From Oscillospiraceae bacterium (GTDB lineage: Bacteria; Bacillota; Clostridia; Oscillospirales; CAG-272), in NCBI GenBank assembly GCA_015063625.1, contig SVTT01000013.1, positions 1-41,329 of the forward strand: 41,329 nt of DNA, written 5' to 3'. A model generated the notes under the pieces. That model saw nothing but the letters and a program-made list of their open reading frames with translations. It ran no database searches and had not been told where the DNA came from. Position numbers and translations under genes: made by a program. Positions 1-41,329 of this stretch are shown one piece after another; the first letter of the stretch is position 1; the number at the start of each line of letters is the position of its first letter.

Positions 1-183
1 GCCGTCGCCCACGGTCAAGCCATCGGGCAGTGCGGTGATCTGCGTACCGCTGAGATCGAGGCTGCCGCCCACGGTCAAGCCATCGGGCAGTGCGGTGATC
101 TGCGTGCCGCTGAGATCGAGGCTGCCGCCCACGGTCAAGCCATCGGGCAGTGCGGTGATCTGCGTGCCGCGGAGATAGAGGCC
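1..183. repeat. 60-bp tandem DNA repeat inside the LRR gene
   Basis: Three consecutive 60-bp units (1-60, 61-120, 121-180) differ by only a few bases and encode one 20-aa LRR unit each. The low divergence, even at synonymous positions, suggests recent expansion or ongoing gene conversion. The array probably continues to the left. Confidence 0.9.
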
Positions 184-234
184 GCCGCCTGTTTTCTTCA
201 TTTCCTCGTTCAATTGCTTTAATGTGTAATTCAT
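1..234 (-). CDS. Leucine-rich-repeat protein, N-terminal part (runs off the window)
   Basis: A minus-strand frame opens at an ATG at 232-234 behind an AGAAAGGA-type ribosome site and stays open to base 1, so the C-terminus lies outside the window. After a short N-terminus (MNYTLKQLNEEMKK) it consists of near-identical 20-residue repeats of the form LDLSGTQITALP followed by DGLTVGGS. This is a short LRR solenoid pattern. Such repeats are common in proteins of temperate phages and integrative elements of gut Clostridia; no enzymatic domain is visible. It lies downstream of the Cro-like gene on the same strand, so it is probably part of the element's early operon. Function unknown, perhaps a binding scaffold. 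Confidence 0.75.
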   Translation of the reverse strand, partial: MNYTLKQLNEEMKKTGGGLYLRGTQITALPDGLTVGGSLDLSGTQITALPDGLTVGGSLDLSGTQITALPDGLTVGDG

Positions 235-338
235 AGCGAATCCTTTCTTTTATCGGTAATACCAAGTGGAAAACGTAGCTTGTATGCATGCCATCAGCGT
301 ACAGATGATCAGAACCGAAATAAATTTTGTTTCCCCTC

Positions 339-572
339 TCACGCAAAAGTTTCCGTTTCGGGGACTTCGTTTACAAAAAAATAATCTCCGATTTCTGCCT
401 TCGCAATATTAAGAACTGTACAGATTCGTTCGATTTCACTCACTTTAAAATCCGCAAAACCGTTAATTCTTTTGCGCAAGCAAGGTCTTGAAATGCCAAC
501 TGCCCCAGAGAAACTGGTGAGAGTGTGTCCCTTCTCCGCAATCCTTCCCTTGAGTTTGCTAGTATTTGTCAT
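339..572 (-). CDS. Cro-like HTH protein (DUF739-like phage regulator)
   Basis: A 77-aa protein. I start it at the ATG at 570-572 because AAAGGAGGA lies just upstream; the frame is open further up to 617 without a ribosome site. The sequence KLKGRIAEKGHTLTSFSGAVGISRPCL contains a helix-turn-helix of the type found in phage DUF739/Cro-like repressors, and LSEIERIC-like spacing follows (VSEIERICTVLNI). It is transcribed divergently from the CI-like gene across an intergenic region holding two strong overlapping control regions. This is the arrangement of a lysis/lysogeny switch. The role as the Cro partner is inferred from position. Confidence 0.75.
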   Translation of the reverse strand: MTNTSKLKGRIAEKGHTLTSFSGAVGISRPCLRKRINGFADFKVSEIERICTVLNIAKAEIGDYFFVNEVPETETFA

Positions 573-616
573 ATAGGATCCTCCTTTCTTTGTGTACCCA
601 TTTTGGGGACAACTCA

Positions 617-645
617 ATCATACCATGCTGTTTCCGTTTTGTCAA
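617..645 (-). promoter_or_regulatory. Promoter of the Cro-like gene
   Basis: On the minus strand TTGACA (645-640) and TATGAT (622-617) are separated by 17 bases, with TG one base upstream of the -10 (extended -10). This is a near-consensus vegetative promoter reading toward the Cro-like gene. Confidence 0.8.
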
Positions 646-686
646 CACTTTTTTTCAAAATGATCAAAAAATGTTTCCGAAACGGA
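630..686. promoter_or_regulatory. Candidate CI/Cro operator region
   Basis: The heptamer GTTTCCG occurs at 630-636 and 673-679. The second copy continues into an imperfect inverted repeat, CCG-AAA-CGG (677-685). One copy lies in the spacer of the Cro promoter and the other abuts the -35 of the CI promoter, where a repressor could switch both. Repressor assignment is inference. Confidence 0.45.
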
Positions 687-715
687 TTGACACATTTCTT
701 TTTTTATGATAAAAT
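687..715 (+). promoter_or_regulatory. Promoter of the CI-like repressor gene
   Basis: TTGACA (687-692), a 17-base spacer and TAAAAT (710-715), with TG at 707-708 forming an extended -10. The predicted start lies near 722, about 20 bases before the repressor start codon. Confidence 0.8.
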
Positions 716-743
716 TGGCGTGAGGACAGGAGGAATCAAACTC

Positions 744-1112
744 ATGAACATATACGATAGAATAAAAACGTTGCGATTGGCGAGGGGGTTAAGCCAATAC
801 GAGCTTGCACAAAAAGTAGGATATGAAGGACGTTCTGCTATATCCAAGGTCGAGAGAGGCGAGCGCGATATCAGTCAATCTATGATCGTAAAATACGCAC
901 AAGCTCTCGGCGTGACACCTACATACCTGCTTTACGGAGACGAGAAAGAAAAACCATACGACATTGACGACGAGCTGACTGAATACTTGGAGTATTTGAA
1001 AAATCGTCCCGAGATGCGAATGTTGTTTTCCACGCTAAAAGGGGCAACCAAGGAGGATGTGGAGAGGGCAGTTAAGATCATCGAGGCTTTGCGCGGAGAT
1101 ACCAATGGATAA
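744..1112 (+). CDS. CI-like XRE-family repressor
   Basis: A 122-aa protein starting at the ATG at 744 behind ACAGGAGGA. The longer open frame upstream runs through the promoter and is not used. Residues 5-60 form an XRE helix-turn-helix (LRLARGLSQYELAQKVGYEG, then a recognition helix with SAISKVERGERD). The rest is a short acidic and helical tail without a peptidase domain, so it is not a LexA/CI-type self-cleaving repressor. It overlaps the following HELRH protein by 8 bases. In related elements such repressors are relieved by an ImmA-type protease, which fits this pair. Confidence 0.85.
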   Translation: MNIYDRIKTLRLARGLSQYELAQKVGYEGRSAISKVERGERDISQSMIVKYAQALGVTPTYLLYGDEKEKPYDIDDELTEYLEYLKNRPEMRMLFSTLKGATKEDVERAVKIIEALRGDTNG

Positions 1113-1353
1113 TGTGATCGTGCGCGTGATCGAGTTGCCCGACGCCATCCCTGCAGTAACTGTTCTTGACGAGGACGGGGATTATAACATTTATATCAAC
1201 GGGCGACTATCCAAGGACAATTACGAGGATGCTGTGCGACACGAGCTACGTCACATTAATCAAGAACATTTTTACCAAAAAAAGCCTGTCCGCGTATGCG
1301 AAGACGAGGCAAACGAAAGGTGCGAAAGACCATCGACAAAATTAAGCCGCTGA
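1105..1353 (+). CDS. Short ImmA/IrrE-like metalloprotease
   Basis: An 82-aa protein starting at the ATG at 1105 that overlaps the repressor stop codon, so the two are probably translationally coupled. Residues 46-50 are HELRH, the HExxH zinc motif in the form used by ImmA/IrrE peptidases. It is preceded by a compact beta region (DEDGDYNIYINGRLS) typical of short Firmicutes phage versions. In ICEBs1 and phage systems, ImmA cleaves the element repressor to trigger induction. By position the substrate here would be the CI-like protein encoded just upstream. The protein is much shorter than classic ImmA (about 150-170 aa), so a third zinc ligand is uncertain. Confidence 0.7.
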   Translation: MDNVIVRVIELPDAIPAVTVLDEDGDYNIYINGRLSKDNYEDAVRHELRHINQEHFYQKKPVRVCEDEANERCERPSTKLSR

Positions 1354-1375
1354 TCACCGATTGAAGGAGGACTTT

Positions 1376-1705
1376 ATGGACAACACACAAAAACAACAAT
1401 CCGCAAAAAAAGAGCTCACCCAAGATGAGATCGTCAACCTGATCTTTAAATGGGGAAAGATCGTACTGATCACCGGCGTGATCATCTTTCTGTTGGCGTG
1501 TACGATTCCCAGCAAAAAATATCACGGAGAAAGACTCAAATGCGGCAACGACGAGTATATAACAGTCGATACGACCACCTACGTACCCTTCGGAAGGATC
1601 CGAATCAACGGCAAAGACCGCAACGGAAGACCGTTTGTGGCAGAGTTTGATAAATCCGATGTACAGATCGAAGTCGGCAACAAGTGGGTGCCTCTCGGGA
1701 AGTGA
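1376..1705 (+). CDS. Small single-pass membrane protein of unknown function
   Basis: A 109-aa protein. I start it at the ATG at 1376, five bases after GAAGGAGG; an in-frame TTG upstream at 1361 overlaps that site and is less likely. The N-terminus is charged and glutamine-rich. Residues about 28-44 form one hydrophobic segment ending in LLAC, which resembles a lipobox but lies unusually far from the N-terminus. The remaining roughly 65 residues would be extracytoplasmic and contain several beta-type stretches (DEYITVDTTTYVPFG). It lies between the repressor/protease pair and the integrase. I do not recognise the family. Confidence 0.6.
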   Translation: MDNTQKQQSAKKELTQDEIVNLIFKWGKIVLITGVIIFLLACTIPSKKYHGERLKCGNDEYITVDTTTYVPFGRIRINGKDRNGRPFVAEFDKSDVQIEVGNKWVPLGK

Positions 1706-1750
1706 AAAGGAAGAACCCCGAAGAGGACCGAACGATCAAAGGAGAAATTC

Positions 1751-2827
1751 ATGGCTACCAGACGACAAAACGGCAGGTGGAGAGCACAGGTCTATGTAGG
1801 CACAGATGCCGACGGCAAGCGCAAATATCAGACCTTTGAGGCTGACACCAGGGATGAAGCCGATTACCTTGCTCTCACCTATAAGCTCGGGAAAGGGAAA
1901 TCGGTCCGAAACAACGCAATCACGCTGCGCATGGCTATGAAAGCGTGCATTGAGAGCAAAAAGGGCATCCTGTCGCCCACAACGATAAGATCCTATGAAT
2001 CTATAGAGTTAAACTTTGGAGATTACCTCGATACTCCTCTCCACCAAGTTGATAAGATCGGTCTGCAAACAGCTATCAATCGCTATATGTTCTCTTCAAA
2101 CAGCGGCAAGGGGGTTCGTTCGTCAAAATCAGTTAGGAATGCCTTCGGGTTTATTAGTTCTGTTTTGAAACAAAACGATATCAATATAGGAGATATCGCG
2201 CTCCCGCGAAAGCAGGATATCGAATACGCCACACCCTTTGACGCCGAGCTTGCAAATATATTTGAGGCGGTCCGAGGAACCAGCATAGAAATTCCCGTAC
2301 TCCTTGCTACCTTTTGTTCTCTTCGCAGGGGTGAAATATGTGGTCTGAGATTTTCCGATGTGGATTATGACCGAAAATTGATAAAGATTGAGCGAAGCCG
2401 TCTTCAAATGGGAGCGCTACAGGTTGTGAAAGAACCCAAAACGGCAAAATCAAAAAGAGTTGTCTTTGTGTCTGACTATATCCTTGATTTGATCCGATGC
2501 ATTCCGCATGCAAGCGAAAACGATTATATTTTCCCTCTCACTCCGGATGTCATCACCAAAAGATTTCTCTTAATATTGAGAAAGAACGGTTTGCCCGAAT
2601 GCCGCTTTCACGATCTCCGACATTCCTTTGCATCGGTTCTATATAGCCACGGCATTGATATATCCTACATTCAGTCGATCGGCGGCTGGTCAACGGATCG
2701 AGTTATGAAACGTGTCTATATCCAAACCTCGCAAGATGCTCTGAAAACCAAAAGCCTGGAGGCAAACAACGTATTCGAACGATTGATGCAACCAGATGCA
2801 ACCACAAAAAATAAAAAAGTCCAGTAA
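1751..2827 (+). CDS. int: Tyrosine-type site-specific integrase
   Basis: A 358-aa protein of typical phage/ICE integrase length. It has an N-terminal arm-binding AP2-like region (residues 1-50: NGRWRAQVYVGTDADGKRKY), a SAM-like core-binding domain (about 60-150) and a catalytic domain. The full catalytic set is visible: R192 in LRRGE, K230 in PKTAKS, H287/R290 in HDLRH, W313 in GGWS and the nucleophile Y323 in RVYIQT. It is preceded by AAAGGAG. It stops only 24 bases before a 28-nt tRNA 3' fragment, so the usual att site next to int is visible. It should catalyse integration and excision of the element to its left. Confidence 0.95.
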   Translation: MATRRQNGRWRAQVYVGTDADGKRKYQTFEADTRDEADYLALTYKLGKGKSVRNNAITLRMAMKACIESKKGILSPTTIRSYESIELNFGDYLDTPLHQVDKIGLQTAINRYMFSSNSGKGVRSSKSVRNAFGFISSVLKQNDINIGDIALPRKQDIEYATPFDAELANIFEAVRGTSIEIPVLLATFCSLRRGEICGLRFSDVDYDRKLIKIERSRLQMGALQVVKEPKTAKSKRVVFVSDYILDLIRCIPHASENDYIFPLTPDVITKRFLLILRKNGLPECRFHDLRHSFASVLYSHGIDISYIQSIGGWSTDRVMKRVYIQTSQDALKTKSLEANNVFERLMQPDATTKNKKVQ

Positions 2828-2851
2828 ATACGGGCTTTGGAAAAAAAGTCA

Positions 2852-2879
2852 ATGGGTCCGATTCCCGTCGCCTGCTCCA
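2852..2879 (+). other. tRNA 3'-end fragment = element attachment site (attR-like)
   Basis: The stretch folds exactly like the end of a tRNA. A T-stem ATGGG (2852-2856) pairs with CCCGT (2864-2868) around a 7-base loop TCCGATT. It is followed by a 7-base acceptor strand CGCCTGC (2869-2875), discriminator T and CCA (2877-2879). No matching 5' half (GCAGGCG) lies upstream. Discriminator T with CCA is usual for bacterial tRNA-Gly, so the target was probably a tRNA-Gly gene; the intact copy should lie at the far left end of the element. The exact crossover core cannot be fixed from one end. Confidence 0.75.
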
Positions 2880-2920
2880 AAGCAAAAGGGGTGCCATTTG
2901 GCACCCCTTTTGCTTTGGAG
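2875..2920. terminator. Perfect 21-bp hairpin starting in the tRNA CCA end
   Basis: Arms 2875-2895 and 2900-2920 are perfectly complementary around the loop ATTT. The right arm contains TTTT. It probably served as the terminator of the target tRNA gene. Its right half recurs at about 3361-3388, and a variant lies at about 3561-3590, inside the 202-bp repeat. Confidence 0.6.
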
Positions 2921-2921
2921 T

Positions 2922-3300
2922 GGGCGCCCTCGACGACCCGTCATGGTTACCGTTTGTTTGTTACGGGCTGTCGTGGGCGCCAGCCCCTACCATGTATGAT
3001 GTGGTCCGACAATGCCCGGATCAAGCCAAGTCTTCCTTTTGTTATAAAAAAGAAACCGTCGGTCGTTGGCGGTGGAAACAGGGCGCACGCGCACCCGATT
3101 TCCCACACCCCGCGGTACGTTCGGGCATGATCAAACCGCGGTAGGGGTCGGCGCCTTCGACGACCCGTTTGTGGGCGCCTTCGACGACCCGTCATGGGTG
3201 TCGTTTGCTTGTAACGGGCTGTCGTGGGCGCCAGCCCCTACCGGGTATGATGCAATTCCAACATTGGTCAATCGAACCAAGGGTCACGGCGATCACTCAC
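2922..3300. repeat. GTAG-foot hairpin repeats, cluster 1
   Basis: This stretch has no credible gene. It holds hairpin repeats of the family described in the findings: a CTG-type copy on the minus strand at 2964-2990, a TCG-type copy at 3141-3167 and a CTG-type copy at 3215-3241. Partial TCG copies lie at about 2922-2941 and 3171-3191. The linking DNA (about 3055-3140) is shared with the cluster at 35 kb. Confidence 0.85.
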
Positions 3301-3301
3301 A

Positions 3302-3676
3302 ATCGCCGCGAGCAAAAATATTCGCCAAAGGCGAAATTCCCATCCCAAAGGGTAAGGGTGCCATTTGGCACCCCTTTTGCTTTGGAGTGGGCGCGTGAGC
3401 GCCCGGTTTGCGCGCCGTATGCACAGTATCCCTTCGCTGACTTGTGTGCGCGCGAACGCGGGTCCGCATTTTGCGAGCAAGGGCGATGGGAGCTTGCTCA
3501 CGATCGCCGCGAGCAAAAATATTCGCCAAAGGCGAAATTCCCATCCCAAAGGATGAGGGGCGCCATATGGCCCCCCTTTTGCTTTGGAGTGGGCGCGTGA
3601 GCGCCCGGTTTGCGCGCCGTATGCACGGTGTCCTTCGCTGACTTGGCGCGCGCGAACGCGGGTCCGCATTTTGTGG
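3302..3676. repeat. 202-bp tandem duplication, non-coding
   Basis: Two copies, starting near 3302 and 3503 with a period of 201-202 bp, share long identical stretches including TTCGCC-AAA-GGCGAA and GGGCGC-GTGA-GCGCCC hairpins and TTTTGCTTTGGAGTGGGCG. Open frames here follow the repeat and are not genes. Confidence 0.85.
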
Positions 3677-3689
3677 GCAGATCGATGGA

Positions 3690-3724
3690 AAGCGGACGGC
3701 AAGGCGCTGCCTTCCCGTCCGCTT
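3690..3724 (-). terminator. Terminator-like hairpin after the MarR1/ABC operon
   Basis: Arms AAGCGGACGG (3690-3699) and CCGTCCGCTT (3715-3724), with further inner pairing, lie 10 bases past the last stop codon of the minus-strand operon. The T tract is short. Confidence 0.55.
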
Positions 3725-3734
3725 GATTACCGCA

Positions 3735-4514
3735 TCAAGACGACACACACCACAGCGTGGCATTGCCCTTCTTTCCGCAGGGCTTGATCACGCCCAGCGC
3801 CTCAAACACGGAGAGGGCGTGATAAAGATCGTACCCCCGCAAACGGGTCGCTTTTCCGAAATCCTTGGCAAGGAACGGCACACCGTCGGCAAGCGACTCG
3901 GGAAAGAGAGCGACATAATCCTCCCTGTCCTTTAGCACCACCGTGTCAAGCAACGCCATGGGCATCAGCTCATAGCGGTGCGAGCCTCGCTTTCCCCCTC
4001 TGCCCCAGCCGTCAAGCAGGCGGTATTCATCCGCCTCGATGATGGGGAGCAGCAGAGAAAACCGCGGATCTCCGAGATATGCCGTGAAGGGCTTCAGCTG
4101 TGCCAGCGCCGAAAGCGGCGTTTCACGCAAGGGGGAGCGTTTACGGCTTTTGACCTCGCCCGTGCTCGGGTCGATCCAGCTAATATACTTTACGGCAAGC
4201 AGGGGATGCACCACCGTGACGGGATGATCGGTCATGCCCATATAGAACTCGAGCTTCCGACGCATCGGGTAAAGATCGGCAGTCTGTATCTCAAAGATCT
4301 CGCCCGTCGGCGTTAGAATATCCGCCACAAATCGGGTCTTTTTTCCATCCCGTGTCAGCACATTTTGCTCATGGCAGGCAGGGTCATCCAGTATCCAGCG
4401 CTTGAGAAGCCCGTGCAGCCGCTTTTCGGCAAGCATGCCGATACCGTCCCGCACCTTTGTCCTTGAGAGCTCCTCAAAGGCAAGGCGCGCAAAGGAGATC
4501 TTGCCCCGTTCCAT
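3735..4514 (-). CDS. Uncharacterised EIQT-motif protein (possible PD-(D/E)XK-like fold)
   Basis: A 259-aa protein and the last gene of the MarR1/ABC operon. Its ATG shares one base with the stop codon of the ABC gene (TGATG), so translation is coupled. Residues 1-40 look helical. AD at 64-65 followed by EIQT at 75-78 and a basic RRK at 85-87 resembles the D...ExK/Q core of restriction-endonuclease-like folds. It then reads HPVTVVHPL...WIDPSTGEVKSRKRSPL. I recall an uncharacterised clostridial family with this EIQT pattern (I believe DUF8091), but cannot verify it here. No signal peptide or membrane segment is visible. A role in drug or peptide export is not apparent; nuclease activity is only a structural guess. 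Confidence 0.75.
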   Translation of the reverse strand: MERGKISFARLAFEELSRTKVRDGIGMLAEKRLHGLLKRWILDDPACHEQNVLTRDGKKTRFVADILTPTGEIFEIQTADLYPMRRKLEFYMGMTDHPVTVVHPLLAVKYISWIDPSTGEVKSRKRSPLRETPLSALAQLKPFTAYLGDPRFSLLLPIIEADEYRLLDGWGRGGKRGSHRYELMPMALLDTVVLKDREDYVALFPESLADGVPFLAKDFGKATRLRGYDLYHALSVFEALGVIKPCGKKGNATLWCVSS

Positions 4515-6487
4515 CAGGTGGCAAGCCCCGCAAACTGATTCTGATAAAGCTTGGCGTATTCCCCGTTCCTTGCCAGCAGCACCTCATGTGAGCCCGACTC
4601 GGCGATCACGCCGTCCTTGACCACCACAATGACATCAGCATCGCGAATGGTGGACAGACGGTGCGCGATGATCAGCGAGGTGCGGTTCTTCATCAGGGCA
4701 ACCATGGCGCGCTGGATCCGCATCTCGGTACGGGTATCGACCGAGGAGGTTGCCTCATCAAGAATAAGAATCTTCGGGTCGGCGAGCACGGCGCGGGCAA
4801 TGGCAAGCAGCTGACGCTGACCCTTCGAGAGGTTTTCGCCCCCCTCGGCAAGCACGGTGTCATAGCCCTCGGGCAGGCGCTCGATGAATTTTGCGGCGCC
4901 CGCGTGCGCTGCCGCCTCACGCATCTCCTCGTCGGTCGCATCGGGTCTGCCGTATTTGATATTCGCTCTGATGGTATCGCGGAAGAGCACGGTATCCTGC
5001 AACACGATGGCGATCGAGCGCCTCAGCGTTTGCTTGGGAAGCTCTCTGATATCCACACCGTCCACGGTGATACTACCCCCCACCGGCTCATAAAAGCGCG
5101 TGAGCAGATTGACCACGGTGGTCTTGCCCGAGCCGGTGGCGCCCACGATGGCAACCTTTTGCCCTGCCGCCACGCGAAGATCGAAGCCACGCAGCACGGG
5201 CTCGCCCTCCACATAGTGGAAGTGCACGTTGTTGAAGGAAATATTGCCCTCGATCTCATCGACCCCAAGCGGATGCGTGCCCTCGTCGATCTCATCGGCG
5301 CTGTCCATGATCTCGAAGATGCGTTCTGCACCCGCGAGTGCGGTCAGGATCGTGGAATACTGATTCGCGATCTGATTGATGGGATGAGTAAACTTCTTCG
5401 AATAGGAGAGCATGGACTGAATGTTGCCGATGCTGATGCTCCCTCCCCCGAAGAGGATGAGCGCACCGCCCGTGGCAGCGATCAGCACGTATTGCAGATT
5501 GCCGATAAAGTTCATCACAGGACCCATGACCGAGCCCCACACGCGTGCCTTGACGGCACAGTCACGCAGCTCGCCGCTGATCTCGGAGAAGGTATTGACG
5601 GCGTCGCCCTCCTTGCCATACGCCACCACCGTGGGATAGGAGGTCACCATCTCCTCCACCGTGCCGTTGAGTCCGCCGAGAAGGCGTTGCTGACGGATGA
5701 AATAGCGGCGCATGAACTTGCCGAGCTTTGCCGACACGAAAATCGAAAGAGGGATGGTCACCAGCGCCACAAGCGTCATGATGGGGCTTAAAAACAGCAT
5801 CATCACGAAAGCACCGACCAGTGTGATGACACCCGACACCAGCGCGGTGATGGATTGCGACACGGCGTTGGAAACATTTTCCACATCGTTGGTCATGCGG
5901 GACATGATATCGCCGTGCTTGTGCGTATCCGTATAGGAAATGGGCAATCGCGAGATCTTACGAAAAAGATCGTTGCGCATGGTATAAACCGTTCTCTGCG
6001 AGAGCTTGGCGGCAACAAGTCCTTGGAAAAAGCTGAGCACCGAGCTGCAAAGAAAGAGGATGCCCATGCCAAGAAGATAGGTATTAAGTCCTGCCGTTTC
6101 GCCCGACTTGCCCACGTATTCTCCACGCGTAAAATGAACATGGAAGGTGGTCTTTACGTCAATTTCCTCGAATACGGGGTTTCTTTTGTCATAATTATAA
6201 AGAATGTCACCCGTTGCCGCGTTGCGGTAAACAGGCTCGATGGCATCGATCGCCTTTCCCTGCAAAAGCGGACCGCACAGGTCAGCAACCGTGACAAACA
6301 GCATGATCAGCAGCAGAGAAAGCAGCACGTATCTGCTTCTTCCGATGTAGCGGAGCAGGCGCCCGACGGTTTTTTTCATATTTTTGGGCTTCTGCACATT
6401 GGCGCGGCTGCTCGGAGAGCCGCGCCCCGGGCGCATATCAAAGCTCGGCATGGGGGCGGCGCTTCTCTTTTGCACCTGATTATTCAT
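4514..6487 (-). CDS. Heterodimeric ABC exporter subunit, catalytic-Glu half (copy 1)
   Basis: A 657-aa full-length exporter half: a transmembrane domain (residues about 45-345) fused to an ATPase domain. I start it at the ATG at 6487, which overlaps the previous stop codon (ATGAATAA) behind GGGAGG; an upstream in-frame ATG at 6520 has no such site. Walker A GATGSGKT lies at 449-456, the degenerate signature LSKGQ at 553-557, Walker B ILILDE with catalytic E578, and switch H609. About 50 extra residues lie between the first two membrane helices. Together with the 601-aa partner (D for E, Q for H) it forms one consensus and one degenerate ATP site, as in BmrCD, LmrCD and TM287/288 multidrug exporters. 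Substrate unknown; the MarR gene suggests xenobiotic or antibiotic response. Confidence 0.9.
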   Translation of the reverse strand: MNNQVQKRSAAPMPSFDMRPGRGSPSSRANVQKPKNMKKTVGRLLRYIGRSRYVLLSLLLIMLFVTVADLCGPLLQGKAIDAIEPVYRNAATGDILYNYDKRNPVFEEIDVKTTFHVHFTRGEYVGKSGETAGLNTYLLGMGILFLCSSVLSFFQGLVAAKLSQRTVYTMRNDLFRKISRLPISYTDTHKHGDIMSRMTNDVENVSNAVSQSITALVSGVITLVGAFVMMLFLSPIMTLVALVTIPLSIFVSAKLGKFMRRYFIRQQRLLGGLNGTVEEMVTSYPTVVAYGKEGDAVNTFSEISGELRDCAVKARVWGSVMGPVMNFIGNLQYVLIAATGGALILFGGGSISIGNIQSMLSYSKKFTHPINQIANQYSTILTALAGAERIFEIMDSADEIDEGTHPLGVDEIEGNISFNNVHFHYVEGEPVLRGFDLRVAAGQKVAIVGATGSGKTTVVNLLTRFYEPVGGSITVDGVDIRELPKQTLRRSIAIVLQDTVLFRDTIRANIKYGRPDATDEEMREAAAHAGAAKFIERLPEGYDTVLAEGGENLSKGQRQLLAIARAVLADPKILILDEATSSVDTRTEMRIQRAMVALMKNRTSLIIAHRLSTIRDADVIVVVKDGVIAESGSHEVLLARNGEYAKLYQNQFAGLAT

Positions 6488-8285
6488 TTGCCGCACCTCC
6501 CTTCTGCATCTGCGAGGCATAGATATCGCGGTAGGTCTCGCTGATCCGCATCAGCTCATCGTGGGGCGCACAGTGGCGAATCGTGCCCTCCTCGATCACG
6601 GCAATGCGGTCGGCGTGCCGCACGCTTGCCACGCGCTGGGCGATCATGATGACTGTGGTATCGGCAAGCTCCTCGCGCAGTGCCGCCTGCAGCTTTGCCT
6701 CGGTGGAGAGATCGAGCGCCGAGGTGGCGTCGTCAAGAATCAGGATCTCGGGCTTTCTCACCAGGGCGCGCGCGATCGATAGGCGCTGCTTTTGTCCACC
6801 CGACAGCGAGGCGCCCTTCTCGGCGATGACGCTATCATACCCCTCGGAAAAGCCCATGACAAAATCGTCGGCGCGGGCGATGCGGGCGGCACGCCTCACC
6901 TCCTCCTCGGTGGCGTCCCGCTTGCCCCAGCGGATATTCCCCGAAACGGTATCCGAAAACAGCTCACTTTTCTGGAGCACGAAGCTGATCCTTTCGCGAA
7001 GCGAGGGAAGCCGAAGCTCCTTGACGGGCACACCGCAGACCAGCACCTCGCCCTCGGTGGCATCGTAAAAGCGCGGAATGAGTGACACGAGCGAGGTCTT
7101 TCCCGAGCCGGTTGCGCCTACGATGGCGAGCGTTTCTCCCTTTTTCACATCGAGATTGATGTCATGAAGCACCGGCTCTCCCACCGTACCGGGATAACGG
7201 AAGGAAACGCCGCGGAAGGAAACGGCGATCTCGGCAGGCGCAGGCAATTCGCTCTCGCCGTCGGTGATCACAGGCGCCTCGTCCATGATCTCGCGCACGC
7301 GCTTGGCGCTGGCAAGGGCACGGGACACCGACTGGAACATCATCGTAACCATCATGATCGACATAACCACCTGGGTAGTATAGGTCACCGCCGCCATGAT
7401 ATTACCCGTGCTCATGCCGCCAAGACCGTTGGCAATGCTGCTGCCGCCCATATAAATAATGGCGATGACGGCAAGATTCTGCACCAGCATAAGCACAGGA
7501 TGCATGACCGCCATCAGGCGGAGCACGCGGTAATTGATGCTGCGCAGGGCATCGTTTGCCCCCTCGAAGCGGCGGGTTTCATAGTCCTCCTGTACCGACG
7601 CCTTGACAATGCGCGCACCGCTGACGTTTTCCTGTACCACGCAATTGACCGTGTCAAGACGCTTCTGCACCGTGCCAAACAGGGGCACGGCACGCGACAG
7701 CACGAAGATAAAGGTAAACAGCAGAACGGGCAGTGAGATCAGCAGCACGATGCCGAAGCGGACATCGAGCGTGAGCAGGAAGAAGGTGCCTCCCACGAAA
7801 AACATGGGGGAACGCACAAACATGCGCAGCAGCATTTCGACAAACTCGACGATCATCGCAATGTCGTTGGTCATACGGGTCACGAGAGAACCCGTGGTGA
7901 AGCGGTCGGTCTGCTCGATGGAGAGCGACATCACGCGAGCATAGGCATCACGGCGCAGGTCGTGACCGAAGCCCTGTGCCGCCCTTGCCGCCGTATAGGC
8001 GCAGAAGGTGCCGAAAAAGCCACCGATCAGCGTGACGACCAGCATCATCAGTCCAAAGACCACGATCAGTGAAATGCGCTCATAGCCCTTGTCGGGATAA
8101 AACAGTCCGATCAGGAAGGAGGCAATACGGTTTTGGGTAATATCCTCACCGATGATGCCGTAATTGACGATGAAGGACATCAGATAGGGCAGGCAAAGAT
8201 CCGCCAGCACCTCTCCCATCATCAGAAGCGGAGAGATCACGGCATAGAGCCGATAGGGCTTCAGATAACGAAACAGCTTTCTCAT
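6480..8285 (-). CDS. Heterodimeric ABC exporter subunit, degenerate half (copy 1)
   Basis: A 601-aa exporter half with six membrane segments (residues about 15-320) and a C-terminal ATPase domain. Walker A GATGSGKT lies at 390-397 and a canonical LSGGQ at 494-498. Walker B is ILILDD with D519 where the catalytic Glu should be, and the switch position is Q550 in IAQRVAS instead of His. These are the hallmarks of the degenerate subunit of TM287/BmrC-type heterodimers. It starts 10 bases after the MarR stop codon and overlaps the next ABC gene, so MarR/ABC/ABC/EIQT form one transcription unit. The degenerate NBS is probably functional rather than decayed, because the second operon repeats it exactly. 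Confidence 0.9.
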   Translation of the reverse strand: MRKLFRYLKPYRLYAVISPLLMMGEVLADLCLPYLMSFIVNYGIIGEDITQNRIASFLIGLFYPDKGYERISLIVVFGLMMLVVTLIGGFFGTFCAYTAARAAQGFGHDLRRDAYARVMSLSIEQTDRFTTGSLVTRMTNDIAMIVEFVEMLLRMFVRSPMFFVGGTFFLLTLDVRFGIVLLISLPVLLFTFIFVLSRAVPLFGTVQKRLDTVNCVVQENVSGARIVKASVQEDYETRRFEGANDALRSINYRVLRLMAVMHPVLMLVQNLAVIAIIYMGGSSIANGLGGMSTGNIMAAVTYTTQVVMSIMMVTMMFQSVSRALASAKRVREIMDEAPVITDGESELPAPAEIAVSFRGVSFRYPGTVGEPVLHDINLDVKKGETLAIVGATGSGKTSLVSLIPRFYDATEGEVLVCGVPVKELRLPSLRERISFVLQKSELFSDTVSGNIRWGKRDATEEEVRRAARIARADDFVMGFSEGYDSVIAEKGASLSGGQKQRLSIARALVRKPEILILDDATSALDLSTEAKLQAALREELADTTVIMIAQRVASVRHADRIAVIEEGTIRHCAPHDELMRISETYRDIYASQMQKGGAANE

Positions 8286-8295
8286 GCACTTACCC

Positions 8296-8775
8296 TTATC
8301 CTTCCTTCAGATTCCGATACATACGCTCCAGCAGGGAAACCAGCGTTTCCTCCTCCTCGGGCGTAAAGCCCGCCAGCGCAGAGCGCTCATGCTCTGCAAT
8401 GCGCTCCAGATGCTCACGGTCATACGCCCTGCCCCTTTCGGTCAGCGATACCAGCATGACACGGTGATCCTGCTCATCGGGCACACGGCAGACAAGCCCC
8501 TCCTTTTCCATTTTGCGCAGCAAAATGCTGACGGTGGGTGTGGAAAACCGCGTGCGCTCGGCAAGGGTCAACTGACTTGCCTCTCCAACGATCGCAAGAT
8601 GTGCCAACAGAACGCGCGCCGCATGCTGCGACATCACGCCGTCCTCCTCGTTTCCCCGTACACGGTAGCGCAAAACGCGTGCCACGTCCATCAGGATTCG
8701 GGGCGCGCGGGGCAATCCGCGCAGCTCCTCGCGCTCGGGCATACGGGAGATCGCTTCTCTCATGTTTTGTTTCAT
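8296..8775 (-). CDS. MarR-family repressor of the first ABC operon
   Basis: A 159-aa winged-helix regulator. The ATG at 8775 follows AAGAGGA; a second in-frame Met lies four codons later. The recognition region is TLAERTRFSTPTVSILLRKMEKEGLV followed by the wing CRVPDEQDHRVMLVSLTERG, the classic MarR signature. Being first in an operon with two multidrug-type ABC genes, it most likely represses its own promoter, where a 14-bp palindrome overlaps the -10. The inducer is unknown. It is similar in layout to the MarR gene at 16740, but the two proteins differ markedly in sequence. Confidence 0.9.
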   Translation of the reverse strand: MKQNMREAISRMPEREELRGLPRAPRILMDVARVLRYRVRGNEEDGVMSQHAARVLLAHLAIVGEASQLTLAERTRFSTPTVSILLRKMEKEGLVCRVPDEQDHRVMLVSLTERGRAYDREHLERIAEHERSALAGFTPEEEETLVSLLERMYRNLKEG

Positions 8776-8798
8776 GCCATTCCTCTTGAAAATAATTT

Positions 8799-8838
8799 AT
8801 TAGCAAACTAATTATAGCACGATTTGCCTGTTTGTCAA
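8799..8838 (-). promoter_or_regulatory. Promoter and MarR operator of the first ABC operon
   Basis: On the minus strand TTGACA (8838-8833) and TATAAT (8816-8811) are separated by 16 bases. The palindrome ATTAG-CAAA-CTAAT (8799-8812) overlaps the -10 and is a good candidate autorepression site. Confidence 0.75.
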
Positions 8839-8982
8839 GTGGCAAGTAAAAATCCTCTTTATTTTTATTTGCGCGCGCGACTGGCACAAAAAACATGGAA
8901 AGATACGCTCATATTGCTATTGATGATTTGCTTTTTTCAGAGCATAGTAATAAGGAGCGATTTTTCAGGGGGTAATTTAAAA

Positions 8983-10023
8983 ATGCATCAAAAAACGCGC
9001 GGCAGGAGCTTTGCGCTGCTTGCCGCTTTGTTATGTCTTTGCTTGCTCTTTTCGCTGCCCGTGGCGGCAGTCAGAGGCGAGCAACGGCCCATGCTGCTGG
9101 TGGGCGGCATTCCGTTTGGAGTACGCTTCTTCACCGACGGCATTTTGGTGGTAGGATATTGTGACGTCACACACGGCGGCACACAAAAAAATCCGGCAAG
9201 GGATGCGGGAGTGCGGCCGGGCGACTGCATCACCGCGGTGAACGGAGAAAAGCCCACGAGCGTTTCCGAGCTTTCGGGCGTGATCGAGCAAAGCAAGGGC
9301 AAGCCGCTTTCCATCTCGCTGTCAAGGGATGATCAGACCATCTCGGTTCTGCTTTCGCCGATCTCCTGCGACGAGGACGGACACTTCAGAACAGGGCTGT
9401 GGGTCAGGGATTCGGGCGCGGGCATCGGCACGGTTACCTTTATCAAGGAGCGTGACCATTCCTTTGCAGGGCTTGGCCACGGCATTTGCGACGGAGAAAG
9501 CGGCACACTGATCCGTATGGCAAGGGGCAGCGTGATGGGCGTGACCATCGGAGGCATCACCAAGGGCGCGTCGGGCGCTCCCGGCGAGCTGAAGGGTCAC
9601 TTTTCGGCAGGAAAAACAGGGGTTTTGTCAAGCAACACCGTTTGCGGCGTTTACGGCACCTTTGCCGAGCTGCCGCTGCTGCCTGCGGGTGCCATGCCTG
9701 CGGGAAAGCGCGAGGAGCTTCACTGCGGTGCCGCCACGTGCTGGTGCACGCTGGACGATAACGTCACGCGCGAATACCACATTGAGATCTCGGATATCAA
9801 CCGCGCCGCCACGGGCAACAAGTGCTTTACTGTGAAGGTCACCGACCCCGTGCTGCTCGAAAAAACGGGGGGCATCGTGCAGGGCATGTCGGGCAGCCCG
9901 ATCGTGCAGGACGGACGATTGGTGGGGGCTGTCACCCACGTGCTCATCGGCGACCCCACCACGGGATACGGGATCTTTATTGAGAATATGCTTGCCAATA
10001 TGCCCGAGGCGCTGATGGGGTAA
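8983..10023 (+). CDS. spoIVB: SpoIVB sporulation signal peptidase (S55 family)
   Basis: A 346-aa protein. I start it at the ATG at 8983 behind AGGGGGT; an upstream frame opening at 8824 crosses the MarR promoter region. Residues 10-30 form an N-terminal membrane anchor, about 50-125 a PDZ domain (ARDAGVRPGDCITAVNGEKP), then the S55 peptidase domain. The triad is visible as H166 (GLGHG), D288 (TDP) and S303 (GMSGSP); the D-S spacing of 15 equals that of B. subtilis SpoIVB. In the forespore-to-mother-cell pathway it cleaves SpoIVFA and so activates pro-sigma-K processing. It stands alone here; the usual neighbour spo0A is absent. CATAGTA at 8943-8949 resembles a sigma-F/G -10, without a clear -35. 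Confidence 0.95.
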   Translation: MHQKTRGRSFALLAALLCLCLLFSLPVAAVRGEQRPMLLVGGIPFGVRFFTDGILVVGYCDVTHGGTQKNPARDAGVRPGDCITAVNGEKPTSVSELSGVIEQSKGKPLSISLSRDDQTISVLLSPISCDEDGHFRTGLWVRDSGAGIGTVTFIKERDHSFAGLGHGICDGESGTLIRMARGSVMGVTIGGITKGASGAPGELKGHFSAGKTGVLSSNTVCGVYGTFAELPLLPAGAMPAGKREELHCGAATCWCTLDDNVTREYHIEISDINRAATGNKCFTVKVTDPVLLEKTGGIVQGMSGSPIVQDGRLVGAVTHVLIGDPTTGYGIFIENMLANMPEALMG

Positions 10024-10110
10024 CATCCTCGCCCGAGATCCCGCCAACGCTTTTCTCGATTGGCGATCAAATCACATCACATCCGGTAGGGGCATGCCGC
10101 GAGGGCGCGG

Positions 10111-10660
10111 ACAATCGGGTCGTCGAGGGCGCCGACCCCTACCGGGGTTGATTATACCCGAACGTACCGCGAGGTATCGCCGCGAACGATCGGCAGTTGC
10201 CCTGTGGTCATTGCAAATCTCGGTTCGATCGACCAATGCCAAAATTACATCACACATGGTAGGGGCTGGCGCCCACGACAGCCCGTGTCAAACGCACGGC
10301 ATCTTGGTTCGGTTGACCAACGCCCAAATCACATCATACCCGAACGTACCGCGAGGTGTCCACAATCGGGTCGTCGAGGGCGCCGACCCCTACCGGGGTT
10401 GATCATACCCGAACGTACCGCGAGGTATCGCCGCGAACGATCGGCAGTTGCCCTGTGGTCATTGCAAATCTCGGTTCGATCGACCAATGCCAAAATTACA
10501 TCACACATGGTAGGGGCTGGCGCCCACGACAGCCCGTGTCAAACGCACGGCATCTTGGTTCGGTTGACCAACGCCCAAATCACATCATACCCGAACGTAC
10601 CGCGAGGTGTCCACAATCGGGTCGTCGAGGGCGCCGACCCCTACCGAGGTTTGATCATGC
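10111..10660. repeat. 251-bp tandem repeat carrying GTAG-foot hairpins, cluster 2
   Basis: Two near-identical 251-bp units (10111-10361, 10362-10612) and a truncated third hold TCG-type hairpins on the minus strand at 10116-10142, 10367-10393 and 10618-10644. CTG-type hairpins lie on the plus strand at 10259-10285 and 10510-10536. No gene is credible here. A related CTCCCTTTACACAAGGGAG palindrome follows at about 10708-10727. Confidence 0.9.
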
Positions 10661-10793
10661 CCGAACGTATCTCAAACACGCCGACAATCGGGTCGTCGAA
10701 CAATCCCTCCTCCCTTTACACAAGGGAGCCTTTCACACAAATCCTACGCTCGCCCTTTGTTTGCTCCTCCTCTTCGGCAATCACCTTTCTTGA

Positions 10794-10818
10794 ACCACGC
10801 CACTATGGCGTGGTTTTT
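10794..10818 (+). terminator. Intrinsic terminator, plus strand
   Basis: Perfect arms ACCACGCCA (10794-10802) and TGGCGTGGT (10806-10814) around CTA, followed by TTTT. It faces transcription coming from the spoIVB side. Confidence 0.7.
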
Positions 10819-10825
10819 GGTTTAC

Positions 10826-10857
10826 AAAAAGTCCGTGTGCTCGAAGAACACACGGAC
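10826..10857 (-). terminator. Intrinsic terminator after mscS
   Basis: Arms CACACGGAC (10849-10857) and GTCCGTGTG (10831-10839) lie about 40 bases past the mscS stop codon and are followed on the minus strand by TTTTTG. It ends the transketolase/RNHCP/mscS unit. Confidence 0.8.
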
Positions 10858-10894
10858 TGCGTTTTTATTTTGATCAAGGTCGCTCTTGTGAGGA

Positions 10895-11707
10895 TCACTT
10901 CACAACGTGCACATCCATCTGGGGGAAGGGGATCTCGATGCCCTTTTCATTAAAGGCGCGGTAGATCTCCTCCTTGAGATCGAAGTTGACGGGCCAATAA
11001 TCCTTGCCCTCAAGCCAGACGCGCACCACGAAATCGATCGAGGAAGCGCCGTGCTCGGAAAGACGGACCATGGGGGCGGGAGTCTTGAAGATCTCCTCGT
11101 GCTTTGCAATGACGTCAAGCACGGTGGACTTCACAAGCTCCACATCGGTGCCGTATGCGGCGCTGACCGTGAGATCCAGGCGGCGCGTGCCCTTGGTGCT
11201 GTAATTGATGACGGTCGAGCCCGATACCGTGCCGTTGGGGATCACGACCAAGCGATTGTCACCCGTGGTAAGCTTGGTGCTCGAAATGGTGATGGTCTCT
11301 ACCGTACCGACCGTGCCGCCGATATCCACGAAATCACCCTCCTCAAAGGGCTTGTTCATGATGATGGTGATGCCTGCCGCCACGTTAGAGAAGGTGTTCT
11401 GCAACGCCAGCGAAATGGCAAGAGAGAAGGCGGTGAACATCGCGACGATGCTGGTGGTGGGAATGCCGAGCAGCGAGAGCAGGGCGATCAGATAGATGAT
11501 CAGCAGCAATACGCGGACGATGGAGGTGAGGAAGTCACCTGCGGCACCCTTCAGCTTGGAGCGATTCATCGCGCCCTTAAAGATGTTGGTGATCACCTTG
11601 ACGGCGACAATGCCGAAGATCAGGACCAGCACAAATACCAGAATTGCGTTCCAGCGGTTGACCACAAAGTCCTTCATCGATTCGAAGATCCGTTTCAAAA
11701 AATCCAT
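10895..11707 (-). CDS. mscS: Small-conductance mechanosensitive channel MscS
   Basis: A 270-aa protein, close to E. coli MscS (286 aa). Three hydrophobic segments lie at about residues 20-42, 62-84 and 88-115. The third is the Gly/Ala-rich pore helix (FSLAISLALQNTFSNVAAGITIIMNKPF family pattern), followed by the beta domain (EEGDFVDIGGTVGTVETI...VIPNGTV) and the C-terminal alpha/beta domain ending EKGIEIPFPQMDV. It opens under membrane tension to release solutes during osmotic downshock. The ATG at 11707 follows AACGAGGAG. It is separated by 51 bases from the RNHCP gene and may be co-transcribed or have its own promoter. Confidence 0.95.
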   Translation of the reverse strand: MDFLKRIFESMKDFVVNRWNAILVFVLVLIFGIVAVKVITNIFKGAMNRSKLKGAAGDFLTSIVRVLLLIIYLIALLSLLGIPTTSIVAMFTAFSLAISLALQNTFSNVAAGITIIMNKPFEEGDFVDIGGTVGTVETITISSTKLTTGDNRLVVIPNGTVSGSTVINYSTKGTRRLDLTVSAAYGTDVELVKSTVLDVIAKHEEIFKTPAPMVRLSEHGASSIDFVVRVWLEGKDYWPVNFDLKEEIYRAFNEKGIEIPFPQMDVHVVK

Positions 11708-11758
11708 GGTTTCATTCTCCTCGTTTTTATTATTTTGATTTTTATAACGTCATGACAG

Positions 11759-12097
11759 TCAATCCCGCGGCAGGGGCTTGGCGGTCAGCGCGATCAGCAG
11801 CCTCCTGCTGTCGGGCTGCACCTGTGCCTCGTGTGCCGCGCGATTTCGGCGAAGCTCGCCGCATACCGTACAACGGTGCAGAATAACGTATCCCTTTTTG
11901 GGGTCGGGCAAGACGCTTACCGGCTCCATTTGCCCGCCGCACGCGTTGGCGCGATCACCGGGATTCACGTCGACGTGCAGGCTCCAGAGGCAAAAGGGGC
12001 AGTGGTTGCGCGAGGTGTAGCCAAGGGGCGCCACCTCCTTGCCGCAATGTGCGCAGACAAAGCCGCTGTCGTTCTTTTGAAAGCGCTTGCTCTCCAT
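11759..12097 (-). CDS. RNHCP-domain zinc-ribbon-like protein
   Basis: A 112-aa cytoplasmic protein of the RNHCP family, named after the motif visible at residues 30-34 (SRNHCPFCLWSLHVD). Four CxxC-type pairs (CAHC, CPFC and CTVC, plus a single ACGG) suggest one or two zinc sites, and MEPVSV after PGDR is typical of the family. The biochemical function of RNHCP proteins is not established. The gene begins 6 bases after the transketolase C-subunit stop codon, so it is in the same operon, perhaps only as a hitch-hiker. The large open frame on the opposite strand is an antisense shadow. Confidence 0.85.
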   Translation of the reverse strand: MESKRFQKNDSGFVCAHCGKEVAPLGYTSRNHCPFCLWSLHVDVNPGDRANACGGQMEPVSVLPDPKKGYVILHRCTVCGELRRNRAAHEAQVQPDSRRLLIALTAKPLPRD

Positions 12098-12103
12098 GCC
12101 GTC

Positions 12104-13045
12104 TTACTTCTTCATCGCCATGGCGATCTTTGCCTTGGCAACGATGTTGGCAGGCGTGAGTCCAAACTTCTCAAGCAGCGCGGGAACTGCACCCGAGCAG
12201 CCGTAGCAGTCCTCAACGCCGACGCGCACCACAGGAACAGGCACGCCCGCCGTGACCGCCTCGGCAACCGCCGAGCCGAGTCCGCCGATGACGCTGTGCT
12301 CCTCTGCCGTCACGATCGCACCCGTCTTACGGGCGGCGTCCAGCACGAGCTCCTTGTCAAGGGGCTTGATGGTATGAATGTTGATCACGCGCGCCTCAAC
12401 GCCCTCTGCCTTCAGCAGCTCGGCGGCGGTCAGCGCCATATCCACCATGATGCCGGTGGCAATGATGGTCACGTCCTTGCCGTCCCTCATATCGACGCCC
12501 TTGCCAAGCTCAAACCTGTAGGTGCTCTTATCGTTGATCACGGGCACGGCGTAGCGACCGAAGCGCAGGTACACGGGGCCGTGATGAATGATGGCTGCCT
12601 CCACGGCAGCGCGTGCCTCCACGGCATCGGCGGGATTGATGACCGTCATGCCGGGAATGGTGCGCATCAGGGCGAGATCCTCGTTGCACTGGTGGGTGGC
12701 ACCGTCCTCGCCGACCGTAATGCCCGCGTGGGTCGCGCCGATCTTGACGTTCAGACCGGGATAGCCGATGGAGTTGCGGATCTGCTCAAAGGCGCGTCCT
12801 GCCGCAAACATTGCAAAGGTGGAGGCGAACGGGATCTTGCCTGCGGCGGCAAGACCTGCTGCCACCGACATCATGTTGCCCTCGGCAATGCCGCAGTTAA
12901 AATGACGCTTGGGGAATTTTTTCTTGAAGGTCGAGGTCTTGGTTGCCGCCGAGAGGTCGGCATCCAGCACCACGAAATTGTATTTGTCGCCAAGCTCGGC
13001 AAGCGCGTTGCCGTAGGCTTCTCTGGTTGCGATCTTTTCTGCCAT
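12104..13045 (-). CDS. Transketolase, C-terminal subunit
   Basis: A 313-aa protein corresponding to the pyrimidine-binding and C-terminal domains of transketolase (NCGIAEGNMMSVAAGLAAAG with the conserved Glu; THAGITVGEDGATHQ; YLRFGRYAVPV). Together with the N-terminal subunit encoded upstream it makes a split transketolase, a form common in Clostridia and archaea. It interconverts C5, C6, C7 and C4 sugar phosphates with thiamine diphosphate in the non-oxidative pentose phosphate pathway. The ATG at 13045 follows GGGAGGAAC. The gap to the N subunit is 14 bases. Confidence 0.95.
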   Translation of the reverse strand: MAEKIATREAYGNALAELGDKYNFVVLDADLSAATKTSTFKKKFPKRHFNCGIAEGNMMSVAAGLAAAGKIPFASTFAMFAAGRAFEQIRNSIGYPGLNVKIGATHAGITVGEDGATHQCNEDLALMRTIPGMTVINPADAVEARAAVEAAIIHHGPVYLRFGRYAVPVINDKSTYRFELGKGVDMRDGKDVTIIATGIMVDMALTAAELLKAEGVEARVINIHTIKPLDKELVLDAARKTGAIVTAEEHSVIGGLGSAVAEAVTAGVPVPVVRVGVEDCYGCSGAVPALLEKFGLTPANIVAKAKIAMAMKK

Positions 13046-13059
13046 GATATGTTCCTCCC

Positions 13060-13887
13060 TTACAGCCTTGCTTGCAGCTCTTTGACGGCCTGCTCATAAA
13101 GCTCATCATTCGGAGCCGTGCCGTGCCAGCTGACCTGGTTTTCCATGAAGGAAACGCCCTTGCCCTTTACGGTCTTAAAAATGATGGCGGAGGGCTTGCC
13201 CTTCACGCTCTTTGCCTTTTCAAATGCCTTTTCGATGGCGACAAAGTCGTGTCCGTCGGCAACGATGACGTTGAAGCCGAATGCCTCCAGCTTCTTGTCG
13301 TGGGGCGTGGGGTTCATGACCTCGGTGATCGGTCCGTCGATCTGCAAGCCGTTCAGGTCGAGAATCAGGCAAAGGTTGTCAAGCTTGTAGTGGGCGGCAA
13401 ACATGCACGCCTCCCAGACCTGTCCCTCCTCGCTCTCACCGTCACCCACGATGGCGTAGGTGCGCCAATCCACACCGTCGATCTTGGCGGCAAGCGCCAT
13501 GCCGCAGGCGGCGGAGATGCCAAGACCGAGCGAGCCGGTGGTCATATCGACACCGGGGATCTTTTTCATATCGGGGTGCCCCTGCAAAATGCTGCTCGCC
13601 TTGCGCAGCGTCAGAAGATCCTCACGCGGGAAAAATCCCTTTTCGGCAAGTACTGCATAGAGCGCAGGAGCCGTATGTCCCTTGGAAAGCACCAGGCGGT
13701 CACGGTTGGTGAAACGGGGGTCCTTGGGATCAACGTTCATCTCCGCGAAATACAGATAGGTCATCACGTCGGCAATTGACAGCGAGCCGCCGGGATGTCC
13801 CGATTTTGCCGCATGAACCGCGTCAATAATGTCCAGCCTGACCTGCGCGGCGGTTTTTAAGAGCAATTGTTTTTTTGCCTTATCCAT
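13060..13887 (-). CDS. Transketolase, N-terminal (TPP-binding) subunit
   Basis: A 275-aa protein. I start it at the ATG at 13887, directly behind AGGAGGATAAGG; the frame is open 330 bases further upstream, but that part covers the promoter and the DnaA-box cluster and is not coding. The GHPGGSLS and VGDGESEEGQVWEA motifs bind thiamine diphosphate and Mg2+. It must pair with the 313-aa C subunit to form the active enzyme. A consensus promoter lies about 50 bases upstream, making this the first gene of the tktN-tktC-RNHCP(-mscS) unit. Confidence 0.95.
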   Translation of the reverse strand: MDKAKKQLLLKTAAQVRLDIIDAVHAAKSGHPGGSLSIADVMTYLYFAEMNVDPKDPRFTNRDRLVLSKGHTAPALYAVLAEKGFFPREDLLTLRKASSILQGHPDMKKIPGVDMTTGSLGLGISAACGMALAAKIDGVDWRTYAIVGDGESEEGQVWEACMFAAHYKLDNLCLILDLNGLQIDGPITEVMNPTPHDKKLEAFGFNVIVADGHDFVAIEKAFEKAKSVKGKPSAIIFKTVKGKGVSFMENQVSWHGTAPNDELYEQAVKELQARL

Positions 13888-13938
13888 CCTTATCCTCCTC
13901 ATCGCCGACGCGCGGCGATTTTTTTGGTTTACCTTATA

Positions 13939-13968
13939 ATTATACCTTCCGCAATAGGCTCCTGTCAA
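13939..13968 (-). promoter_or_regulatory. Promoter of the transketolase operon
   Basis: Minus-strand TTGACA (13968-13963) and TATAAT (13944-13939) with an 18-base spacer; both hexamers are perfect consensus. Confidence 0.85.
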
Positions 13969-14115
13969 GGCTTTTGCCACCCCAAGAATAATTTTTTCGG
14001 TCGCTCGGCAAAAGCAACACTTCTTAATCCTCACTCCCCCTCCTTTCGCACATCGGAAAAGCCCCTTCGAAAAAAGGGCTCTTTCCCATTGCTTGAAAAA
14101 TACCCTTTTCACGAG

Positions 14116-14178
14116 TTTTCCACAGGCAGGAAGCCTCTCGGCATCAAGTTTTACACAGTTTCCACAGACTTTTCCACA
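14116..14178 (+). promoter_or_regulatory. Cluster of DnaA-box-like 9-mers
   Basis: Four same-strand matches or near matches to the DnaA box TTATCCACA lie within 63 bases: TTTTCCACA (14116-14124), TTTTACACA (14149-14157), GTTTCCACA (14158-14166) and TTTTCCACA (14170-14178). They lie upstream of the transketolase promoter. DnaA binding is inference. No dnaA/dnaN or AT-rich unwinding element is nearby. Confidence 0.45.
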
Positions 14179-14299
14179 GGATGTGGGCATGACCGTCCGT
14201 GCACACCGCTTTTCCATTTATCTTTCCAAAAACGGAAAGGGCGCCGTTTCTCTCCCACCCATTGCCATTTTCCGCCCGTTTTTCACAATATACGCCCCA

Positions 14300-14690
14300 C
14301 CTGATCGATGATATACGCCGCACGTAATGATCTGCCAAGCCCACGGCTTGGATAAAAAATTCGACAAGCCAAGGCGTTGTGTTCCCAGGCAAGAAAGCGA
14401 GTCGGACACGCCCGAAAGCCCTGATCCCGGTAGGGGGGTCGGCACCCTCGACGACCCGTTTGCCCGCACCTCGCGGCACGCCCTTATATCCGCCATCCCC
14501 TCGCAGATCCCGATGCTCCGCATCGCCCTACGGCTTGATATGCTTGCTGCGCAAACGAGGGATCGATATCATACCGAAACCGACCGAAAGAGAGGTCATA
14601 TCGAATTTTCCGCAAGGCAAATATATCGAGCCAAGTGCGCGAGGCATATCGACAAATTAAATATTCGCATTTGTGTCCACAAATGCAGTG
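14300..14690. repeat. Repeat-rich intergenic DNA with one GTAG-foot hairpin
   Basis: No credible gene. It contains a CCAAGCC-CA-CGGCTTGG hairpin near 14333, a variant TCG-type GTAG hairpin at 14430-14458 with two extra G, and a perfect 20-bp palindrome GCATTTGTG-TC-CACAAATGC at 14667-14686. Confidence 0.6.
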
Positions 14691-14760
14691 CTTCGTATGC
14701 CTGAATCAAGGACTGCAAAAGCCTTATGGCTATTTGCAAGCAAACAGGTTTGCAAAAACA

Positions 14761-14811
14761 AAAGGCTCCCTTGTGTAAAGGGAGCTGTCGCAAAGCGACT
14801 GAGGGATTGTT
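14761..14811. repeat. GGCTCCC...GGGAGC / GTCGC...GCGAC dispersed repeat
   Basis: AAAGGCTCCC-TTGTGTAAA-GGGAGC is followed by GTCGC-AAA-GCGAC and GAGGGATTG. This two-hairpin element is, from memory, a widespread dispersed repeat of gut Firmicutes; a partial copy lies at about 10700-10735. On the minus strand its GC hairpin followed by TTTTG can terminate the small cysteine-rich gene. Confidence 0.65.
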
Positions 14812-14988
14812 TTACAATAAGCTTTTGCTGTTTGAATCAAATTCGGGGAAAGGGAGCAAATAGTAGTCACACTCGTCGCAACAACACTCAAAGCCTTGCT
14901 CTCCGTTGCCAAGACAAACGGTAGGCTCTCCGGGCGTGATTTCCACCCCGGTAACATCTATCACCTTTTGGGAAATATCTTTACTCAT
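14812..14988 (-). CDS. 58-aa cysteine-rich protein behind an attenuator
   Basis: A small gene with ATG at 14986-14988 behind GAGGGAGAT and stop codon at 14812-14814. The protein begins MSKDISQKVIDVTGVE and contains CLGNGEQGFECCCDECDYY; five cysteines (C25, C35, C36, C37, C40) and acidic residues suggest metal or Fe-S binding. The tail is hydrophobic and acidic (LLPFPEFD). There is no signal peptide. I do not recognise the family. The case for a real gene is its context: a consensus promoter, a long structured leader and an intrinsic terminator lie immediately upstream, and the reading frame begins 21 bases after the terminator T tract. No other gene shares the unit. Confidence 0.7.
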   Translation of the reverse strand: MSKDISQKVIDVTGVEITPGEPTVCLGNGEQGFECCCDECDYYLLPFPEFDSNSKSLL

Positions 14989-15008
14989 ATATCTCCCTCA
15001 TCCGCATA

Positions 15009-15168
15009 TAAAAAAGTGCGTCCCAAAGGGAACGCACCGAAAAAATGCATCCCCTTAGTTTGTTGTCACACAAATGCTCTCCCAACGAAGGTATGAGTAA
15101 AAGGGGAAAACACTTTTTACCAAAAGTATTTTCCCTTCGTTGGTCAGAACATATGCAATTTGTGTGAC
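15009..15168 (-). promoter_or_regulatory. Structured leader with terminator/antiterminator switch (candidate riboswitch)
   Basis: Read on the minus strand from 15168. Outer helix P1 pairs GTCACACAAATTGC (15168-15155) with GCATTTGTGTGAC (15077-15065). P2 pairs CCAACGAAGG (15143-15134) with CCTTCGTTGG (15091-15082). P3 pairs GGGAAAATACTTTT (15135-15122) with AAAAGTGTTTTCCC (15117-15104). Downstream, terminator arms GTGCGTTCCC (15037-15028) and GGGACGCAC (15024-15016) are followed by six T. AAGGGGATGCA (15056-15046) can instead pair over 11 bp with TGCGTTCCCTT (15036-15026), which destroys the terminator. CCCCTT in the P3/P2 junction can sequester AAGGGG. The ligand is unknown; I see no match to T-box, SAM, THF, lysine, c-di-GMP or B12 cores. 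Confidence 0.65.
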
Positions 15169-15174
15169 GGGCAT

Positions 15175-15203
15175 ATTTTACCACATTCCTGACGATTTGT
15201 CAA
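15175..15203 (-). promoter_or_regulatory. Promoter of the structured leader
   Basis: Minus-strand TTGACA (15203-15198), a 17-base spacer and TAAAAT (15180-15175) with an upstream TG. The predicted start is at about 15168, the first base of helix P1. Confidence 0.8.
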
Positions 15204-15224
15204 CAGAGCTTGAGAATTTCAACT

Positions 15225-15266
15225 AAAAAAGCACACATTGCCTTGATAGACAATGTGTGCTTTTTT
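15225..15266. terminator. Bidirectional terminator after tRNA-Thr
   Basis: AAAAAAGCACACATTG (15225-15240) and CAATGTGTGCTTTTTT (15251-15266) are perfect 16-bp arms, with T tracts on both strands. It ends the tRNA transcript on the minus strand. Confidence 0.9.
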
Positions 15267-15267
15267 C

Positions 15268-15342
15268 TGGAGCTGGTGGTGAGATTTGAACTCACGACCT
15301 GCTGATTACGAATCAGCTGCACTGCCCCTGTGCTACACCAGC
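15268..15342 (-). tRNA. tRNA-Thr (anticodon CGT)
   Basis: A minus-strand cloverleaf. The acceptor GCTGGTG pairs with CACCAGC, the D-stem is GCAC/GTGC, and the anticodon stem GCTGA/TCAGC encloses the loop TTCGTAA with anticodon CGT (reads ACG). The T-arm is GTGAG-TTCAAAT-CTCAC and the genome encodes TCCA. Decodes threonine. Confidence 0.95.
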
Positions 15343-15360
15343 AAAACGTGGACAGTGCCT

Positions 15361-15389
15361 ATTATAACACATTCTTTTTTGGAATGCAA
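15361..15389 (-). promoter_or_regulatory. Promoter of tRNA-Thr
   Basis: Minus-strand TTGCAT (15389-15384), a 17-base spacer and TATAAT (15366-15361), about 19 bases upstream of the mature tRNA 5' end. Confidence 0.65.
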
Positions 15390-15485
15390 GTGGTTTTTTG
15401 ATTTTTTTAAACGCGAGGCACTACAAATTCCTGAATCTAACGGTGAAACCGCTTGGTTTTCTCTCATTGGTGTATAATGCTCTTG

Positions 15486-15582
15486 CTCTCTCGTTGGTTT
15501 TTTCCGACAATGAAATGATGCAGCAAAGCAAGCGACAGCTCAATACCTCTCGGTAAAAAGCTGCCGCTTTTTCTTTTTCGGG
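15486..15582 (+). ncRNA. Possible small RNA (weak)
   Basis: A TATAAT (15473-15478) without a good -35 lies upstream of a GTTGG-TTTTTT-CCGAC hairpin and a strong terminator-type hairpin with arms AAGCGACAGCT (15530-15540) and AGCTGCCGCTT (15559-15569), followed by a T-rich tract. No gene on the plus strand would need this terminator. It could instead be part of the spoIIIAH 3' region. Confidence 0.3.
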
Positions 15583-15616
15583 CTATCTTAATGAGGCAGC
15601 CCCTTTTACGTGATTC

Positions 15617-16177
15617 TCATTTCGTGATGATGCGTATGTTGGTGGGAAGAATGCCCGCCTGCTCGTACACGATCTCATTGATCTGGGAGATCTGGCTCTG
15701 CTGCAGTCCGTCGCTCTCCACGACCACCGAGCAGCTGTCACCGTTGATGATCGCCACGCACTGCGTAAAGCCCTTGGAGATCACCAGCGATTCGATATTC
15801 GCTTCTGCCTCCATTGCCTTGGCAAGCTCGGCGATCTCCGCAAGCGCACCGGTCTTGGTCGCCTCGTCGGCGTTTTCGTTGTCAACCACGCTCTGCAATA
15901 CCTCAAGTGCCTCGTCGCGTGCGCGCTGGCGACTCACCTGCGTGGCGGAAAAGTAACCGTCGAGAGTGGTGGTCACGTCGTTGCCGCCTGTGTTCTCGGT
16001 GTTCTCTCCCGTGCCGTCCCCTGCGGGATCGTTCACGTTGGCGGGGTTACCGAAGAGCATAAAATTGAGCACCAGTGCTGCGGCGATCAGTACCACCGCA
16101 CAGCAAAGCACCACGTGCCGACGGGCTATCTTGAAGCTGCGCTTTTCTTTTTTTGCCATTTCGAGTTGATGTTCCAT
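15617..16177 (-). CDS. spoIIIAH: SpoIIIAH, stage III sporulation protein AH
   Basis: A 186-aa protein. The ATG at 16177 follows AAGGAGGAAAG. After a basic N-terminus there is one membrane helix (about residues 23-42), a low-complexity Asn/Gly/Thr linker and a C-terminal YscJ/FliF-type ring domain (FSATQVSRQRARDEALEVLQ...FTQCVAIINGDSCSVVV...IRIITK). In Bacillus and Clostridioides, mother-cell SpoIIIAH binds forespore SpoIIQ across the intermembrane space and forms the feeding-tube channel. It is normally the last gene of the eight-gene spoIIIAA-AH operon. Here it is alone, with a sigma-E-like promoter directly upstream. Confidence 0.9.
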   Translation of the reverse strand: MEHQLEMAKKEKRSFKIARRHVVLCCAVVLIAAALVLNFMLFGNPANVNDPAGDGTGENTENTGGNDVTTTLDGYFSATQVSRQRARDEALEVLQSVVDNENADEATKTGALAEIAELAKAMEAEANIESLVISKGFTQCVAIINGDSCSVVVESDGLQQSQISQINEIVYEQAGILPTNIRIITK

Positions 16178-16208
16178 CTTTCTTTCCTCCTTGTTTTGGC
16201 CTCATTCT

Positions 16209-16237
16209 CATATATGCTGTTGACGACCGGAATATAC
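16209..16237 (-). promoter_or_regulatory. Sigma-E-like promoter of spoIIIAH
   Basis: Minus-strand GTATATT (16237-16231), a 14-base spacer and CATATATG (16216-16209) compare well with the sigma-E pattern ATATT-N14-CATACANT. The predicted start leaves a short leader containing AAGGAGG. This fits the mother-cell control known for spoIIIA. Confidence 0.5.
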
Positions 16238-16379
16238 CGCCCTTTCCCATTTTTTTAGAAAAGCCCACGGCAGGAATGGGTGATGTTCTTAGCGAAGAAT
16301 TTTTAAAAAACCATTAAGTGCGAGCATCGCATTTGACTGGTCAAACGCAAATATGGGCTAAGCCCAAACCCTTATAACG

Positions 16380-16640
16380 ACAGAAGAGAGAACAAATCGG
16401 TTTATAGCCGAGATGTCCTCTCTTTTTCTGTTAGTGATGTTTTTGCTAACGCAAAAGGATGTTATGCTATGCATAATGATGTTGCTCGCCAAGGCTCGCA
16501 GTGATGTGATGTTTGCCCACTGTGCCGAAGGCACAACATCATTCACGCAGTGAACATCACAAGGCGAAGCCGTCATCACTTGCCCACAAGGGCAAACATC
16601 GTTTAGCGTGATTTGTCCGTTAAGGACATCACGCTAAACG
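16380..16640. repeat. Composite block of short hairpins joined by GATG/CATC
   Basis: Small hairpins follow one another: TTTTGC/GCAAAA (16441-16456), TTATGC/GCATAA (16462-16476), TGTGCC/GGCACA (16521-16535), TTCAC/GTGAA (16542-16554), GGC/GCC (16563-16571), TTGCCC/GGGCAA (16580-16595) and a 13-bp-arm palindrome CGTTTAGCGTGAT (16600-16640). GATG linkers on the left turn into CATC linkers on the right. Open frames across it are not genes. Confidence 0.7.
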
Positions 16641-16664
16641 TCGGGACAAGTTGTCGGCAAGCTC

Positions 16665-16717
16665 TTGACACCCCCTTTCCGGGGTGCTATAATAACCATA
16701 ATAGTTGCACGCGCAAC
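16665..16717 (+). promoter_or_regulatory. Promoter and MarR operator of the second ABC operon
   Basis: Perfect TTGACA (16665-16670), a 17-base spacer and TATAAT (16688-16693). The spacer carries the inverted repeat CACCCC/GGGGTG (16669-16686). GTTGC-ACGC-GCAAC (16704-16717) lies just downstream of the start site. Either may be the MarR site. Confidence 0.8.
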
Positions 16718-16739
16718 CAATCACATAAGAGGAGGAGCT

Positions 16740-17171
16740 ATGCCATCCTACAACCGATTGATCAATACCATCAGCCGCTGCGGCGCTCTCTGGCGCACCG
16801 AGCGTCTGGCGGGCACGGGCATCGGTCCCTTTGATCACCCTTACCTATTTTATATCTGCCGTCACCCCGGGGTGTCGCAGGACACGCTGTGCCGCGAGCT
16901 GTTCGTCAACAAAAGCAGCGTGACTCGGCACATGACGCACCTGGAGCGCGAGGGCTTTATCACCCGTGAGCCCTCTCCCGACGACCGCCGCGTGCTGCTG
17001 GTATCGCCCACCGAGCGCGCCATGGAGATCCTCCCCCTCCTGCGAGAGGTGGCGGGAGAATGGAACGGCGTGCTGACACAGGGCTTTACCGAGGAGGAGA
17101 CCGCACAGTTTGCCTCCCTGCTCGCGCGCGCCATGCAAAACGCCAAGGAGAAGGCAGGTGACGGGATATGA
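16740..17171 (+). CDS. MarR-family repressor of the second ABC operon
   Basis: A 143-aa winged-helix protein starting at the ATG at 16740 behind AAGAGGAGG; the longer frame upstream crosses the promoter. The HTH and wing are clear (GVSQDTLCRELFVNKSSVTRH, then THLEREGFITREPSPDDRR with LLVSPTERA). Its stop codon overlaps the ATG of the first ABC gene (ATGA), so regulator and transporter are translationally coupled. It probably represses this operon and responds to a toxic or signalling compound exported by the pump. Confidence 0.9.
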   Translation: MPSYNRLINTISRCGALWRTERLAGTGIGPFDHPYLFYICRHPGVSQDTLCRELFVNKSSVTRHMTHLEREGFITREPSPDDRRVLLVSPTERAMEILPLLREVAGEWNGVLTQGFTEEETAQFASLLARAMQNAKEKAGDGI

Positions 17172-18898
17172 AATTCATTTTCAAGTATCTGCGCCCCCTT
17201 GTGCCCTCTCTTTGCTTCGGCATGACCGTCAAGGTGCTTGCCACCCTGTTTGAGCTGGCGCTTCCCTATATCCTGAGCCACATCCTGGATCGTGTGGTGC
17301 CGACGGGAGAAATGGCTTACATCTTCGGCTGGGGTGCCGCCATGATCGTTGCGGCACTGCTTGCCTGCATCGGCAACATCATCGCCAACCGCAATGCGGC
17401 AGGCGTGGCAAGAGATGCCTCACGCCGCATCCGACACGACCTGTTTGAAGCCACCATGCATCTGACGGCGCGGGAGACCGACCGCTTCACCGTGCCCTCT
17501 CTGGAGTCCCGACTGACCTCGGACACCTACAATGTGCACCACTTCATCGGCATGATGCAGCGCATCGGCGTGCGCGCCCCCATTCTGCTTCTGGGCGGCA
17601 TGGCGATCACGCTGGTGCTGGACAGGCGTCTCGCGCTGGTGCTCATTGCCACGCTGCCCCTGATCGGCATCACGGTATTTGCCATCACCTTTAAGGGTCT
17701 TCCCCTTTACCGCGAAAATCAGCGCGCGGTGGACGGCATGGTGCGCGTGGTGCGCGAGGACTGCCAGGGCGTACGCGTGATCAAGGCGCTCTCCAAGGAG
17801 GATTTTGAAAGCCGCCGCTACGACGCCGCCAATCGCAATCTGGTGGCAAGGGAGCAAAAGGCGGGCGTGACCATGGCGCTTTCCCAGCCCCTGATCAACC
17901 TGTTCCTCAATCTCGGACTTGTGGCGGTCATCTTCGTGGGCGCGTATTTCGTCAACATCGATCTCTCCAAGCCCGGGCGCATCATCGCCTTTATTCAATA
18001 TTTCACCCTCATGTCGGGGGCTATGACGGTCATCACCCGTATTTTCGTCCAGTACACCAAAAGCGTTGCCTCGGCAAACCGCATCTCGGAGGTCATTGAC
18101 ACCGCAAAGGCGCACGACAAGGGCGAGCCGCTGACGCAAACCGAAAATACCCCTGTGGACGATACGCGTTTTATTGAATTTGAAGGAGTCAGCTTCTCCT
18201 ATAACGGCAGGAAAAACAACCTCAGCGACATCAGCTTTTCCCTGCCGCGCGGCGGAACGCTCGGCATCATCGGCGCGACCGGCTCGGGCAAAACCACTCT
18301 CACGGCACTGCTCATGCGCTTTTACGACGCCGACAGCGGCGAGATCCGCATCGGGGGCAAGCCCCTCTCGTACTACGACACTGCCACACTGCGCGGCATG
18401 TTCGGCGTGGTGATGCAAAACGACTTCATCAGCGCCGACACGGTTGCCGAGAACATCCGCTTTGGCAGAACGATCTCCGAGGAGTCCATCCGCCGCGCCG
18501 CACGCCTTGCACAGGCGGCAGAATTCATCGAAGCCTTTGAGGACGGCTACGAGCACGCCCTCACTGCCAAGGGAACCAACCTTTCGGGCGGTCAGCGTCA
18601 GCGCGTGCTGATCGCAAGAGCGCTCGCGGGTGACCCCGAGATCCTCATTCTTGACGACGCCTCCTCGGCGCTCGACTATAAGACCGATGCCAACCTGCGC
18701 CGTGCCATCCGCGAGGAGCTGCATACCACCACCGTGGTGATCGCCCAGCGCGTCAGCTCGGTCATGCACGCCGATCACATCCTCGTGCTTGACCACGGAC
18801 GGGTCATCGGCGCGGGCACGCACGCCCAGCTGATGGAGCAGTGCAGTGCCTACCGCGAGATCAGCGATTCACAGATGGGAGGTGCCTTCCTTGAATAA
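17168..18898 (+). CDS. Heterodimeric ABC exporter subunit, degenerate half (copy 2)
   Basis: A 576-aa exporter half with six membrane segments and a C-terminal ATPase domain. Walker A GATGSGKT lies at 369-376 and LSGGQ at 472-476. Walker B ILILDD has D497 in place of the catalytic Glu, and the switch residue is Q527 (IAQRVSS) in place of His. Both replacements match the 601-aa protein of the first operon, so this is its paralogue. It is coupled upstream to MarR and downstream to the catalytic half by overlapping codons. Confidence 0.9.
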   Translation: MKFIFKYLRPLVPSLCFGMTVKVLATLFELALPYILSHILDRVVPTGEMAYIFGWGAAMIVAALLACIGNIIANRNAAGVARDASRRIRHDLFEATMHLTARETDRFTVPSLESRLTSDTYNVHHFIGMMQRIGVRAPILLLGGMAITLVLDRRLALVLIATLPLIGITVFAITFKGLPLYRENQRAVDGMVRVVREDCQGVRVIKALSKEDFESRRYDAANRNLVAREQKAGVTMALSQPLINLFLNLGLVAVIFVGAYFVNIDLSKPGRIIAFIQYFTLMSGAMTVITRIFVQYTKSVASANRISEVIDTAKAHDKGEPLTQTENTPVDDTRFIEFEGVSFSYNGRKNNLSDISFSLPRGGTLGIIGATGSGKTTLTALLMRFYDADSGEIRIGGKPLSYYDTATLRGMFGVVMQNDFISADTVAENIRFGRTISEESIRRAARLAQAAEFIEAFEDGYEHALTAKGTNLSGGQRQRVLIARALAGDPEILILDDASSALDYKTDANLRRAIREELHTTTVVIAQRVSSVMHADHILVLDHGRVIGAGTHAQLMEQCSAYREISDSQMGGAFLE

Positions 18899-20747
18899 TA
18901 TGCGTACGGGCGGCGGTGGCGGCGGACTCGGCAAATCCCGCAGCCTTTCCTCCACCACCGTTGATCAAAAGCAAAGCACCGCCACCAAAATACGCGTGCT
19001 CCGCCGCATGGGAAAATATCTGCTCCGCTACCCCTTTACCGTGCTGCTCGCGCTGCTTTTAATGCTCTCCTCCAATCTTCTTGCGCTGGCAGGTCCGAAG
19101 CTCTCGGGCAAGGCGATCGACGCCCTTTCGCTCGGCGTCGGCGCAGTGGATTTTGACACCGTGAAGCTCTATGCCCTGCTCCTCATTGCCTTTTATGCCG
19201 CCTCGGCGATCCTTTCCTACTGCCTGTCGGTGCTGATGGTCAAGCTGAGCCAAAAGATCATCTACACCATGCGCCGCCAGGTCTTTGACCATCTCATCAC
19301 CCTGCCTGTCGGCTACTTTGACACGCACGCCACGGGCGATATCATCAGCCACATCTCCTATGACATCGATACGGTCAACGCCTCACTCTCGCACGACCTC
19401 CTGCAGGTGCTTGCCAGCATCGTGACCGTGGTGGGCGCGCTTGCCATGATGATCTCGATCTCACCCCCCCTCATTCTCGTGTTTGTCGTCACGGTGCCCA
19501 TTTCGATCCTCTTTACACGCTATAAGACCAAGCGCATCCGCCCCCTTTTCAAGGCGCGCTCCATGAAGCTGGGTCAGCTGAACGGCTACGCCGAGGAGAT
19601 GCTTTCGGGGCAAAAGACCATCCGCGCCTACGCGCGGGAGGACATCATCCTCTCCCGCTTTGACGAGCGTAACGAGGAGGCGGTCACCGCCTATCACCGC
19701 GCAGACTGGCACGGCGCCATCATCGGCCCCTCGGTCAATCTCATCAACAACCTTTCGATCGCCCTTGTCACGGTGTTCGGCGGCTTGCTTTACATGCTCT
19801 CCGCCACCAATCCCTCGCTTGCTCCCATCCTGGTCATCTCGCTGGGCGGCGTTTCGGCGTTCGTGCAATATTCCCGCAAGTTTGCGGGGCCCATCAACGA
19901 GCTTGCCAATATCGTCAGCGAGCTGCAATCGGCAACCGCCGCCGCAGAGCGCGTGTTCCGACTGATCGACGAGGAGAGCGAGCCTGCCGACCGCCCCGAC
20001 GCCAAGCTGCTGGAGGCAGTGACGGGTGACGTGGATTTCTCGCACGTCCGCTTCGGCTACGTGCCCGAGCGCACCATCCTTCACGATCTCACGGTGCACG
20101 CCGCCCCCGGCACCACGGTTGCCATCGTGGGTCCGACGGGTGCGGGAAAGACCACCATCATCAACCTGCTCATGCGCTTCTACGACGTGGGCGAGGGCAG
20201 CATCCGCGTGGACGGCACCGACATCAGGGACGCCACCCGCCGATCTCTGCGATCCTCCTTTACCATGGTGCTTCAGGACACCTGGCTCTTCTGCGGCACG
20301 ATCTTTGAAAACATCACCTACGGCAAGGAGAGCGCCACCATGGAGGAGGTCGTTGCCGCCGCCAAGGCAGCGCACATCCACGACTATATCGAATCACTGC
20401 CCGCAGGCTACGACACCGTGCTGACCGACGACGGCGTCAACATCTCCAAGGGTCAGCGCCAGCTCATCACCATTGCACGCGCCATGCTCTCGGATTCCTC
20501 CATGCTCATTCTCGACGAGGCGACCTCCAACGTCGACTCCCGTACCGAGCAAGCCATTCAGGCGGCAATGCACACCCTGATGCAGGGGCGCACCTGCTTC
20601 GTGATCGCACACCGTCTTTCCACCATTCAGGGCGCAGACGTCATTCTGGTGGTCAAGGACGGCAACGTGATCGAATCGGGCAACCACGGGAGCCTGATGG
20701 CAAGCGGCGGCTTTTACGCCTCGCTTTACAACTCTCAGTTCCGATAA
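18891..20747 (+). CDS. Heterodimeric ABC exporter subunit, catalytic-Glu half (copy 2)
   Basis: A 618-aa exporter half. I choose the TTG at 18891 as start: GGGAGG lies 8 bases upstream, and TTGAATAA overlaps the previous stop codon exactly as ATGAATAA does in the first operon, giving the same N-terminus MNN. The ATG at 18900 is only three codons later but is too far from the ribosome site. The N-terminus is Gly/Ser-rich, then six membrane segments and an ATPase domain with Walker A GPTGAGKT, the degenerate signature ISKGQ, Walker B MLILDE with the catalytic Glu, and IAHRLST with the switch His. It pairs with the 576-aa subunit. Confidence 0.9.
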   Translation: MNNMRTGGGGGGLGKSRSLSSTTVDQKQSTATKIRVLRRMGKYLLRYPFTVLLALLLMLSSNLLALAGPKLSGKAIDALSLGVGAVDFDTVKLYALLLIAFYAASAILSYCLSVLMVKLSQKIIYTMRRQVFDHLITLPVGYFDTHATGDIISHISYDIDTVNASLSHDLLQVLASIVTVVGALAMMISISPPLILVFVVTVPISILFTRYKTKRIRPLFKARSMKLGQLNGYAEEMLSGQKTIRAYAREDIILSRFDERNEEAVTAYHRADWHGAIIGPSVNLINNLSIALVTVFGGLLYMLSATNPSLAPILVISLGGVSAFVQYSRKFAGPINELANIVSELQSATAAAERVFRLIDEESEPADRPDAKLLEAVTGDVDFSHVRFGYVPERTILHDLTVHAAPGTTVAIVGPTGAGKTTIINLLMRFYDVGEGSIRVDGTDIRDATRRSLRSSFTMVLQDTWLFCGTIFENITYGKESATMEEVVAAAKAAHIHDYIESLPAGYDTVLTDDGVNISKGQRQLITIARAMLSDSSMLILDEATSNVDSRTEQAIQAAMHTLMQGRTCFVIAHRLSTIQGADVILVVKDGNVIESGNHGSLMASGGFYASLYNSQFR

Positions 20748-20763
20748 AAAGAGGGGGAACGGT

Positions 20764-22215
20764 ATGAAGATCACACTGCTTGCCCTCAACGGCTCCTTCT
20801 CACATTCAAGCCTCGCCATCCGCTGTCTGCGCGACGCACTGCAGCGAGAAACCGAGCACGAGGTCACGCTGGTCGAGGCGACCCTGCGCGACCGCACCGC
20901 AGCCGTGCTGGAGCGTTTGGTTGAGGAGAACGCCGATCTTTACGGCTTCTCGCTCTATATCTGGAATCTCCCGCAGATGCTCTCGCTTGCCTGCGATCTG
21001 AAGACGCTTCGCCCCAAGGCGCACGTCGTCCTCGGTGGCCCTGAGGCGTCCTTTGCCACCGAGCGCTTTGACGCTCTGCCCTTCCCACACACCGTCATCA
21101 CGGGCGAGGGGGAGTCGGCGATCGTGACGCTTGCCGAGCTGCTTGCCACAGGTAAGCAGCCGCCCGCGCGCATGGCGGGCACTCCCGATCCGCATTTTAC
21201 CGAAGGTGGTATCCGATATCCCGAAAACGAGCCCGTTTCGGCACTTGTTTACTATGAATCGTCAAGAGGCTGTCCCTTTTCCTGTCGCTTCTGTCTATCC
21301 TCGGCAGGTCACGGCGTACGCGCCAAGAGCGCCGAGCAGACTCTTGCGGATCTGCTGCTGTTTGAGCAGCACCGAGAGCCCCTCACCGTCAAGCTGGTGG
21401 ACCGCACCTTCAACTTTGACCGCGAGCGCGCAAAGGCGATCTGGCAGGGGCTTCTTGACGAACGGTACACCAAGTGCTATCACTTTGAGATCTGTGCCGC
21501 ACTGCTTGACGAGGAATCGTTTGAGATCCTCTCCCATTTCAAAAAGGGCAAGGTGCAGCTGGAGATCGGCTTGCAGAGCACCAACGAAAAAACGCTTGCC
21601 GCTATCGGGCGGCGAAACGATGCGGACGCCGTGATCGCGGCGGCAGCGCGCATCAAGCAGCAGGGCAACATCCACGTGCACCTTGATCTGATCGCAGGGC
21701 TGCCCCACGAGGATCTGCCCTCCTTCAGGCAGTCCTTTGACCGCGCCTTTTTCGCCGCCGATCACCTGCAGCTCGGCTTTCTCAAGCTGCTCCACGGCAC
21801 GGCGCTGCGCGAGGATGCCGCGTCCTACGGCATCAGGTTTTCCAAGGACCCCCCCTATACGGTGCTTGAAACAGACTGTCTTTCCTTTGGAGAGCTCTGC
21901 CGTCTGCGGCGCATTGCGGCATTGCTTGACCGCATGACCGAGCGCGGACGCTTTGCCCATTCGCTCCACGCCCTCCTGCCAAGGATCTGCTCTCCCTTCG
22001 ACCTTTTTGACGGCTTTGCGGCACACCTGGCAAGCAAGGACCGACGCGAGCTACAGCAGATCGGCAGCAGAGAGCTGTTCTTCCACCTTGCCGATTACGG
22101 CATGACCCTGCTTGAGGGTGCTGACCGCGCCGCATTTCTGGAGGCGGTCAAGACCGACTTTGCGGCGTGCGAGGTGCGCCGCGTATCCGACTTTGAAAAG
22201 AGGTATCAGCAATGA
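20764..22215 (+). CDS. B12-binding-domain radical SAM protein (DUF4080-type)
   Basis: A 483-aa protein. Residues 1-135 form a Rossmann-like cobalamin-binding-type domain (GFSLYIWNLPQML...VVLGGPEASF...VITGEGE). The radical SAM core follows, with C170, C174 and C177 in RGCPFSCRFC binding the 4Fe-4S cluster. The C-terminal part (about 350-480) matches the DUF4080 architecture. The substrate of this common clostridial family is unknown, and the canonical DxHxxG B12 ligand is not evident, so cobalamin binding is uncertain. It follows the ABC genes by 16 bases and overlaps the SDR gene (ATGA), so it may be read from the MarR-controlled promoter. Confidence 0.85.
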   Translation: MKITLLALNGSFSHSSLAIRCLRDALQRETEHEVTLVEATLRDRTAAVLERLVEENADLYGFSLYIWNLPQMLSLACDLKTLRPKAHVVLGGPEASFATERFDALPFPHTVITGEGESAIVTLAELLATGKQPPARMAGTPDPHFTEGGIRYPENEPVSALVYYESSRGCPFSCRFCLSSAGHGVRAKSAEQTLADLLLFEQHREPLTVKLVDRTFNFDRERAKAIWQGLLDERYTKCYHFEICAALLDEESFEILSHFKKGKVQLEIGLQSTNEKTLAAIGRRNDADAVIAAAARIKQQGNIHVHLDLIAGLPHEDLPSFRQSFDRAFFAADHLQLGFLKLLHGTALREDAASYGIRFSKDPPYTVLETDCLSFGELCRLRRIAALLDRMTERGRFAHSLHALLPRICSPFDLFDGFAAHLASKDRRELQQIGSRELFFHLADYGMTLLEGADRAAFLEAVKTDFAACEVRRVSDFEKRYQQ

Positions 22216-22931
22216 AGCGAGTATTGATCACAGGAGGCTCGCGCGGCATCGGCGCGGCGATCCTTGAGGCATTTGCCGCCGCAGGCGACCGTGTGGCGTT
22301 CGTCTACCGCCAAAACGACGGGGCAGCAGAACGGATGGCAGCAAAAAGCGGAGCGTTTGCCATTAAGGCAGACGTCAGCGACCCCGACGAGGTGCGCCGC
22401 GCCGTGAGGGAGGCGACCGAGGCGCTCGGGGGTGCACCCGACGTCCTGATCAACAACGCGGGCGTGGCAAGCCTTTGCCTCTCGCGCGATCTTTCGGATG
22501 CTGAATTCCGCAGGGTGCTTGACACCAACCTCTCGGCTGTCTTTTATTTCTGCCGCGAGGTGCAGGGCGCCATGATCGCCAAGGGCTTCGGGCGCATCGT
22601 AAACATCGGCTCGATGTGGGGAAAGGTGGGTGCCTCCTGCGAGGTGGCATACTCCGCCGCAAAGGCGGGCGTTCGGGGGTTAACGATGGCTCTTGCCAAG
22701 GAGCTGGGCCCCTCGGGCATCACCGTGAACTGCGTCGAGCCCGGCGTCATTGACACCGACATGAACGCATCGCTCGATGCGGATGCCCGTGCCGAGCTGG
22801 CAGACGCCACTCCGCTTTGCCGCCTCGGAACGGCAAAGGAGGTTGCCGACGCCGTGCTCTTCCTCTCCTCGGAGAACGCCGCCTTTATCACGGGGCAATG
22901 CCTCGGCGTCGACGGCGGCTTTGCGGTATAA
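22212..22931 (+). CDS. Short-chain dehydrogenase/reductase (FabG-like)
   Basis: A 239-aa classical SDR. The cofactor loop TGGSRGIG lies at 7-14, NNAG at 81-84, and the catalytic S134, Y147 and K151 (YSAAK) are in place. The end ITGQCLGVDGGFAV is typical of 3-oxoacyl-ACP reductase-like enzymes. FabG itself usually lies in a fatty-acid gene cluster; this copy overlaps the radical SAM gene and ends in a strong terminator, so a specialised reductase role is equally possible. Confidence 0.85.
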   Translation: MKRVLITGGSRGIGAAILEAFAAAGDRVAFVYRQNDGAAERMAAKSGAFAIKADVSDPDEVRRAVREATEALGGAPDVLINNAGVASLCLSRDLSDAEFRRVLDTNLSAVFYFCREVQGAMIAKGFGRIVNIGSMWGKVGASCEVAYSAAKAGVRGLTMALAKELGPSGITVNCVEPGVIDTDMNASLDADARAELADATPLCRLGTAKEVADAVLFLSSENAAFITGQCLGVDGGFAV

Positions 22932-22938
22932 GCATCAA

Positions 22939-22986
22939 AAAAGCACGCATGCCACACGAAATCAATCGTGTGGCATGCGTGCTTTT
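22939..22986 (+). terminator. Strong terminator of the second ABC/radical SAM/SDR unit
   Basis: Perfect 21-bp arms (22939-22959 and 22966-22986) around a 6-base loop, ending in TTTT. A-rich on the other side, so it may act in both directions. Confidence 0.85.
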
Positions 22987-23081
22987 GCGCAATTTTTCCC
23001 TGTCGGTGATCTTTCGCCGCAAACTGAATTTCCTCTCTTTTCATGCAAAAAGAAGCACAATTTGCGAGAAGGACGCGCCGA

Positions 23082-24866
23082 TCACTGACCGAAGGAATTG
23101 GCACCGAAGATCTCTGCGATGAACTTGGCAACCATGGTGTTGTCCAGCACGGGCGCAGAGGCAAGCAGCTCGGCAGTGCCCCCGCCGATGGCGTAGAAGG
23201 GGACCTGCGTGTTGGAGTGGTCATCCGAATCGAAGCGGAAGGCACCCGTATCCTGGTCGATATACATCTTGCCGCACTCGTGGTCTGCGGTGACGATCAG
23301 CGCGGTATCGGGGTGCATCATGACGAAGCCGATCACGTAGGCAATGGCGTCGTTATAATAGGTAACTGCCAGCTGCACGTCCGAAAGGGTGTTCTTGTGA
23401 GAGTGCTTATCGATGTGCGCCTCCTCGATCATGATGAAGTAATCACTGCCGTTCTCCGAGATGACCGAGAGCGCCTCCCTTGCGTAGTCGGTCAGCTCCT
23501 TTTCCTTGAAGCCGCCCACGGCGTAATTCACGCCGCCCGTCTTGATCAGATCGTCGATCTGGGACTGCAGGATGGAGGTATCGTTACGGCTGCCGCTGTG
23601 GCACAGGAAGCCTGCGGGGGTGGCACCCGTGATAACGTCGGTGGTGATCACGGCAGTGCGCGCGCCTGTTGCGTGCGCCAGCTCACGGACGTTCTGGCGG
23701 TTGACGCCGGCGGCGTCAACGCCGATAAAGCCGTTGATGGTCTTGTAGCCGGTGGCGAGCGCGGTGGCGGCGGCGGCAGAATCGGTGAACTCCGCCTGGT
23801 TGTTGATCACCGACTGCGAATGCGTGGTGCAGGAGGTGGAGGGCAGACGGTCTGCCACAAACTCGGTCATGCCAATGGCACCTGCCGACAGAATGTGATT
23901 GAAGCCCATGCCGTCACCGATCATCAGGATCGCGGAGGTCGCCTTCTTGAAGCTGAAGGTGGCTGCGGCGGGGGAGGCGGGAAGCGAGGTGACGTTGACG
24001 TCGGTGTTGACACCTGCCGACTGCACGAAGGTATTGACCAGTGCGCTTGCCGCGCCGCCCACCATGTAGGATTTGCCCCACATGACGATCTTGTCACCGT
24101 TCTTGCAAAGCACGTACTGGTCGTCACCCAGCGCCATCGCAACGGCGGCATCGTCCTCGGAACGGTTGGTGCTGCCAACGAGGATCTCATATTTCTGCGC
24201 CGTCGCCTTGTCCGAGGTCACGTTCAGGGCATAGCCCGCATTGGTCAGGAAATAATCCGAGATGTTATGTGCGAGATAATAGGTGACAAGATCGGCACCC
24301 TCGGGATAGACCACGGTGTATTCCTTGATGGAAACGCCGTCGATCGAAACGTCGCCCAGCATGTAGTCAAACCTCACCATGTCCTGCTTGTTGGAGATCA
24401 CGGTGACCTTGGCATCATCCTTTTTGATATAGTTGGCGATAAAGTGATCCACGGCACGGCGGGTCGCATCGGCATTGCCGCCCGTGATGACCACGCGCTC
24501 ATTCTCATAGGTGATCACAAAATCCTTGGCACGAACCAGCGCAAGGGCGTTTTTGCTCTCGGTACGGTTGGTTTCGCCGATCAGGATCTCCTTGGCGGTC
24601 GCGGGGGGCGTCATGTTAGAGGGCATCCAGTCGTTCTTGGCGTCAAGCTTGACGCCGGTTGCCTCCTGGATGGCGGTCCTCAGCGCATCTGCCGCCGCCT
24701 TCTCAACGGTCGCAGACTTATTGTTAGAATAAACGATGGTATAATCCGAAACGCCGTCAGCAACGATATCGATGGCGCTCTCCTTGCCCTCCTTGTCACT
24801 GCACGCCACCAAAAGGGGCATGACCATCAGAATGGCAAGCACCAGACTTAAGATTCTTCTTTTCAT
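23082..24866 (-). CDS. Alkaline phosphatase lipoprotein with duplicated N-terminal domain
   Basis: A 594-aa secreted lipoprotein (LLVAC lipobox, C22). Residues about 41-148 and 182-283 look like two copies of one alpha/beta domain (YTIVY/YTVVY start, EILIGETNR/EILVGSTNR centre). The domain resembles ones found N-terminal to glycosidases. Residues 310-590 are an alkaline phosphatase domain with all main ligands aligned to E. coli PhoA: D318 (D51), nucleophile S363 (S102), T416 (T155), E481 (E322), D486 (D327), H490 (H331), D528/H529 (D369/H370) and H550 (H412). It should release phosphate from monoesters at the cell surface. The ATG at 24866 follows GGAGGAGG. It stands alone, flanked by repeats. 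Confidence 0.9.
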   Translation of the reverse strand: MKRRILSLVLAILMVMPLLVACSDKEGKESAIDIVADGVSDYTIVYSNNKSATVEKAAADALRTAIQEATGVKLDAKNDWMPSNMTPPATAKEILIGETNRTESKNALALVRAKDFVITYENERVVITGGNADATRRAVDHFIANYIKKDDAKVTVISNKQDMVRFDYMLGDVSIDGVSIKEYTVVYPEGADLVTYYLAHNISDYFLTNAGYALNVTSDKATAQKYEILVGSTNRSEDDAAVAMALGDDQYVLCKNGDKIVMWGKSYMVGGAASALVNTFVQSAGVNTDVNVTSLPASPAAATFSFKKATSAILMIGDGMGFNHILSAGAIGMTEFVADRLPSTSCTTHSQSVINNQAEFTDSAAAATALATGYKTINGFIGVDAAGVNRQNVRELAHATGARTAVITTDVITGATPAGFLCHSGSRNDTSILQSQIDDLIKTGGVNYAVGGFKEKELTDYAREALSVISENGSDYFIMIEEAHIDKHSHKNTLSDVQLAVTYYNDAIAYVIGFVMMHPDTALIVTADHECGKMYIDQDTGAFRFDSDDHSNTQVPFYAIGGGTAELLASAPVLDNTMVAKFIAEIFGANSFGQ

Positions 24867-25419
24867 ACTGATCCTCCTCCAAAAAATTGATCAAAGGGTA
24901 TTACGGATACTTTTGCCCTGCCTCATGTGATCTGAACCCGCCCGAAAGCCATGATTTTCTTTGGGCGACCTTGCAGCACGTTCGGATACGATCAACCCGG
25001 TAGGGGTCGGCGCCTTCGACGACCCGTTTTTGGGCGTCCTCGCGGCACGTTTGGGCGTGATCAAACGCGGTAGGGGTCGGCGCCTTCGACGACCCGTTCA
25101 TGGATGTTCTCGCGGCACGTTCGGGTGTGATCGAACCCGGTAGGGGTCGGCGCCTTCGACGACCCGTCCGTGGGCACCGTTCGTTTGTAACGGGCTGTCG
25201 TGGGCGCCAGCCCCTACCACGTATGATGTCATCCGAGCTTTGAGAGAGCAAATATTTGCAGACGCAAGCGAAATTCTTGCAGTCATATGCGGATATGGCA
25301 AGGGAGTTCCCCGATGCGGATGCGGATATCTGCCCCTTGAACCCGTGTTCAATTCGCTCTTTTCATCCCATTATAACACATTTTCCCGACGCTGTGTCGG
25401 TTTTTCACAAAAAATGAAA
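24867..25419. repeat. GTAG-foot hairpin array, cluster 3 (70-bp period)
   Basis: Between the phosphatase and the V-ATPase operon lie three TCG-type hairpins at exactly 70-bp spacing (25000-25026, 25070-25096, 25140-25166) and one inverted CTG-type hairpin (25191-25217). The linker carries GCACGTTCGG and TGATC. Nothing gene-like is seen in 25220-25380. Confidence 0.85.
25386..25405 (+). terminator. Small terminator-like hairpin next to the ntpD end
   Basis: CCGAC-GCTGT-GTCGG followed by TTTTT on the plus strand, 15 bases before the ntpD stop codon on the other strand. The A-rich side makes it weak for the minus-strand operon. Confidence 0.4.
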
Positions 25420-26088
25420 TTATTCCTCATCGGGGAAAAAGCTGTGCTTTTCGGCAAGCGCCTCCTTCAGCATCATATCCTTGACCTTCATCAGTCGCGT
25501 GATATTGCCGCGCTCGTTCTCATCCAGCTTCATTTTGATGCGCTTGATGGCGGCAAGATAGCGCGGCATCATGATGTGCTCCAGCGCATTGACGCGGCGG
25601 CGGGTGCGCTCGATCTCCTCGGCAAGCAGCATCGCTTCCTTTTCAAGCTGTGCCATGCGCACAAGATCGGGCAGCAGCCCCTCAAGAGCGCTCACCGAAT
25701 CGTCAAGCTCGCCCGAGGTAAAGGCATAGCCGTAAATGCCGCCCTCCTCCACGCCCGTGTCCGAAAGCGCAAAGACAGGCACGGTCACGCTCATACGGTT
25801 CTTCAGCTCCACCCTCAGCTCACTGTGCCGCTTTGGCAGGATCAGTGCCTCCTCCAGCATGTGGGGATCGCTGACTGCCGCCGCCACCGAAAGCCCGCCG
25901 TAGGCACGGCAAAGCGCCTCCTCGACGCGCATGCGAAGCTCCTTATCCTCCCGTACCAGTGCAAGAAACTGCCGCATCAGCTCATCCCGCTTGTCCTTGA
26001 GCAGCTTGTGCCCGCGACGTGCAGTATCGTAACGCTTTTGCAGATTTTTCAGCTCCATGCGGGTGGGGTTTACACGAATCTCCGACAT
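25420..26088 (-). CDS. ntpD: V-type ATP synthase subunit D (central stalk)
   Basis: A 222-aa protein with long N- and C-terminal helices (MEIRVNPTRMELKNLQKRYDTARRGHKLLKDKRDEL-type start; VNALEHIMMPRYLAAIKRIKMKLDENERGNITRLMKVKDMM-type end). These form the rotor coiled coil inside the A3B3 ring. It is the last gene of the V-ATPase operon, 12 bases after subunit B. Length fits the family (about 210-220 aa). Confidence 0.95.
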   Translation of the reverse strand: MSEIRVNPTRMELKNLQKRYDTARRGHKLLKDKRDELMRQFLALVREDKELRMRVEEALCRAYGGLSVAAAVSDPHMLEEALILPKRHSELRVELKNRMSVTVPVFALSDTGVEEGGIYGYAFTSGELDDSVSALEGLLPDLVRMAQLEKEAMLLAEEIERTRRRVNALEHIMMPRYLAAIKRIKMKLDENERGNITRLMKVKDMMLKEALAEKHSFFPDEE

Positions 26089-26100
26089 AAGCAGACCCTC

Positions 26101-27477
26101 TTACCTGGCACTCGGCCAGTATTTGGCGACCAGCTCGGGCTTGATGCGCTTCATCTCACCGCGCGGCAGGATGGAAAGCAGCCTCCAGCCGAGATCCAGC
26201 GTTTCCTCAATGGTACGGTTCTCGTAAAAGCCCTGATTGATGTATTCCGCCTCAAAGGCGTCGGCAAACTTGGCGTAAAGCCGATCGACCGGCGTCAGCG
26301 CCGCCTCGCCCAGCACCACCATCAGCTCCTTTGCCTCCTTGCCCCTTGCATAGCTTGAGAAGAGCTGGTTCATCACGCCCGCATGGTCCTCGCGCGTTTT
26401 GCCCGCGCCGATGCCCTTGTCCTTCAGACGGGAAAGAGAGGGCAGCACGTCAACGGGAGGGAGATAGCCCTTGCGGTAAAGCTCGCGGGAAAGGATGATC
26501 TGCCCCTCGGTGATATAACCCGTAAGGTCGGGAATGGGGTGAGTTTTGTCATCCTCGGGCATCGAAAGGATCGGGATCATGGTGATCGAGCCCTCGCTGC
26601 CGTCCTTGCGGCCCGCACGCTCGTACATAGTGGCAAGGTCGGTATAAAGATAGCCCGGGTAACCGCGTCTGCCGGGCACCTCCTTGCGCGCGGCGGAAAC
26701 CTCACGCAGCGCCTCGGCATAGTTGGTGATATCGGTCATGATGACCAGCACGTGCATATCGCGCTCAAAGGCGAGATATTCGGCGGCGGTCAGCGCCATA
26801 CGGGGCGTGGTGATACGCTCGATGGCAGGATCGGACGCCAGGTTGATAAAGAGCACGGTACGGTCGATGGCGCCCGTCTTCTTGAAGTCGGAGATGAAGA
26901 AATCCGCCTCCTCGAAGGTGATACCGATGGCGGCAAAGACCACGGCAAATTTGGAGTCCGAGCCACGCACCCTTGCCTGACGCGCGATCTGCGCGGCAAG
27001 GTTGGCATGGGGCAGACCCGAGCCCGAAAAGATGGGCAGCTTCTGTCCACGAACAAGGGTGTTAAGACCGTCGATCGAGGAAACGCCCGTCTGAATAAAC
27101 TCGGAGGGATAGTGCCGCGCGGCAGGATTGATGGGCGTACCGTTGATGTCCATGCTGCGCTCGGCAAGGATGGGAGCACCACCGTCGATGGGCTCTCCAA
27201 GGCCGCCCAGCACGCGGCCGAGCATATCCTCAGAAACAGCAAGCTCCACGCCGTGACCCATAAAGCGCACCTTGCTGCTGGCAAGGTTCAGACCTGCGGC
27301 GGAATCAAAGAGCTGGACCAGCACGTTTCTGCCGTTGACCTCCAGCACGCGGCAACGGCGGATCTCGCCGTTTGCCAGCTCGATCTCGCCAAGCTCGTCG
27401 TATTTCACACCGTCCACCTGCTTGACCAGCATCAGGGGGCCGGCAACCTCCTCTATGGTTCTGTATTCTCGAATCAT
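26101..27477 (-). CDS. ntpB: V-type ATP synthase subunit B (regulatory)
   Basis: A 458-aa protein of the non-catalytic nucleotide-binding family. It lacks a true Walker A ([18 protein letters not shown] replaces it) and has the typical [21 protein letters not shown] and [19 protein letters not shown] segments. It alternates with subunit A in the A3B3 head. The ATG overlaps the subunit A stop codon (ATGA), giving coupled translation for the stoichiometric partner. Confidence 0.97.
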
Positions 27478-29255
27478 GCTTCCCCTCCCGATGCCTTGTT
27501 CTTCTTCAGCGCCGCAAGCGCCGCCTCCGCCTCGGCAAGGATCTCGGCATAGACCTCGCGATGGCGATCGGCAGGCACCGCCTTGGCTCTGCCGATGCGC
27601 TCACGCACCGCCAGTGTGGCGATCTCCTCGATTTCCGCGCCTGCCTCGACGGCGGCGCGTGCCTTTTCGTCAAAGGCAAAGATCAGCGACATCAGCGCGT
27701 CCATTTTTTCAAGCGCCGTATAGCTGTCGTCCTCGTCAAATGCGTTCTGCTGGAGGAAATCCTCGCGCAGAGATTGCGCGGTTTCCAGCGTCATGCGGTC
27801 ATCTGCCGAAAGGGCATCCACGCCGACAAGCTTCACGATCTCCTGAAGCTCGCTCTCCTTTTGCAGAATGCGCATGACCCTGCCCGTCTTTTCCATCCAA
27901 TCCTTCGACACGTGCTCCGAGAACCAGTCGTTCAGGCGGTCACGGTAAAGCGAATAGGAATTGAGCCAGTTGATGGCGGGGAAATGGCGGCGGTAGGCAA
28001 GCGAGGAGTCAAGACCCCAGAAGACCTTGACGATACGGAGCGTTGCCTGGGTCACGGGCTCGGAGATATCGCCGCCCTGCGGGGACACCGCACCGATGGC
28101 GGAAAGCGTTCCCTCTCTGCCGTCCGCGCCGAGGCACACCACCTTGCCCGCACGCTCGTAGAACTGTGCAAGACGGGAGGTGAGATAGGCAGGATAGCCC
28201 TCCTCACCGGGCATCTCCTCAAGACGCCCCGACATCTCGCGCAGCGCCTCCGCCCAGCGGGAGGTGGAATCGGCAATGACTGCCACCGAATAGCCCATAT
28301 CACGGTAATATTCGGCGATGGTGATACCGGTATAGACCGAAGCCTCGCGCGCCGCCACGGGCATATCCGAGGTGTTGGCGATCAGCACCGTGCGCTCCAT
28401 CAGCGACTTGCCCGTACGCGGGTCCTTCAGCTCGGGGAACTCACGGAGCACGTCGGTCATCTCGTTGCCGCGCTCTCCGCAGCCGATGTAGACCACCAGA
28501 TCCACGTCGCTCCACTTGGCAAGCTGGTGCTGGACCACGGTCTTGCCCGAGCCGAAGGGCCCCGGAACGCACGCCGTACCGCCCTTGGCGATGGGAAAGA
28601 GTGCGTCGATCACGCGCTGACCCGACACCAGCGGCTCGTAAGGAGGGAGCTTCTCGCGGTAGGGGCGCGCCACGCGGACCGGCCATTTCTGCATCAGCGT
28701 GATGTCACTGATGCTGCCGTCCTCGCCCTTCAGCTTGCCCACCGCGTCGGTCACGGTAAACCTGCCCGCGTGGATCTCCATCACCGTGCCCCGTACTCCG
28801 GGGGGCACCATGATCTTGTGGCGCATGACCGCCGTTTCCTCCACGTAGCCGTAAATATCGCCGCCGCTGACCTCGTCGCCGTAGGATACGGCAGGCACGA
28901 AGCTCCAACGCCTGTCGCGGTCAAGTGCGGGCTCATCGATCCCCTTGATGATATTGGGGCCGTATTTTTTGCACATGGTCTCCAGCGGGCGCTGGATGCC
29001 GTCGTAGATCGAGGTGATCAGACCGGGGCCGAGCTCCACCGAGAGGGGCGCTCCCGTGGACACCACACGGTCACCGCGACCGATGCCCGCCGTTTCCTCG
29101 TACACCTGAATGGAGGCGCGGTCGCCGTGCATCTCGATGATCTCACCGATCAGCTTGCTCTCTCCCACGCGAACCACGTCAAACATATTGGCCTCGCGCA
29201 TCCCCTCAGCGACCACCAAGGGGCCGGAAACCTTTAAAATTCTTCCTTCAACCAT
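27474..29255 (-). CDS. ntpA: V-type ATP synthase subunit A (catalytic)
   Basis: A 593-aa catalytic subunit. P-loop GPFGSGKT lies at 232-239 and the catalytic Glu at 261 in GERGNE. The non-homologous insertion typical of A subunits lies at about 110-190, and the arginine/adenine-pocket region is at [17 protein letters not shown]. It hydrolyses or makes ATP at the A/B interface. It follows ntpF by 10 bases. Length and motifs are normal. Confidence 0.97.
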
Positions 29256-29265
29256 AATTGCCTCG

Positions 29266-29586
29266 TCAATCTTTCAGTAAAATGTCGGCGCCCACCGCGC
29301 GGATCACGGCGGATTGCAGTGCCTTCATGCCAAGCCCCGTGCCCCCGCTTTTCCCGGGAATCACCGTGATGGCGGGCAAGGGGGCATCCTTGTAGCGCGA
29401 AATGATATCGCCGAGCTCTGCCGCATACGCCTCCACCAAAAGGATCACGGCGTATTCACCGCCTTCGGCAAGGCGGGTCAGCAACGCTCCCGCGGCATCG
29501 GCGCTCTCTGCCTCAAACACCGCAAAGCCAAGCGCCAGAAACCCGAGCGCGCTCTCGCGGTCACCGATGATCGCCATTTTATACAT
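29266..29586 (-). CDS. ntpF: V-type ATP synthase subunit F
   Basis: A 106-aa Rossmann-like protein ([20 protein letters not shown]) that attaches to subunit D in the rotor and tunes activity. The [16 protein letters not shown] and [11 protein letters not shown] segments are family-typical. Its ATG lies inside the end of the subunit C gene (8-base overlap). Confidence 0.95.
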
Positions 29587-30577
29587 AGCTTTCCCTCACT
29601 CTCTCGCACAGGGCATCTCGGTCCAGCCCCGCACGCTTTCCGTTCAGCAGGATGCGAAGGTTCTTGAGCGACGTTTGCAGCCCCATCAGGTAGGCAAGGG
29701 GCACCTCGGCGCCGTAGGGCGTGTATCTGACACGGGCAAGCTCGCCCATCAGATGATCGTCCGCATTCCTTTCGACCTTGGCAAGCGTGCGCTGCCCCTC
29801 GGTCAGCAGCACGCGCGAATAGGGGGTGGTGACCAGAAGATCGGCAAGCCGACTCTCGCCGGATGCAAACGCCTCTGTGAAGAAGCGCTCCTCCAGCGTG
29901 CCGCCCGGCACGAAGGCACGGGCAAAGAGAAGCTCTGCAAGATAGGTATTGCTCATGCGCAAGAGGCGCAGACAGGTCTTGATGTTGCTGAGATCGGCAT
30001 TCGCCCTCACCAGTCGCTCGGCAAAGGCAAAGCCCCGTGCCGCATCGGCAAGATCGAGGAAGCACGCTCTGTCAAGCGCAAGATCGATCTCTCGGGGGTC
30101 CTTATTCCTTGCGTATGCCGCCAGCAACGCGGGTACTGCCTCCCCCATATGCGTGGGGAGCACACCGTAATCCCCCTCGGCGACCCGATCAAGCAGGCGC
30201 GCCGTCGGCACCGAGCCCATATCGATGAGCATGGAGCGCGGATCCACCCCTGCGGCACGGCACTTGATGATCGCCTTGATGTTGTGACAGTCGTAAGGAT
30301 ATTGCAGGGTGAACAGCAGGGAGGGGTCGGGCATAAGGGGCGAAAGGACCGAAATGCCCTCTCGCATCACTGCCGCCAGCACCGCCTCGTCATCCACCGA
30401 GCCATCCTCCCGCGTCACTCTCGGGAAGCCCGCCGAAAACAGTGCCTCCAGCACCTCGTCTGCGGTCTTCATCTCCAAAAGCGCGCCAATGCGCTCTTTG
30501 CCGATCAGCCCCACCTCCATCGCGCGCACGCGCGCCGAAACGTAGGCGTAATCGGACTCGGAATAGCGTACTGCCAT
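29579..30577 (-). CDS. ntpC: V-type ATP synthase subunit C
   Basis: A 332-aa, mostly helical funnel-shaped protein that connects the rotor ring of K subunits to the D/F stalk. Recognised by YAYVSARVRAMEVGLIGKERI at the N-terminus, the central FTLQYPYDCHNIKAIIKCR and the C-terminal EVPLAYLMGLQTSLKNLRILLNGK. Length is in the family range. It follows ntpE by 21 bases. Confidence 0.95.
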   Translation of the reverse strand: MAVRYSESDYAYVSARVRAMEVGLIGKERIGALLEMKTADEVLEALFSAGFPRVTREDGSVDDEAVLAAVMREGISVLSPLMPDPSLLFTLQYPYDCHNIKAIIKCRAAGVDPRSMLIDMGSVPTARLLDRVAEGDYGVLPTHMGEAVPALLAAYARNKDPREIDLALDRACFLDLADAARGFAFAERLVRANADLSNIKTCLRLLRMSNTYLAELLFARAFVPGGTLEERFFTEAFASGESRLADLLVTTPYSRVLLTEGQRTLAKVERNADDHLMGELARVRYTPYGAEVPLAYLMGLQTSLKNLRILLNGKRAGLDRDALCERVRESYV

Positions 30578-30598
30578 ATCTACATACAGCCTTTCTTT

Positions 30599-31282
30599 TT
30601 ATGTTTGTTCGGCAAGGGGCTGCGGAAACAGCAGGGCGCTGACCCGCTGCTCCAGCTCGCCGCGCATCTCATTCATCAGCATGGAAAGCGAGCAGTTTGC
30701 CTCAATGTCGCCGTAACGGAGAATGACACCGCCGTCAATGTCCGCGGTCTCCTCAGAGAGCCGCAGCTTGGCGGCACGCTCCTCGCCGATATGGCGCTGT
30801 GCCGCACGGCGCGCATCCTCCAGAACCGCCTTACCGTAAAGCTCTCGGTCCTCGGCGTTGAAGATCACCTCGTAGGTGTCAAATTCGGTCAGCTCATCGC
30901 CCAGCGCCGCGCTCTCGCGCGCCGCCCTTGCCTCCTCGAGCAGTGCCGAGGTGAGAAGCGCCGACAAAAGGGCGCGATATTTGCCGTAATCGGTGGCGCG
31001 GATCTCTCTCTTCGCCCCCTCAAACGCCTCATCAATGACGGCGCTGCGCGCCGCCAGCAGGATGCTTCTTCTGGTCATTGCCGCAGCGGAGCGCGCACGC
31101 GCGATCAGCGCCTCTCCCTCACGCTCGGCCCTTTCCAATATCGCATCACGGGTCTTGTCCGCGCGGTCGGCATAGCTTTCCGCAGTGGTGCGGCACTCGC
31201 GCTGCGCCGCCTCAAGGATCTCTCTTGCGCGATCCTTGGCGTCCTTCAGGATCCGTTCAATGATCTTATCCAGCCCGGTCAT
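30599..31282 (-). CDS. ntpE: V-type ATP synthase subunit E (peripheral stalk)
   Basis: A 227-aa protein with a long charged N-terminal helix (ILKDAKDRAREILEAAQREC) and a globular C-terminal domain containing DGGVILRYGDIEANCSLS. With the G/H subunit it forms the peripheral stalk that holds the head against the I subunit. The position after K and before C is standard. Confidence 0.92.
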   Translation of the reverse strand: MTGLDKIIERILKDAKDRAREILEAAQRECRTTAESYADRADKTRDAILERAEREGEALIARARSAAAMTRRSILLAARSAVIDEAFEGAKREIRATDYGKYRALLSALLTSALLEEARAARESAALGDELTEFDTYEVIFNAEDRELYGKAVLEDARRAAQRHIGEERAAKLRLSEETADIDGGVILRYGDIEANCSLSMLMNEMRGELEQRVSALLFPQPLAEQT

Positions 31283-31293
31283 CGGAGCACTCC

Positions 31294-31806
<513 letters not shown>

Positions 31807-31836
31807 TTATTATTTTTTCTGTTGATTCGATACCGT

Positions 31837-33897
31837 TCACGCCGTTTCGGTCACGCGTACGCGCTCGCCTGCACCGTCGGGCGCCGACTCGGTCCCGTTC
31901 CTGCGCGCCGCCTGCAGCGCCTCCTCGCTCACGTCCTGCGCGTAGCGATCGGCAGGGGTGATGGGCTTGAAGGGCACGCCGCCGTCCTCATAAAACTTGC
32001 CGAAGAACTCAATGTATTGCAGACGCGAGGTGTGCACAAAGGTGCCGAGCACGTTGATGACGAGGTTCAGCAGGTGCCCCACGCAGAACACGAGGATCAG
32101 CATGATGAAGCCCATAAAGCTTGCCCCCTTCATGGTGGCAAGAATGTTCACGACCTGTGCGATGACGCCCGCGGCAAGCCCGAGGGCAAGGATGCGGGAA
32201 TAGGAAAGCAGATCCGAGGCGTAATTGATCAGCGCGTAAAGTCCGCCGAAGCCGCCGATGATCCTGCCCGCGATCCCCTTTTTGCTGCGCCCCTGCGTGG
32301 CGAGGATGGCAGCGACACCAACCGCCGTCAGCACGATGCCCGCCACACGCGCGAGGAACAGACAGGCAATGCCCGAAAACAGCACGAGGTACGAGCCGAT
32401 GTCAAAAAGAGCGTCAAGCGGCTTGCCCTCGCGACAGAGAAGCACGCCCTTGACGATCATACCCGCCACCAGGTGCACCGCACCCACGCCGAGCGACACC
32501 AGCAGAAAGCCCATGGGGTTCTGCAGGGGATCGAAGAGCACCGCCACGTTTGCCTCGAGCGAGGGAAACAGGGCGAGATTCGGAAGCCGATCGACGGGAA
32601 CGCCGCACACGTTCTGCAAAAACGCGATCGGAAAATTCCCGAAATACGAGCCGAACAGCACGCCAAAGAGAATACACGAGATGCCGCAATAGCCAAACAT
32701 CAGCAAAAAGCGCTTCATGCTCTCACGAGGCTCGAACAGGCGCACTGCGCCAAAGCCTGCCAGCACCAGCAAAAGCCCATAGCCCGCATCCGCGAACATC
32801 AGTCCGAAGATCAGGAAATAGAAGATGCTCATGATAAAGGTAGGGTCGAACTTTCCGTATGCGGGATAGGAATACATGCCGAGCACCCATTCAAAGTTGC
32901 GGGCAAAGCCGTTGTTCTTGAGAAGAATAGGGGGCTCCTCGTCCTCGGCGGGCTCCTCGAAGCTGTATGCCGCCACGTATTCCGAAAGCAGTGCCGTTAC
33001 CCGCTGCTCGCAGCGCGCGGGACACCAGCCCGTCAGCACGGCACAGCGCTCGGTGGCGCGAAGCCGCTGCTTGTTCTGTGCGGTCAGCAGGGCGGTATGC
33101 TCGATATCCGAGAGGATCTCGACATCCGAAAGATTTTCGGAAAGGATGTCCAGCTGGGAATCCATGCGCGTGACCGATTGCCGCAGCTGCTGCACGCGGC
33201 GCTCGGCAGCGTCATAGATCGCCATTGCCTTCCCGTCGGTCCGTGCAAACGCCGCAGGGGTGAAGCCGATCGCGCCAAGCTCGCTCCGCACCCGATCGGC
33301 GTCCTTGCGGTGGCAGATCACGGCAACGTACAGCCCACTCGGCTCCTCTGAGAGGACCTCGGTAACAAAGCCCACACGCTCCGCCAGCTCCTCCAGGCGC
33401 GGCAGCTTCACGCCTGCGGGCAGGGCGCCCAGCAGAAAGCGCGAGGTCTCTGTGCCCTCGTCGTCAAGGCGAAAATCAAAGGAAAGATAAGGCACCAGAG
33501 AATCCATCAGCGCCTGCTCGGCGGCGATCTCCTCCCGTGCGGCACTCATGGCGGCGACGATACGCTCGGTCTCGGCAACCGTCTTTTCCGCCTTTACAAA
33601 GGCGGGGGAACGCCGATATTCCTCGTAGGAGATCGGATTGACCGAGCGAAGCAGGCTCTTTTTCCGCGTGCTCCGCTTGGTCAGCACGGGGAGCACCGCA
33701 TCCACGCGCGCGGCGCGCGCGGCGGCTGCCGCCACCTCGTCGCCCACATCAAGCTCGCAAAGCGGAATGCCGTCCCCGCCCTCGTGCTCGCTCTTTTCAA
33801 GCGACACGGCGCGCAGGCGCATCAATCGTTGCATCAACGCGTCAACCTCCTCGGCGGGAAGGATCACGGTCAACCGTTTCATATTACTTACTGACAT
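31837..33897 (-). CDS. ntpI: V-type ATP synthase subunit I (membrane stator, a-subunit)
   Basis: A 686-aa protein. The N-terminal half (about 1-340) is a cytoplasmic lobed, coiled-coil arm (VAEDERIVAAMSAAREEI-like helices, REEQR-type segments). The C-terminal half has seven to eight membrane helices from about residue 365, including LGVGAVHLVAGMIVKGVLLCREGK and YSRILALGLAAGVIAQVVN with the conserved Arg of the ion half-channels. It forms the ion path next to the K ring. It starts within the end of the G/H gene (10-base overlap). A second in-frame Met lies five codons downstream. Confidence 0.95.
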   Translation of the reverse strand: MSVSNMKRLTVILPAEEVDALMQRLMRLRAVSLEKSEHEGGDGIPLCELDVGDEVAAAAARAARVDAVLPVLTKRSTRKKSLLRSVNPISYEEYRRSPAFVKAEKTVAETERIVAAMSAAREEIAAEQALMDSLVPYLSFDFRLDDEGTETSRFLLGALPAGVKLPRLEELAERVGFVTEVLSEEPSGLYVAVICHRKDADRVRSELGAIGFTPAAFARTDGKAMAIYDAAERRVQQLRQSVTRMDSQLDILSENLSDVEILSDIEHTALLTAQNKQRLRATERCAVLTGWCPARCEQRVTALLSEYVAAYSFEEPAEDEEPPILLKNNGFARNFEWVLGMYSYPAYGKFDPTFIMSIFYFLIFGLMFADAGYGLLLVLAGFGAVRLFEPRESMKRFLLMFGYCGISCILFGVLFGSYFGNFPIAFLQNVCGVPVDRLPNLALFPSLEANVAVLFDPLQNPMGFLLVSLGVGAVHLVAGMIVKGVLLCREGKPLDALFDIGSYLVLFSGIACLFLARVAGIVLTAVGVAAILATQGRSKKGIAGRIIGGFGGLYALINYASDLLSYSRILALGLAAGVIAQVVNILATMKGASFMGFIMLILVFCVGHLLNLVINVLGTFVHTSRLQYIEFFGKFYEDGGVPFKPITPADRYAQDVSEEALQAARRNGTESAPDGAGERVRVTETA

Positions 33898-34208
33898 TTC
33901 TCAATGATCCCCCAAACGATCATTTTCACCGCATCGGGCATGCGCTCGCGCGCCTCGTCGGCAAGCGCCTCGGCTTCCTTTTTCGCCTCCTTGCGGCGCT
34001 TTTCCATCAGCGCCTCGGCGCGTGCGCGGATCTCATCAAGCTCTGCGCGGCACTCCGCCTCGGTTTCGCGCTCGACCTCTGCGCAGTGGGCGCTTCCCTC
34101 GCGCTCGACCTGTGCACGCATCTCGTCTGCCTTTTCGGTTGCGACGCGGCAAAGAACCTGTGCCTGCTCTTCTGCCTGCTTGATGGCGCGGATCGCCTCT
34201 TTTGACAT
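33888..34208 (-). CDS. ntpG: V-type ATP synthase subunit G/H (peripheral stalk coiled coil)
   Basis: A 106-aa, almost wholly helical and charged protein (IKQAEEQAQVLCRVATEKADEMRAQVE...), the expected partner of subunit E. I prefer the ATG at 34208, which has AAGGA about 11 bases upstream; the ATG at 34220 lies directly on that ribosome site. First gene of the operon, read from the promoter at 34289-34317. Confidence 0.85.
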   Translation of the reverse strand: MSKEAIRAIKQAEEQAQVLCRVATEKADEMRAQVEREGSAHCAEVERETEAECRAELDEIRARAEALMEKRRKEAKKEAEALADEARERMPDAVKMIVWGIIEKCQ

Positions 34209-34288
34209 GTATTTCACCATCCTTTTTCGGTTGCTGTGTCGTAGATGATCGAAACGATAATGTTTCGTTATGAATTGCTTAGATTTAT

Positions 34289-34317
34289 ATTATAACCTAT
34301 GTTCTCACGATTTTCAA
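34289..34317 (-). promoter_or_regulatory. Promoter of the V-ATPase operon
   Basis: Minus-strand TTGAAA (34317-34312), a 17-base spacer and perfect TATAAT (34294-34289). The leader (about 80 bases) contains the hairpin CGAAAC-ATTATC-GTTTCG. Confidence 0.8.
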
Positions 34318-34326
34318 GAGGTTTCG

Positions 34327-34827
34327 CTATATTTTTCGCGTGCCCACGCGAGCAGTATCCCCTGCGAGATGCAGCCGTCGGGACCGACGCCCCTCGGACG
34401 GGGTGCGTCCTCCCCTCTTTTTCTTGCCGCGCGACCTTTGAGGCGGCGCTGCCAGCTGGCAGCTCCCGTCACTTCGCCAGTACATCGAAAGACGGCTCTC
34501 CTCCTCCCCCGCCGCACCCCTTGCCAGCCGCGTGGACAGACAGGCAGAAATGCACCCCGTTATGGGGGTTATCTCCAACGAAATCGTATATCTCCAGCCT
34601 CGGAAGCGGGCAAGCTCCCCCTTTGTCAGCAGCTCCTCCAGCTCTGCCGCCGCCCGAGGAAGCAAGAACTCCTCGGCATAGCCGCACAGCGCCTGTACCA
34701 GCTCGCGCACGTGCGCGGCAAGCGCGCTCTCCCCCTCGCATACGGGATAGGAGACCGTCAGCACCGCATTGCCGCCATGCAAGAGAGCGCGCTTGCCCTT
34801 TTTCCACGAAATGTCGCATTTTTCCAT
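34327..34827 (-). CDS. Hypothetical protein, possibly frameshifted near its end
   Basis: 166 aa from the ATG at 34827 (GAGGG 9 bases upstream); the frame is open seven codons further. The first about 120 residues look like a real protein (ALLHGGNAVLTVSYPVCEGE, then FRGWRYTISLEITPITG), resembling small uncharacterised proteins of gut Clostridia. The last about 40 residues are Arg/Gly-rich and unnatural. A neighbouring frame in the same place reads GPDGCISQGILLAWAREKY and stops at 34314. A one-base indel near the A/G-rich stretch at about 34420-34435 would join the two. Function unknown. Confidence 0.5.
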   Translation of the reverse strand: MEKCDISWKKGKRALLHGGNAVLTVSYPVCEGESALAAHVRELVQALCGYAEEFLLPRAAAELEELLTKGELARFRGWRYTISLEITPITGCISACLSTRLARGAAGEEESRLSMYWRSDGSCQLAAPPQRSRGKKKRGGRTPSEGRRSRRLHLAGDTARVGTRKI

Positions 34828-34846
34828 ACCCTTTCGCCCTCTTTTC

Positions 34847-34876
34847 AAAAAACGGGCAGGGGCTGTGCCCCTGCCC
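34847..34876 (-). terminator. GC-rich terminator directly upstream of the hypothetical gene
   Basis: Arms GGGCAGGGGC and GCCCCTGCCC (34854-34863, 34867-34876), then GTTTTTT on the minus strand, ending about 20 bases before the start codon at 34827. It either ends an upstream transcript or attenuates this gene. Confidence 0.65.
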
Positions 34877-34929
34877 TGCTATTCTACATATATGTGCTCC
34901 ACCCCTTAAAATATTCCCTGCGTACCGAG

Positions 34930-35757
34930 CTCCCGCGCTTTGTGCACCCGTTTGTCGGCATCCTCGCAGCACGTTCGGGCATGATCAAACCCGGTAGGGG
35001 TCGGCGCCTTCGACGACCCGTTTGTGGGTACCCTCGCGGCACGTTCGGGCGTGATCAAACCCGGTAGGGGTCGGCGCCCTCGACGACCCGTTTGTCGGCG
35101 CCTTCGACGACCCGTTCATGGTTACCGCCTGTTTGTTACGGGCTGTCGTGGGCGCCAGCCCCTACCATGTATGATATAATTTCAACATTGATCAATCAAA
35201 CCAAGGACCGCGATCATCAAGGGAACAACCGTCGGTCGTTGGCGGTGGAAACAGGGCGCACGCGCACCCGATTTCCCACACCTCGCAGCACGTTCGGGCA
35301 TGATCACCCCCGGTAGGGGTCGGCGCCTCGACGACCCGTTTGTCGGCGCCCTCGACGACCCGTTCATGGTTACCGCCTGTTTGTTACGGGCTGTCGTGGG
35401 CGCCAGCCCCTACCATGTATGATATAATTTCAACATTGGTCAATGAAACCAAGGACCGCGATCATCAAGGGAACAACCGTCGGTCGTTGGCGGTGGAAAC
35501 AGGGCGCACGCGCACCCGATTTCCCACACCCCGCGGTACGTTTGGGTGTGATCAAACCCGGTAGGGGTCGGCGCCCTCGACGACCCGTTTGCCGGCATCC
35601 TCGCAGCACGTTCGGGCATGATCACCCCCGGTAGGGGTCGGCGCCTTCGACGACCCGTTTGTGGGCGCCTTTGCGGCACGTTTATGGTTACCATTTGTTT
35701 GTTACGGGCTGTCGTGGGCGCCAGCCCCTTCCATGTATGATATAATTTCAACATTGG
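34930..35757. repeat. GTAG-foot hairpin array, cluster 4 (70- and 248-bp periods)
   Basis: Non-coding. TCG-type hairpins lie at 34994-35020, 35064-35090, 35313-35338 (one base short), 35561-35587 and 35631-35657. Inverted CTG-type hairpins lie at 35139-35165, 35387-35413 and 35705-35731. Neighbouring TCG copies are 70 bp apart, and a 248-bp block is tandemly repeated (from 35093 and 35341). TATGATATAAT follows each CTG copy. Confidence 0.9.
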
Positions 35758-35941
35758 TCGATCGAATCACGGGTCGCGATCACCGTACGCATCTGATTCC
35801 TTCTGCAAGCAGCACCGCGGTGCTGCTTGCTTTCTTTTCCGCCACCCGCGCTTCCGCCCGTATACCCTGCGCACCCCGCAGAGGGCGTGCTACGGTCGCC
35901 CGTCAATGTGCGTCTTTTCCCTTTATCCGCATCCAAACGTG

Positions 35942-35968
35942 AAAAACCCGCACCGTGTGCGGGTTTTT
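35942..35968. terminator. Bidirectional terminator at the end of the TepA-like gene
   Basis: Perfect AAAAACCCGCAC / GTGCGGGTTTTT arms around CGT, one base past the stop codon of the minus-strand gene. Confidence 0.9.
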
Positions 35969-35969
35969 C

Positions 35970-36644
35970 TCACGCTTCACACATCCCATGAAGTGCCGCA
36001 AGCGCGGCGTCAAGACCGCCCACCTCGTCGATCAGCCCGATCTCGACCGCCTCCTTGCCGTCCACGATGGTACCGATATCGGTGGCGAGCGCATCGGGCT
36101 TCATCATCAGCTCCTCCAGCGTCCTGCGCTCCACCCGTGAATTGCGGCAAACGAACTCCACGATGCGGTCCTGCATATCGCGCAGATAGCGATAGGTCTG
36201 GGGTGCGCCCACCACCACGCCGTTCACTCGCACGGGATGCAGGGTCATGGTGGCGCTGGGTACGATAAAGGATCGCTTTGCCGAAACGGCAAGCGGCACA
36301 CCGATCGAGTGCCCTCCCCCCAGCACCAGCGACACAGTGGGCTTTTTCATGGAAGCGATCATCTCGGCAAGCGCGAGGCCCGCCTCCACATCTCCGCCCA
36401 TGGTATTGAGAATCAGCAGGATCCCCTTCACCGCCTCGTCCTCCTCTGCCGAAACGAGCAGTGGGATGAGGTGCTCATATTTGGTTGCCTTCTGGTTGTC
36501 CGAAAGCAGATAGTGCCCCTCGATCTGACCGATGATGGTCATGCACTGCACACCGCTGCTGCCGCCCCCCGCCAGCACGCTGCCGCTTTTGAAGATCTCC
36601 TCGATCTCGCTCCCCTTTTGCTCGGTCTTGTCTTGCTCGCTCAT
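35970..36644 (-). CDS. tepA: TepA-like ClpP/SppA-family serine protease
   Basis: A 224-aa protein. I start it at the ATG at 36644 behind GAGGGAGAACC. The ClpP/crotonase fold is clear: GILLILNTMGGDVEAGLALAEMI, catalytic S113 in GGGHSIGVP, and H136 in ATMTLHPVRVNG. B. subtilis TepA (YmfB) is a cytosolic ClpP-like peptidase linked to degrading signal peptides and to protein secretion or germination. It lies alone, divergent from the pduL operon and ended by a perfect terminator. Confidence 0.85.
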   Translation of the reverse strand: MSEQDKTEQKGSEIEEIFKSGSVLAGGGSSGVQCMTIIGQIEGHYLLSDNQKATKYEHLIPLLVSAEEDEAVKGILLILNTMGGDVEAGLALAEMIASMKKPTVSLVLGGGHSIGVPLAVSAKRSFIVPSATMTLHPVRVNGVVVGAPQTYRYLRDMQDRIVEFVCRNSRVERRTLEELMMKPDALATDIGTIVDGKEAVEIGLIDEVGGLDAALAALHGMCEA

Positions 36645-36727
36645 GGTTCTCCCTCTCATTTGCAGAATTTTTTCTTATTTTTATCCAAAAAAGTCAGCGA
36701 TATGTGCTTAAAAACTTAAATTTTGCA

Positions 36728-36756
36728 TTTACAAGGGTGGTTTTTTATGTTATAAT
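36728..36756 (+). promoter_or_regulatory. Promoter of the pduL operon
   Basis: TTTACA (36728-36733), a 17-base spacer and TATAAT (36751-36756). The 5' leader has a small ATGCC/GGCAT hairpin. The start codon is about 50 bases downstream. Confidence 0.75.
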
Positions 36757-36813
36757 ATGTGTTGGTAATGCCGACGTGGCATAGCCCAGTCAAAAATCAG
36801 AAGAGGTACTGCG

Positions 36814-37383
36814 ATGGAAAAGAAATTTTTGGTCGAAACCTCGGCCAGACACATTCACGTAACCGCCGAAACGCTTGCCGCCCTCTTTGGCAAGGACGCG
36901 GTTCTGCATAACAAAAAGGACCTCAGCCAGCCCGGTCAGTTTGCCGCAGAGGAAAAGGTGACCCTGCGCGGCCCCAAGGGTGAGCTGAAGGTGTCGATCC
37001 TCGGTCCCACCCGCCCTGCCGATCAGGTAGAGCTCTCCTTTACCGACGCACGCACGCTGGGTCTGAAGGCGGTTCCGATCCGTGAAAGCGGTGACGTCGT
37101 CGGCACACCGGGGCTTGTTCTGGTCGGCCCCGCAGGTGAGGTCGATATGAAGGAGGGTACCATCGTTGCCAAGCGCCACATTCACATGACGCCCGACGAC
37201 GCAAGGGAGTTCGGCGTTGCCGACAAGCAGATCGTCAAGGTGCGCCTGAATACCGCACGCCCCGTCATTTTCGACGATGTGGTGGTCCGCGTTTCCCCCA
37301 AGTTTGCCCTTGCCATGCACATTGATACCGACGAATGCAACGCCGCCGCCGCCTTTGGCGAGGTCTTTGGCGAGATCGTTTGA
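36814..37383 (+). CDS. pduL: PduL-type phosphate acyltransferase
   Basis: A 189-aa PTAC/PduL-family enzyme made of two similar beta-barrel domains. The metal-binding His motifs are SARHIHV (H13, H15) and KRHIHM (H122, H124). It exchanges acyl-CoA and phosphate to acyl phosphate, feeding acetate or propionate kinase for ATP. No microcompartment targeting helix or shell gene is seen, so it probably acts in the cytosol as the house phosphotransacetylase, as in many Clostridia lacking Pta. First gene of a four-gene operon. Confidence 0.92.
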   Translation: MEKKFLVETSARHIHVTAETLAALFGKDAVLHNKKDLSQPGQFAAEEKVTLRGPKGELKVSILGPTRPADQVELSFTDARTLGLKAVPIRESGDVVGTPGLVLVGPAGEVDMKEGTIVAKRHIHMTPDDAREFGVADKQIVKVRLNTARPVIFDDVVVRVSPKFALAMHIDTDECNAAAAFGEVFGEIV

Positions 37384-37400
37384 CATCTAAGGAGGACAAG

Positions 37401-38018
37401 ATGAGAATTTTATTTCAGGGCGACAGCATCACCGATGCGGGTCGCGACAGACGGAACTACTATCACCTCGGCGAGGGCTACCCCAAGTATGCCGCCGCCG
37501 CCATCCGTGCCGCCTTCCCCGATAAAGATTTTGAATTCATCAACCTCGGTATCAGCGGCAACCGTTCGGGGCAGCTCTTTGATCGCTCCAGCACCGACCT
37601 GATCGAGCTTCAGCCCGACATCGTTTCGATCCTGATCGGCATCAACGACGTCTGGCACCGCTTTGAAAAGCACCCCGTGCCCACCACCGACGAGCAGTTT
37701 GAGCTGAATTACCGCACGCTGCTGAAGGAGATCAAAAAGCGCACCGACGCCAAGATCATGATGATCTCCCCCTTCCTGCTCGATGCCGAGAAAAATCAGC
37801 ATCTGCGCGAGGGCTACCTGAGGATCCTGCCCATCGTCCGCCGTCTGGCTGATGAGTTCGCCGACGTCTTTTTGCCCATCAACGAATACTTTGACGAGGC
37901 ACTGAAGACTCAGCCCGAGCCCCTTTATTACTCGGGAGATGCCGTCCACCCCAACAGCAACGGCGCCGCCTTTATCGGCGAGAAGTACGCCGAAGCGATA
38001 AAGCCCCTGATAGTCTAA
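37401..38018 (+). CDS. SGNH/GDSL-family hydrolase
   Basis: A 205-aa protein starting at the ATG at 37401 behind AAGGAGGACAAG. The four SGNH blocks are present: GDS with nucleophile S9, the Gly of LGISGN, the Asn of LIGIND, and DAVH with D180 and H183. It has no signal peptide, so it should act inside the cell, probably as an esterase or deacetylase on a small or sugar ester; the substrate cannot be told. It lies 17 bases after pduL and 22 bases before the NifU-like gene. Confidence 0.88.
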   Translation: MRILFQGDSITDAGRDRRNYYHLGEGYPKYAAAAIRAAFPDKDFEFINLGISGNRSGQLFDRSSTDLIELQPDIVSILIGINDVWHRFEKHPVPTTDEQFELNYRTLLKEIKKRTDAKIMMISPFLLDAEKNQHLREGYLRILPIVRRLADEFADVFLPINEYFDEALKTQPEPLYYSGDAVHPNSNGAAFIGEKYAEAIKPLIV

Positions 38019-38040
38019 TTTATAAAAAGGAGAATACAAC

Positions 38041-38766
38041 ATGAGCAAAGTTAGTGAGTGCCCTTACGCCATGAGCCTTGAAGTGCAAGAGCAGATCAAG
38101 GTCAAAAAGGGCTGCGATCACGGCCCCGCCCCCCTGCCCGAGGAAGGCAAGTGGATCCAGGCAAAGCAGATTTCCGACATTTCGGCTTACACCCACGGTG
38201 TGGGCTGGTGCGCCCCCCAGCAGGGCGCATGCAAGCTTTCGCTGAACGTCAAGAACGGCATCATCGAGGAGGCGCTGGTGGAAACCATCGGCTGCTCCGG
38301 CATGACCCACTCCGCCGCTATGGCAGCAGAGATCCTGCCCGGCAAGACCCTGCTTGAGGCGCTGAACACCGACCTTGTGTGCGACGCCATCAACACCGCT
38401 ATGCGCGAGCTCTTCCTCCAGATCGTTTACGGTCGCTCCCAGTCTGCCTTCTCCGAGGGCGGTCTTGTGATCGGTGCAGGTCTTGAGGACCTCGGCAAGG
38501 GCGCTCGCTCGATGGTCGGCACCATGTACGGCACCAAGGAAAAGGGCGTCCGTTACCTGGAGATGACCGAGGGCTACTGCACCCGCATGGCACTCGACGA
38601 GAATGACGAGGTCGTGGGCTACGAGTTCGTTTCGCTCGGCAAGATGACCGACTTCATCAAGAAGGGCATGGAGCCCAACGAGGCATACGAGAAGTCCAAG
38701 GGTACATACGGTCGCTTTAAGGCTGAGGACGGTGTTGTCAAATACATCGATCCTCGCAAGCAATAA
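38041..38766 (+). CDS. NifU-like Fe-S scaffold protein (GGGtGRT partner)
   Basis: A 241-aa protein. The central part matches the NifU/IscU scaffold fold (VKNGIIEEALVETIGCSGMTHSAAMAAEILPGKTLLEAL), with cysteines at GWCAPQQGACKL and GCSGM as likely cluster ligands. It carries an extra N-terminal CDHGPAPLP segment and a long C-terminal extension. This type is regularly found next to genes for GGGtGRT proteins, as here (18-base gap). Codon choice is narrow, which suggests high expression. The role is presumably Fe-S cluster assembly or delivery; there is no SufS/IscS gene in the window. Confidence 0.8.
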   Translation: MSKVSECPYAMSLEVQEQIKVKKGCDHGPAPLPEEGKWIQAKQISDISAYTHGVGWCAPQQGACKLSLNVKNGIIEEALVETIGCSGMTHSAAMAAEILPGKTLLEALNTDLVCDAINTAMRELFLQIVYGRSQSAFSEGGLVIGAGLEDLGKGARSMVGTMYGTKEKGVRYLEMTEGYCTRMALDENDEVVGYEFVSLGKMTDFIKKGMEPNEAYEKSKGTYGRFKAEDGVVKYIDPRKQ

Positions 38767-38784
38767 GAAAAGGAGGTACGAAAC

Positions 38785-39795
38785 ATGGCACAGTTTGAAG
38801 GTTACGAAAGACGCGAAGCGAAGATCCTCGCCACGCTGAACAAATACGGTATCTCCTCCATCGACGAATGCAAGGAGATCTGCGACAAGCTGGGGATCGA
38901 CCCCTACACCATCGTGCAGGAGACCCAGCCCATCTGCTTTGAGAACGCCAAGTGGGCATACATCGTCGGTGCTGCCATCGCGATCAAGGAGGCTGAGAGA
39001 ACCGGCGACAAGTCCGCCGCCACCGCTGCCGCCAACATCGGCATCGGTCTGCAGAGCTTCTGCATTCCCGGCTCGGTTGCAGAGAACCGCCTGGTCGGTC
39101 TTGGTCACGGCAACCTCGGCAAGATGCTCCTCTCCGAGGAGACCGAGTGCTTCTGCTTCCTCGCAGGTCACGAGTCCTTTGCTGCCGCAGAGGGCGCGAT
39201 CAAGATCGCTCTCAACGCCAACAAGGTGCGTGTAAAGCCCCTTCGCGTCATCCTCAACGGTCTTGGCAAGGACGCCGCTTACATCATCTCCCGTATCAAC
39301 GGCTTTACCTACTGCCGCACCGAGTTTGACCCCTACACCGAGACCGTCAAGGTCGTGGAGAGAAAGGCATTCTCCAAGGGCGCTCGCGCCGCTGTCAACT
39401 GCTATGGTTCTGACAACGTGCCCGAGGGTGTTGCCATCATGAAGCTGGAGAACGTCGGCGTTTCCATCACCGGTAACTCCACCAACCCCACGAGATTCCA
39501 GCACCCCGTTGCAGGCACCTACAAGAAGTGGTGTGTCGAGAACGGCAAGAGCTACTTCTCGGTTGCATCGGGCGGCGGCACGGGCAGAACCCTGCACCCC
39601 GATAACATGGCAGCAGGCCCTGCTTCCTACGGCATGACCGATACCATGGGCAGAATGCACTCCGACGCACAGTTCGCAGGCTCCTCCTCGGTGCCCGCAC
39701 ACGTTGAGATGATGGGTCTCATCGGCGCAGGTAACAACCCCATGGTAGGCATGACCGTGGCAGTTGCAGTTGCTATTGAGGAGAGCTACAAATAA
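38785..39795 (+). CDS. GGGtGRT protein (family of unknown function)
   Basis: A 336-aa protein carrying the name-giving motif SGGGTGRT at about residues 271-278. The ATG at 38785 follows AAAAGGAGG. Cysteines at ECKEICDKL, QPICFENAKW, ETECFCF and NCYGSDN could bind metal or a cluster handed over by the NifU-like protein. It has no membrane segment or signal peptide. The family is conserved in Clostridia and Bacteroidetes, but to my knowledge has no established activity. Strongly biased codons (GAG, AAG, ATC, AAC) suggest it is abundant. Confidence 0.88.
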   Translation: MAQFEGYERREAKILATLNKYGISSIDECKEICDKLGIDPYTIVQETQPICFENAKWAYIVGAAIAIKEAERTGDKSAATAAANIGIGLQSFCIPGSVAENRLVGLGHGNLGKMLLSEETECFCFLAGHESFAAAEGAIKIALNANKVRVKPLRVILNGLGKDAAYIISRINGFTYCRTEFDPYTETVKVVERKAFSKGARAAVNCYGSDNVPEGVAIMKLENVGVSITGNSTNPTRFQHPVAGTYKKWCVENGKSYFSVASGGGTGRTLHPDNMAAGPASYGMTDTMGRMHSDAQFAGSSSVPAHVEMMGLIGAGNNPMVGMTVAVAVAIEESYK

Positions 39796-39826
39796 TCCTT
39801 GATTTTCAAGGCTTTTGGAACGATTC

Positions 39827-39897
39827 GTAGGGGCGAACAGTGTTCGCCCGCGGGCGTTCGTCCCCCCCCGGCAACGCCGGGGGGCATCGCCCCCACA
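39827..39897. repeat. GTAG-foot hairpin of the GGGCGAAC type plus GC-rich hairpin
   Basis: GTAG followed by GGGCGAAC-AGT-GTTCGCCC (39827-39850) is a third subtype of the hairpin family, with an 8-bp stem; from memory similar elements are frequent in Clostridia. A CCCCCCCGGC-AAC-GCCGGGGGG hairpin follows at about 39863-39885. Confidence 0.7.
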
Positions 39898-39914
39898 AAA
39901 TCACAAATAAAAAG

Positions 39915-39966
39915 TTGGACACATCATTTACGTGTTTTTGCACGATGATGTGTCCAATGTTTTTTA
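39915..39966. terminator. Terminator of the pduL-GGGtGRT operon
   Basis: Perfect arms TTGGACACATCAT (39915-39927) and ATGATGTGTCCAA (39945-39957) with an inner CGTG/CACG stem, followed by TGTTTTTT. The A tract on the other side lets it serve the convergent AraC gene too. Confidence 0.9.
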
Positions 39967-40018
39967 TTTAAGCGGAAATTTTTGGCAAATAATTGAAGAA
40001 AATTCAGAAGGAGTCATT

Positions 40019-40858
40019 TTATTCAACTGTTTTTTGCTCTCTGTATTTTTTAGGTGTCATTCCCGTTTCACGCTTGAACGCGCGGGTAAAATAATTGGCG
40101 TCCGCATATCCAACAACAGAAGCGATATCAGATATCATGCTATCGGTCTCAAGTAAGAGCTTTTTCGCTTTTTTCATTCGTTGCTCTTGTATATAGTCCG
40201 AAATTCCCATACCGAACTCGGATCTCGAGACTGCATAGAGCTTACTTTTTGATATGTATAGCATCTTGCACAGAGTTCCTATCGCAAGATCTCCGTCAAT
40301 ATGATGATCTATATATTTTCTGAGCCTTGCGCCAAGTCCACCGTCACGCTTTACTATTATGTTATTGGTATACAGATAGCATATACACATAGTCAGAACA
40401 CCGATCGCGGAGTCTAAAAAATCACGGCTTGAGAGCTTTATTTTATCAAGCTCGGATAAAAGCGTAGACTTATTTACGCCGTATTTTTCTTCGGCAAGAT
40501 CTATAAGCGCCCGTACCTTGTCGGTGTCACCCTCCATAAGTATTTGACCTATCATCATATACCCGATTATAACTCCGTTTTCTACGATCGGGGTGATTAT
40601 CTCGGATAAGCCCATATGACATTTATATACGTACGGCTTCATGGTTTTGTCGCAGGCGTCGAAGCCTCGATTGTCACATTCAAAGCATTTCTCGGTAAGG
40701 CTTGGGCATTTCCTTATTTTCTCGCAGAATTCGCACATCGATAAGGGGTAGGAATACAAAAATCTTCTGTCCGCGTCGTAGAGCACGGTCTTTATACCCG
40801 CTATATTGTAAAAATCCTTCGTTGCTCTGATCAGCTCGGGCATCATAACGTCAAGCAT
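40019..40858 (-). CDS. PocR-domain AraC-family regulator
   Basis: A 279-aa protein. I start it at the ATG at 40858 behind AAGGAGAAGG; the frame is open 13 codons further. Residues about 1-160 form a PocR sensory domain with the typical cysteine cluster (CEFCEKIRKCPS...CFECDNRGF) and ITPIVENGVIIGYMMIGQI. Residues 175-279 are an AraC double HTH (YISKSKLYAVSRSEFGMGISDYI, SDIASVVGYADANYFTRAFKRETG). PocR domains bind small ligands such as diols or sugars. It is divergent from a glycoside hydrolase gene with fully overlapping promoters, so it probably controls sugar use. Codons are more A/T-rich than in the operons to the left. Confidence 0.9.
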   Translation of the reverse strand: MLDVMMPELIRATKDFYNIAGIKTVLYDADRRFLYSYPLSMCEFCEKIRKCPSLTEKCFECDNRGFDACDKTMKPYVYKCHMGLSEIITPIVENGVIIGYMMIGQILMEGDTDKVRALIDLAEEKYGVNKSTLLSELDKIKLSSRDFLDSAIGVLTMCICYLYTNNIIVKRDGGLGARLRKYIDHHIDGDLAIGTLCKMLYISKSKLYAVSRSEFGMGISDYIQEQRMKKAKKLLLETDSMISDIASVVGYADANYFTRAFKRETGMTPKKYREQKTVE

Positions 40859-40924
40859 ACCTTCTCCTTGTCTCATTTTTGATTTTAAAAAAACCAAAAT
40901 GCTATTTTCCCGTCTTAATATGCA

Positions 40925-40956
40925 TTGATTATACTACTTTTTTGTGATAAAATCAA
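40925..40956. promoter_or_regulatory. Face-to-face overlapping promoters, araC-type gene / glycoside hydrolase
   Basis: Plus strand: TTGATT (40925-40930), 17 bases, TAAAAT (40948-40953) with TG before it. Minus strand: TTGATT (40956-40951), 17 bases, TATAAT (40933-40928). Each -10 overlaps the other -35, so the two polymerases exclude each other. Confidence 0.75.
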
Positions 40957-40985
40957 GAAAAAATCAAAAATAAAAGGAGCAGATT

Positions 40986-41329
40986 ATGTGGTACGAAAGA
41001 TCATACAGACGTCACCTGCTGGATATGCATATAGATGACTGGGATCCCACATTTCTCTCGGAGTTCTCCGGGGAGGAATACGTTAAAAACCTGAAGATCG
41101 CTAAGATTCAAAGCGCAATGATATATCTTCAATCTCACGTCGGTCTTTGCAATTATCCCACGAAAACGGGCAAGATGCATCACGCGTTTATCGGACGTGA
41201 GAATACCTTCAAGGAGCTTATATCCTCCTGCCGCGCGGAGGGGATCTCGGTTACGGGATATTACAGCCTCATTTATAATAATTGGGCTTATGACAATCAT
41301 CCCGAGTGGAGAATAGTGAAAGCCGAGGA
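40986..41329 (+). CDS. Glycoside hydrolase-like protein (GHL6/fucosidase-like), N-terminal part
   Basis: The ATG at 40986 follows AAAAGGAG and the frame is open for 114 codons to the window end. The sequence begins MWYERSYRRHLLDMHIDDWD and contains KIQSAMIYLQSHVGLCNYPT, HHAFIGREN and GYYSLIYNNWAYDNHPEW. This is the N-terminal part of a TIM barrel similar to the hypothetical glycosyl hydrolase 6 group, often annotated as alpha-L-fucosidase or beta-galactosidase-like. The catalytic residues lie beyond the window. There is no signal peptide, so it is likely intracellular and acts on imported oligosaccharides under PocR-AraC control. Confidence 0.8.
   Translation, partial: MWYERSYRRHLLDMHIDDWDPTFLSEFSGEEYVKNLKIAKIQSAMIYLQSHVGLCNYPTKTGKMHHAFIGRENTFKELISSCRAEGISVTGYYSLIYNNWAYDNHPEWRIVKAE

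Follow-up and report, generated by a model that had tools for sequence, protein, structure and literature searches.

A conserved leader RNA with attenuator architecture and its own promoter precedes many unrelated genes in Clostridia

What controls a gene that encodes a protein of only 58 residues, five of them cysteine? The question is raised by one locus in the window, the 41,329-nucleotide stretch of DNA from an Oscillospiraceae bacterium analysed here. The region upstream of this gene almost certainly has the architecture of a transcription attenuator. Taken as a whole, the sequences make it probable that the region is a cis-acting, riboswitch-like attenuator of a new class, transcribed from its own sigma-A-type promoter, in which a signal common to its hosts tips the balance between two helices, P4 and P5. 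The RNA is the leader of more than one gene: across the class it precedes many unrelated ones.

What does the locus itself contain? All its features lie on the minus strand. A -35 box, TTGACA (15198-15203), and an extended -10, TGTGGTAAAAT (15175-15185), are followed by the 5' strand of helix P1, GTCACACAAATTGC (15155-15168), at or adjoining the predicted transcript start. The 3' strand of P1, GCATTTGTGTGAC (15065-15077), completes a hairpin of 104 nt, from 15168 to 15065, and a conserved ACAACAA comes after it. Within it lie P2, with strands CCAACGAAGG (15134-15143; its letters differ among copies) and CCTTCGTTGG (15082-15091), and an inner hairpin, P4, whose 5' strand spans 15122-15135 and whose equivalent is the helix counted in the class alignment. 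A stretch at 15101-15121, the conserved GGTAAAA plus the 5' strand of P5, has two potential roles, as the 3' side of P4 or as an anti-antiterminator. Beyond the hairpin, AAGGGGATGCATTTTTT (15040-15056) is both the 3' strand of P5 and the 5' strand of the antiterminator. The antiterminator 3' strand (15036-15026) is the 5' half of an intrinsic terminator (15010-15038). A ribosome binding site, GAGGGAG (14993-14999), and the open reading frame (14812-14988, ATG at 14988) complete the unit.

A sequence-only reading of this locus had placed a consensus promoter so that transcription starts at the first base of the 104-nt hairpin, and our coordinates agree with it to the base. Its terminator 21 nt before the start codon of the five-cysteine frame is equally exact: the U run ends precisely 21 nt upstream of the ATG. 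It had also drawn an 11-bp helix, exclusive with the terminator, between AAGGGGATGCA (15056-15046) and TGCGTTCCCTT (15036-15026), and these pair at 11 of 11 positions, G-U included. The CCCCTT of the hairpin (15106-15101), said to mask AAGGGG, turned out to be the tail of a longer segment (15121-15101), which is able to form a duplex of -18.4 kcal/mol with 15056-15040. The leader as a whole is unusually stable (minimum free energy z = -6.6; 0 of 200 shuffles were equally stable). Folds in which the terminator or the antiterminator is enforced come to -63.2 and -64.3 respectively, a gap of about 1 kcal/mol. Around the element we also observed a tRNA gene with an apparent terminator directly upstream, on the same strand (15271-15342, minus strand). 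Other intergenic repeats, the TCAGTCGC..ACAAGGGAGCC type among them, adjoin the element in the window (14500-14815) and at loci L002, L020 and L023, and they recur in related genomes.

Are these helices a property of one sequence or of a class of RNA? Comparison among leaders establishes both the helices and their mutual exclusivity. Five helices carry compensatory changes. They combine into P1+P4+antiterminator, the predicted read-through state, or into P1+P5+terminator, and each combination excludes the other. P5 is a pseudoknot of roughly 13-15 bp in which the antiterminator strand pairs with the apical loop. We aligned 61 leaders, comprising 57 of 63 class leaders and four of the window's type; six class leaders were excluded by eye, their P1 start being mis-set or the leader incomplete. 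In the P1+P5+terminator state 97.5% of cells are paired and 14 pairs are compensated. Neither figure was reached in 500 shuffles, which ignore kinship among the sequences here as in the tests that follow; the shuffled mean was 91.1%, and alignments slid out of register gave 34-60%. In the P1+P4+antiterminator state 95.5% of cells are paired (shuffled mean 89.4%, slid 35-59%) and 13 pairs are compensated, a pair count reached by 3 of 500 shuffles; on the other four measures none of the 500 did so. One antiterminator pair is broken in 15 of 58 sequences of this alignment. The covariation signals of P5 and of the antiterminator are linked, because one strand serves both.

Among 44 leaders compared side by side, two architectures share this logic. 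The short one, that of the window's leader, measures 145-161 nt and the long one 202-225 nt. An alignment of 26 of the 27 long leaders (L049 excluded) has 96.0% of cells paired, with eight compensated pairs in P1 and six in P5. In these long leaders two P5 pairs are often broken, one in 8 of 25 sequences and the other in 9 of 26; one of the five measures, that of further pair types, was reached by 31 of 500 shuffles, and by eye the antiterminator looks weaker.

Exchange of strands among leaders tells the same story for P5 and the antiterminator. In 168 of 177 leaders the P5 duplex averages -17.1 kcal/mol with its own strands versus -13.6 kcal/mol with swapped ones, and the antiterminator duplex -13.2 versus -10.7 kcal/mol; none of 60 permutations equalled either. 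P5 is present in all 44 of the leaders compared first, where its own value was reached by 1 of 5000 permutations for the short type and 0 of 5000 for the long. For P1, 177 of 182 leaders could be scored, five having too little upstream DNA, and 9 or 10 of 10 positions pair in 175 of them (252 of 259 with a second sample included); the count is the best of a scan, by which a score of 9 is estimated to arise by chance in about one leader in six. With P1 3' strands swapped, 969 of 3540 combinations still score 9 or 10, because the letters of P1 are common to many leaders. Several consensus pairs are G-U, formable by the RNA strand only, and it is therefore the RNA strand that has been selected. 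The logic first read from the window, an antiterminator, a terminator and a hairpin that masks the antiterminator strand, is thus conserved with compensatory changes; such changes, proposed at that time as a check, are found in P1 too. Two marks of a transcriptional riboswitch are accordingly present, a 5' secondary structure conserved with compensatory changes and, as read from sequence, a mutually exclusive antiterminator/terminator platform.

Does the promoter belong to the element? A good -10 was recognised in 159 of 169 leaders, from which the combined consensus is an extended -10 with a -35. In 123 of these 159, P1 starts 4-6 nt past the -10. Given this near-fixed distance, the RNA should start at P1 or close beside it, and it travels together with its promoter.

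How widely is the element spread? From 44 sequences we built a covariance model of the 3' module common to both architectures, which runs from the P1 3' strand to the terminator. Comparison of genomes establishes the distribution: counting the window's own genome, the model has matches in 119 of the 196 same-family genomes and, at the level of the class, in 75 of 291 (47 of 181 genera). In a sample of the phylum it matches 1 of 249 genomes, that of the window only, and this near-empty result shows the specificity of the model. Stricter filters, which lose weak matches, applied to every search of more than 40 genomes, these three among them. An exact-pattern scan of named genomes returned at least 120 stretches; the 80 matches listed come chiefly from metagenome assemblies of Clostridia from animal guts, and they include an isolate, Anaeromassilibacillus senegalensis An867, whose genome has one match. 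The window DNA used as a query finds matches in 14 of 59 genomes, its own included, some spanning promoter, leader and gene and others the leader alone with different genes behind it.

In positive genomes of the class the copy number has a median of three and rises to 17 at most. Three copies lie in the genome of the window; that on C26 stands before an intact homologue of the reading frame, and on contig C25 (L002, 1501-1700) we observed a leader with a Cys-rich copy that is apparently frameshifted, its two partial matches lying in different frames. Leaders also occur in tandem, at L145, L240, L242 and L018; at L145 and L240 two stand in series before one gene. The serial leaders of L145 are two different versions. 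At L239 (428-907) two 3' modules follow one another directly, twice over, as a double attenuator; the second module consists of a P1-3'-like strand, antiterminator and terminator behind the leader, and the upstream array has no P1 5' strand that is clear by eye. At L022 a copy of the RNA has a T-box leader downstream of it (2030-2286; 104.5 bits).

What genes follow the RNA? From 187 typed match rows, after exclusion of 18 rows that were same-place repeats or weak, we assembled 182 distinct class leaders; a second sample used 87 of 92 rows, 83 of them new. A downstream frame was accepted if a start codon with a Shine-Dalgarno-like string lay within 260 nt. By this rule 39 of the 182 leaders stand before Cys-rich homologues, 16 have no reading frame and most stand before other genes. 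The sequence-only reading had given the RNA the 58-residue gene to control. That partnership is real, the RNA being present at 26 of 30 fetched homologue loci, but it was drawn too narrowly, for comparison places the RNA before many unrelated genes across the class.

The Cys-rich gene is thus a frequent partner. Homologues occur in 27 of 196 genomes of the same family (own included), and the RNA also accompanies cousins of the gene, identified by motif, in a second family of the class (L272, L302, L309 and L314). Neither the 58-residue protein nor the cousin at L272 matches an entry of Pfam, NCBIfam or PHROG. AlphaFold returns a mean pLDDT of 47 for the window's protein, which has LLPF where 14 of 15 aligned proteins have a cysteine, and so lacks one otherwise conserved cysteine. 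This one gene family stands behind both leader types, nine short and 27 long, which makes some horizontal spread of leader-plus-gene units likely. A search of plasmids with the Cys-rich protein gave one weak match, in Monoglobus, at 45% identity; the same plasmid has no match to the RNA.

The other first frames are diverse. We searched 108 of 112 against Pfam, having excluded one each as near-duplicate, Cys-rich homologue, truncated and doubtful: LRR_5 (BspA-type) was found in 15, zinc ribbons in five, helix-turn-helix domains in three, and SLH, ricin-type lectin and Cu_amine_oxidN1 domains in two each. PADLOC gave scattered matches to the 108 proteins, with at most two proteins per family. 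By a crude hydrophobicity rule for signal peptides, identical for foreground and background, 35 of 53 first frames of at least 80 residues look exported versus 72 of 386 other frames of the same loci (Fisher P 5e-12), and in the second sample 24 of 40 first frames do; since near-duplicate proteins were kept in both samples, the P value is too good. Four small protein families, grouped by eye, recur behind the RNA: at L098, L105, L114 and L297; at L101, L242 and L316; at L161, L276 and L290; and at L168, L181 and L249. One member of each was searched, without a significant match in Pfam, NCBIfam or PHROG. No single pathway is indicated by the downstream genes.

How might such an RNA work? RNA polymerase would start at or near P1 and produce the P1-P2-P4 hairpin. 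The stretch after P1, GGAG..TGCGTTTTT, could then take either of two partners. By pairing with the terminator's 5' half, which lies downstream, it would form the antiterminator, and the gene would be on. By pairing back into the apical hairpin it would displace P4 and form P5, an anti-antiterminator pseudoknot, leaving the terminator free and the gene off. The strands would thus form a relay: P4 5'; P4 3', which is also P5 5'; P5 3', which is also antiterminator 5'; antiterminator 3', which is also terminator 5'; and terminator 3'. Compensatory changes are found at each link of it. Because the exclusivity of the helices is conserved, the choice between P5 and the antiterminator would decide the fate of the terminator. 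Because parts of the hairpin are conserved and copies are many and in tandem arrays, we infer that a signal decides between them and that the RNA itself is the sensor. Such a signal, for which the sequence-only reading proposed a small molecule or a metal, would bind the hairpin and shift the balance of P4 and P5, as in a transcriptional riboswitch; we lean weakly towards a signal that favours P5 and turns the gene off. The regulon would be rich in exported and lipoprotein genes.

If the RNA does respond to a signal, then one RNA class would preside over a large accessory regulon of LRR_5/BspA-type, SLH, lectin and lipoprotein genes and of small orphans, and would do so in gut bacteria that are known chiefly from metagenome assemblies. 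The signal, once identified, would name the regulatory input and give functions to gene families now without any. It is conceivable, though we rate this a little under an even chance, that the RNA represents a new class of riboswitch whose signal is not so far known to work by way of RNA; a metabolite related to the envelope or a second messenger as yet unrecognised would be examples. If so, this class would set how strongly surface proteins, secreted proteins and orphan small proteins are expressed in mostly uncultured gut Clostridia, including species without a GGDEF match.

Could a protein, rather than the RNA, be the sensor? A host RNA-binding protein, as PyrR, L10 or an antiterminator protein, might bind P1-P4 or P5 and decide the outcome. 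The conserved letters inside P1 and the adjoining ACAACAA would suit a protein site, and PMC4538822 describes transcription attenuation of the B. subtilis rplJL-L10 leader by a ribosomal protein. With up to 17 copies per genome, unrelated genes and a patchy spread, however, a widely held protein would be required. ANTAR proteins were considered as a required partner and rejected: there is no match in 43 of the 75 RNA-positive genomes, 25 of them at least 90% complete, nor in the genome of the window. Overall we regard control by a protein as unlikely, yet the foremost of the alternatives to the signal-sensing leader. Cyclic di-GMP as a required input was rejected likewise, there being no GGDEF match in 26 of the 75 (own included; 19 at least 90% complete). 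With both kinds of match so often missing, neither c-di-GMP nor ANTAR regulation is likely as a general input.

Or might the leader not be regulated at all, its competing helices merely fixing a level of read-through or stabilising the 5' end? P1 does sit where a stem protecting the 5' end would be expected, at the transcript start or close to it. A fixed level, however, needs neither a compensated relay of strands nor two serial leaders before one gene, and we consider such a leader improbable.

A shade less probable still is a mobile promoter or repeat element, MITE-like, that lands before genes by chance. The element is patchy, multi-copy and attached to a promoter, the Cys-rich family has leaders of both types, and full copies are homologous from a point about 50-60 nt before P1 as far as the neighbourhood of the stop codon. 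The first reading of the window would have taken a hairpin found away from the Cys-rich gene for a MITE; the hairpin is indeed found elsewhere, but promoter, antiterminator, terminator and mostly a downstream frame come along with it. The copies do not form a strand-neutral repeat independent of promoter and gene: the G-U pairs are formable by one strand only, and the order promoter, leader, reading frame is repeated. Viral contigs gave two matches to the RNA versus at least 120 stretches in genome contigs, and the Cys-rich protein has no match in phage records and no relative in viral contigs. A translation-coupled, leader-peptide attenuator is very improbable, for although many copies have AAAAATG in the P5 strand, a conserved start codon there was rejected, the codon, the only one examined, being ATG in 26, GTG in nine and neither in 26 of 61 aligned leaders.

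Is the RNA, then, already known? The sequence-only reading did not recognise it, and no family of Rfam 15 (4227 models) fits: at the gathering cut-off nothing matches over the element in the window and eight loci, and in E-value mode no family recurs over the leaders of the window stretch and 20 loci. Phe_leader, the best-scoring match in the window, was set aside as chance (20.4 bits against a cut-off of 55). The literature searched, including PMC8040213, PMC11109978, PMC7266159, PMC2864571 and PMC8632094, holds no recognisable description of it, although an unnamed entry in a survey table or supplement is possible.

Which known systems does it resemble? T-box leaders (RF00230), like this RNA, act by transcription attenuation in Clostridia and occur in many copies; the element has no T-box match, though the T-box model detects one elsewhere in L022. 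The pyr leader of B. subtilis has an antiterminator and an anti-antiterminator under the control of PyrR. Like the present RNA, it and the rplJL-L10 leader are built on an exchange among three parts, with masking of the antiterminator by a strand upstream of it. Each of them serves one pathway; the present RNA has diverse targets, and its P5 reaches into an apical loop as a pseudoknot. The c-di-GMP riboswitch classes have many copies and a habit of preceding surface genes. This RNA differs from them in occurring in genomes without a GGDEF match. Transcription-terminating riboswitches in general share with it a 5' leader, a conserved hairpin core, an antiterminator/terminator exchange, many copies per genome, tandem copies and unrelated targets; it differs from the known ones in matching no Rfam 15 family. 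With one strand common to pseudoknot and antiterminator, and partners in the inner hairpin and the terminator, the RNA would be a clear natural strand-exchange device, and its mode of action is probably that of a riboswitch which terminates transcription or of a leader whose antiterminator and anti-antiterminator answer to a protein.
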